Source: Cruorifilaria tuberocauda | Taxonomy: Eukaryota > Nematoda > Chromadorea > Rhabditida > Onchocercidae | DNA: 64,000 nucleotides | Assembly (NCBI GenBank): GCA_013365365.1 | Contig: JABVXU010000201.1 | Coordinates: 32,555-96,554, forward strand | Direction: 5' to 3' | Part shown: positions 1 through 64,000 of the stretch, in pieces | How positions within the stretch are numbered: position 1 is the stretch's first letter | Layout: each line of letters opens with the position of its first letter | Made by a program: the position numbers and the translations under genes | The notes under the pieces: model-generated | What the model saw: the letters and a program-made list of their open reading frames with translations, nothing else | Database searches by the model: none | What the model was told of the DNA's origin: nothing

Positions 1-1018
1 ATTTGGTTTACGCAATAGTGAACTATTAAAACAAAATTTCAAAAAATAGCTGTAAATGAGATGAATGAAGAAACAACAATGTGGTTATTATCAATGCTTA
101 TTAAAGCTTAATATTACGTTTAAAGAAGAAAAGAAACTTCGAGCCATTTTCACAATGACATAAAAGAAAATATTCCAATCTACTCTAAACTACTTTGGAA
201 GGATTTAGGAACCCCATGAGCTGCTCCCATTTGTTTTTTATATCAATAGCGCTTCAATGGATAACGTAAATTAGTAAAGAGGATATAAGACGGATGACTG
301 TAGCTCTGCCACTTTGTTAGGTATGTGTTCAGTCTCGTAGTAATGTAAATCTTACTACAAATGAATGTTTAAAATTTGTAATGATGATTTAACCATGACT
401 TTAAAAGGAGATCTCGCATTTTGGACTCTAGTGTTTTTGCAATGCTCTGAAAACAAAATCTAGACATTTTTAGTAAATTAATTTTAATTTGTTAAAGTTT
501 CCTAAGCATCTACATCAATAATACACAAGCGAAGTCGTTCATAACAACGAGGTTGACAGTAATCGAGTACTGATGTGATACTTACAAAACAAGGAAACAT
601 TAATCACAAAATTGAAGCGTACATGAAAAAAAGGTTGACTCAAAAAGATGACTACAAAACAATGATAAATTTTCCTGTCAAAGGCAGATGTCATCAACTT
701 GGTTAAGTGGGCCGAGCTTCGTGACAAATTGATGATAGCTGGGGAAAGCACAACAGATTCAATTTTCAACTGAAAAATAACTGTTCAAACTAAAACGGTT
801 CCTCCATATTTTACTTCCAACTTCTGTTTAAAATTTCAACTCTATATCTATAGAAACTTTATTTTTAAATGAATCATAATTAAAGAAGGTTAATAAAAGA
901 TGGCTACGAGCTCAGCGTCAATAATTATGTCAGCATATTTATGATTATTTTAATTTCCTACGAGATAAATTAAGGAGAAAATCCTAATTCTAAATCCATA
1001 TACCTGAGTTAGAGTAAT
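1..1018. other. 3' flank of the Y-box gene, no further gene seen
   Basis: This AT-rich stretch lies downstream of the minus-strand Y-box gene. A minus-strand AATAAA at 858-863, about 155 bases past the stop codon at 1019, is a reasonable polyadenylation signal. Short ORFs here, such as 539-769 on the minus strand, lack splice-bounded structure or recognisable domains. I found no other gene. Confidence 0.5.
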
Positions 1019-2451
1019 TTATTGTTCAGATGATTTTATATCTGGACGCTCATTTTCTTTGCTTTCGCCATCAGAAGTCGGATGAATATTGTTTTCGGCT
1101 TCACCATTCATGACATCAACATTGCGGGCCCCTCGACGACCCCTGCCTAAAATTTATACATCAGGTACATGTATTTCTTCTCATATTTTCGTACCACTTT
1201 TTAATTCGGAAAATGAAGTGAAAAAATCTGTACCTCCACGACCACGTCCGCGGCCGGTTTTTCGTGTAACGTTTTCACCACCTAACTGGTCCTCTCCTGT
1301 GGCCTCGTGATCCCCTTCCGATGCACGACGACGCTGTCCACCACGACCACGTCCTCGTCCACGGCCACGCCCGCGTCCACGACTACGGAACCCCCCACGT
1401 CCTCGTCTCCCGCCCTAAAAATATCTTTCTGTCTTAAACAGAAAATATAACCAGTTCCATTTCAATTAAAACTACCCATTTATCATGTTCTACATTTTTT
1501 TATTGAATGCATAGCATGAATATTGATCTATTCCGAATTTCTCGAATTCCTCACTTCATCAATATCGCCACTTTCACCATCAGCTCTATCACCTTCAGAG
1601 TTTGCACGTCTCGCTCCACCTCTACCCGGCCGGTAAGCACCGTAATAGAAACGCCGACGATAAGCTCGTCCTCTTCCTCGCATGTCGCTTTTATCAGCTG
1701 CATATCTCGAGCCTTCTACGTTACCACCATTTGGACCGGTAACATTTGCTGCTTCCGGGCCTTTTTGTCCCTCTACCACATCAAATTCCACCTAAATAAA
1801 GATGATTTAATCTTATTCTGGTTTCATCACCGAATAACGTCATCGACTTGAATTATGCTTACTTTTAATATGCAAAGTATTAAAACTATCAAATAATCCT
1901 ACAGTGATAGCTCGTTGCTAACGAAAGTCTTACTATCCTCTATCATTACAGAATTTACTGATTCAAAAGACTATAAAAATAAATGAATAAACACACTTTT
2001 TCGCCATCGCCTAGTGATCTCAAATACTTGTTTGGATTGTTCTTCGTAACAGCCGTTTGATGAACGAAGATGTCATCGCCTGTATCAGCGCGGTTTATGA
2101 ACCCATAGCCGTTCTTGACGTTGAACCTCAAAAATCCCATAACATATAAATGCAATAATAAGAAATATAATGAAAGGAACGACCAATGTAATAACCCTAA
2201 ATTCTAACATGCAATTTAAGCGTGCTCACCACTTAACGGTGCCCTGTATGTGACGTGCAACGATTCTCTTGCCGTCAATGTGGTTTTCGTCATTCAAGGG
2301 CGTTTCAATCTTCGGCTGCTCGTAATGGCCCTCCGGCTTCTGCAACATAATTAATCTCTGACTAGATCGGAGTGAACAAAAACTATTCCTCAAAATATCA
2401 TGAAATTTACTTTGTTGAAATGAAAGTACTTACGTTGTTGGTTTCAGCCAT
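1019..2451 (-). CDS. Y-box / cold-shock-domain RNA-binding protein (CEY family)
   Basis: Six exons on the minus strand: 2434-2451, 2230-2339, 1997-2126, 1555-1791, 1234-1414 and 1019-1146. All have GT-AG ends and matching phases, giving 267 residues from the ATG at 2449-2451. The cold-shock domain spans roughly residues 37-112: [17 protein letters not shown] carries RNP1 (NGYGFI), [10 protein letters not shown] carries RNP2 (IFVHQ), and [19 protein letters not shown] completes it. The C-terminal part is rich in Arg-Gly and Gly (about residues 125-225), with a second RG block before an acidic tail. Family knowledge: Y-box proteins bind mRNA in cytoplasmic mRNPs and control translation and stability; RG tails add RNA or protein contacts. 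The frame stays open upstream of the chosen ATG to an acceptor at 2506-2508, so the first coding exon may be 2434-2505 and an earlier start may exist. Identity is secure; the exact start is not. Confidence 0.93.
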
Positions 2452-5169
2452 TTCAGATGGTACGGCTTGCGGTGGTTGTTGCACCAGATCTTCTTGCTTA
2501 AGCGGCTGAAGAATTTGAATTATCTACGTTTACCAAATTTTTATTTCCTTTTTTCAATTCATAAATATAACAAGACATGAATTATATCATCTTAAATAAT
2601 TCAAATTTTCCGATAAATGTAAAATAATTCAATATTCCTTACCTAATCTATTTTCATATATTTCATTTTATTATAAAAATTGATTAATTAAAATAAATAA
2701 TAAAGCAAAAAAATTGGCTGACAAAATAAACTTATTGATCTACGAGGAAAAATGAATCAAATATGGATGATATCGATTAAAATGAATTAGCCTAACAATA
2801 AACAATGAATAAATCACCGATAACTAACAACAACAATAACAAAAAAAACCTTTCAAACTGATTGCTTGCATTATTAGCAATCCTAATTTGCAGCATATAT
2901 CGAATCAAACTAACCCACTGATCAAAAACCACACAATTCTCTCTACTCTTCAATTCCCTCTCTTGTCTCGCTCCCCCTCTCTTCCTCTCTCTCTCTCCTT
3001 TTCTCTTACCATTACTCTCCCATTTCATCCTGATCATTCCTCCTACCTCTCCTTTGTTTTTCTCTCTGCTCCCTCTTTCTCAATCGATTTCATCTAAACC
3101 ATCCAAAACAAAAAAAAAAAGTCAATCCGCATGGCATTTCATGGCTTCGGCCTTTTCAGTTTAAATCAAAAAATTTTCTTTATTTTCAAATTATCATTCA
3201 GTGATGATAATATTCAGCTTATCAATGATATATTGCTCTTATTTTTTGTGCGTTATCATATGTTATCTTTGAATGATAATTCTTTTTAGTGAGAGTATTA
3301 CCCTACACTATCCTATCTTTTCTACTCTCTACTCTATTTGTAACATCCTCTAACAGTTACATTTGTATTTATTACTGTCCTCCATCTTTTCTGTCCCATT
3401 TCTCAACCCAATTCCTAAAATCGATAAACAATTGATGCTTTTTGATACCTTCATTTGTCCAATCTTTGATTCTAATGAATGACATACCAAAATCGGCCAT
3501 TTGATCATCTCATCATTAAACGTCAATATCATTCATTGCTGTTATTAATTATTCAATCAATACTTTGTATTTCATTAAATTTTGCTAATTTTAAATAATG
3601 CAAAGATAACTAACTACATTTTTACATATTTGAATATATTATCATATTATTAGGTTAATTAAAAAGTCAGTTATTAGTAGTTTGAATTATACAACAAAAT
3701 GCATAAAAATCCGTTTAGCTTCTCATTCTAAATTTAGAATTCAAGGGAACTAAAATCATTTTCTTTATCGAAATATAAATTAAATCAAGCAAAACTAAGA
3801 TTAACATAATTAATTTAAAGATAATATTTGCCAATGAGAAAAAAAATGTTTAACGGAAATAGTTGTTTCGCTTCAGTCGAAAATGAATAATAGATCAAAA
3901 TTGAATGAAAGGAATGTTTAGGAAATAGCTATTCAATTGCTCATCGAAATCTCGTCCAAATATAAAAAATCCTTTTGTTAATTAAGAGTACCTGTCTGTT
4001 TGGTTATTTTTAGAAAAAAGAAAGCTTTTCAATTTGATAATAAATATTATTTTAGATTTTGAAATAAATTCGGATAAATTAGTCGAAACTCAATGAATGT
4101 AAAAGTACGTTTTATTTCTTCTTCAATTTACCAAGTTAAAGTTGTGAAAAAAATCAATTTTTCCATTTTCTTTTCTTTTTTCCCTCCTTCCTTTTCCTTC
4201 CTCTCTGGAAAAAAATAGTATTTAATTTGAATTTCTCAAACGCTAAATTTAAATTTCTTACAAATATGTACTATTTTCCAAAAAAAAAAAAAAAAATTAA
4301 TTTTTGCAGCAGCATATATATGAGTTGCAAAAAAGGAGAAAAAATTTCCAAGGAAAAAAGAAAAAGAATTGATATTAAAAAAGAAATTTCTAATATTCCC
4401 TTAGAATTAGCAACTAATCAAAGAAAATTTTCTTTTCCTTTAATTACAAAATTTTTTAAAATTAAATAAAAATTATAAATTCATTCAGCTAATTTATAAC
4501 TCTTCATTTCTTATCCATTAAAAATATTAACATCTAAAAGGAAGAATCAATTGTATAAATAAAAAAAATACCAGGAAGAAATAAACCGGCATTATTAATT
4601 TCTGATGTTTTAATATGACTGTACAGAATCGAATCCTCGTCTCAGAAATTAAAATTGACTTCAAATATGACAATATAATCTGAGCAAAGGGAAGAATAGA
4701 CTGAAAGCTTTCTTTGATAAACTTTGCTTAAATACCCTAAAATTATCTCATTTTCCTTTATAAAATTCTATTCTATGTGTTTCTTTAGTTAAATTATTCA
4801 AATTATGTCAAAATAGTCAAATTTGCATAAATCAAATTTATTCATAAGAAAATGGAAAAATTCACGGAAATTGTAATTATCGATAAGTCTTATTGCTATC
4901 AATGCTATTGATTAGAATGACATGATTAAATCATAATGAAATGATCGATAGTGAAGAATGATAGACAATCAGTCTACCGCTATCATCTAACATAAATATA
5001 TAATGTTTACTTTACACCATAGTGATAAACAACCATATGCATTAACAACTATTTAACGTTATATTAAGGTAGAAGCTGAAGATGACTACTAGAAGGAACA
5101 GTTAGTTACTTTATTCCTCGATAATATGACCTGACCTCATTATGATGATTGATTAAAAAAAGAGAGGAC

Positions 5170-6021
5170 AGTAGGATGACTGTATGTATGCATGTATCTA
5201 TGTGTGCGTGTGCGTGCGTGTATATGTATGCGTTGCATGTGCGTGCGTGCATATGTATGCGTATGCGTGCTTGTATGAAAATAGAAGAGAAAGAATGCGA
5301 AGTTATGTGAAGTGTTCTGTTAGGAATGTAGAAGCAGAGGCAAGACGATATATGATAAGTGTAAAATGTTAATGAGATGAAAGAATGAAAAAAAGGAAAC
5401 GAGAAATCCTTGAAGTTTTTTTCCGTTCTCTTTTCCTCAACTCAACAAAAGAATTAAGTAAGCAAAAAGTGTAGAGATAAAAGGTCAACAAGTTATAATT
5501 ATCAGCCAAAGCTGAGAGAGAGAGAGAGAGAAAGGAAAGATGAAATGCAAAAAACAGAAAGAGTTTTGTGGCTTCAAAAGAAAATAGTAGTGTCATACTA
5601 AAAGAGAACAAAGTCTATCTCTAAACTTTTTTTACACCATTCCACTTATTTTCCTATCAACCGATCACGTTACCTCTAAACACTTCACTTCACTTCCCTT
5701 ACATCTCCCTATTACAAATATCATAACAAATGAATTTCCATAGGTATGAGTATGTGTGTAGGTATGTATGTGTGCTGTGTATATTATGTATGTGTGTGTA
5801 TGTATGCGTATCTGTGTTGTATATATATACATGTATACATGTGGTTGTATGATATGTGTCTGTCTTGTATGTGTGCTGTGTGATATGTGTATGTATACGT
5901 ATGTGTGTGCATGCGTGTTATGTGTATGGTTATATTTATGAGTTATTTCCAGAAAAGAAAGAAAAATTTGTAATATCATTTTTTTGAAACAAATATCATA
6001 ACAAGTGAATGTGTATGAGTA

Positions 6022-6053
<32 letters not shown>

Positions 6054-6300
6054 CCTGTCTGTGTGTGTGTGCCTGGCTGTGTGTGCATGTGTGGCTGTTT
6101 AGTATTTTTCAAAAAACAAAAAAGCAAAAAGTTTTGAATTTTTTCAAACAAATATCATAGCAAATGATTTATATGTGGGCATATGTGTGATGGATACGTG
6201 CACGTGTGTGTGTACGTACGTGTGTGTATGTATGTGTTGGCTGTTTAGTACTTATTTTCAAAAAAGAAAAAGTTTATAATTTGAATTTTTTGCAAGATTA
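5170..6300. repeat. TG/TATG-rich microsatellite block with a locally triplicated unit
   Basis: Long runs of TG, TATG and TGCG occur at 5184-5270, 5740-5930, 6010-6090 and 6175-6240. The last three are embedded in a repeated unit that starts near 5715, 5990 and 6152 with 'aatatcata[a/g]caa' and ends in an A-rich segment; 'ggctgtttagta' precedes that segment in the last two copies. The open frames through it are a consequence of the repeat. Confidence 0.75.
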
Positions 6301-7654
6301 AAACGGTAAAAATTTTTCAAGCGAATAAATTGGATGGGATCATTAACATTATCAAGCAAGGGAAATTAGTTTAGTCAATTGAAAAAAAAAAGAAACAAAA
6401 TGCATTGTATTTTAATAATATGAATATTGAAAAAGAAGAGATTGAGAAAAAAGTGAAATAAGTAAAGGAAAAATGAAATTAGAGAAAGGAAGAAATATTG
6501 ATAGATTATTTAAATAAGCAATGATTATGACGTATCTTCACATTTGTGCACATAAGAGAACGAAAGCGAACGTTCATCGGAAAATGCTTTCTAAAAATTA
6601 TAAAAGAATTGTCGAGAGAGAAAGAAAGAGTGAGGGAGAGAGAAAGAGAAGTAGAGGAAAAGGAAAGAGGAAAATTTTGAGGAGCATTTTTGATGTTAAA
6701 TGAGAAAAAGGGACAGAAGAAGTAAAGGAAAGAAGAAAAAAACCGAAATAGATAGATGCGAAATGAATTTGCATAATTTAATAAATTAATATCTTCCTGC
6801 TCTACTTTTCTTTTTTTTCATCTCTAACATATTTGTTTGTTTTTTTAACAATCCTGAAAATATTGCCCTTTTTCTTTCCCGTCGGAGAAGAATTTCGAGA
6901 TTTGATATGATGCAAAAAAGAATAAAGATACGGGAAAATTCGAGATTCTTCATATGACAGTTAATATTTTCTTTCTTTTCCTTTCTTTAAAAACGTTTAA
7001 AGTCTTTTTTTATTATTTTCATTTCATTTTTTAAGTTGCGAAATATTCCTTTTTATCATTTTATATTAATGACTGAAGCCATTATTGATTGAATTATGTT
7101 TTTAGAAATTGTAAAAGTGATGGAAGAAAGATGAACAAATATTGCTGTTGTAGTAATTAATATTTCTCATATTTTTATCATTTTTAGATTTTGAAAAAAT
7201 TGACTAAAAAATATTTGGAGTCATTGAAAGATTTCATAAATTACTTTTTAAGAGTTTTAATTACTTAAATAGTATTTCGTTTATTTTTGCTGTGGGTGAA
7301 AAGCATTGATGCATATTAAACAGAGCCTTAAAGGTAACTATGGTCACTAAGGTTTCTGTTATTACTTACTCTTTATTACTTCTTCTACTTTAGGATTTAT
7401 TGAAATATCAGTGTAGTAAGTAGGGAGCAAAAAGGAGAAATGGAATTAGAAATAATTCAGGAATAAGATCTAGTAACTTTTTTCTTTTTAGCTGTAACTA
7501 AATCTTTTCATCTTTATAAATGAATTAATTAGCAATTTTGTCTGTTTAATTTAATGATAGATCAAACATTCTTATGATAAGTACCAAGTATATGATTACT
7601 AAGTATATATGCTATTATATGGATTATTCCGGATGTTACAAATCATTTCAGTAA

Positions 7655-7755
7655 TATTCCATCCTGAATAGATCTATTAAACGGAGCCGAAAATTTCTCG
7701 CTTTAATAGTTTAAAATTTCAATTTCAATTTAATAGATCCATTCTGGTTGGAATA
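7655..7755. repeat. Imperfect inverted repeat, 27-nt arms
   Basis: The arm at 7655-7681 is complementary to the arm at 7729-7755 with about four mismatches, separated by 47 bases. The whole could fold into a hairpin or be a short remnant of a foldback or MITE-type element. No coding capacity was seen. Confidence 0.5.
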
Positions 7756-8559
7756 ATATATAAATATGAAACATGCAAGCATGCAAGATAAAAGGGCAAA
7801 TGCTCACATAATTGTAGCATAGGATTTTGAAAGCAATAAAATAAATTCATGTAAGGCAGAAATGAATAAACGAGAAGAATGATTGATATTCAAGAACGGA
7901 ACAGAATAACATGCAAAATTTTTAAAAATGAAAAAAAAATATAATGCTTTAGCAAAATTTTGTTCGATATCATCCACTCATTCTAAATAATCTCTCACTT
8001 CCCATTATTGATTCTCTATATTGGAGAATCCATTTAGAGATTTCGGAAAACTGGAATTCCTTTCTAAATATTTTCCAGAAGTTTAAAATGAAAACTGGAA
8101 GATCTTTTTTTTTAAATAAATGATACATGAAGGTTTTAGTTAGCAGATTTGTTATGTAAAAATTACACTAATCTTTAAAATATTCAAAAGTGCTTTTTTA
8201 TTTCAGACATATTCCCACTCTGCTATTCTTCTTTTCCGTTCTTTTCTTTCCGTAATACTCAACAGATGAGAGCACAAAAGAGAAAAGAAAAAAGAAGAAA
8301 TAGAAGCGATTAAACTTGAACAAAAAAAAACAAAACAAAGAAAAGTAATTGAATTAAACAATTTAAAATCACATTTTTTCTTTTTCAACAAAATATGAAA
8401 TTTTATCTCTGGTAAAATTTTCCTATTTTCCGGATTAGATTGTAAATAATATTGAAAATTTTAGAAATATAAAATAAAAAGATTACCTACCTCAGACCGC
8501 GATATAGTTGAATTTGATAGTCCTATGATTTCTAAATTTGATCTGCCAAATGAAAGTGA

Positions 8560-11500
8560 TCAGTGGCGTTGCGTGCTTGCTCGGATTTGGTACTGAATGA
8601 AAAATTAAGTGAACGGGAAGGTTTATAAATTAGCGGGCGTATAGTGAAAAGAATTATGACCAATTGACCATTCGATTGTTTGACCCTAGCAATAACTGGA
8701 AATCGATAACTTACATATTGTTGTTATATTCATACTTTTTTATGTAAATCGATAGATGAATGACATGACCTCATTTAGCATCTTCATTTTAAGATTTTCC
8801 ATCAAATGAGATGAAATATTTTCTTTTTTTACTTTGATCTCATCCATAATATCTCTTCTTCTATCTTTCATAGTTAGTTTCCTAAGAAATGATGAAGTTT
8901 TGATAAGTAATAGTAGTAATGGTAATGGGAATAAAGTTGACAATAATGATAATGATAGTTGTAAGTTAAAATGGTAATAACAATGATAGGAGTGATTATA
9001 ATGAGTTATTTAGTAAGATGAATACTAACTGTAGCATCTGCAAAGTATATAACAAGACTAAAAATGAATTTGAAGGAATTGAAAGAAAGGCAAATGAAAA
9101 CTATAAATTGAAGAATTTGAAAAAATAAGAAAAAACATTAGATAGCATTGAAAGCGAAAATAAAGATTGAAGAATAAATGACTCGACTCATAACCGACAA
9201 GTCTAGAAATTTGCATATTATGGATGCATGAGCAATTTTCAGAAAAGAAGTGATACAATTGATCCATCGAATAAAGGTCTATATTTTTTAATAAGAAATA
9301 TAATACTAAACACATTATCACTTCAATCAATTTTTGAATTTGGAATTTCTCAGATATCTTTGTTGCTTAGATTATATGTTTCAGGGTGATGAAATGATCA
9401 AAAGATTTGCTAAAATAATCACTTTCATAATCTATCAAAAATCTTTATTTATATTTTTGAAAGCTTATTGTTATGCAATTTAAAATCATTCGTACTTATA
9501 CAAGTAATACTTCATGCGTTTCATTTCCATCGTTCTTGCATTTGATCAATGATTAAGGAGTGAAAAAAGGCAAATATCGAGGAATCATTCTATTGATTCT
9601 TAGGTTAACTCTTTTTTGAATTACTTTTCATAAATTTAATTCCATAAATTTATCATCAAAACTTGAAATAGCAGGAAGAATTTCGAGATGTGAGCATTTT
9701 TATTTGTTCAATCATACGTATCATTTTTGATAAGACAAAGAGAATGGAAAAGATTTGTATGCGCATGCATATTTATCATTTATCAAATCTTTGGGTATCG
9801 AAATTGTATGATTTTTTTAAAGTAAAGTTAAATTTTTCGCAAACATATAGATTCAGTTTCAAAATTTGAAAAAACAAAGAAATATCAAAATATTTCATAG
9901 AGTATTATGATAAAATTATCAAACATAAATCATTTATCAGTAAGAGATTAAAAATGCACTAATAATATATCTTCAAAATGTTCTCTAAGAATTTGCAACA
10001 TTGCTAATGGAACTGTTAAAAACTTGCCTTCAATTGATAATTAATGATCACATAAGAGACAAGTAGAAATGATATTATAAAGAATAATCTTCAAATATTT
10101 TTTCTACTGCAAGTAACAGACAGCAAAATTATTCATAAAATCAAAAATGACAATAACAGGAACTATTTTCATTATAAAAATTGAATTTGAATTCATTAAC
10201 CTTTAATAAATTCTAATAATTCATTTTACATTTTAATAAGAAAATTTTTGTTAGTTAACCAATACAATATATGTGCTCATATTTTTGTCGTCGACAATTT
10301 GATGACATAAAATATTAATAATGGAAATTGTAATAATAATAACAACAGTAATAATAACAATTATAATTAATAATAATGAATGAATAAATAATGCACATGC
10401 ATAAACGGTTGCTATTAAATTTCGACGTTAATCATTTGCTAGAATTATCCGTTTATCAGGAAAGTATGCTTATCAGTGGTAGCAAACATGCAGGAGAAAT
10501 AATTAAAACGAATTTTCAAATTTGAATAAATAATTAATTGTAAAGGAAATGCTGACAAGTCAAATAAAAATTAAGGTATTTTATTTCGTCCATACAGGTA
10601 AACTGTGAGAAATAAGCATAAATGAACTTTTGAAAACTGATTATTGAATTTCTATCTTATCAGTGATACTTTAATGAAGACTATCAATCTTTCTCATCTT
10701 AATTCATATACCGGCAATTGCTATAATACAAATTTATATCCCAGAATTTTAACTATTTATTCTCTGGGAGATATCGGCGAATGAAAAAAGAACAGTAGAC
10801 ACATAAAGCCTACAAAAATCGCATAAATCCTAAAATAAATTTTAACTAACAAAAGAGAAGAAAAGTTCACTTCTTACAATTATTAATGAATTTATTAATT
10901 AATTTCAGTACTTTTTTCTCTTGAAAAGCAACGTATAATGAATTTAATAAATATTTTTCATGAAATGCAAAAAATTTGAAATTTTTTTTACAGTGATTTT
11001 CTTCATTGAAAAATTTCTCTAACTAAAATTACTGAAAAATTGATTATCAGATTGATTATGTGAAACAAACAAAAAAAAAAACTGATTATCGATGAAACAA
11101 TGTGTCTAGTTAACAATTCAAACTGCAAATGCATCAATGTATTAACGAATTAAACTGATAAACAACATGACGACTAGTTGAAGGTTTTTTTTTTCAGTCA
11201 ATAATAAATGTTTTTTATCATGAAAGAAAGTGATAAAATGCAGCCAATCAATAATTTATATCCTTTACAACATAACCGTTCACTACGTTGATAAATTGAA
11301 TCTATTTGACTTGATTCACGTTTTGAAAAATCAATATTGCAAGATGCTGGTAGAATAGGCCATTTAATCAACAACATATCATATATCGCACTACGACTGA
11401 TCCAAAATAATCGATTGATAAACTGAAATTTTAGTTAAGACAAAATTAAAACGCAGATGTATAAAGCATGAAATATTAACTTTTATTTAAGAGATTAATT

Positions 11501-14500
11501 ATTAAATTATTGAATATTTTGAAGTGTTATAGTTGAGGAGATATTTTAAAAGTTATTGAGCATTAAGTATTATTTAATATTGTGTCATAGATTATAGATT
11601 ACTTTTTTCGATCAATGAAAATAATCATCTAATTTACAATTTTATTTGAAAGAAAAAATCAAATAAAAAAATTTTATGAGTTATTTTATGAAATTAACAA
11701 GTATTTTTATCTAAGATATTAAAATTATAAACACAAACATATTGATTAGTTGCGAAATTTTCATCAAATGTTGTTATTCATAAATAACCAAATGTCGATC
11801 AAGTATTAATAAATAACCAAGTATTGATCAAATATTAATAAATAGTTAATTATTGATTAAATAATGATAAATAATTTGTGATTAATGAAGTCAGCTTACA
11901 TTTTCACTGTTTTTTCCGCAAAGATAGCCATAATTTCGAATGCTACAGTCAGCAAATTTATCCATACTTCTGAAATCAAAAGAATAAAACATAGTATAAA
12001 AAAATAATGGATTACTCTTAATTATTCTTTTCTGCTAAAGTTAGGTTTTTAGAAGTTTTTAAAAGTTTGAAAAAATCTTTCGTTCACAATTTAAGAAGAA
12101 TAACTTACTTTTTTGTTTATTTACAAATCATTATTTATTCAAATTGCAAAATGCTCATAGTTTTCTGTAAAAATTAAGAATTTAAACTAATCAATAACTG
12201 AATAGACTAATTCACAATTCTATTTTTGTAATAGCATAATTAAGAATTAACTAATTATACTATTTAAAATGCAATTCAAGAATTCAAGAACTAACGTGCA
12301 TACTCTCTGAAGAGCTGTTGGTGACACATTCATTGCTAGAAATTTGATTCGTTCACGTAACTCATAACTTTGTTTACGACAGTTTGACGTCAAATTGTTA
12401 ATATTCACTCGCCAACACGGAAATTGTGCTTGCAGTACTAAAATTTATTTATTTCTTTACTTATTAATTATTTCATTTATCAATTTAGTTTTTTTCCAAA
12501 TTCATTTTTCGATTTTATTTGTTTATTCATTTTTCTTCTCTAACTTATTCGTTATTTCTCTTTGGGTAATTATTATTCATTTTTGCTTCACTAGAGAAAC
12601 TAAATTACTGAAGAATAGCGAAATATATAAATTGAAATTTATGTGAATGATAAGTTTGATAGTGATAAAACTGATAAGTTCCAACTGAAAGCAAAAATTT
12701 CTTGACTATGATTACGACTATTTTTTTAACAATTTTAATACAATTCTCGCATATTGCAGTTGATGAAATTAAGCTGAATTCTAATTAGTTTTTTTATAAA
12801 TTTCGTTAAATTGAATTTAAATTTAAAAGGAAAACATAACGAATTTTAAAAGGAAAATTTCCGGCAATCAAATTTTATTTTCGAATAATAAGAAAAAATG
12901 TTTTACATGGATTATTTTGATTTTTTTTAAATCTTTTAATAAATTCTATTCAATGAATTTGAAATTCAGTAATTCAGTTTGATGGTTATTCTGGTCAATC
13001 AATTTTAGAGCACAAAATGGAATTTAAACTTTCCAATAACTTCGAATATTACAACAACTATTATTTGAAAATAAACCTAAAATTCAAATATTCGAAATAA
13101 ATTAAACAAATCAATCAATAAAAATCTATTTGTTATTTCATATATTTTAATCCAAAATTGTTTTTTTTTAATAAATGAAAACAATTAGCTTTTATTGATC
13201 AAGAATTCATGGCTTAATAAATTTCAGTCGAATAAAAAATTTTCATAATTTAGAAAGTTCAAATTCATTCAGAAATATAACTGATGGAAAGATCAATCTC
13301 AATTAGCTTTTACCAACAAAAAGAATTCATGGATTAATAAATTTCAGTAAAATAAAAAAATTTCACAATTTAAAAAGTTCAACTTTCAATTTTATATGGA
13401 ATATAAACAATTACCATGTAAATTCAAACATATTTCTCGCCACGGTAAAAGTCCCAATTCCAAAATTTTTCGTTCATTTGTTTTATTACAACGAGCAAGA
13501 CATTCAAGCAATAAATCATTACTCCTAAAAATTATTCCACAATTATTTATCTCGCTTTTCTGAAAAAAAAAAAAACAAAACGAATTATTTAAAATAAAAA
13601 TTCATTTTGAATTTAATTATAATCTTAAACTGAAACAAAATTTTTTCATTTTATAAAAGAAATTATTGAAAAATCAAAAATCATTTAAAAGAAAAAAATG
13701 ACGCGAAAAAAAAAACTCTTTGAGAAAGTCCCTTAAAGTAACAAGAGTAATTTTTTTTGTCTTTTTTTTTTCGTCATCAAGAATTTTTTCCATTTCAAAA
13801 AAAAAAGTGCCATCACTAATAGCGCAATTTACACCAGAGCATCAATCACTCATTAGATAAGATAATCGTTAATCATCACTAATCCATGCTCCACTCTGAA
13901 CTCGAACGTTAATCCGATTTTATGAATGCGACGGCATAAGTGCTTCGTCAATTTCAGTGCAAATCATCAAAGATGCTATCCGATTGATCATAAATCATTA
14001 ACACACTTGTTATCATTGATGTGATAGATGGAATTTATATTACACTAATAAATATTTACTCACTTATAGCTAAATATTTTTCTTTTTTAAATTTTAAGTT
14101 TAATAAATTGAAAAATTTCAAGTGAAATAAAACAGATACGATTATTTTGATCTTTTTCTTATCATTATTATTCTTTTATTATTAGTAATTCAAATAAAAA
14201 GAAAAAACAGTTAAATAATTTTAAAAATTGTTATCCGATAAATGCTCAAATTTTTAATTTCTTTTTTAATATTTGAAAATTTGAAAAAATTCGCTGATAA
14301 GATTAATTTGAAAAATATGAGATTTATTAATTCGAATAACTTTAACCGTATCATTCATGTCTTAGATATATTTTATCAGTAATATAGGATTGCTTATCAA
14401 AGTTTCATTTTTTTATACATTTAGAAAAAGTGGAACATTTTTATTTGTGAAAAATTAACGAAATAAATTAATTCTAACGAATATTTCACATTTTATAAAG

Positions 14501-16760
14501 CAAGAAATAACTGTAGGAAAAATTGAATTCTCATCCTATACTTTTTGTTAATATATCAGATAAAAATAATGTTTGATAAAAAGTTCCAGCTTTAGAAAAT
14601 CGAAATTAGTTCATTCATTCTTTCTCCCTCTCTTCCTCTTTCTCTCTCTCTCTCCCTCTCTCTTGTTCATATTTTTTCCTTATTTCTTTTATAGTTCATT
14701 TGAAAAGTATATGGATGAATTAAATTGTGCAATTTCATTCTGATAAAAGTATATTACCTCAGGGAATATGTATCTATAGGTGCTTTTCACACTTATTTCA
14801 CTGTTAGCAAACATCGAAATTTGATTTAGAATTGTCATTTCTACTAAAATAACTTTTATAAGTAAAATTTTCATTTTCCATTTTTAAATATTAGATGATA
14901 AATAAATAAACTTTAATCCATCTATGATAATAAAAATGCGCATAGCGCCGAATATCCAATAAGGAATTAATATTCTCAGACTGAAAAGAGAAAGAGAAAG
15001 AGAAAAAAAGATCTCTCCCACTAATCTCTCTCAAGAGATAAAAGGAGGAGAGGAGAAATTTATAATTACAATCAATTATAATTACTGTGAGATTGTGTAA
15101 GGTACGGTATCTATCAAAAAGAAGTTATTTACAGAATTAGAACAACAAAATGGTAAACAAATATGCAATAGAATTAATAACCTGAAAAATAATTTAAATT
15201 AATATTCCTACTTAAATTATTTTTACATTTTAAAATGAGGTGAACAAATATGTAATATAATTAATAAAGTAAAAAATAATTTAAATCAAAATTCTTTTTA
15301 TTTTAAAATAATTTATTTAAGTATTCATTTCAAAAAATTTATTTAAATGTTCATCTTGAAATTTATCAAAAAAAAGTAATAATAATAGGGTATGGAGTAA
15401 AGAGTAAAGAGTGAAAAGAGTAATTATCAAATTACATATAGTATATATTGTAAATATATTATTAACGAAGATAATAAAAGAAATTAACCTTTATTGTTTT
15501 CACGTAAAAAATTTCACTAAATTAAATTATATTTACTACCTGCAAATTTCAATTGCCCGCTTGTGTGCAATTGTTTCGTTTCCGGTGGCTTTCAGGAGTG
15601 ACAATAACGGAAATGCAAAATTCAATGACCATTCCTTCTCCATCTTAAAAGATAATAATAACAAAAGGATTACCTAATCAGTCAATTTAATTTTAATTAA
15701 TAAATTAGAATTTAAATGATTAAAAAATAGCTTCAAACAGAAAACTGAAAAATCAAAGGTTACTTTTCATGATTCATTTTTAATAAAAGTCATTTTTCAT
15801 TGTTTATTTTTAATTTAGCTATTCATTAGATATTAGATACCTATTTTTATTAAACTATTTTAGTAATAAGAGATACCTGTTGCATATGCGCATCTTTACA
15901 CTTAAGCACACAGTGCGGTACACGCCATGCGGAATTACAACTTGATAAAGGTAGTATGAAAATTACTATTAATTCAAATATCATTTCAAATCCCAATTTC
16001 TCGGCTTTTTGTTTTTTAATTTCAATAAATTTTATGACTAAATTTGAATTACCAATAATTATTATTACCTGAAAATGTAATAATATGAAGCTATTCGTTT
16101 AATACACAAATAAATCCATTGATTACGATGATAACAAATAATGCTGATAATATTAATATTAATATTAATAATAATAAATATTCAAGAAAAGATCAATTTG
16201 ACAGATAAACTTTATTTGATTATTTTAATAATAAGAAATGCGCTGTTTTAAAATCTTAGAGATGAATACTGATTCTAAAAATAAGAAGAGAAGTAAAATT
16301 AAAAAAATGATAATTATAATGATAATGATAATATCGTAAATTACCACAGATAGAAATCGAATTATATAAAAATAAATACAAAATATATGAAACTAATATT
16401 TTCAAATATATTTTCATTTATCTAATTCAGAAATTCATTCATTATTTTTATTTCGTTTAAATAACGTTATCTCATGGGAAATTGAAATGTGGCAGTTAAT
16501 TTTTGGACAAATTCTAAAAATCAATGTTTTTATAGACGTTTGAAATAAAAACTTTAACTGAAATTTATTTAAATTATGCTAAAAAAAGTTATACTAAATA
16601 TGAATATTTTTAAAAGAAATTAAATCAATTTTCTTTTGTTTTTTATTTGGCATTGTAATATTTCAAAGGTCGTATTGAAGTAGATTTCAAAATTTCGACA
16701 TTTTCGGATTTCTTACTTCAGAAAATTTCTGGAACATCTCAAGTGCAATCTACAGTTTTG
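8560..16760 (-). CDS. Cysteine-rich protein, possibly GDNF-receptor/GAS1-like; 5' end missing
   Basis: I assembled eight minus-strand exons by splice phase: 16717-16760, 15877-15940, 15540-15643, 14813-14843, 13415-13559, 12296-12437, 11900-11969 and 8560-8592. They total 633 bases, 210 residues plus a stop. Phases agree at all seven junctions, which is unlikely by chance in DNA this AT-rich; the fourth and last exons are the weakest. The product is cysteine-rich, for example NCRLHLRCSRNFLNC at the visible N-terminus, INNCGIIFRSNDLLLECLARC in the middle (quoted as INNCGIIFRS, then NDLLLECLARC), and VCTSMDKFADCSIRNYGYLC near the end. Cys spacing at the N-terminus (C-x5-C-x6-C-x8-C) recalls GDNF-receptor/GAS1 domains, which are extracellular, but this is a weak match. 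No signal peptide is visible because the upstream exons were not found. The last exon ends YQIRASTQRH and lies 3.3 kb away. Confidence 0.5.
14622..14665. repeat. CT-rich microsatellite
   Basis: A run of (CT)n with scattered interruptions. It lies in an intron of the minus-strand cysteine-rich gene and has no coding meaning. Confidence 0.6.
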
Positions 16761-19472
16761 CTTAAATTTGTTATCCAAATATTTTAAAGAATTAATTTAT
16801 TCTCATTTAAAAATCATCATTTTTAAATTTTGAAAATTTCATATTTAATATTAAGTAATTCGTTCAAATTATAATTTAAAATATGATGAAAGAAAATACT
16901 GCAATTTCTATTACACTGTTAATAATTTTTATCAGGGAATTTGATAAATTTTATCTGGTGCTTAATTAGATATTAAAGCATAGCAAGAGTATAACTGATA
17001 ATATGCTTATTTTCAAAGTTAACAATAATCTTGAAAATTTTAATTCTTTCAAATATAGTTGAAATCTTGAAATATTAAAAATTTTCTCACTTTTTATCAT
17101 TTTATCAAGCATATCATTATCAATTCGGTGAGGAACATAAAGTAAATAAACTGAAAATGCAAAATTTAATAAACAAAATAACGATGAAAAGGTAAATAAC
17201 AAATAAACGATAATACGGAATTAGGTATTACAATGAATTCATATGAGTAAATAAGAAAGTAACAGATAAGTTAACAAGTAAAATCGAAAATTAAAAAAAA
17301 ATAAACCTGCATAATTTATGGAATGATATTTGTGCATTTGGAATATAAGTAGGCGTGTATTGAAGGATAAATGTTTATTTAAGGCCTAAAGAAGAAGAGG
17401 TAAGTAAGTATCGAAAGGGCCTAACTCACTAAAATTGTAGTAATATAAGAAAGCCTGCCTTGGAAAACGATATGCATTTTTTATTTAATCCTATAGGATC
17501 TAAATGAAATTATCCCTTCCGGGAAAATTCATTATCTTAATGAGTTCATATCGTCATTTTTTCTTCTTCAAATAATACTTGTAATAAAATCAAACAAAAC
17601 TATTATCATTGAAGATCGATAAGCTGTAAAAAGAGTTTACAAAAAAAGAAAAAGAAAAATCAGTCATACATTTATCATTCGAAATCAACAAATTGACATT
17701 TAAATTTCAAAAGTAAATCAGATTTGAAATATTCTCGAAATTAAGCAGCAATTACTTTAAATTCAACGCATAGTAAAAAGCTTGAACTTAATATAAACAT
17801 AGCTTATCCATTTGTAATGATAAAATTTTTCATATATCATATATCATAACTTAAAGTGTAATTTGATTATTGAATAAAGAATAACTTAGCTATAAATTTT
17901 AAGGCTTAGTATATCAAAATAAGATAATAAAAGCTAATAAAATTCTATTAAAATTTCATTTTTAAAGTCTTAAAATTAATTATAAAAGTATTTTCATTTC
18001 TTACTTTTTTTATTTCATAAATTTAGTATGCTTAGTTTTGAATGGATAAAAAATCACTTATCAACTAATCATTTTCAACTAATCACTTATCATAAGTCCA
18101 CTATCATAATTTTTAAATTCAGGTGCGAATGAAGCAGCAATATGATAAAACTAAAATTTATTAACTTCGTATATAAACAAACTTGTTACTATCATGAGTT
18201 TTAGTTATTGGAGTTAATTTCGAAACTAAAGTTGAGCCTATTCCAAAAATTATTTAAATAAGTCCAAGGAATAAAATCTCAGGCACTAAATAGATTGTTT
18301 ATTTGATAAACTTTTCTTATCATCTTTTTTTTGCTAATAATAATAACTGATAAATATATCAAAATTTTATGAAGTATATTGTTTGAATCTTGAAATTAAA
18401 ACTTAAATAAAAGTTTAAACAGTTTTAAAAGTTTAAAAATAAGTAGATCAAAATGATATTTGAAATTATTACGTCTGGAAAATATTAACAAGCAAACGGA
18501 TAGTTGATATTATCTGGAAGTTTAATGAAGTAAATTACTTAATTAGTTCAAGAATTCAATTCCTTCAATTACCTTAGTATAGCAAGTTTTTGTTTCTTCA
18601 ATTGATCGATTCAACTGTACCTCAAATATTGTGATCTTATATTATGACTGTGATTGCAATCAAATATTGTGATCTATCATGAACAGTGTATTTTTTGTAA
18701 AAATTTATAAAATATTTTATTGAAAGTTTCATCCTTCGTTAAATTAAAATATCATGTAGGTTTTCAATCGATCAATAAAATTAGTTTTTCGCTTTCTTTT
18801 TCTTCTCATCCATCAAATCGATCTTTCCGGTTGATTTAATGATTAACAATTGAAATGAAAATTTTACTATTCCATTTTTGATGTTTCAAATTAGTGCACA
18901 TGCATTTTAATAAAATTTACAATAATATGCTTTATCTTTTTCTCTTATTGATATTATCGAAATGTTCTATTTGATAATTTTTGATCAATCGAAAAAGAAT
19001 CAATAAAAATAAATTAATTTAGTTTCAAATGAAATAATGAGCTATTAAAGAATGAGTAACTTCAGTTAGTCATCAAGCTGGCATTTCCAAATTCAATTTC
19101 TACATAAGCTGAATTCAATGCTTCTCGAATCATCAAGCATTAGCTGAAATTTCTATTGAATTGAATAGCATGGTATATTTAAAATGAAAAAAAAAACAGT
19201 GATAGAGAATAATTTAAGATGCTAAAATTTATTAATTTTCTCTCCGTTAATTGAGATCAACAAAAAATTCAGAATATTAAATTGTTTATTCAATAAGTTT
19301 TTATCAGTTCTTTTCAATAAAAGTTTTCTGATAAAAGTTTTTGAAGTTTTGATATGATTTACGTTTACTTTCGAAGCAGTTAACACATAATTTTAAGAGC
19401 TATATCAGATTGCCCATTAAAAATAATTATGCTATTTACAAATATCTTAAATAAAATATGAACACGTGGACG
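16761..19472. other. AT-rich stretch, possible unlocated 5' exons of the cysteine-rich gene
   Basis: Upstream of the first assembled minus-strand exon the sequence is AT-rich with many TGATAA/TTATCA words. Two minus-strand open segments lie just behind acceptors, near 18105-18152 and 19095-19137, but their phases do not join cleanly to the exon at 16760. I therefore leave them unassigned. Confidence 0.3.
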
Positions 19473-19600
19473 TTAGCTTTGCATAATGAATATGCGGTTT
19501 GGATTTGAGCCGTATTTTGATTTTTCCGGAACAGTGTAACGTGCGCGGGTTTTACGTGTGGCACTGAGTGAGGTTGATTGATCGTCCATTTGGGAAGTTC
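19473..19600 (-). CDS. Short divergent ORF behind an acceptor, function unknown
   Basis: On the minus strand an acceptor (TTTTAG, ending at 19601) is followed ten bases later by ATG at 19587-19589 and a 38-residue ORF starting MDDQSTSLSATRKTRARYTV. The composition is clearly more GC-rich than the flanks. An ATG just behind an acceptor is what an SL trans-spliced nematode first exon looks like. It may be a 5' exon whose real donor lies inside (gtaaaa or gttccg), possibly of the minus-strand cysteine-rich gene, or it may be untranslated promoter-proximal sequence of the divergent dUTPase locus. No domain is recognisable. Confidence 0.3.
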
Positions 19601-20081
19601 CTAAAAGATAATCTGATAAATGCAAAAATTTACTAGTATGGAAGATGTTTGTTTTAATTCCTTATTCTTTTCGAAAGTTTCTTTTTTTGGAATAACCGGA
19701 TTTTAGTTTCGCATTTTTAGCAGAAATTGGTGGAAATCATTTTGGAAGATACCACAACCTAACGATGCCGTTTCTATAGGAAAACACAAAGACTAGAGTG
19801 GAATGAAATTTTGCAGTTTTTAAGTCTTGACAGAAATTTGAAAATTTTTGCTTTCCCATTTAGACAATTTGATAATTCTGAATAGCAGTACTGATACATT
19901 ACTTTACTATCGCTTTTGGGTACATCATATATCACCGTTTGATTTATCGCATCTACACTAGATATAGAGTTTTACAATGTTGCACAAATGGGATAGCTTG
20001 GTTAACTGCTAAATAGCAACATCTATTTGTCACTAATGAAATTTGTTCTTTTTTTGGTTGAAACTTTCATGGAATTTTCAG

Positions 20082-20230
20082 GGTCCGCCATGTCGGAGGA
20101 TAGTGATGTAATGAAGTCATTGGAGAATGTCTTGCTGGGGTTAGAAGAGCATTCAATATTAACAAAGAAGCAAAAAATGGGTGTTATTCCTGCTGCTAGA
20201 GCTTTAATTCGAGAGGCATTGTTTTTTTAA
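20082..20230 (+). CDS. 46-residue ORF just upstream of dUTPase, possibly its first exon
   Basis: An acceptor (ATTTTCAG, ending 20081) is followed by ATG at 20090 and an ORF beginning MSEDSDVMKSLENVLLGLEE and ending at TAA 20228-20230. Codon use looks genuine. It may be a separate micropeptide. It may also be the first exon of dUTPase: a donor at the 'atgg|gtgtta' position leaves phase 1 and would join the dUTPase acceptor at 20636, while an earlier 'gat|gtaatg' donor leaves phase 0 and would join the acceptor at 20620. I recognise no domain. The position right after an acceptor is consistent with spliced-leader addition. Confidence 0.4.
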
Positions 20231-20636
20231 TTTCAGTTTGATTTGGTATAACTGTTTAATTCAGTATTAATGAAATGCACTTATCACTTCAAGTGGAAAC
20301 GGTTCTAATCATTAGTTTTCATTATTTTATAGTAACTCTTCAGTGCACTGGGAGTTGATTCCTTCTAACATAGGCTTTAGCAAAACGATTTGACAATATT
20401 GATGCCAGTGGTTCAACTGATTGAATAATTATATCCATAATTATTAACTACACGAAGCTCTTACGTAATTACTTAATGATCACTTAACTTCCAAATTTGT
20501 GATTATAAAAATAAAAATATGTCTTTACATTTATTAGTGAATCTGTTGGGAGATGGTCTTTAGAATTTTGAGATTAGTACCTTTCTACATTTATATATAC
20601 TAGTTCACTACTAATTTCAGATTATTTCTTTCATAG

Positions 20637-21321
20637 AAAAGGAGAAAAAATACATTTATTTCAAAAAGTTATCAGAAAATGCTCATGTTCCAACGTACGG
20701 GTCGGAGTGGGCAGCTGGGGCTGATCTGTATAGTGCCTATGACTGCGTCGTACCTGCAAAGGGTAATTTTTCTGACTATTACCATTAATATCTATTGTCA
20801 TTCCTTAACTAATCTTGCGCTATAATCAGTATTTCATGATTGTTTGCTGAATGATTCTCAAAATTCTATACGTGAAAGAACTCTTTTTTAGGTAAAGCTT
20901 CTATTGGAACAGATTTACAAGTTCAAATCCCTCGTGGTTATTATGGTAGAATAGCGCCACGCTCAGGTCTTGCTATAAAAAAATTCATTGATGTGGGTGC
21001 TGGAGTTGTTGATTCGGATTACAGAGGTCACCTCAGTGTAATTCTCTTCAATTTTGGTACTGAAGATTTCCAAGTAAGTTTGCAAGAATAATTATCAAGG
21101 GGGAAAAGAGATTTTTAATAAATAGTGTTTTGCAGCATAATATCATTCAGCATTATTTCGACAGATTGATACGTGATAAAATTGAGAAACTCTAGGTGAA
21201 AAAAGGCGATCGAATAGCCCAGTTAATCTGTGAGAAAATTTCTCATTGCGAATTCGTTGAAGTTAAATCGTTAGAAAATAGTGGTCGCGATACGGATGGT
21301 TTTGGTTCAACAGGCATTTAG
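20637..21321 (+). CDS. dut-1: dUTP diphosphatase (dUTPase), N-terminus unresolved
   Basis: Three exons, 20637-20762, 20892-21073 and 21196-21321, encode a complete trimeric-type dUTPase domain of about 143 residues. The five conserved motifs are in order: [18 protein letters not shown]; the catalytic Asp/Tyr motif [19 protein letters not shown]; and the P-loop-like C-terminal [11 protein letters not shown]. The enzyme hydrolyses dUTP to dUMP and pyrophosphate, keeping uracil out of DNA and supplying dTMP synthesis. No in-frame ATG lies directly upstream, so a 5' exon is required. A second acceptor at 20620 would extend the first exon to 20621. The candidate start exon is the ORF at 20090. AATAAA at 21795-21800 is a possible polyadenylation signal. 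Identity is essentially certain. Confidence 0.95.
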
Positions 21322-23526
21322 TGTTTTAAAAAATGGAATCTATGTTTACTCATCGAATTATTAATTCCATATTCTGTTGCTTTATGCATTAAATTTCAAT
21401 TTGCTTTATTTTGTCAAAAATTTTACACTTCCATCTTGTCAATCGCATTTTGAGAAAATCAATTTTATGAGATAAGATTCTATTTCATTGTTTTTTCGAC
21501 TTTGATCGCTGAAGTTGCATATTTACATCGGTTTCATGGATGATAATTTTCCAGTAGAAGTTTTATGATATGAATGATTATGCCATTCTTATCTTAATTA
21601 CTGTAAATTGAGTTATATTCCCATCTGATCTCATCACATTCATGATATATCTTTCATTTTTCCATGGAAAGAAAATAGCGTGTTTATATTAACGTTTTTC
21701 AAATATTTGATTTGTTGTCTTGGCAACTTGTTTACCCATGCATAGTATATGGCTGTTATTTTTTGCATAATTTCACCTTGTATCTTTATCAGAAAATAAA
21801 GGTGTGAAACATTTTCTCATAGTTTATTAAATATTAGAGACTGAACAAATAATTAAAAAAAAAACTATTACTGGAATCAAGTTTGATTACTGGAGAGCAT
21901 TGCACTGACTGCTTTTCCTATTCCTTTCCTTCTAGCTAAACTCTCTCCTCAATCCAATTGCTACTTCATAGTTGGAATCAATGAATGCGAGCTCATGTGC
22001 TTATTTGACATTGATAAAATTTGATTTGTTTGGTCCCAGTCTAATCTAAATTAGGATTAGATTAATTAATCTAGAACTTTAATTGCTCGTAAACATGATG
22101 CAGCTTTTTCTCCCTCTCTTTCTGGAATATTATAAACAGCAGCTGATGGATATTTCAGTAGAAAATCATGATATCAGTAGAGAGATAGAGATACCATTAA
22201 AACAATATTTTTCACTCTAACCTAATCAATCAAATGTCATTCATAATTATAACAAAAAATTATTGAAGTAAAATAAGTTCTAGAAAGCCTTTTATATATC
22301 GTCAAAAAAAATTACACTTAAAATTCTCTGATTTTTTTTAACAAATTATATTATCCTATGTCTGCATACTTTAATAGATATAATAATCAATTCTTATTTT
22401 CACATTCATTTATTTGTTTATTTGTTTTTTTTTTAATTTAAAATTAATTATAAACATATTTTTATTCGTATTTGTATTATATCCATGGCTTTTTCATTTT
22501 ACTCACAAATATAATCGTTGCTTAATTTTTTCGGTATTTAATTTTCTAATATTATTAATTTCTAAAAATACGTTAGATTTCTATGTACAAATCTTTTTTT
22601 CAATAGAATAAAAAGGGTAAAGCTAAATATTTGAATTTAAAAAAAAGGAAATTTTACTTTCAAATCAATTTTAATTTCTCGAAATTATAAGGAATAACCG
22701 TTACTTGAAATTGTTTAAATTCTCCATTTCCTTTCCATTCAAAATGAAATATAATATAAAATCAAATGAAAAATAAGAAATGTGGAAAGGAAAAAAAAGA
22801 AAGAAATGAAGGAATTCGCGTGCCTTAAAATATTTATAATTTAAAAATGCAATATATATCAATAGTTTTACCTTTATTTACCTTGCATTCCTTTCAAAAA
22901 TAAATTTCATTTAATTTAACTTTTTATTTTATTTAGCAATTAATTTATTTGTTAATAAATATATCTGTTGCTATAGAGTTTCTAGGGATGAAAAAGCATA
23001 GCATAATTAAGTAAATTAATAAATGTCGATTGTTAGATTGTTTCCAAGGTGAAGAAATATTTTATTTTCGCTTAACACAGCTTAATTAACTAATTAATAA
23101 ATACATCTGTTGTTGCTATATTGTTTCCAAGGTGAGAAGGAAATATTTATGCTTAAATCTGTTACTTAGAAAATAATAGCTAGTTTTTTCTGCTTTATCA
23201 GCTCTAATTGATATTTATTGCAAATTCTTTTTTTTTTTTATCGTAATACGCTATATTATAACTTTTACGATATAGCGTATTAAGATTTAAAAAAAATGAA
23301 ACATTTTATTTCCTAGCAAAAATCATGAAATGTGTTTAGCATTCGATAAAATTACTTACTTTTACAGGTAACATAACAAATTAAGTTATTATTGATAATA
23401 ACATTTATACGATTGATTCTGTAATTTAATGAATTGATTTGCTTATCATTTAACATTGATTATCAAAAGATTGAAAGGTTATCAATTAATTTCAATGATT
23501 GAAAATTCATTTAGCTATCAAATAAA
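21322..23526. other. dUTPase 3' flank and intergenic spacer
   Basis: AT-rich sequence with no supported exon. It contains a perfect hairpin at 23244-23282, listed separately, and a small palindrome around 22027-22049. The ORF at 22414-22611 is low-complexity and hydrophobic, without splice context. Confidence 0.5.
23244..23282. repeat. Perfect 13-bp inverted repeat with 13-nt loop
   Basis: The arms taatacgctatat (23244-23256) and atatagcgtatta (23270-23282) are exact reverse complements around a 13-base loop. The element lies in the spacer upstream of the doublecortin gene. It could be a protein-binding palindrome, a small RNA hairpin or a foldback remnant. Confidence 0.7.
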
Positions 23527-26500
23527 ATGAGTGTGGTAGAGAAGAGAAATTCCGGAGAATTTCAACGTATTGCAATCAAAGTTTCCAAGGATTCATCACA
23601 ATCTTCAAACGTTTGTAATTTTTTTATTGTTATTGTTTATTTGCTTATTTGTTTTGATTTTTTTATTGTAGTTGTTCGTACCTTTGTTTGTTTGCTTTAA
23701 TTTCTTTCTACTTTTTTGCTATTGTTTATTTGCATTTTCTAATTTTCCCATTGTTATATTGTCCGAACTGTTTATTTGTTTTCTTTATTCTCATTGTCTA
23801 TACTTTTTGTAAATTAATGAAAAAAGAAAATGAACTAAATAAACGATAAATGGAAAAGTTTCTCGTAAAAGTTATACTTTGTCTCCACAAATTATTCATA
23901 AACATTTAGTTTATCAGCAACATTCAACTTATCAGTTTATCATAAATTATTTTACATTTGTGATAATTTTAAGTGCTACTACTATACATTAATTCTTTTT
24001 TCCATTATTTCAATATCCCTCATAACATATTTATTGAAGTGTTTAGAATTACTTCAAAAAAAAAAGAAATTTAATTAATATTCAATTAAACGAATAGTAC
24101 TTTAATATTGAAAAATACATGAACTATTTTGGCATATTTTCATGTTTACGTGTTTAGTTTGTCTTCTTTTTTTCATTCTTAACTTTTTGTCTTTTTACTT
24201 TACAATTCTACTTTACCCCTTTTTTCCTTTTAGAAGAAAGTTACGGCACGACGAGAGAATCCCGCGGAAACTACTGCTACTAAAAAAAAAATTAAAATTT
24301 ATAAAAATGGTGATCAATCTTTTGAGGGACTTGAAGTAAGATATCTTCAAATAATTTTTATAAAAGTTTTCCTAATTTTTCGAATAGAATTTTACTAATT
24401 AAAGAAAAGTAAATTACTTTTTAAAATAATATTTGTATGAATGAATTTTATGAAAACAGTTTTCTTTTTTGAAAAGTATTAAGAAGCAAAAATTTGAAAT
24501 AACAATTTGTAAGCAAACTTACAAATGTTAAATAAAAGCATTTTTCAAAATTTGAAAACTAAAAAGTTGTTTTTGTAAAACGGAATCACTAAGAAAAATG
24601 ATTGACAGTAATTTAACAATTTAGTGGTATTCTATGAGCTTATCAGTACTAAGTTAATAATTCAGTGACTATTTTTAACAGCTTATCATTAGCATGGATC
24701 AGTTTAAAAGTATGCGAGCATTTTTGGATGATGTCAGCAAGAAAATTGGCTTAAAAATTAATGCCAAAAAATTATATACATTAAAGGGAAAGCTTATCCA
24801 ATCAATGGAACAAATAAATGATAATAAGGTTTTCATTTGCTTTATAATGATTTTTAAAATTTAAACTCGAAATTGATGGAACTTTACAATTAACTTTATA
24901 TAAGGTAATTGCATTAATACAGTTATAACCTTAATACTTGTTTTTTTCTATTTCCAACATTTTCAGAATTATAATCTGTAATCAATTACTATGAATTAGA
25001 GTAATAAAAATAAGTGTAGGAAATTAATTAGCTTAAAAAGAATAGTTTACCGCTAAACTCAATCAATCATACTGTACCAATAATGAAAAATATTAAGATT
25101 ATAATCGTTGTAATGTATACTTTCCTTCCTTTAAATTTAAATTTCGAAAAAATAAATATAACTTTAAAGGAATATGTAGCGGCTACAAATGCTTTCACTC
25201 CACTTTTGTACGGACAAGCAAAATCGAAAAAAGCAAATTCTGGTAAGAAATCGACGAAGCAATCTGAAACCGAAAATGTCGTAGCAGCCGGTAGAAAATC
25301 AAGAAGGGAATCTGAAACCAAAAATGTCAGAGCAACGGTTTTTCTTAATTTTTATAAAACTTCCTCTTCCTTTTAAAAAAAGTCTAAAATTAAACTTGAT
25401 CAATGATTGCATACCAAAATTTATCATCATTTATCTTTATGACTTAATTTTTTTTGTTGCTAATTTCTAAAATAGGATAAACGAATTTATAGGTTTGAAT
25501 TTAAATTTGAATTGATAGATTTGAAATAACTACCAGGGATATAATTTTCAATTATTAAATGTCCGAAAATTATGGATTTGAAATAACTATCAGGAAAATA
25601 ATTTTATTTCAAACTAGTCAAATTAGTCAAATATATGGAAGAAACCGGAGATATTGAAAATAAGATTCTCTTCCGGAAGATATGATACTGTATTTTAAGT
25701 CAATAAAAGTGGGAGTATCACGAAGTTCGAGAAGTGTTGATTTGAAAAAAAAGGGTCGGAAAGAAAGAGTGGAAGAGAAGAAGCGACAATTCAGCGCCTC
25801 ACCACAAAATAGGGTTAATGAATTTCATTGAAATTAGTTCCTGAATTCAATTTTTTTTAATTAATTTTTAATATTTCACTTTAAATTTTAATATTTTAAT
25901 TCATGAAAGAAATTAGTTTTGTAGAAAGTAATATCAATTTTTAAGCTCATGAAAATATATTTTCGTTTCAGTTATTACTTGGAAATACTGCATCAAAAGA
26001 TGAAGAAGCAACAAAGTAAGTAAGATTTTGTTAATGACTCCTTCAGTTAGTGAAAAATTAAAATTCATTCCCAAGCTAATTATGAAATTAAGAAATCAAT
26101 TTTCTTATTTATAGAATTATTGGAGTCAAATAAAAGTTCTCTGAGAAAAACGATAATTAGGAGGAAAAGTAATTACCTTAGTGAAAAACAGTAATTAAGA
26201 AGGAATTAAGTCAGTATGAGTTAATAGGAATAGGCAATAACAATTATTTTCTTTGAAGTCACAAGCTTGACCTCTTGAATTCTCTCTGTTTGACCTCACC
26301 TCCCACTAATAGATTAATTTCTAAATTTCATCAAATATCTTTCTTTTACTTAATTGGAAATTTTTAAAATGAAAAATTGAAATTGATGACAAAAAGTAAT
26401 TCCTTAGATAATAAATTATTCTAAGCATACTTATTCATGCCTTTTAAAAGTTAGTAGCATAAAATGATAGCAAATTTAGTTAATTACTCGTTCTAAATTA

Positions 26501-27070
26501 TATTTCTTCTGATTTTTTCTGTTTATTCAATTTATCATTTCACTTCTAATTTTGAAATGAAATATTTGCTAATGATGAAGTGTTAAAAACTTGAACTTAT
26601 CAAAACAGTTATCATTTCTTTCTTAATTTTTGTAAAATGGAAAACGAGAAGCGTATTGTATCTACGATTAGAATCAATGACTTAACAGAAGATGAAGCAG
26701 ATGAAGCAGAAGAGGGGAAATTAGCTTCCAATTCTTCCACACCATCATCATTTTCTTCAACAGTTAAACGATCAAAAGCAGCAAATGGTATGTTAAATTT
26801 CATTTTACAACAATTTCAATCATTTCAATGAGAAATTTTAATTTTATAATTTACTCTTTATAAATTTCGAAAATTTCCTAATGAAATACTTATTCAAATT
26901 CAATTTAATTTTTTGCAGTAAAAATAAATCCAGTTCCTTCAATGATACCTGGTGGTGGTGGACTCTTCCAACAATCACTATTATCAACAGGTCAAAAGCC
27001 AGAAACGACATCTATTAAGAATCGTGTTCCAACTCCAAAACCAGGAACTAAAACTAAACACAATGAATAG
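23527..27070 (+). CDS. Doublecortin-domain protein
   Basis: Seven exons: 23527-23610, 24234-24335, 24682-24828, 25170-25337, 25972-26015, 26609-26787 and 26919-27070, totalling 876 bases (291 residues). The start is MSVVEKRNSGEFQRIAIKVS. One doublecortin domain spans about residues 46-125: KKIKIYKNGDQSFEG, then FLDDVSKKIGL with KKLYTLKG, then EYVAATNAFTPLLYG. These match the family pattern of the Arg/Lys-Tyr-NGD strand, the 'LDxxSxKIGL' helix and the 'YVA' strand. Doublecortin domains bind and stabilise microtubules. The remainder is a Lys/Ser-rich and then an acidic, low-complexity tail ending TPKPGTKTKHNE. The exon-6 acceptor at 26608 is poor and the first residues of that exon are T-rich, so its start may be wrong. 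In exon 3 the frame continues as KVFIC past the donor used here. AATAAA lies at 27187-27192. Many family members carry two domains or a kinase; this one has neither. Confidence 0.85.
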
Positions 27071-30000
27071 AAGCTGATAATGATAATACAATTATCACTA
27101 AGGGTGCATTAATACAAATGAAATACGATTATCAAATTTTACTTCTTACTATTTCATTGGTAAAAGTATCGTTGATGTTTTTGTTAAATAAAAATTTATT
27201 TAGGAATTTTTTGAATTCACATTTAAATGCTCTTCCCCTCGGAAAAAATGTTATTAAGAAATGACAAATTTTTGGCGTCATTGATAATGATAATCAAATT
27301 TTATCAGTGGTATTTGTCATTATTTTTTGTATGATTGTATAAGAATTTCTCAATAAATAACAAATAATTTAAGGTCAAATAAATCAATAAATTTATTTAA
27401 CTTTAAATTATCTGTAATAAAAATTTCACTCGAATTTTAAAAGTTTGATTGATTTAAAATTAATAACAGTGCTTTCATTCTTTTTTACTTCAAAAAACTT
27501 AAAGGAAATTTCTCATTTCGTTCACTGATATTATTATCAATATTTGTTGAAATCGATTAGTTCTATGGAAATTTAAATTATCGAATCTTATCCTGTTGTA
27601 AATAATATTAGATAAAAATATATAAAGCTTCAGAAAATCTATCGAAAATAAATCAACGATTAAAGAAACATTATGAATTTTAAAATGTAACTTTTTTATT
27701 AGTGATATCAGTGATACTTTTCATTGCAATCATATCAAAGATTTTCATTTGCAAGAATGAAAATGCAACAAATTTCAAACAGAAATTGAAATGGAAATAA
27801 ATTCTCGAAAATATTACAATCATCCAATCGATCGGAATTAATTTCAATTTTTAAATGTTTCTTCATTCTTTTGTTTTTCACATTGTTATTTCTATGATTT
27901 ATTCGTTGTATAAAATTTTGTCACTAATTTTGCTTCCCAAAAAAAATAGAAATTTTATTTTTAAATTCTTCTTTCTTAACTAAATTAATAAGCTAAAGAT
28001 ATTTCAGACGTAATACCTTCACCTGTTAATAATTCACGTAAATGAAGCAGTTGATATTATTGGCGTGAAGTGATGTAATACGTTGACGTTTTTACGATCA
28101 TATAAAAAAATTCACTCATCATTTAATAAGAGAGAAAAATTTTTTTCTGTCAACTTCTTTCTTCCGTGAAAAATCATCCTGCTTTTCTTGAAATTTCACT
28201 AAAATTAAAATTAAAATTTTTTCAAGCCTATTTTCATACATTATAGCAATTCAAGATAAAATCATCATTGATAAAATTTTTAATTTGCTAACACTAATTT
28301 ATTCTCAAAAGTAATTTCCAATTCAGACAAATTGATAATTGGAATCCTCAAAAATACTTTTCCATTTCAAATTAACATTCTTTTTCATTTCAAGTTAACT
28401 TTCTTTTCCATTTCAAATTTGGGTCAAAAACAAGTGAAATCAATGGTACTCATATAGTTTTATATGCTGGAAATTTGAATTCCTAAATTTAATTTTACTG
28501 TCTGTCTAATAATGAAAATCATTTCGATCAATCTTATAAATTACTTTTCCGTTTTTTCCAAGAGTTCCTAAAAGGTACACAAAGTACTTTCCAAAAAAAA
28601 AGAGGTGAATTGATTTATTTGTTTTTAATTTCAATGAAGGAAAAAAAAAGAGAGGGAAAGTTTGAATATTGTTTTGAGCATATCGATTTGAACTTTTATG
28701 AGCTTTTACGGGAAAAAAAAAACTTTCTTCTGATGGATGAATTACCCAAAATGGGAGGTGTTAAGTGGACGATTGAACAAGTGGACAGATAGTATCCATC
28801 TACCTATCCATCCATCTCGTTGTCGTAGCAACTTTGTACTTTCCAAGTTCTTCTTCAAGCACAACTTTTCGTCAATGCTTTTTCGTATTTTTTGAATTTA
28901 AAACTAAATTTCAGACAATTTACTAAATTCAATTCTTTTCAGATTTAAGTCGAAGTTGAGCAGTAAATGAAATATCGCGATTTTCAGGTAATTTTTAATT
29001 TCTGATTAATTGATACATATGAATATTCTCTATTTGAGCTTTTTCAACTTCTTCTTCTTCCCTATCAATATCTTGAAATTGATTATTTTATAAAGTCTGA
29101 ATAGGAATTACCGCAACAATTAACTTCATTTTCATTAACAACAATTCTTATTTTTATTTTAATAATCAATCCTTATTTTCATGTTTATTTGTTTGTTTGT
29201 TCATTTTTCTTACTTTAAAATTAAAAAATAAATTGAACTCTTACGCAATCATTTTTGCAAGCACTTAACTTATAATAATTGCAATTAGATTTCAAATAAC
29301 TGCTAGGAATTTTCGCCTGATTTGAAGATAGAGAGAAAAAAAGTGTCGCGTAATCCGGAATCGATAAAATGAAAATAATTTTAACAGGAACTGGTTATTA
29401 TCTATTTCACTTTTGTTATCGCTCCATCATTCTCTTGTTTATCCTTGTTCCGATCAATTAAACAATACTTTCGTAAATTAAAAATCATGGATTGAAGAAG
29501 AAAATTCTTATAAAAATAATTTAAAAATAATTAAACTTCTTATTCAAGTTTCAATATCTTACAAGTAATTGAAATAAGCATATGAAATGATATTCTATCT
29601 TCGTTAAATTTCATATTATATAATATTTTTGTAATTTCAAATATTTTAAATTATATATCACAATAACATTAAAACTTATTATTGTATCTAAACTATCTAA
29701 ATTTATTAGTTTTAATTTGGAATAATATTTCTCACTAAATTCATTTTATCTAAAAATTAGTGAAATTTTGTCGTTATAAAATGAAATGTTTAAATTAAAT
29801 TAGACAAATAAATGAATTAAATATGTAAAATAAGATAAATTAACTCATCAAAACTAAATTTAATAGAATATTAGTAATTCTCTTTGCAAAGTATTCCAGG
29901 TGTTCAGTCCTTTGCACTAATTCTAAATTAACTTTTCCATCAATCAAATAAACAAACTAATATGAAAGCTAATCAGCTTTAAAATCATCATCATACAACT

Positions 30001-30689
30001 AAATCTTAATCCTAATTCGAATATATTTTCCTTATTTTTCAAATCATTTTATCCAAAAATCTTTGTTGCATCGATGATTTACATAATCCAAATATCAATT
30101 CGTATAAAAATTTTAATAATCAATAATTTTGTAATTTAATTTTTCAAACGAAAATTATAAGAGAAAAATTTTATTAGTTTTAGAGTGTTTTCCCATTTAT
30201 ACATTTGGACGTGCAAATTTAAATCATTTCAAGTTATTCGATAAATCAGTATCTATATCTAGGTTACATACCCTCCCTCGTCCATCGTACAAAAATACCA
30301 TCAGAGCATCGTGGACGAGTAATTAAATGAGTGGAGTTGATGATTTGGTCATTTTTAAAAATAACATCAAGTCCATCATCATCAACAGTTATTACTGATA
30401 TAATTATCCACTTGAGAGTTCTGAGGATACGTGTGGAGAAATGTCATTATCATTTGCTCTCTGGTCATTTTTCCTCATTGCAAATCTGTTTTCATTAAGA
30501 ACTCATGCGAATCCTTCACTCTCTCTACTCCGTTAATTCACCTCTCCATTAAATGTTCATCACATCCATAAATACCTACCTTATCTCAACCATTAATCAT
30601 TTATACAACCATTCATTTCATCAATATCATCTCTTAACTCCATCTCTGTTTGTACTTTTGCGACATAGCACCATCTTGTTATTGTATCA

Positions 30690-31165
30690 GTCTTGCCTCG
30701 CCATTACTGGTTATCAACTTAATCTAGCATCGCCGTTACTTATTACTATTTCAGTTTAGCATCATCTTTACTTATTACTATTTCAGTTTAGCATCATCTT
30801 TACTTATTAATATTTCAGTTTAGCATCATCTTTACTTATTACTATATCGATCTAGCATCACCATAAGTGATTACTATATTAGTCTATCATCACTATTTCT
30901 TATTACTATCCCAATTTAGCAACACCGTTACTTAATACTATCCCAGCTAGCATCATCATTAATGTTTACTGTATTAGTCTACCATCACTATTACTTATTA
31001 CTATCCCAATTTAGCAACACCGTTACTTATTACTATTTCAGTTTAGCATCATCTTTACTTATTACTATATCAATCTAGTATCATCTTTACTTATTACTAT
31101 ATCAATCTAGTATCACCATTAATAATTACTATATCAATTTAGCATTACCATTACTTAGTGCTATG
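30690..31165. repeat. 32-bp minisatellite, about 15 degenerate copies
   Basis: The tandem array has a 32-bp period, seen exactly between the 'cag' positions 30752, 30784 and 30816. The unit core is 'cagtttagcatcatctttac', then 'ttattactattt'. Copies degrade toward the right. There are no spacers, so this is not a CRISPR array. Each good copy contains a TATTTCAG word resembling a nematode 3' splice site. Confidence 0.9.
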
Positions 31166-31200
31166 TTGATCTTAAAAACAAGTGTTATTAATTTTCGTGC

Positions 31201-31240
31201 TTGTGCTTCGGGAAATTCTCAAATGAGTATTTGGAAATTC
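31201..31240 (+). repeat. Left arm of a 40-bp perfect inverted repeat
   Basis: This 40-base arm begins ttgtgcttcgggaaattctc and is an exact reverse complement of 37321-37360. The arms enclose the presumed promoter and first intron of the E2F gene. No target-site duplication is evident outside the arms and no transposase was seen between them. Confidence 0.9.
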
Positions 31241-31925
31241 AAAACTTTACTACGATCACTATTACTGCTATTATAATATAATTAATAATTTAAATATATA
31301 ATCTTATGATTACAAATAATTGAAATCAATTCAAGAAATATCTCAACAAACTGACTCTCTTCTTTCTTCTAATCATGAAATTCTTTTCAAAAACGCTTTG
31401 ATATCTTTAAAATTATCTGTTAAAAAAAGTTGAAAATTATTAAAATTATATGTTCGAAATGTGGAACAGAAATAAAATTGAATTTTGTTTCGTTTCAAAA
31501 GAACAATATGTAAAAGCGAAAAAAAACCTTACCAACAATTTTATTCTTATCTATTTGTTGCGGTAAAAATATTTTAAATGAAGAAAATTAATTCGCTTTT
31601 TTTCTTCTTCTATTATCCATTGTTAGTTTTAAATGAAATTTTATTTCATTTCCATTTCATAATTCAATATGTCAAAAAAGAAAAGGGAAAATGATTTGAT
31701 TTCAATCACCAGCGAACTATCAATCTTCCCTTTTCCGCCGCTTCCATCCAACTATCCCGCTCGCTCCGTTTCTCGTCGCGTATCGTCCCGTCCCGTCACG
31801 TTCCGATCCTGTCCGTCTCTCCCTCTCTTCCTCTTATCGTTCCGTAATGATACTTGACGTCATCCCGTTCATCCGATCATCATTCAGCGCCTTTTCATTT
31901 TTCTTTTTCCATTTAACTATTTCGG

Positions 31926-31933
31926 GCGCCAAA
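31926..31933 (-). promoter_or_regulatory. Consensus E2F site (TTTGGCGC)
   Basis: GCGCCAAA on the + strand, in a locally GC-rich segment about 60 bases upstream of the possible first ATG at 31994. It is an exact match to the E2F consensus TTTSGCGC; function is inferred. Confidence 0.55.
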
Positions 31934-31993
31934 TTTTCGATTGTTTGCTTAACGACAACCTTCCTTTTATCTATCCACAAACATCGATGTAAA

Positions 31994-32030
31994 ATGTTTT
32001 ATCGTCGGCTTATGACCGGAATGGGAAGCG
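31994..32030 (+). CDS. Possible upstream first exon of the E2F7/8-like gene
   Basis: An ATG opens MFYRRLMTGMGS, then a donor at 32031 (gtatca) leaves phase 1. This matches the upstream acceptor (36531) of the exon beginning at 36532, giving ...GMGSDFFGRMYSYH... with no stop. A later donor at 32054 (gtctgt, phase 0) is also possible. The exon sits just downstream of a GC-rich, E2F-site-bearing segment, as expected near a promoter. If real, the first intron is 4.5 kb. Alternatively the gene starts by trans-splicing at the exon carrying ATG 36546. Confidence 0.4.
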
Positions 32031-32815
32031 GTATCAGTTTCAATCCTGATCAGGTCTGTTTTATTGATAAACAAAAACAGGAAGGGAGAAGAGAAAGGGC
32101 GATGGTGATATGATAGTGTAAAACGAGCTGAAGCATTCTCATCGTCGAGAATGAATTAGCATAACTGGGAAATGAACGAATGGAAATATTATCGTACTTT
32201 GATATCGATTATGATATTGGTTAAAGTTAATTGTTATACTGTTTACTTTCATTTTACCATTTATTTTGCATGCATTTACCTTCATCGTCTTAATAGTAAT
32301 TACTTTCATTCATTAATAAACCATATGAATTCAATTTCAATTATTCCTATTAATAATTTTGTTGGAATATTATTTGTTGAATTCATTAATTAATTAGCGA
32401 TGATAATTTTATCTATATGAAACGTGATAATGACAAAAAAAAATCAAAAGTCTTTCAATGTTGTACTGATAAGAGCGAGAAAAAGCATGAAGAAAGAGAA
32501 AGGGAGATAAGATTTGACATTTGACATTTGACATTTAACATTTGGAATGCATCAAAGGGTCAATTGAATGGGATGAAAATAAAATACTTTTGTGATATTT
32601 TTAAATAAATTTTAAAATGAAAAATGTGATATTTCGAGATGTTTTCCTACTTTCATTCAATAGCATGAAAAAGGATAGTATATTCATTTGACCTTTTTAG
32701 AGGTATCTTTCCGAATACCGCCCTTTGACATCATTTGGCTTCATTGTTCCATATGATAATGGAAGGTTTCTGATGACGCAATAACACCCACTTTTCGCTT
32801 AATCGAAATACATTC

Positions 32816-32823
32816 GCGCCAAA
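32816..32823 (-). promoter_or_regulatory. Consensus E2F site (TTTGGCGC)
   Basis: The context attcgcgccaaatg contains GCGCCAAA and nearly matches the two-sided E2F site TTTCGCGCCAAA. It lies inside the proposed first intron of the E2F-like gene, or upstream of it if the gene starts at 36546. Confidence 0.55.
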
Positions 32824-33722
32824 TGTAATTTCGAACTTCCCGTATATTTGGGAGAAATTCTTGAGATTTCTTTCTTCTCATAAATTTTTAATTTAAAATA
32901 ATTATTGAAAAGCGAATAAAGTAAGCCATTACTTTTTAAATATTACGAATAAGAATTAAATTTTAAAATATTCAATGACGAAATTTTACACTAAACGCTA
33001 TTAATGTTTATTCATTCATTCAATTTGCATTTTCCGGAAGTTTAATTTGATCCGGAATTATATTTTGCATTAGAGATCAGGATAGCATGAATTTATTCAT
33101 TCCTGTATGTCTTTTTCTTGTTAATTCTATTCATTTCTTGTAAATAATTTATTAATCCAGTTAAAATTGGGTTAATTATCTTCGTAATGAACTCATTTCG
33201 TTTTCAATTTTTAAATTTTTAGAATTTTACTGAATTATTGATTGAATTATTCATCCATTACCGTTATTATTGATCACTTTTTGAAATTTCAAACTCATCA
33301 TTGACAATAACTTTTGGATTGGAATATAAACTTAAATGCTTTTCTCGGATTCCAGTTTCAGGACAAAAATTTTTTTCTGAACTTCAATTGCCTTTCTCGT
33401 TTTTCTTTTCAGATTTAAATTTTGAATTTCATAGAATAAATTTGAATTGTATATTGCTGACCTTCCCGGTAATAGTAGGTAGGTATAGTTAGCCAGCTAA
33501 CTATACATAATTCTACAACTGAAAAGAGGGAGAGAGAAAGAGAAGAGAAAAGAGAGAGAGAGAGAGGTAGAATATAAGGCCAGAGAGAGATAAAGGAGGA
33601 AGAAAAAGCAGGGAGAAAAAAGATGAAGTAAGAGATGGAAAGATGAGAGGGTAAAAGAGGGAGAAATATATTAACCCTTTCATTTCCTCTCTTTTCCACT
33701 CTCATAGACTTTATGAGTTTAG

Positions 33723-33730
33723 GCGCGAAA
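33723..33730 (-). promoter_or_regulatory. Consensus E2F site (TTTCGCGC)
   Basis: The + strand reads ggcgcgaaat, an exact GCGCSAAA match and the third such site within 1.8 kb. A GA-rich tract at about 33520-33670 lies just upstream on the + strand. Confidence 0.55.
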
Positions 33731-36545
33731 TGGTTATCCATGGCGCTTTTGTCCAATGGTTTATTTCCATCTACCGCCACTATCTATTTCTAATCATTTC
33801 AAAGAAAACTTTTCAAAATTTACCATAAAAATTTAATCAATTATACTTAATTACTTTCAATAAATTTTTAAATTATAGAACAGAAAAAACATGTTTAAAA
33901 TGTGAATTACAACAATATAATTTTCATATTATTGGGCAAAAAAAGAAATGATTTATTAAAATACTTATGGGAATGTTAATTTTATACTTGTTAATTCAAA
34001 TTTCGAAACAGAAAATTTGTTTGAAATTTTAGTTCTAAAAAGAAAAAATGTTTAAAATTCAAATTGGAATTATAAATTTAATCTAAATTGAAACTTGATA
34101 ATAGCATTCATTATTAATCTTTTTTTTCTTCGTTTCATCATTCTCCACAGTACTCATATATACATATTGTTAATTCTTTTTGAGTAAATAAGTTCCGATA
34201 TTTTCAATTCGATGATATTTGATATTTTCATTAATGAGTTTTCCTAAATTATAATTAGTTCACTTTTCGAATATATAAATGCACAAATACTATGGCAGTT
34301 GTTACAAGTAATACTATGCTTCATCGATAATATTACAATAGAACTACAATAGAATAACCTGTAATCGATTATTCTATTTGGGAAATTATTTAAAATCGAT
34401 TAATTTAATTATTTCAATTCCTTAATTATTTCAAGTTATCTCAATTCTTTTTTATCTCTGTTGCATAGAATGCTAAGATAATATTCCGGTTTTGATATCG
34501 AACCATATGGTGATCGTAACGATTTGAATATATTTCAAAGACAGAACAATTCTTTCAAATTAGTGTCAAGTAAAATTGTCGAAATTTGAATGTTAAAATT
34601 TAAACTAAAATTTAATTTAAATTTAAAAAATGCATTTAAGAATAAATAATTAAATTTAGTAATTGTGATTTATTGTTTAATTCCTAAAGCGACATTGCAG
34701 TATATCTCGTGATGATAGATATTTCATTTTCAAACGACTGGTAATTATTGATAACGAATTCATAGAGAATTCATAAATAACTGATAAGGCAATTGGGACT
34801 CTTTCTTCCCCTCTACGTTATACTATTAGCTTTTGTAAGATTTGCAAGCCTCTCGAAACGTGTTGATACATCTGCTGTTACTTATATAAGTATGAAAAAT
34901 TTATTTATTTCATGCAATCTAGGCGTTTTAAATAATTCAAATTTCGAAATTTCAAAAATGATAATGACTGTTGACTTATTATTAATATTACTCTAATTAA
35001 GAAAAGAAAAAAGAGTAAAGAGTAAATAGTTCATAATTTGAACCGATGACCTTTAGAAAAAGAAAAGGAAAAACAAGGATTAATTTTATTGTTTCATTAC
35101 TTACAAAATGTTATCAATTTATCTTAGAAGAGAAGACAGTTTGATTATTACTTAATTAGATCCAATTGTAATTCTCTCAAATTGTAATTCTAGTTCATTT
35201 AAATAAAACAAAGAGAAAGAGCATCGATGACGAAATAAAGTAGAAGGGATGAGATCAGTGACTTACAGATTTCTTTCATTGATCTTTTTTAGGTCAATCA
35301 GATGAGATGACCAATGGCTAATCCATAAATGACCATAACAGAATAGACTGGGAATGGGAAGATGGATTGAAGAGAGAAAGGGAAAGAGGGAGAGATCTGA
35401 TGGATGGGAAAAATGATAAACAGTTTGCCGTTCGGTGTGATTTTGATCGATGATCATAGATGAGAGGAAAAGGGAGAGAGTGGAATGATTTACCACATAT
35501 TTTTCCCCTGCCCTTTAACCTTTCCCCTAATTCCTTGTTTTTCTTCTTTTATACCTTTCTATAGTAGTTAACAGTCGTATCGCTGTATCGTTTTTCCGAA
35601 TTCTGCTCATCATTACTTATTTGTGCCTATGCGGTAAAAATTTGTATGACGAAAAACACCCCGTACAGGTAGGTCACAAGCTAAGGGTCACAAGTGTCCT
35701 TTGATGGATTATTGAAATAGATAATATTATGGTGTATGTACAGATAGACAGACAGGTGTACACACACATATATGAAGATAATGCTAAACATGAATACAAC
35801 CCAAGCGGTAATTGTTTAATTACCGCAAAAAATGAGGAGTACGGTAACGGCTAAATGGTATGGTAATTAATCTAAATTTTGAATTAATTATTTGATTAAA
35901 TGCTGAGATAATTATTTAATTGAATTATAAAAATACCGCGGAAAAAGAAAACTGAGGAATTAATCAAGAAATCAAAAATTGATTTATTTGAATATTAAAT
36001 CAATAAGTGATTTGTTTCTATGAAATTTCCCATAAATCAAACATTTTTGTTCTTTTTTTAAGCAAATAAGTGTTATACAAACTATCGTTAAATATTTCAA
36101 TTTTACTAAATTGCAGGAAAAGTAATAATCAGTTTGATAAATTATTGGAGTAGCTTTTTTAATTTGAATTAATTTATAGTTATTTACAAAATAATTGAGT
36201 TTTAGAATTTTTAAAGTGATAATAGTTTGAAAAGAAAAATATTTTTCTCTGTGGAATATCATACGAGGTGAAAGGTTAAATACAGTGATCAATAGAATGT
36301 TAGCAACGAGGCTTTCTTGGAATAGATGATTTATTCAAAAGAATATAATTGAAAGTAAGAAAACAACTGAAGTTGATTGTAATTTCAATATTTTTAATAA
36401 CTGTCATTTAAATTAATGACAGTTTAAAATATATGTATTGAATTATATCACGATTGAGTATTTTAAAGTTGCGTTAAATCATACGTTCTTTTCCTAATTA
36501 GAATATTAATCGTATTAAACAAAAATTTCAGATTTCTTCGGCAGG

Positions 36546-39500
36546 ATGTATAGTTATCATCCGTCGACGTCTGATAAAAATTGCCAATCTTTAAATAGCC
36601 GACGAATTAAAGTATATCATTTATTTATTCTATGAATTTTTTTTCTTCAGTTCCTTGTCGTTGTCGTTGCTAGATGATTCTTTTTTTTTCCTTAATTTGT
36701 AAACCGAAATAATTTAATCGTTGTTATTATCATAGATATTTGAAAAACATCAAGCAAGTATCTGTTATATGATAACTGTATTGATAACTTAAATGAATTA
36801 CACATTACTTATATTCTTACTTTTATGCAACAGTTAAGATGAATTGCTTTGATACTTTCCTTTATATAGAGTGAATACCTATATACTTTTATAAATACAT
36901 AATTATAGGATGAAACACATTTTCTATCTAAACGCAATGAATTCGTAAAGAATTTATCACGTAAAAATGGTTCGTTTATATTTTGTTGTTAAATCAAATT
37001 TAAATTGTGAATTGAAATTTTTGTTATTAAATAGAAATTCAACAACTTAGTTCCATTTTGAAATTTAAATTAGTAAATATTATTAAAGTTTGGAAAAATA
37101 AAGAAATAATTTTTGGATGTATTATTATCGATGTAATTTTAAGTTAAGTTGATTTTTAAAACTTTATATTAATAATTAATTGTTCACTCGTGAAATTTTT
37201 TTACCACTACTGAATTCTTAGTAAACAAATTACTAAAACTATAAAACAAACAACCATCTAAGAGATTAATAATTAAGGAAGAAAAAAAATCATTGCTTTA
37301 AATTGTTTGATCAATCGAATGAATTTCCAAATACTCATTTGAGAATTTCCCGAAGCACAATGTACTGATGAAGCTGTCATCAATTTTAATCATTTATTTT
37401 ACAATTCCTATCTTCCTCTTTTCTACTTTAATTTGATGAATTGATTATTTCATTATTTTTCGAGAACTTTTTCAGAAGAGTCGAAAAAGTTACATGCTGA
37501 ATTAAGTATGCTAAATTCTTCGTCCGTCCCAGCCTTTCAAGTAAATATCTTTCATATTTTAATTTAATTTAATATGTATTTCACTTAAGGAATTCGAAAT
37601 CATTAAAATAATTTCTAATAAAAATTTCATATGAAGTTAGAAATCACTTGATTTCATTATTTATAAATGTTAGATCAGAAGTTATGATTGAAAATACTAT
37701 TTCAAGATTGAATTAATTGACAGTATTGATAAGAAATATTTACAATTGTAAACTGATTACTTATCATACATAATTTTTTAGCGCGGTGTAGATGTCCCAG
37801 TATCAAGGCCATTATTAGCAAATGAAAATCAACTGACTTTAACGGGTACAATCGGTAATTATCATTTATAATTTCATTCCTAATTTGAAATTCATAAAGT
37901 AAAACAATTAAATGATCATATTACGTTTTGTAAAATCATTTTTATTATTTCGAAAATATTTTATAATATTTATTTATAAAATGAGCAATACAGGGAAATG
38001 AGAAAGAACCGAAACTTAGTTGATACTTAATTCGTTACAATAATTTAAATTTTACTGATATCTTTCTTGGAATAGATCGTTAGATATCTTTGTTCCACCG
38101 ATTTTATCAGTACTTTTCATGTAGTTCGTTTTATTTTAGTCTGACTTGGACTCTTGTTACCTTAGTTACCTTAGTCACCTACTTAAAGCAAGATAATAAA
38201 AAAAGCAATTAGAGATTAAACAATTTTCAGCTAATATCTCGAATGTGAATTCACGGATATGTAAACGGAAAGCTTTAAAACTGCGAAATGGCGTGACAGA
38301 GAGTGGACAACTCATTGACACGTCTAAAAAGAACGGAAATAATGTTAACAGAGAAATTTTGAAAGAACAAATTAACGATCGAAAGGATCAGATTAAGTGG
38401 AATGAAAATTTCACATTTGGTCTAAGAAACTCCGGAATTTGGAATGGAAATGAGAGGGAAATTGAACAGCGCAAAAGAATTGATTTGGGTCAACAAGGTC
38501 ATGATGAAGCAACAGATGCAATTTTACATGGAATTAAATGGAATGAAAACGCCACGATCGGTTCAGGATGTTATGAAATGTGGAATGGTATCGGACGAAA
38601 AGTTAAACAGAATGGAAGCATCAATTGCAGTGAATGTAATGATCATGATGAAGGATCATGTGAAACTTTACGTCGGATTAATCGGAATGGAGACTTACGG
38701 ACTGATCATAAAGAACCGGATGAAAGTGATCTTAAAGTTAAGCGGAAAAAGAACATCTTCAGAAGTTTGGAATTATACAGAAATGGAGGTAGGATCATTA
38801 CGAATAGAGGTGATGAAGAGCGGGATGGAAGTGAAACCAAATGGTACGTAAACGCTCGCAAAGGTCAAGGCTGTGATGCAAAATCAGATGAGGATGGAGT
38901 TGGAACTAAATGCAGTGGAAGTATCCTCAGGGGCCAAGGTGATATTAATGGACTGGTTAGGTATGAAAGTGAAATCAAAAGGAACGGGCATGTTGCGGAT
39001 GGAAATGAAGGTAAAGTTGAATGCAGCAGAAATGACCTGGTAAATCAAAATCACATTGAAAAAACTGATAGAAATAGAAGTCAAGGAAGTGGAAGCAAGG
39101 GCCAACAGAATAAAAATAAAATCCAACAAGACGGAAACAGAATTCAGCAAAATCCAGATCGAATTCAACAGAACCCAAATGGAATTCAACAGAAGCCAAA
39201 TGGAATTCAACAGAATCCAAGTGGAACTCAACAGAATCCGAATGAAATGCAGCAGAATCCAAGTGGAACTCGACGGAGTGGAAGTAGAATTCAACGAAAT
39301 AGAAATAGAATTCGACAGATTCCAAACGTAATTCAACAGAATCCGAATGAGATGCAGGAAAATCCAAATGGAATGCAACAGAATCTAGGTGAAATTCAAC
39401 AGAATCCAAGTGAAATTCAACAGAATCGAAATGGAATTCAACGAATTGGAAATGCTCCAAAACATCAAGTCCCACAAAACTGTTTTCCGCGGAAAACAAA

Positions 39501-42500
39501 AACCTTAGGGCTTCTTTGCCGAAAGTTTGTTTTAATGATCAATCAATTCCAACTTCTTTATCAAATTATATATTATTTAAAGATAACGTTAAGTTAGTTT
39601 TCTTTTAGTGTTTTTAGGTAAATATTCGTCATATTTCGATAATTTTCTCGATCATTTTATTTTTTACAATATTTAAACTTTATATTTTCTTTATTTTTTC
39701 ATTTACAATTTTTTCTTGTTATTAATTCATTCATTCTTCATTTGAATTTTCTAATCCGATCTTTATATAATTTATCTAAGGAGGAAAAAGAAAGTGAAGG
39801 AAATAGAGAAAATTGTAATTTGTTTTTTCGATTGAATTATTTTAAATTTAAAAATAAAATTATTTTGATTTTAATTTAGTTTTGAATTAATTCTTTTATA
39901 TCAATACAATATGTCTTTATAAAAAAACACGAAAGTATAAATTCTTTTTAAATATAATTTTTGCAGCTTTCAGTTCTCAGTAATTTCATTTTCAGATTTT
40001 TGCTGCAAGTACTTGAGTATATCGATTGTGGAGATAATCAAATCAATCTTGAAATAATCGCATCTTCTATGAGTACGTTTAAAAATTAAAAAAGAAATTA
40101 AAAACTGTAATTTAAGTTAACATTATTCGATATATTTTTACTCTTCGTAAAATTTAAAAATTTAATGTAATACTTTCTTTGCATTATCATATTAACAAAT
40201 GCTAATTGAAGTAGAATTTACAAAGACGTACAAAGTTTTCTGCACAGTTTTGAACTTTGTTTAATGTTAAGATAATCTGAGATGCTAAGGAGTTTGACTT
40301 GAATTGAAATAAATTTAATTTCAGAGGTTGAGAAGCGTCGTATCTACGATGTTGTAAACGTTATGGAAGCTCTCGGTGCTATGGAAAAATCACATAAAAG
40401 TTTCTATATGTGGAAAGGATTGGATAATTTACCATCTATACTTTATAATCTTAAGGTATAAATAACTTACATTTTTTTAGTGATAACAAACTTTAACTGG
40501 AAGGTATTTACTTTAATCAACATATCTTACTGTCACTTCTTTCTTTTTTAGCTGTTGCAAAAATTCTTCAAGCAAAAAGATACTAATGAAATACAATCTT
40601 TCCACGAACTTATCATGCATTTCTCCTTCTTATCAATGATAATAGTTGATAATCAATGATAAAAGTACCGCCAATAAAATAATGTTAAGGAATTAAATGT
40701 ATTTGGAAAAATGAAGTACGATTGAATTTTTTTAAAGTATGCCTTCAAAATTGTAGAAAATGATTTAAAAAATTTGTCAAAATGTTTCATGGTTGTAAAA
40801 ATATTCAAATATTCCTAACTTTAAATTAAAAAAAAAAACGAAAAATTAAGAAAAGATTTTTTCTTTCTGAAATTTCGAGATTTGTATTTTAGATGGAAGC
40901 AGAGGAAGAAAATATTTATCAAAAAGTTTTAACAACACAACATATGATGACACGATTTATGGAAATAACTGATATGGACGAAAACGGTTTCACTTAAATT
41001 AATATTCAAGATTTTCTCAAAAAAAAAAAAAAATAAATTACTACGAAAAGATTAATTTGTAAGTTTGAATTGTAGGAAAATTTTAATTGAATTTATATAA
41101 TGTTAACTTAGTGATAGAATAACATTCCATACACCTAAATCATGATTAATTAAATAATTTATTAGACTCTGTAAGTGTTCAAAAGCCAATAACTCAATAT
41201 TGAGTGTTAAGAATCTTTAGATGGTGCGAGTTCATCACAGACATCTGATGATAATGATAATGATATTAACGTTACGGAACAATTAAACTCACCGGGAAAT
41301 AGCGGTAACGGAAGTTCAAAGAAGATCGAAAGCAAACGTCAACGTGGCTTAAATTCTCTAACATATCTATGCAAATATTTTTTCAAAATTTTACTCGCCG
41401 GATTGGTTAGTTCCTTTTTATTTCCATCAGTAACGGTGCTATCCTCAAGTTATCCGTGAAATAATGAGAGGGCGGTATAAGTGAACGAAATGATATTCAT
41501 ATTAATTAAATTAAACAAGTCGGATGTCACATAATTAATAGTAAATATATTAATATTACATAATTAATATTAATTAATATCGAAATTAATATTCTTTTAG
41601 TTTTTTAAAATTTTCATAGATAAATGAATAAAAAAAAGTGAATAAAAAATATTACTGGTGATTTTTCGAACATTTGTAGGATTATGAAGCTGATTATAAG
41701 GTAAGTTTGGATGTTGCAAGTACCATGCTAATTAAGGATCCCGATATTGATGGTTGTAAGCCGCCAGATCGCAGTAAGTTTTTTTCCCCTTATTAATAAA
41801 ATTACTTTTCTTAAAATTCCTTTTTGTTGAAAAATTATATGATAAAAAGAAATGGAACAGTCTTAGAGCATTGCAATTAAAGATTTGAATTAAAATAAAC
41901 TTTAGTTGAAAAGTATTAGTTACCATAAATTTATAACGATCCACTAAATTTATTCAATTTATAATTAATTTATTAGGTCGATGTCGACGAATCTACGATG
42001 TTGCAAATGTTTTAATTTCATTAGGACTAGTTGAACGTAAAATGTTTACTTTCGGGACGAAAAAAATTCCACTCTTCCTCTACTGTGGTCCTGAAATTAC
42101 CGGTAAAATTTCCTCAATCAATTCATTTTCTTTCAATCAACTATTATTTCATCGTAATATTTCCAGTATAAAAGAAGAAATATTTTGTGGAATATTTTCA
42201 GAAAACGGTAAATTTGATTTCTTCCATCATATTCGCTTCAATAAGCTATCGATAGATATGAAAAATTCAGAAGAAAAAAAGGCATATGAGGTGGAAGAGG
42301 AAAATTTGGAATCTTTCTTCCTCAAAAAGTAATTACTTGTTTTGTTCTTAAAATGATTTTAAAGAACATTTCATCTCTACTACGCCTGCTATTTTCATTT
42401 CAAAAAGAAAAAAAAGGTAAATGAAGTGGAATAAATATAATTTAACATTTTTAGAATTTATGAAAATGTTTATACGCTATAAATTTGCTTTACAGTATTA

Positions 42501-43625
42501 CTCGACAATAACAAAAATTTTTTTCTTTAGAAATAATAAGAAAAATCAAGCAGCTGAATCATCCGATAGCACTGATGAACCACCTGAGAAAAAAAGACGG
42601 ATTGAAGAAACAGTTCAGGTACTAATTCAGGAAAATGCAAATGTGGAAAAGGAAAATGTTCCGGTCGCTGTGGTAAATCGGATCATTCAATCAACCCAAC
42701 TACCTATGACTCTTCCAATTATACGGCCTCAACCACAGGTAAATTAGCTTCAAGTTTTATTTCTGAATGTAAAATTTTAGATCGTATTAAATTCAAGTTT
42801 CACTTTCTTCCAAATTTTTCCAATATTATTTTTAACAATTTTGTTTGCTTGCATATTTTTATAATATTTTATATGTTTGTCTTTTTACTTCATTATATTT
42901 CTTAAGTAAAACAATAAACGAACGACATCATGCCCTAATTATATATTTAGGTATAAACTTATCGAATACATATTCATTGCTCCAAGTTTACCATCACGAC
43001 CTTTTATTGAACTTTAACCTCTGAAATGAAATAATTAGATTCAATTGATTTATGTTATTTTAATCGCTTGAGATATTATATTGAGAGAGAAATAAACACT
43101 TTTTTAGAATTATTTAAAATTTTAGAATTATTAAAATAATCTTACACCCATTGATCGATTCTTAAGTTTAAACTTAAAAATTTTTTCATTGTTACTTCAT
43201 TGAGGTTTTTTTTTTTGCAGAAAACTGCTGATTTAGCATCAGTTTTTACTCCTCGAACTTTCGCACCTTTCAACGATTTTCAATCATTTATTCAACAGCA
43301 ACCAACAACAATAACCCAATTTATGCAATCACCAATTTACTCACAAAGATTTTTACCATTCGATCCAAGTATGATCCATTTGAATAACGGACATATGCTT
43401 CACAATACCGCTTCGTCACGGATCATGCGACAAAACAGTTTTAATTATCCACCTATTCCTTATTCGTTATCGTCAATGTCTTTCTTCCAACAATTATATG
43501 GTCCATTAGGTGATAACGGAAATATAAACTATCCGGCTTACATCAATACTATCAACAATTCTATCCATCCATCAATAATTTCAAGATCTTCAACATTTAG
43601 CATCGATTCAATATTAGGTTTATAA
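36546..43625 (+). CDS. efl-3: Atypical E2F transcription factor (E2F7/8 class)
   Basis: Fourteen exons: 36546-36611, 37481-37540, 37782-37854, 38231-39524, 39996-40072, 40325-40455, 40552-40644, 40893-40986, 41221-41405, 41680-41773, 41977-42102, 42202-42328, 42531-42738 and 43221-43625. They total 3033 bases (1010 residues). Two winged-helix DNA-binding domains define the class. The first runs from KTKTLGLLCRKFLLQVLEYI through INLEIIASSM to VEKRRIYDVVNVMEALG. The second runs from RGLNSLTYLCKYFFKILLAG through VSLDVASTMLIKD to CRRIYDVANVLISLGL. Each has its RRxYD DNA-contact motif. No DP-dimerisation or Rb-binding region is seen, as expected for E2F7/8, which repress cell-cycle genes without DP. 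A basic PPEKKRRIEE motif after the second domain is a likely nuclear signal. Exon 4 adds about 430 residues of repeats before domain 1. The start, the second-exon acceptor (37480 versus 37475) and the exon at 40552-40644 are the weakest parts. Confidence 0.93.
37321..37360 (-). repeat. Right arm of a 40-bp perfect inverted repeat
   Basis: Exact reverse complement of 31201-31240, lying about 115 bases upstream of the exon with acceptor at 37475-37480 of the E2F-like gene. See the left arm. Confidence 0.9.
39113..39450 (+). repeat. 21-nt coding tandem repeat (IQQNPNG-type heptads) inside the E2F exon
   Basis: About 16 degenerate copies of a seven-residue unit, I/M-Q-Q-N-P-N/S-G/E, are encoded by a 21-nt repeat with the core 'aattcaacagaatcc'. 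It forms the end of the repetitive insertion, immediately before the first DNA-binding domain. Because the period is a multiple of three, antisense and other frames also stay open here; I treat those as shadows. Confidence 0.9.
42103..42201 (+). other. 99-nt in-frame intron, possible exitron
   Basis: This segment has a GTAAAA donor and a TTTTCAG acceptor, is exactly 33 codons long and contains no in-frame stop. Splicing it out or keeping it both leave the E2F reading frame intact, just after the second DNA-binding domain. The intron-like T-rich ends favour removal in the main transcript. Confidence 0.5.
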
Positions 43626-43798
43626 AGAGAGCAATCAGGTTAATTGGAGTTAGAAATTTCTTTCTCAATAGAAGAATATTATTAGTCATTAATCAGGAAG
43701 CTTATTACACATGGAATTAGAAGTATGGAAGCTTACAGCAACGTATAATTATAAATTTGTCAATTTCTTTTTTCTTTCATATTCTTTCTGATTAGCAT

Positions 43799-43954
43799 AA
43801 TAATTATCAGAGCCCATATTATCCACCGGGATACTTACCATAGCTTATTCTGCTCAGTAGAATAATTATCAGAGCCCATATTATCTACCGGGATACTTAC
43901 CATAGCTTATTCTGCTCAGTAGAATAATTATCAGAGTTCACATTGTCCACCGTA
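43799..43954. repeat. 62-bp tandem repeat, 2.5 copies
   Basis: Copies at 43799-43860 and 43861-43922 differ at a single base. A third, partial and diverged copy runs to about 43954. The unit begins aataattatcagagcccata. No coding frame was seen. Confidence 0.9.
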
Positions 43955-44660
43955 ACATGTTTACATGTGCTATTAATAGCATCTCTTTCAAAATCTAGAC
44001 TTCCGTTCTTAATTCTTGTGAATAGAAAATACTGTACAAAATTATCAGAACGTCAATCAAATTCTCCCTTCAAATTTTTGTGATTTTTTAAAAAACTTTT
44101 TTTAGGTGCAAAAATTGATAGAAATGACGGTTATGTATATTATTTTATTGTACAGTATTTTGTATCATATTTATATATTCCAAAATATTTATATATTTCA
44201 ATTGTTTCCTTATACATTTCCTAATTTCTGTAACATTTCATTATGTTACAGATATATTTTATTTTACTTCATTTCACCTAGATTACTACCACTTAGCTTA
44301 CTATCTTATCTTCTAAAATGGTGTCATATCTTGTGATGCTATTTCATCGGTGATCCATTCAGAATTACTTTCCAATTTTATTGTTAGTAACTTTGAGTTA
44401 CTTTTAAATTTCACTGGTGATTTACTCAGTGACTCCTATACAAGCGTCTGATTACTTAATTGTCGGGTGAAATGTTTATCATTTATTTTATAGAATTACC
44501 AATTGATATATTTAACTTTATCTAATTTAATAATTGAAACAGCAAAAATCGATTTAGAGAAGATTTATTGATAATTCATTATCATTTATTAGTACCATAG
44601 CAGCTAAAGTCGACTGCATAGATAGGTTTAGAGGCAATAATCTATACCGTTCGATTGATA

Positions 44661-44722
44661 GTCTATACCGGTCCGATCAATCTATACCACAGTCTATACC
44701 GGTCCGATCAATCTATACCACT
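44661..44722. repeat. 31-bp tandem repeat, two near-perfect copies plus a decayed one
   Basis: Copies at 44661-44691 and 44692-44722, unit core tctataccggtccgatcaat. A diverged third copy precedes them at about 44641-44660. Confidence 0.88.
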
Positions 44723-45149
44723 TACTGTCCATTGTTTCAAGAACGGAAGAAACAGTAAAATTATTTATTGTTTCTTTTCAGCTTATTATTCATTTTAATA
44801 TTATTTATGTTTGTCTAATTTTATGTTTGACTAATAATAGATTTATTATTTCTTCCTTTTATACAAATTTTTACTATATTCCATTGTAAATTTCTATTCG
44901 CACAATTTTCATTTCAAATTTTTGATCATTAAGAGAGTGCTTAAAAGTGCTTACAAAGCATTTCGTTCGTTCCATAAATCTTTATTTTCATAGATTTTGT
45001 GAAAATCTTCAAGTTTCCATCCATTTCTATAAATTGTGAAGTTTATCATTTATGTATACCGAGAAATAAATGTAACACTAACGTTGCATATCTCTTAAAG
45101 TGTCTTAAAGACTAATTGCAAACAAACAGCTACAAAAGGGTTTTGTTGC

Positions 45150-45410
45150 AAAACAAATAGCCAAATATTTTTGGACAAAAGCGTATTCATAGGCTTTTTT
45201 TTACAATTGGGAGCGCAAACTATCTATCTAGTTGTGAGTTTGACTATTACAAACATGAACAAAAATTTTTTTTGGACCTTTTAAAACATGGGTTTGCTAT
45301 CGAAAAGAGTTATGGATTAATTGGGATCCAACAAACCAGACAGTACTTGCAAATGAACAGGTAGTTAATGGAAAGGGATAGCGCTCAGGTGCAGTCGTTG
45401 AAAATTCATA
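45150..45410 (+). pseudogene. leuS: Fragment of a bacterial (Wolbachia-like) leucyl-tRNA synthetase gene
   Basis: Conceptual reading in shifting frames gives pieces of bacterial LeuRS in the correct order: FFYNWERKLS (about 45196-45225); then [20 protein letters not shown] (45230-45289); then [20 protein letters not shown] (45307-45366); then NGKG, a TAG stop at 45379-45381 where Trp is expected, and RSGAVVE. In bacterial LeuRS this is the catalytic-core stretch around 'YYKHEQ...[16 protein letters not shown]...GWRSG'. At least two frameshifts and one nonsense change show that it is dead. The fragment covers well under a fifth of the usual gene. The best inference is a nuclear insertion of endosymbiont DNA (nuwt); a mitochondrial-type nuclear LARS2 copy is less likely but not excluded. 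No other bacterial gene piece was recognised nearby. Confidence 0.75.
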
Positions 45411-46600
45411 GGATTTTGCTAAATTAGCCGTTATCAATTCATTTCAACCAAATCATTTCCCTAATTCCTAAATGGGTGTTTGGATATCTTCACAGAGTAA
45501 TTAGCTTGTGTGTATATGATATAAAAATTCAAAAACGATTGTTAAGTATTAATTTTTTAAAGTCTATAAAATAGTTAAAAGTTTTAAGAAACAAAAATGA
45601 ATTTCAGGGAAAGAAATGCAAAATTATCAGAATTAAGTAATTTAATTTGGGAATTTGATAACGTATCAGCGCATGCATAGGCGACAAATTATTATTAGTA
45701 AACAATAATATATGAAATAATAAGAAGAGATTGTAAAAAGCATACTTGTTAATGAGTTAAAAATTTGGATTGAAACAAAATTACTGAAACAAAAATAAAT
45801 TGGCAAAATATCGCGTGTATTGGGAAAGTAAAGAGAGTTGGGCTGATTTGTATTTGTGGTACAATTATCGTGAACTTTGATTAGACTGAATTGGGGGATG
45901 ATTTTATGAAGGTTGAATTTGGTAAAAAAGGTTTCCTTATCGTGAATTTTGAATCAGGCCGAATTAGAGATCGTTTAGTGTAGGACGATTTTGGTGGAAA
46001 ATTTCTTGCACAGAGATTTATAGTACTGTAGTACTGTAGTACAAGAAGAATGGAATAATAGTTTTATTTCTGTGAAACAACAATGAAATAACACAATACC
46101 TATCACTACTAACATGACCTTTTATAAATAAAATTTTGGAAAGAGGAGATTAACAAAAATAGGAATGTTTGAATTAGTTATCTGAGACAAAGAAAAGCAC
46201 TGAAATGCAAATTATCTGTGAGAAAATAGAAACGGACAAACGGGAACACAGAACAATTTCTATAAAACAGTTTTCATAATGAAGATATCCAGTACAGGTA
46301 CCAGTAAAAACATCTTACATTTTACAAATAATGATTCATAAAAAGCAAAGATTCAAGAATTTAATAAAAATTAATTTCGAGAAATCTGAAAAAGAGAAAA
46401 ACTATCATGAGGTAGGAATTTAGGTTGCTGTACATCATTTCATCATCTATAGAATTAACAATTATTTTTATGTGGTTTCGGGTTTTCATCGACATTCTCA
46501 AGAAAGAATGTCGTGAAAATTTGATTTGGGAAGTTTTTTCATTTGGTTAGATTCACGGACAATTTAAAACTGTGTCGATGAAATCAAGAAGAAGAGGAAG
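45411..46600. other. Non-coding sequence after the leuS relic
   Basis: No gene was seen. There is a weak imperfect duplication (about 45865-45915 versus 45940-45990, both starting 'tatcgtgaa') and a short 'tagtactg' triplet repeat near 46020-46042. Whether the endosymbiont-derived segment extends into here could not be judged by eye. Confidence 0.35.
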
Positions 46601-46609
46601 GATGATGAA

Positions 46610-48455
46610 ATCCTTTGTTCTGGATTTGATATTGTAAGCTAAATGTATGCTTGTGATTTTACAAGCTTTGTTAAGGAAATCCTTTGTTCTTAAATTTAAA
46701 ATTATATACATTTGATTGGTCATGATCCTCCCTCCTCCAGAATAAAGAAGTACCAAACTATGAAGCATTGGAAAGGTTTGGTTTCAAGGAGGGTGGCGGC
46801 TTAAGGAAAGGATATAGCGATTACCCCATTCCCTTGTCTGACTGAATATCGTTTTTTAATACTTGGCTGGATATTTTAGAAAAATTTAATGTGTTAATGT
46901 CGTGTTATTGTATGCTATGAAATCTAAAGTAATAAAGGTTTAATTACCCAAGTTTGAGGTACACAAAAGTATCAACTATCACGGAAGCTAGCAATTTGCT
47001 TACTTACGAATAGAAAGAAAGATTATCACGGTCAAAGAAGATCGTCGACAATAACAGGAAAGAAAGAAAGAACACTAGAAAGGAACAACTTAAATCTTGC
47101 CGCGGTTGAAGGAAATCCCCGACAAATTGTGGTGCATTCGAGAAACGTTCGCTTTTTGTTACAAGTAATATGATCAATGGTTATCTTTCATCTCTCAAAC
47201 ACTTCTGAGAGAATCAGAATGCTATCAAACATGAAATCACACTTCTTGTTCTGCTAAGAAGCAGAACTGTCCACAAATTTTAAACCATATCAGACGGTCC
47301 AAAGTTATCTCAAACCGGGCTCCTTCGTACTTATGTAATTGGACTGTATTCAATAATACGGGTAGCTTTGGAAAACAAAAAGTGATGACTATAAAACCTG
47401 GGATTCCCAGGCCATCTTCGACCAAGTACTAAAGCAGGCTCAACGTTGCTTAACTTGACAGATCGAATGAGATGACGTACTTTCATGATCGTAGATATGT
47501 GTTTGCACAAACGTAACAAACACGTTCACAAAATCTTTATCATATAGTAAAAGGACGTAAGACTTGAAAGACTGTTTGGCACACTCGACTTGATCGCTTG
47601 AAGAAGAGGTTTAGCAGAACTGATTGAAATTGCAATAATTGATCGATCACTGATTGTTTTTTCACGTGAAAGATTCTGATGGATGCTTCTCGTTGATCGT
47701 TGATAGTCGCTGTTATAACGTTGTAACGCTTACTATTACTTCTTGATTTGAACGTTCAACGTGGAGTTTTGTCCTGAGATTAACCATATTTGTTTCTTTG
47801 AGTTAGACGGAGGTCAACTTTTTTGCTTGCGGGAAAAGTTAATCGGTCCTTTGGATAAATAAACACAGAAAGGTTGTGAGGTCATCACTGCATGAAACTG
47901 ATAGTGAGCAAAGAATTATCTAAATATATCTTGGATGAAGTTGATACTAACATGGACTCATTGAGGCGCCCTTATTAAACTAACAATCAATGCGTGATTG
48001 TGTACTATTCGATGACTGATAGCGTTATCGTTTTTGAAACTCTTCAGAATTGATAATGTTGTACTATCAAGTTTGTTCTAATAAAGGTTCATTATCCAAG
48101 TAAAAGCAAGAAAGAACACTGTCAGTATTGTCACCCTCACAGAAGAACGTTGACAGTTCTTGAATTAACATTGTAAGTTAAAATTGTATGTCCTTTGTTT
48201 CAATCTCTGAATTTTACCATGATCCTCCCTCCACCAGAACAACGAGAGCCAAGCACCACAAGCATTTCTAAGGATTAGCTTCAAAGCTGCTTGACGAAAG
48301 AGTGAAATAGTTTCTCTCTCCCTTTGTCTTACTCATATTGTCTTTAAATTGTCAGTTAAAACTCTCCTTGATATGCCGAATTGATAATGCTAATGTTGTG
48401 CTATTATATATTATCAAATCTGTCGCATAAAGGTTTAATTACCCAAGTTTGAAGT
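46610..48455. mobile_element. Diverged direct repeats, LTR-like; probable retroelement remnant
   Basis: Two homologous blocks of roughly 240-330 bp lie 1.5 kb apart: about 46610-46960 and 48165-48455. They share, in order, 'ttgtaag.taaa', 'cctttgtt', 'catgatcctccctcc', a diverged middle, and 'aaaggtttaattacccaagt'. A third copy of only the right-hand end is at about 48045-48105. The first block has AATAAA shortly before its shared terminus, as a retroviral-type LTR would. The interior has higher GC than its flanks but no intact gag or pol could be read. Element class is unknown. Confidence 0.4.
47966..48014 (+). repeat. 49-bp dispersed repeat, copy 1
   Basis: Matches 49575-49623 at 46 of 49 positions and begins gcgcccttattaaactaaca. 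Copy 2 ends at the candidate start codon of the zinc-finger relic. Confidence 0.85.
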
Positions 48456-48888
48456 GCTACCTAAGCGTAACGGTTGTCACATCTGTCCGATACAGAAGCC
48501 AGCAGTCTGGTTCCCGCAATTCCTCAGTCCTGTAAGAACACCCTCGATCATATATATCACTGTTACAGAAGGTTAAATTCATCGAATGTCAATCAGAAGC
48601 AGTATTCCAGAAAATTTGTACTTCAAAAAAGCGAATGATTACAATGAAACATCAAAAAGCTGTGACAAGCAACTATAAGGTGAAGTAAACAAAACAAGTA
48701 AACAAAAAGGTAAACAAGACAAATCATATCCGTCACAGAGTTTCTTCGAAATTTGTGGAAGAAGCAGGTGACAGCAATAGATGACAAAATTAAGGACGAA
48801 TAATTAAATTGCTGAAAATTTAATTAATGAAACACAAATTGAATTAGCAGAAATGACGAAATAGCAACACAGATATTCTTAGCTTAGC

Positions 48889-49014
48889 TTATTTCTTCGC
48901 ACTATGAAACTTCTTCACGTGTGATTTCAACGTAAGTTCGCTTGAGAAGCTTCGATTACAAGTAGAAAAAAGAAGCTTCTCATTGCTGTGAATTTGTATA
49001 TTAATAAAAATAGT
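48889..49014 (-). pseudogene. C2H2 zinc-finger remnant, minus strand
   Basis: The minus-strand reading ends STCNRSFSSELTLKSHVKKF then HSAKK and a stop. The C2H2 linker-like HSNEK precedes it, and the second Cys and both His of one finger are present, but the first Cys of the C-x2-C pair is replaced. It looks like the last finger of a decayed C2H2 gene, oriented opposite to the zinc-finger sequence at 49.6-50.5 kb. Confidence 0.5.
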
Positions 49015-49574
49015 GCATTTTTCTTGAACTATTTGTAAATCAATGATATAAATTGCAACTTCCACATTGATAGCATTTCTCAATTTTAATAATACTGGAA
49101 TATTATGCAAACAGTATTAGCTTTTTATAAATAATTTTTCTAAATGTAATATAAGAGATGAAATGAAATCATTCATAATAAAAGATTAAACATCAATTGT
49201 AAATATTTTATTACTTTATATCAATCATTAATGCATGTAATTTGTTGAAGCACTTATGGCTCCAATTCTTTGATTTGATAGTTACAATTACTGAATGATC
49301 GCTGCCATATTCTCATTCACAAATTTTATCACTTTTAATTTCATTTCAATAAATTTCAGTATTTTTTAATTTCAAATTTCAATGAATCATTTTTACCGTT
49401 CTTCACATTATGTGAATAAATTCACGATGAACGTATAAATAAGCACTTCTTCTTGAGATCACAATTATCTTTCGATAAAATTCGTAGTTATACATTTCGA
49501 GCGGATTTTGCTTTTAAGCGCCCATAATTCATCTGCGCCTGAATAACTTTGATATTTGTTATCGTGAATAAAAA

Positions 49575-49623
49575 GCGCCCTTACTGAACTAACAATGAAT
49601 GCGTGATTGTGTACTATTCGATG
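49575..49623 (+). repeat. 49-bp dispersed repeat, copy 2
   Basis: Partner of 47966-48014 with three mismatches. Its last three bases are the ATG of the zinc-finger ORF. Confidence 0.85.
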
Positions 49624-50527
49624 CTAATTCATTCAGAGAAACATTCTTCTTTAAGCAAACTTTCAAAGAGTAAACGACGTGATTTCAATAAGCAACCATT
49701 TACTGTATTGGTAAATTCAGATATATTTGAAAATCGGCAAGAGGTCGAATCCATCGATATGTATTTTATCTATTTATCCATCCTCTTCTTTCACATAAAC
49801 ATCCAAATTATAGTAAGTTATTCATTAAACATTTCAAAAAGTTAACATTTCGATGACTTCAAACTTTCAGTGTTAGCTGAGACGAATAATTCTATTTAAG
49901 GAATCACAAACGGAAGAAACCGAACCGTTAGATTTATCGATGCCACAACTGAATCATGAACAAACCAAATCACAGGATTCATTAATTAAAGAAGCGGATA
50001 AAGAGCCGTCGAATTTATCAGTCGAAGGACCGAATGCTGATATTTGTCAAAACCAAATACGGAAATTGAAAAAACATAGGAGAATTCATGTCGCTAAAAG
50101 GCCGTATAACTACTGTTCGAGATGCAAGAAAAGTCTCTCTACTCTATCGAATTTGAGAAAGCGTATGAAGCACACCGGTGAAAAGCTGTACAATTGTTCG
50201 GAATGTGAGAAAAGATTCTTCCGATTATGGGATTTGAAGACTCATATGCAGAGCCATACCGGTGTAAAGCCATACAATTGTTCGGCGTGCAAGAAAAGTT
50301 ACGCTTACTCATCAAGTTTAAAAACTCCTATGAAGATCCACGCAAGTAAAAAGCCGTACAGTTGTTCAATATGCGGAAAAAGTTTCTTCCATAAGTATCA
50401 TTTAAAAAATCACATAAATATTCATAACAAACTTTTCAACTGTCCTACTTGTAAGCACAAACACTCCCATCAGAATACATTTTGAAATCACATAAGAAGA
50501 AATCCCATACTGAAAATGGACACAGCT
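49621..50527 (+). pseudogene. Decaying multi-C2H2 zinc-finger protein with PLDLS motif
   Basis: A first exon at 49621-49743 (MLIHSEKHSSLSKLSKSKRR...) may splice, phase 0, to 49901 onward, where the frame begins ESQTEETEPLDLSMP. PLDLS matches the PxDLS motif by which repressors recruit CtBP. About five fingers follow. Finger 1 (CSRC...) lacks its first His. Finger 2 (CSECEKRFFRLWDLKTHMQS) is complete. Finger 3 (CSAC...LKTPMKIH) has Pro for the first His. Finger 4 (CSICGKSFFHKYHLKNHINI) is complete. Finger 5 is cut by a stop at 50483-50485; a +1 shift restores LKSHKKKSHTENGHS and a stop near 50527. The lost ligands and the frameshift point to a pseudogene or a very recently damaged DNA-binding protein. 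A strain polymorphism or sequencing error could explain the last frameshift alone, but not the lost His residues. Confidence 0.65.
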
Positions 50528-51732
50528 AGGTATTTAAGCTGAAATGTGTGCTGCTATTTCATTAGCGTAAATTGTTTTTGTTAATTGAATTCTTGCGATT
50601 CCTTAATTTAATAATCTATTTTATTATCTATTACTATTACTGTTCATAAGTTTATAAGTTATTCATTTTATGTTTGATATCTTTCTTCTCTGATGTATGA
50701 TAAAGCTTTTGTGAACATCTTCGGTACTTGAATGGTTTGTCAAATATCTTTGTTACTTGAATGGAATAGAACACTTCTAAATATATCGATAAATGACGAT
50801 ATAAAACGTTGGCAACTTCTCGAGAATTTTTCATCAATTATTGATCGATTTATCAAATTTGTGCATGAAATCAATTTATATAAATACCTCTGAAAACATA
50901 GTGTGAAGCCGAAACTATCAGCGAGTTATGATCCATTAACTGTATGCTAAGATAAATTGTTGAGAATTATACTTAAATATTTAGAATCTTCTTTAAGTAT
51001 GTTTCCAGAAATTTTGAAGAATAAAGAAATGACGAAAAACTTCGATTAAAATTCAAATATTGTGAAGTAAATGATGATCAAAAATCAGAATATTGCAAGA
51101 TTGTCAAAGATGCATGAGAATATACTCGATATTGCATATTTCATCCAACGATCCAAACATTTCTGTCGTGGAAGCTGTTTCCGGATATCCGATTGCTGCT
51201 TTGCAGAGTATTGAAAAGGTTTATTCGTTACGAAATCGTCAATAATGACAATCAACAGGACAAAACTGTCTTATCACTACTTGAGAATTGATTTATAACA
51301 AATTGATCGAGCTGTTTCTTCAGTGAATGAGAAAATTCCTTTCTGTTGGTAGCAAGATACTGATTTCTGATTGTATCGTTGGAAACGATCAAATAATCAC
51401 CTTACGATCCTTTTTCGAGTGAAGATTACCGTTAAATTAAATTAATTCTTTTTTCGATAAACGGAAAACATTGAAATTTCTGCCCTCAACTGGTCAATAG
51501 TGTCCGTTTTGACGCCATTTTAAAAAGAAAAAGTAATTTGCAGATAATCATTAGTTGTAGTTAAAATGATATATTACATATGAATATGCGGAACTCAGAT
51601 TTCAACGTAAGTCCGAACTTATGTCGAGATTCTTTATTTGCATTGGTCACCTGGAATGATGTTTTTGAAGAGAAAAATTGTGATTCAGTTATTAGACAAG
51701 AATTCAATATTTTATTCCTATGAAAGCTTGGA
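50528..51732. other. Spacer with unassigned open segments
   Basis: No gene could be assigned. A + strand segment at about 51122-51220 is open in two frames and ends at an AAG|GTTTAT donor-like site; one frame reads NDPNISVVEAVSGYPIAALQ. It may be an isolated exon or chance. Nothing else was recognised. Confidence 0.3.
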
Positions 51733-52074
51733 TCAATTTAAAACAATTAAAAAAAAATAAGATACAGTATAAAACATCATATCTGAAATAAATTCTCTTA
51801 TCTCAAACAAGAATTCTTTATTATGGTAAAAGGAAAGGGAAGTGAACGTTGAAAATAATAAAACAGCGAGATATGCCAGCGTAAAGACAACATACGATTT
51901 CAAAAGAGAAAAACCAGTGATACCTTCACGGGAATCCAGAACAATATATGTACCGGAAAATAAAAGAAATGTACCGATCAATGCTATTAATGATTTAAAT
52001 TTAGTTCCTGACTGGATCTGAATTAATGCCATAACTGATGAAGTAACAAAGAGAAGTGGATAGAAAGTCAATTT
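51733..52074 (-). CDS. Multi-pass membrane protein, last exon
   Basis: A minus-strand frame of 113 codons plus stop begins right behind an acceptor (TTTGATTACAG) with KLTFYPLLFVTSSVMALIQI and ends in a hydrophobic helix. Three or four membrane segments are visible: the start, SLIALIGTFLLFSGTYIVL, SYVVFTLAYLAVLLFSTF, and the terminal MMFYTVSYFFLIVLN. There is no ATG at the exon start, so either an upstream exon exists (a candidate is listed at 52947-53054) or translation begins at the internal ATG in VMALIQ. The family is not recognised. The gene lies directly downstream of the RhoGAP gene on the same strand. Confidence 0.5.
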   Translation of the reverse strand, partial: KLTFYPLLFVTSSVMALIQIQSGTKFKSLIALIGTFLLFSGTYIVLDSREGITGFSLLKSYVVFTLAYLAVLLFSTFTSLSFYHNKEFLFEIREFISDMMFYTVSYFFLIVLN

Positions 52075-52946
52075 CTGTAATCAAATTTACAATCAGCAGA
52101 GTCAATTTACTTCAGCATTCTTAAAAAAAATATCTTTCTTTATGCTACAGAAAATTATCACATGGCTAATCTCTCACTCTTCAAATTTTAATTTCCACGC
52201 ATCATTGATCTAAAATCTCAGTTAATTTAGAAAGACATAAATAGATACGGTAAAAAGTATTTAGGGAAAGAATAAAATATATAACACAATGAAAAATTCG
52301 AAAAAATCGAGAATATGAGCAATGTAAACTGATGGAATGTTAAAGAAATAATAAATAATCAAATTCGAAATAACGAAAAAGTTTTATATTACGTTTCTAT
52401 TTATGCTTATTTCCTGTTATTTAAAAAATACACTTGTTATATTAAATATTATCATTTGCAGAAGACATAATCAATTCAGAAATAGGATAAACATATCAAA
52501 AAATGATAATACATTCTCGCGAAAACAAATGCCATTTGGATTAATGCAAAAATGTATATATTATATTATATTATTGAATATTATTGACCTAAGTAATTGC
52601 TTTTTCAGAATTTTGTAACATTGAATTTTCTTTGCCAAATCGAGAAAAAATTCAAAGAAAAAAAGAAGGCAAAAGCGAAGGGATAACAGATGAGGTATGC
52701 CGAGAGGCAGTGAAACAAAAACTGATAAAAGCTATTCCCTTCTTCTCGTAAAATGTCTCCTACATTGTTCTCAAAAATTTACTTCATTCTATGTAAGAAT
52801 TCTTAAATTTCAAAATCTTTTTTCAATCTATAACAATCTTAGCAGCACTTTTCAAATGTTCGATTTTAATACAAATTTTTTTCTCATACAAAATTCTACT
52901 TTTTTATATTAGCTTTTCATTAATTTCTGCAAAGAATAACTCATAC

Positions 52947-53054
52947 CAACAAAAAAATATTAATCAAATTTTCAAAGCTTAAAAGATTTAGCAATATGAA
53001 GCGATAACGTGCAAATCCAATGGCAATAATAATGATAAAATGGCATGAAAAGTG
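52947..53054 (-). CDS. Candidate upstream exon of the membrane protein
   Basis: Bounded by an acceptor (ATTGCAG) and a donor (gtatga) and open for 36 codons. It encodes a membrane-like segment including HFIIIIAIGFARYRFILLNL. It is phase 0 at both ends and therefore joins the exon at 52074 in frame across an 872-base intron. Hydrophobic frames arise easily in AT-rich DNA, so this is only a candidate. No start codon was found. Confidence 0.3.
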
Positions 53055-53273
53055 CTGCAATATTTGAAGTGAATAATAAATAGAAGAAATTTTTAATTAT
53101 ACTTTGAAACCAGTGAGATTTTCGAAGACAGACTAACGAAATGAAGATAAGGCAGGAAAAGTTATTCTTAAAATATTTTTTATTCCAAATAAACTGAAGC
53201 AATCAAAATACGAAGAAAAAAGAGATACTTTAATAGGATATGGAAATCGGATATGGAGATATTCTCACAACAT

Positions 53274-56200
53274 CTAGAAGTGCACATTTTTGGACTGTGA
53301 AATAGTCTTTGACCCCACTCTATGAGAAGTACTACTACTACTACTACTACTACCAGTACCGGGATTACCCTTTTTATATTCCGGTGATGTTGCTCTTGAT
53401 TGCTGTCGTTTTTGTTGTAATTCTGTCATAGATGACGGTACCATCACACGCAGTCCCGTATTCGGTAAGCTTCGATTGGACGTATGTGACACATTACGAC
53501 GGTACAGCGGTGCTGATCTACTTGAAACACTAGCAACTTCACTAGGATCCTGAAATTGGTAAGTTATGATACGAGGCTAAAAGAAAAATTTTGCATAACA
53601 AGAAATTTAAAACGTAAAAGTATATTGAAATGCCCAACTAGCCATAACATAACATGCAAAAAAATACGATATCACATCTGCAAAAGAGCTTTTCAATGCC
53701 AAATACTTCTTGTCTTTGGTAAAGAGAATTATTGCAATACGATCAAACTATGTCTGTTACTAAAAATTAATGAAAATTTCATAAAACATACCCGTCCTTT
53801 GTTACCACCTTCAACAGTTCTATTAGGACGCACGTAATGAGTACGCCAAGAACGTCGACGAACGATACCACCAACTATTCGAGATGTTGGAGTCGTTACT
53901 GGTTGTGATGTTAAAGGAAGTTGTCTAGATATGTTAGCTGAAGATGGACTACCTGTTCCTTCGCATGTTTTCTACAAAAGTATAAAATTTTTTAGCAGAT
54001 TATATTTTTCGATGATATCTGAAAAATCCGTAAGAGAAATAACAAAAAATTAAGGAAATGAGAAATTAAAGAGAAATAACCAAAGTCAATTTTTTTAAAA
54101 CTGAAAAATTTCAAAATTAAATGTCAACATAAATATAAATAATAGATCGTTATTTGATGCATATTGTTTTTTATATGACACTTACTAGTAAAGGGAGTTT
54201 TTGAATACCATTTACAGGGCGTTCATCAGTATTATCTGGACTTCCCAAGCATCCATCAGCTGAACCCACTGTTGAGTCACCGAATTGCGAATGAGGTTGA
54301 AGCATGCTAGTAGAAGAAAGCACAGAGACATTTAGCTGTGATGTACCGCTGTCTTTTACTGATGATGTAGGTAGAAGGAACCTGAAAAAAAGCAATTAAT
54401 TTCATTTTCATGAAAATATAAGACACTCTCAAACTATAATCAATATAATTAAATGAATTCCAGCTTGTAGCGCATGGTATCAGCTTTAGTGAGAAATTTC
54501 TAGTCTAACTAAATACTAAAATACTATAAATACAACGTACTAAAACTAAATACTAAATAGCAAATATAGAAAGTACTGACCACTCCGATCGGGTGCGCAT
54601 ACGTCTTGTTTGCCTTTCATGTACCCATTCAAGATAGGTAAGTGAATGAGTGCTTTGCAAAATTCCACTACTATGAAATGTATTCAAAGAATACTTTTCA
54701 TCATCATCATCACTGTGAGGAAGTTGTACCTTGAATTAACATAAAATAAAATTAAAAAAACAGAGAGATTAGTGGTGAAATGAAGCAATGATCAAATGAG
54801 GACATCTGAAAACAATAAAGCTGTGATCACCTAGAAAAATAAGAGCGAACACATATTTAAAGCGAATGTAATCAAAATTTCAAAAATTTTGTAAATATAA
54901 TCCATCCAAAAAATTTAAAATACCTATTGAAAAAAAATTTTTTCATTTGAAATCAAATCAAAAATTAAAAAAAATTAACTTTGAATTTGTAATTTGTAAT
55001 TTTGCGATTATCAATTTCACGGAGAATTATGGAAGAGAATTAATTTCATCTTCTTTTGATAAAATTTTTCTAACATTTAATCAATGAATAAGATAAAATA
55101 TACCTCTGCAGCTGAGCTGCTTAATCGTTTGCATACCAGTCCATGATTATTTACTGATTGCGTTTGTCGACGGCCGCGCCGATAATTCCGGTCTACTGCA
55201 CCTCTATCATTAGTAGTATCGTCATTTACGAGTACCACGTCGGGTTGACTGTACGATCCCGGTAGAACTATTAAATGAAAGACTATTAGCATAAATGTAT
55301 CTGCATAATTTTCAAACATTACTCTCTGTTTCAAAACAAAATGAAGTTTATTTTTAAGCTTCAACTTTTTTTGAAGTAATATAATTGATATCTACTAAAA
55401 CTGAAAGTTTGTCGATTTCTGATATCATAGAGAATAAATTGAATTGGAACTATAAAATATTACAGTCTTAAATTCCCGTCCCAATTGATCAATAATTCCT
55501 ATATCAGCAAATTTATATTATCAAATCTGCATCTTTCACAATGTATAAACGAACTTTTCATACTATGTAAGAAGTAATATTTCGTCGAGTAATAATATTC
55601 GCTCCAACGAAATAGATATTAATTTAATAATCAATACTTCCTTTATTTCTCCATCCCTTCTTTTTCTTTGATTTTACTTATATCCTGATATCCTGACAGA
55701 TCTGATATATTTAATCAGTCATAAATATAATAGCGATAAGCAGGTGCTCCTTATCTAATTACATTACAATCTTTCCCTTCTTTATTTTTAAACAAATTTG
55801 TTAACCGAAACAGAAAGTGAGAAAACGCTGATTTCCATTCACCAATTATCCGACTGGAATAAAAGGAAAGGGAAATTGTAATGCAAGTAAACCATCTTAA
55901 TTGGCAGCAAAAAAAAAAAAACTATTTTCTACTTATTAATTAAACTCAAAGCTCTCGTTCTCCATTTATGGCAGTTTAATTTATGATAAATTCACACAGA
56001 CATAGGGATGAGGGCAAGAGAGATGCAATAAGCGTTTTCAATTTATATTAAACTTATAAGATTAATTTCAAGCTTTGCCACAATACAAAGACTAATATTC
56101 GATTAATGAATCAACAAGTAAATAATACAAAATTGCACAATCGTGTTATGTGATATACTTTATTGGTTATTTCTATTCGAGTTAAGAACCATTTTTGAGC

Positions 56201-59200
56201 AGTAATCTGTGTTAAGTAAATTGAAAGTTATGATATGTTAAGACTGAAATAAAGTTAGAAATCATAAATGAAAATTTCGCACTTATGCGAATACCAAAAT
56301 ACAGGAAATATTTTCCGGAAAATTACGGAACAATCAAAATCATAAATAGCAAACTCAATATGGCTGAAAAAAATATCGAGATAGTTATAAATAGGCATAA
56401 AAGAAGATCAGAATAACGTCTTGCTGAAAGACATAATAAAAATAATAAGGGAAATAATTTGCGAGAGATGATAACATAGAAAATTCATGATCAAATTGAA
56501 AGGCAGAAATGAATATGCAAACATGATTGTATTGAACATCCGCACCTGTAATTCTGCATGATGTAATAGAACAAAATCACTAATCTAAATAATGCATTGA
56601 TAAAGCGAAAATTTGATTAATTCAAATGCATCCAAAATTACTAAGTGATTTAAAATTAAAAAGATGAAAACATACATAGTGAATTATATAAAGCATTCAG
56701 CATTCTTCTTGACCTATTTATTATGCACTAACGTTGACATATTCCTCATCCTTTGTTGAAATCAAATAGTATCGTTAATTTCATTCATATTAAAAAATTT
56801 ATAAATTCGTCAACTTTTCTATTCTAAATGTATTTCTCGTATGATTTGGATGCACTGAGTACACAATCATTTGGAACTTTTAACAGATGTAGTCCGATAA
56901 CAACGAGAAATGAGTCCGTAAGTGTAAGTGAAATTTCTGAACGAAAATCCCACATTAAACTGATCATAAAAAATTTTACAATTACAAAGTCATTTATAGA
57001 ATCTAAATGTATTCTTTCTATATGACATAAATGAAAAAAGACAAGCTATATAACTTCATGTAAGATGAAAAAACGTAGAATGATTTAGCTTATATTTAGC
57101 TACAGATATTTGCGCCGCTAACGGTGATTAACACGAAATGAATATAAAAAAACAAAATATACGAAAAACGCTTCCGTTAAAACTCAACTGTGTATACAGG
57201 TAGAAAAAATTAGAGATGCAATTGATCAACAAAAAACTGATTATGAATTACTTGAAATACAATTATGCATACATTTAAAGATATAGAATGATTGCCGAGG
57301 TCAACGTATTCTCAAATCAATTTAAAAAGGAAATAAAACTAAGGAATGAGAGTTGAAACAGAACGAACATCAAGCAAATATAATGCAATTTATTTGGCGA
57401 GTGAACGTTGCACTGATTAAGAAGGATGACAATTACATTTGTTAGATTTGATTTCCACACAGCAATCATTGATGAAAAGGAAAGAGTATGAATTTCATAA
57501 CCAAAAAAATACGGAAAATCAACTACCACTTAAATAACGTGGTCAAAATAATGTCAAGTTCCATTTATATTTCATTATGTTAGGCGTACATTTCACAGCG
57601 ATGAATGGAACAATAACCACACCGATGGGAATAATTAATATTTCATTGCTTATCAGTTTTTATGAAAAATCAGTTAATTTAATCTTCCAGAAAAAATTAA
57701 GACTTAACTAATATTAAAAAAGTAAAAACATAAATGTGCTTTTTTCACAATCAGTAGATTTAATGCAACTGAAACGATAGGCAGTTATTTTGTTAGAATT
57801 CAACTAATGCACCACACAAACACAAATTCATCTTCCTACTTCGTGCATAGTTGTTATTTTTGCACTCACAAGTTAAAATTGAAAATGGCAAGAACGAGAG
57901 AGAACAAAGATAATGATTGCTGTGCATATGACAATAATGAAATTAGGATCAATAGTCCCTTTAAAAGCCACAATTTCCCAAATCGCATAATTCCAAACCC
58001 AAAACAGTCTGAGAAGCCTGAGTATTTATCAAATTATTCGGCATTGATTGGTGTTGATTTGCAAATACAGTGGTAATTTGACTATTTGATGACCGCAAGA
58101 CCGATTTCTCGTTTTTGGATATCAGTTCAGCGTCAGCAATCGTTGCAACGGCGATATGCTGAGGTTCAGTTCCGAAAAATGTTTGTTTACAATCCGGTAT
58201 CGTCATATATGGATAACCGCTGGCTCGTTGTTGCGGTTGTAGACACGTGGTGGATTTCAATAGACTGGGTTCAAGTTCATTACTATCTATAGTAGTATCA
58301 ACAGAAAGATAATGTTTCTCAATAGGATGATGCAATATTCTTAAGTCACCATTATTATCAACTTTCCGTGTTTTCCCCCTACTTCTTAAACAATCAGTTC
58401 TATTAGTACCCCAAACTGAAACATTTTCTGTCATATTTTGAACATTTTGTTATTGATGATGATCTGAGTGCCTACCACAGTTAGAACTAATACGGTCGAT
58501 CGTTGCAACGGTACTCATCGAATAACTTCCAGCACATCGGGCAGCCATAATCGAATAAGTACTGGGCGGTGGTACTGGCCAATCGTGTACATCTAAAAGA
58601 AAAAATGAGCCAAACAAAATATCCCAAAGATCAAGACGTTCAGAAAATAAAGCCATATTAACTATAAGAAAAACAACCGGGAAAGAATTATGAAATTCTG
58701 AAGAACTAAAAGTAAACAAAATCTTCTTAAGTCGACTATAAGCCTTCTTAATAAAACCTACAGCGATTATCAACTACCTACAAAGAAAAAATAGATGGTT
58801 TGTTTATGAAAAAGATGAATTGGGCATAATTATTGACAATTTACGAAAATCTATTTGAATATAGTAAAAAAAACACAAAAAAGTAAGTTGTGATCGTTAA
58901 TGCATGTTAGATCATTATAAGTGCACTGAAATTTATTAGCATCAAATATTTAAACTTCCAAATTTAGTAATCAAGTGTCAAAGGAGTGTTCTAACTCCAA
59001 TATACAAGCAGTAAATCATAAACAAATTAAAAGCAACACGTAAAGGAAATCCAATGCAAAAAAAAATTTTTTTAAGCAGATTTGATGCAGGTTCAAAAAA
59101 ATTTTCAGTAAATCCTTTAAATGTTTCATCATATTTTTTTATCCAAATAATCACGATGCGATCCTTTTCGCTAATTTAAATTTCTTACAGAGAGACTGCT

Positions 59201-62200
59201 ATTACGTACTTCAGTTGAATTGTATCTATATCTTATCTCTAAAAATAAAATAAATCGAGTATGACAATCATGACCATCTCTTCTTCCTTTTTCCTGACCT
59301 ATATGCACAATAACAGAAATTAGTATCAAATTATCTATCACAAAGATGAGTAATTTGACTTTTGATAGCAATAATACCATTAAGGCAAGCGCATTTCATT
59401 TCGACTAGAAAACTTTTCGTTATCTCTAAACATAAAAACAATATTTTTCTTCAATCTAATAATCTTAGATATTATCAAGATGTTTTTAAATTTTTAAACA
59501 AAAAAAATTCCAGAATTAAAAAAAAAAATGAATTCTTAATTGATAATCAAGAAGGAAAAACATCTTTTACTAATATAACTTACTGGCTGGTGTAATGAAT
59601 CGCAGCCGTGAATCATTTTCATCAAATCGTAGTGTTCTTCCAGTTATACGAGCGTAAAACTCGTAACTTTCTCGCGGAAAGAGATTTGCATAACCGAAAT
59701 TTCTAATAATTCTTGAGATAATCTCAGAAGCAATTTTGAATCGTATCACGTCTTCTATCTTTGCCTTAAAAATATGATAAATTACTTAATGGTTGAATTC
59801 GCAAAAGGATAAATTCGTTAAAGTGGCTAAAAAACATATATTAGTATGAGTCGCACTTTTGTAGGGATATCAACGCAGCTCTATCTTTACTACTATGAAA
59901 AAAAAACATTCTATTCCCATTAAGATGAGTAACAGTGCAACATAAAATTTGGAATCCAACATAATCATTATTATTGCAAATATATTCATGAACATTATAT
60001 CGTCATTCAATTAACTACACATAAAATCTCAAGTCATAAAATAAAAAATATACGAACGCGCTGCCCGTCATGAATACATGAATGGAAAAGTGAAGGTGCT
60101 ACAGAAATTCCAAGAGCTTCCGTTGTCATCCTTGAGCCAAATGACTCGGTTGATTCTGAGATCATATAAAAAGTGCCAAAAAGTAGTACAAGTAAGTGCT
60201 GCGATGGAATTGGTAAACTGCTTAATACTCTGAAACTATAATCCATTTAACTTTTTCACTTTGATAATTGGATTTCATCGTAATGAAAAAAAAACAGCAT
60301 ATTTCAAAAAGACTATAATGACAAAAAGCTGAATATCAGCAAAAAACATTATATTTTGTAGGTAATCCAGTTTAATTCTGCAATAATCCGATAGTAATAA
60401 CCACTTAAAAGTTAAGGAACAAACAAATTTTTTGATACAAAAGAAAAAAAAAGTGAAGAAAAATGTTGTAAAAAAGAATAAAGAGCAGTAGACGTCAAAC
60501 AAATTACTTAACATTGAACAAAACTCACCGACAGAACGACTGTCTCTGCAATTCCAGATCTGATGATATATTATACAAATCAAAAAGTTTCTGTTCATTT
60601 TCGAGACCAAATATGCCACCAGGCAATTTTGATAAAAATTTCTGAAAGCAAAAACTTGGAAACAATTCGAAAAACATGTACAAAAATAATGAAAAAATGA
60701 TTATCAAGCAGTGTAATAGCCATATTTTGTATGTTGCTTTTATTTAGAATTAAATTATATCCTGAATATTCCTTACAACTAAATCCATGCTCATATTTGA
60801 ATCATACAATTGAAACTTCTACAGGAATTTATTTTATGTGAACAGTTCCGGCCTAAAAGTAATTAATCGAAAAAATCAGGATAAAGATAGTGAAAAGCAA
60901 ACATATGATAAAGTGATGCTAAATAAAAAAGATAGCTGCAGTGACATAGTTAATACTGATAAATCAAAAACTGATATTAAACGTTAATATGCAGCCAATA
61001 CAAGGGCTGAAAATTTTACTAATGGCAAAAAAAAGCTTGTGATTGACCTTAATAACAGATGCGGCAGTATAGACACTAAAATTGGCAATATTTACAAGCC
61101 TTCCGTGTTGCATGATATGTGAAAGCTTTCGTACTTGAGCTTGATTACCCGGTGCACGCCAGATATCCTTTTTAGCGGGGCCATCTTTATGTACTTTTAA
61201 CAATAACACCTGCAAAAGGAAACTCAGCTGAAAAAATTTCACGCCTAACACTAAATAATAATTGGTAAGGAAGAGCATCTTTTTGTTCAACAGAAACTTC
61301 TCTTCTGAATGTTAAACGATATAAAATGCCAATAATCTTGACTAACAACAAATAAATCATTAATACGAAAAGGTGTTGCAATTTTTTCTCTTCTACTTTC
61401 CTACCAAAATATATTTTCTGCCAAACAGTAATCAGTTTTATTGGTCGAACATAACAATATTTAAATGCAATTGGCATATTCTAGTAAGTGATAAACGAAT
61501 CCTTAAATAAATTAACTACTCAAAAGAAAAAAAAATTGTCTTCAGTTAATTGAACATGGTCCGAAATATACAGCTGCAAAAATAAAATTTAATATAACTT
61601 ACTAATAAAGTAGCAGGTATATCATGCGCGAAGGCTTCCTCAATTGGAACTCCAAACTTGACCCTGCAACAATTCAGATATAAAATGAAACAGTATTAAT
61701 ATAAAGTCGGGTACAGAAACACGAGATAAATTAGGGAATTAAGTGGATATTTTCTGAAATTGTATTGTAAAAAAGAATATTATTCCTAAACAAATCCTAC
61801 TACTGTCGACAACTTGAGTAATTTTTTTGCATAGAACAATTCTTTTAATTATTTTCGACTTGAATATCGAAGTAGGCAATAACACTTTATGGAATTGAAT
61901 CATTTCGGATTTTGTTATCATTTTTATAGCAGGAAAAAAAAAAGAAGTGTAAGAAGTTAATATTCTGATCTCCCACGCATAGTACTATTGCTCATGTTTG
62001 TTTGAATGATGTAATGCTCAGTTTACTAATAACTTCCTAGTAAATAACCTGCTAGCACTAGAAAACTACATAATGATTGATAAAACGTAGTCTAAAAATA
62101 AATTATAGCAAGATAAGTGTAACTAACTTTTCAATTCGTCCTCGATACCTGTGTTGGGGATCATCACTATTGCCACAGATGACCATTGTATAGCCCAGTG

Positions 62201-62213
62201 TGGCCACAGTCAT
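53274..62213 (-). CDS. RhoGAP-domain protein, ARHGAP20/TAGAP-like domain
   Basis: Thirteen minus-strand exons: 62128-62213, 61603-61663, 61048-61209, 60529-60641, 60058-60229, 59584-59764, 58476-58592, 57999-58415, 55104-55267, 54581-54729, 54186-54381, 53792-53971 and 53274-53549. They total 2274 bases (757 residues) with consistent phases. The RhoGAP domain covers about residues 30-225: FGVPIEEAFAHDIPATLLVL; KKDIWRAPGNQ, holding the arginine finger; IKKFLSKLPGGIFG; SSLPIPSQHLLVLLFGTFYM; and TTEALGISVAPSLFH. The domain switches off Rho-family GTPases. The 'LPGGIF' version resembles ARHGAP20 more than typical 'LPEPL' GAPs. The Asn usually seen before 'LAVxxAP' is Ala here (TEALGISVAP). After the domain come a Pro stretch (VPPPSTYS) and a long Ser/Thr/Gln-rich, probably disordered tail ending in a poly-Ser run (53330-53353). 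The frame is open upstream of the chosen ATG, back to a stop near 62310, so an earlier start is possible. AATAAA (minus) lies at 53179-53184. Confidence 0.9.
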
Positions 62214-62319
62214 ACCGCTCTCCTCCGCTTTTTGCGGTATGTTACAAATCAATTCTTCTGTTTCCCCCGATCTATCTTTAGACGTTTCGATAGATCTTGT
62301 TACTATTTACAATAGCTCT

Positions 62320-62365
62320 CACTTTTACCTTCCCACGCTTTCAGCAGTAATCGCGCTGGCGCACT
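62320..62365. promoter_or_regulatory. GC-rich segment upstream of the RhoGAP gene, possible promoter
   Basis: A short GC-enriched stretch (containing aatcgcgctggcgcactttt) lies about 100-150 bases upstream of the RhoGAP start and stands out from its AT-rich flanks. It lacks the AAA needed for a full E2F site. Promoter function is inferred from position only. Confidence 0.3.
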
Positions 62366-62418
62366 TTTAATAAGAAAAAAAAACGTTTGCACTAATATAA
62401 TATTCTCTTTATTTCAGC

Positions 62419-62539
62419 ACCAAATCAATCAGTTGATCGAATTAGTAAAACAGTCGATGATGTGAAATCGTGGACTGTATCCAAATCAAATCAGCGAATG
62501 ATGCAACACCATTCAATAAAACACATATATAGACAATAA
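62419..62539 (+). CDS. Isolated terminal coding exon, gene unknown
   Basis: A strong acceptor (TTTATTTCAG ending 62418) opens a + strand frame (xCA-CCA-AAT...) that reads PNQSVDRISKTVDDVKSWTV and ends HHSIKHIYRQ with TAA at 62537-62539. Composition is coding-like and not low-complexity. The preceding exon (ending in phase 1) was not found; it would have to lie to the left, within or beyond the opposite-strand RhoGAP gene, so the locus may be nested or overlapping. The family is not recognised. Confidence 0.45.
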
Positions 62540-64000
62540 GCAATGAAAATGATATTTTCGAGTAATAACAAATTATAACCGACCACTTTTATTCGAAAAT
62601 TTTATCTGAAATTTGATTAATAGGATAGATTTAAATTTTACGCAAATAAGATGAAACGGTAGAATGACGAATAATGCAAATAAGATAAAACCACGTTAAA
62701 CAAGACGACAAAATTCCCAATTTATCGAACATAATCACATACTTAACGTTAAACTACTCAATGTTCCTTCCTATGAACAAAAAAATAACACATAAATTAA
62801 AGATAATCCAGTTAATAAATATAACATAAATACTTAATTTGTTATCCAGTGCAATAGAGTGTAAATTATATAATTTACAATTATATAAATTTCCATGAAA
62901 AATTAATATTAACGTGCGACTTTATCAATTTTGTTTCTAATTTAATAATAATTCCATTTTAATGATAATCAAATAATACTTAATTAACTTAATTATATTA
63001 TCCATTTAATAAATAAATGTTAACAAGCAATTAATCAATCCATCAACAGCATACTTATTCCTTTCAATCACAAGAAATTACGCTACAGTTAATCTGTCAA
63101 TAAATAATATGCTACAATACTACACTACGCTATTATTTCATAACTTTTTTTTCTAATTAAAAGTGAAAGTTAAAACAAAAAAAAAAAACCTAGCTTATGA
63201 AGTCGACCGCTTACATTTATATATTCCCATATCGTATGTCGTATATGAATTTTAATAATAAATTATTCGGATTCGATAGATAATAAACGATTGTTAAATA
63301 ATTTAAATACTTTCTACGGTAACAACAAATTATGGTAAGAAATTATTAATTAGTCATTAAATGCAATTCCTAAATAATTTTTGATAGCATTAAAATAAAT
63401 CTTTTCATATAAATTCTTTCATGTTTACACGTCAATCAAATAGTTAGTGATATGAAACTAGTTATCATAAATGAGCGTGATATATTTGATGAACAATTAT
63501 TAATTGCACTTTTATTTTCTGTGAATTTCAATAAAATAAATCCATGAAAAATTTTGTAAATTTTTTCCTTATAATTTATTTTTTCTTTCTCTATTCATTA
63601 ATCTTGACTATTAAACACTATTATAAATTATATTACAATTAAATAATAAAATAATATTGTATGTAGGATGATTGTATGAAATAAGTTGAAAAATAACTTA
63701 TAAGTTGTAAAAAATTAGAGAAATAAAGAAAGAGTAAGAGAGAGAATGAGAGCGTAAGTTAGTATTTGTTAACTTTTAGAGCTATTTTTATAGCATAATG
63801 AATGATGGATGGCTTTTATAGAATAAGCCTAGTAAATGTTTCCTTTCATAGCTATTCCAATACTGCTCCATAAATAGGCTTGTTTTTCATTTCTGTTTTC
63901 TCACTCATTCAATACTAGAATTCACATTGGCAGAATATAAATTATTAATTGTAAGTGTGTTATAAGTGTGATTAGTATATTTATTCACGGACACACACAC
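62540..64000. other. AT-rich tail of the window, no gene seen
   Basis: No splice-bounded coding segment was recognised. There is a GA-rich tract at about 63715-63755, and the window ends inside an AC microsatellite (63990-64000). Confidence 0.5.

What the first reader, a model, noticed from the sequence alone, without database searches (positions are those of the whole stretch)
45150..45410. Decayed Wolbachia-like leuS fragment in a nematode chromosome
The ordered motifs [38 protein letters not shown] and RSGAVVE are those of bacterial leucyl-tRNA synthetase. They are interrupted by two frameshifts and a Trp-to-stop change. This is direct evidence of old bacterial DNA in an animal gene desert, and it implies past or present endosymbiosis.
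Basis: partly seen in the sequence, partly recalled or inferred. Interest (0 to 1): 0.75.

Follow-up and report, generated by a model that had tools for sequence, protein, structure and literature searches.

The report
Decayed Wolbachia leuS fragment, filarial nematode
A short, broken copy of a bacterial gene from the worm's Wolbachia symbiont sits in the worm's nuclear DNA, a genomic fossil of a kind that is real but already well known in this group of nematodes.

Summary
Window 45185-45404 aligns to bases 321-536 of an intact Wolbachia leuS on another contig of the same assembly: 189 of 221 columns identical, E 6.8e-64. It does not match the host's own bacterial-type LeuRS gene (inferred LARS2) beyond chance in DNA. 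Live-symbiont contamination is unlikely: it is 14% diverged, disabled, and lies in nuclear surroundings; no reads were available. It is placed beside the live symbiont; 11 of 17 placements are rejected, and the six kept are all on or in the C/J clade. Of 13 substitutions assigned to it, 11 are at codon positions 1-2: neutral decay. It is a NUWT (nuclear Wolbachia transfer), now inert. Two 10 kb Wolbachia stretches gave 19 matching pieces outside their contig. NUWTs are well documented in filariae (PMC12693587, PMC3849323). 'Gene desert' is not supported. New member of a known kind; low interest.

The parts
45185..45404 (+). NUWT: decayed fragment of Wolbachia leuS (gene bases 321-536, about 72 of 850 codons)
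   Evidence: 189 of 221 columns identical to leuS on C145, E 6.8e-64; nhmmer 1.4e-53; placement
45194..45194 (+). +1 insertion in a T-rich run (frameshift); place depends on the alignment
   Evidence: one search puts it at 45197
45220..45223 (+). +4 insertion (frameshift); place depends on the alignment
   Evidence: one search puts it at 45226-45229
45296..45297 (+). 1-base deletion between these bases (frameshift)
45379..45381 (+). TGG to TAG, Trp to stop
   Evidence: site 45380: A, against G in the live gene and in 8 of 8 other strains
45164..45181 (+). possible further 5' leuS remnant, not established
   Evidence: equalled by 21 of 500 dinucleotide shuffles
41937..42329 (+). upstream neighbour: E2F-type winged-helix exon, 2.9 kb away; further open frames at 42421-42744 and 43155-43622 may belong to the same gene (inferred; the latter has no Pfam match, the former was not scanned)
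   Evidence: PF02319 E 7.9e-07; E2F8 4yo2 E 0.00088; frames
46566..47138 (.). interspersed repeat 1.2 kb downstream, matched on 36 other contigs
   Evidence: 51 matches listed, one the locus itself, one C145 leuS, 49 within this stretch; 40 of 231 candidates scored

Best explanation
It is a NUWT: a piece of leuS from the ancestral Wolbachia of this worm's lineage that was inserted into the nuclear genome and has since decayed neutrally. Shown: Wolbachia leuS identity, closest to the live symbiont of the same assembly; disabling mutations; nuclear surroundings. Inferred: DNA of the germline-resident symbiont was captured during repair of a chromosome break, was never used as a synthetase gene, and lost its frame and ends by ordinary mutation. 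It does nothing as a gene now.
For: 86% nt identity to leuS on the symbiont contig C145, against 74-81% for the eight other strains held locally. The tree with full genes groups it with the live copy (SH-aLRT 89.8, UFBoot 95); AU p 0.967, RELL 0.942, 11 of 17 placements rejected at p < 0.05. Of 13 substitutions polarised to the fragment 4, 7 and 2 are at codon positions 1, 2 and 3 and 10 are GC to AT; the live gene has 4, of which 3 at position 3. Three frameshifts and one stop over 215 aligned sites. An E2F-type exon and an interspersed repeat lie alongside. Two further decayed leuS pieces are on C422 and C123, and pieces of other Wolbachia DNA elsewhere.
Against: No reads were available, so the junctions rest on one assembly. 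The placement is not unique: six of 17 placements (the best one included), all on or within the C/J clade, stay above AU p 0.05 (the SH test drops three of these, p 0.0455-0.0456). The backbone of that test grouped wDcau with wOo inside supergroup C, unlike the 5 kb tree. The tree from the fragment's columns alone is poorly resolved (89.9/46 for the same grouping). No clean junction or target-site duplication was recognised.
Confidence: 0.94

Rival explanations
1. A pseudogene or exon of the host's own nuclear gene for mitochondrial leucyl-tRNA synthetase (LARS2).
For: A host gene of bacterial LeuRS type lies in several exons on C654 (41-63% protein identity to symbiont LeuRS; 40-67% in the better pieces, 30-31% in two gapped or stop-containing ones). 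That it is LARS2 is my inference.
Against: Fragment against that gene: best nucleotide match 16 bases, E 0.097; best translated match 16 residues, E 0.003; against 7.2e-65 for symbiont leuS, which lists no match on C654.
Confidence: 0.01
2. Assembly chimera or contamination from the live Wolbachia.
For: The assembly contains Wolbachia contigs.
Against: The fragment differs from the live gene in 32 of 221 columns and is disabled; a misjoined live read would be nearly identical. No comparable Wolbachia match was found in the flanks, in 20 kb against six Wolbachia genomes and in the whole window against C145, C897, part of C355 and eight loci.
Confidence: 0.02
3. A NUWT from a different, now lost Wolbachia: a stem or sister lineage of supergroups C and J rather than the ancestor of the present strain.
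For: Placements on the C/J stem, on wOo+wDcau+wDi, wOo+wDcau, wOo and wDcau are not rejected by the AU test (0.053-0.109). Symbiont replacement is reported in filariae (PMC12693587, abstract and Results).
Against: Identity to the live gene is 85.5%, against 80.9% for the next best strain, wDcau; the live-strain placement takes 0.942 of RELL support.
Confidence: 0.12
4. A co-opted element: the fragment is transcribed or regulates a neighbour such as the E2F-type gene.
For: Four transfers in Brugia malayi show stage-specific transcription (PMC3849323, abstract); an E2F-type exon is 2.9 kb away.
Against: 11 of 13 fragment-side changes are at codon positions 1-2, no open frame through it; no expression data were available.
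Confidence: 0.01

Closest known systems
NUWTs in 22 filarial genomes (Vancaester et al. 2025, PMC12693587; abstract, Results and data-collation sections read)
   Same: Decayed Wolbachia gene fragments in nuclear DNA, largely from the supergroup of the live symbiont where there is one; recognised by nucleotide HMMs and trees; those of C origin in Onchocerca average 434 bp.
   Different: Nothing in kind. This locus may be among their counted regions if the genome is one of their 22; the main text holds neither 'leucyl' nor 'leuS', and supplements could not be looked up.
Nuwts of Brugia malayi (Ioannidis et al. 2013, PMC3849323; abstract and passages seen)
   Same: Wolbachia genes and gene fragments in the nuclear genome, with junctions enriched in intergenic regions.
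   Different: Those retain high similarity to wBm and include 32 complete frames; four transfers show stage-specific transcription. This one is short, more diverged and broken.
Wolbachia fossils in Dictyocaulus viviparus (PMC4046930; search listing only)
   Same: Nuclear Wolbachia remnants as a record of symbiosis.
   Different: That host is a strongyloidean and, as I recall, has no live Wolbachia; here symbiont contigs are in the assembly.

Membership tests
NUWT (nuclear Wolbachia transfer) | Nucleotide similarity to a Wolbachia gene, placed within Wolbachia in a tree | tested here: met
NUWT (nuclear Wolbachia transfer) | Embedded in nuclear host DNA | tested here: met
   E2F-type exon, C2H2 frame and interspersed repeat in the same window; open-frame coverage 0.05 in the window against 0.70 on C145
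NUWT (nuclear Wolbachia transfer) | Distinct from the live symbiont sequence | tested here: met
   86% identity, three frameshifts, one stop; the gene on C145 is intact
NUWT (nuclear Wolbachia transfer) | Not a resident nuclear gene of bacterial type | tested here: met
   no DNA match beyond chance to the LeuRS gene on C654
NUWT (nuclear Wolbachia transfer) | Junctions confirmed by independent reads | not testable with these tools
   no reads held
Functional leucyl-tRNA synthetase gene | Intact reading frame over the catalytic domain | tested here: not met
   about 72 of 850 codons, three frameshifts, one stop

The most novel reading that the evidence does not exclude
The insert was made by a now extinct Wolbachia on the stem of, or sister to, the C/J clade, so that it records a symbiont older than the present one or replaced by it.
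Probability: 0.12. Interest if true: 0.4.

Novelty: new member of a known kind. Interest (0 to 1): 0.18.

Why it matters
It shows that reading raw sequence can pick out a 220-base decayed symbiont fragment in a nematode contig, and it adds one locus to the record of filarial-Wolbachia association. On its own it changes no view: such insertions are documented by the hundred in some filarial genomes (PMC12693587, Results).

Tried and rejected
LARS2 origin: tested and rejected. Live-symbiont contamination or misjoin: rejected on divergence and decay, though without reads. Extension of the homology 5' and 3': 21 of 500 and 329 of 500 shuffles reached the score, so not claimed. A loose alignment over 800 bases was too gappy to mean anything outside the core and was set aside. 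Other Wolbachia pieces in the window: matches of 45 bases at 8439-8483 (E 0.005) and 37 bases at 14059-14094 (E 9e-05), and of 42 and 25 bases at 40134-40175 and 45549-45573 (E 0.003 and 0.004), were not taken as NUWTs. C123 as a duplicate of this insertion: of 22 variable sites among 116 shared columns, one is a derived state shared by window and C123 alone, a second shared state (381) is also in six of eight other strains, and one site each joins C123 or the window with the live gene (495, 370); a separate transfer seems likelier but is not proven. Host name: no collection of eukaryote genomes is among the tools I used; a thymidylate synthase search meant for this was not carried further, and the name is inferred from published statistics. 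Paper searches; two searches found no paper.

Full report
What is there. The window is C224:32555-96554 of an assembly of 71.68 Mb in 1108 contigs. Bases 45185-45404 align to bases 321-536 of an intact 850-codon leuS on contig C145, 189 of 221 alignment columns identical; in the whole assembly this is a match of E 6.8e-64. A nucleotide HMM of 11 Wolbachia leuS genes finds it at E 1.4e-53. Breaks: +1 at 45194, +4 at 45220-45223, -1 at 45296/45297, and TGG to TAG at 45379-45381.

Where the live gene is. C145 is 132,537 bases, 32.6% GC, with 70% of its length in open frames of 150 codons or more, against 5% for the window. Its 10 kb around leuS match six Wolbachia genomes at 71-84%, in kept order within one stretch of about 9 kb in wOo, wDi and wDcau. 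A complete IleRS frame beside a miaB-like frame on C355 and a ValRS frame cut by the end of contig C897 point to the same symbiont; these names are my reading of the translations. So the assembly carries a present Wolbachia.

Which Wolbachia. In full leuS the live strain is 84.8% identical to wOo, 84.1% to wDi, 82.7% to wDcau and 80.7% to wLbr (12 other genes compared). In 5.3 kb around leuS it is 83.1%, 82.0% and 80.6% identical to wOo, wDi and wDcau and forms a clade with them at 100/100, its place inside that clade being uncertain (71.4/72). Supergroup letters are those of PMC12693587 (C for the Onchocerca and Dirofilaria strains, J for Dipetalonema, D for Litomosoides, F for Osmia). The fragment groups with the live strain (89.8/95; AU p 0.967, RELL 0.942). 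Of 17 placements 11 are rejected at AU p < 0.05, including those on the D and F strains, the outer ones and wDi alone; six are kept, all on or within the C/J clade. In that test's backbone wDcau fell beside wOo. The tree from the fragment's columns alone is poorly supported (89.9/46).

How it decayed. Fragment and live gene differ at 26 of 215 aligned sites. Using eight other strains, 13 changes belong to the fragment (4, 7, 2 at codon positions 1, 2, 3), 4 to the live gene (3 at position 3), at one site both differ from all others, and 8 are undecided. Ten of the 13 are GC to AT. This is the pattern of an unconstrained copy beside a gene under selection. Thirteen changes in 215 sites, 6%, would take about 20 million generations at a nematode mutation rate near 3e-9 per site and generation (rate recalled, so an order of magnitude only).

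Not LARS2. A host gene of bacterial LeuRS type is on C654, split over several exons, with 41-63% protein identity to the symbiont enzyme and 40-67% in the better pieces. The fragment has no nucleotide match there beyond chance (best 16 bases, E 0.097) and one 16-residue translated match (E 0.003). That this gene is LARS2 is inferred.

Surroundings. An E2F-type exon lies at 41937-42329 (PF02319, E 7.9e-07; E2F8 in the PDB, E 0.00088). Further open frames to 43622 may belong to it, but the last of them has no Pfam match and the middle one was not scanned. A C2H2 frame is at 49877-50482. A repeat at 46566-47138 gave 49 matches on 36 other contigs, with 40 of 231 candidates scored. ARAGORN found no tRNA gene in the window. 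The fragment thus seems to lie in an intergenic spacer of a nuclear contig, where NUWT junctions are enriched in Brugia malayi (PMC3849323, passage).

How common. Two 10 kb stretches of C145, of 14 stretches fetched, gave 8 and 11 matching pieces outside C145 at E <= 1e-8, 10 of the 19 at E <= 1e-30. The first count includes the three leuS pieces, the window's own among them. I did not check that each is decayed and nuclear. If the two stretches are typical, a 0.86 Mb symbiont would give about 800 pieces, the same order as the 483-653 regions reported for hosts of supergroup C (PMC12693587, Results).

Which worm. Inference only. The assembly of Cruorifilaria tuberocauda has 75,522,022 bases in 1888 contigs; its symbiont wCtub has 32.3% GC, is 81% identical to wDcau and 83% to its nearest strain, wOv (PMC8116671, passages). 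The assembly held here lacks 780 contigs and 3.84 Mb relative to that, 4.9 kb on average, as if contigs under about 10 kb had been left out; the smallest contig length I saw is 10,026 bases. GC 32.6% for C145 and identities of 80.6% to wDcau and 83.1% to wOo fit. Against it: the J host Dipetalonema caudispina is given only 74 NUWT regions, far fewer than the estimate above, though by another method; and I do not know whether the published assembly keeps Wolbachia contigs. A relative with a similar symbiont would fit too.

Verdict. It is a NUWT, apparently one of many, in a filarial genome that still has its Wolbachia.

Noticed in passing
L098 (C422:1-5000), 971-1203, minus strand; L099 (C123:5000-10026), 2530-2650: Two more decayed leuS pieces on other contigs, 77% and 74% identical to the live gene.
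   Followed up: partly
window 46566-47138: Interspersed repeat of about 560 bases, matches of 72-94% identity on 36 other contigs; short matches recur about 1.5 kb further on at 48218-48245 and 48427-48455. Not identified.
   Followed up: partly
window 43799-43952 and 44660-44721: Minisatellites: 62-base unit, 2.5 copies, and 31-base unit, two identical copies.
   Followed up: no
window 38200-39594, plus strand: 465-codon open frame with a run of imperfect IQQNPNGIQQ-type repeats; no Pfam match.
   Followed up: no
window 49877-50482, plus strand: Single open frame with several C2H2 zinc fingers.
   Followed up: partly
G000 contigs C145, C355, C897: Contigs of a live Wolbachia of the C/J area within the nematode assembly (placement tested for C145 only).
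   Followed up: partly
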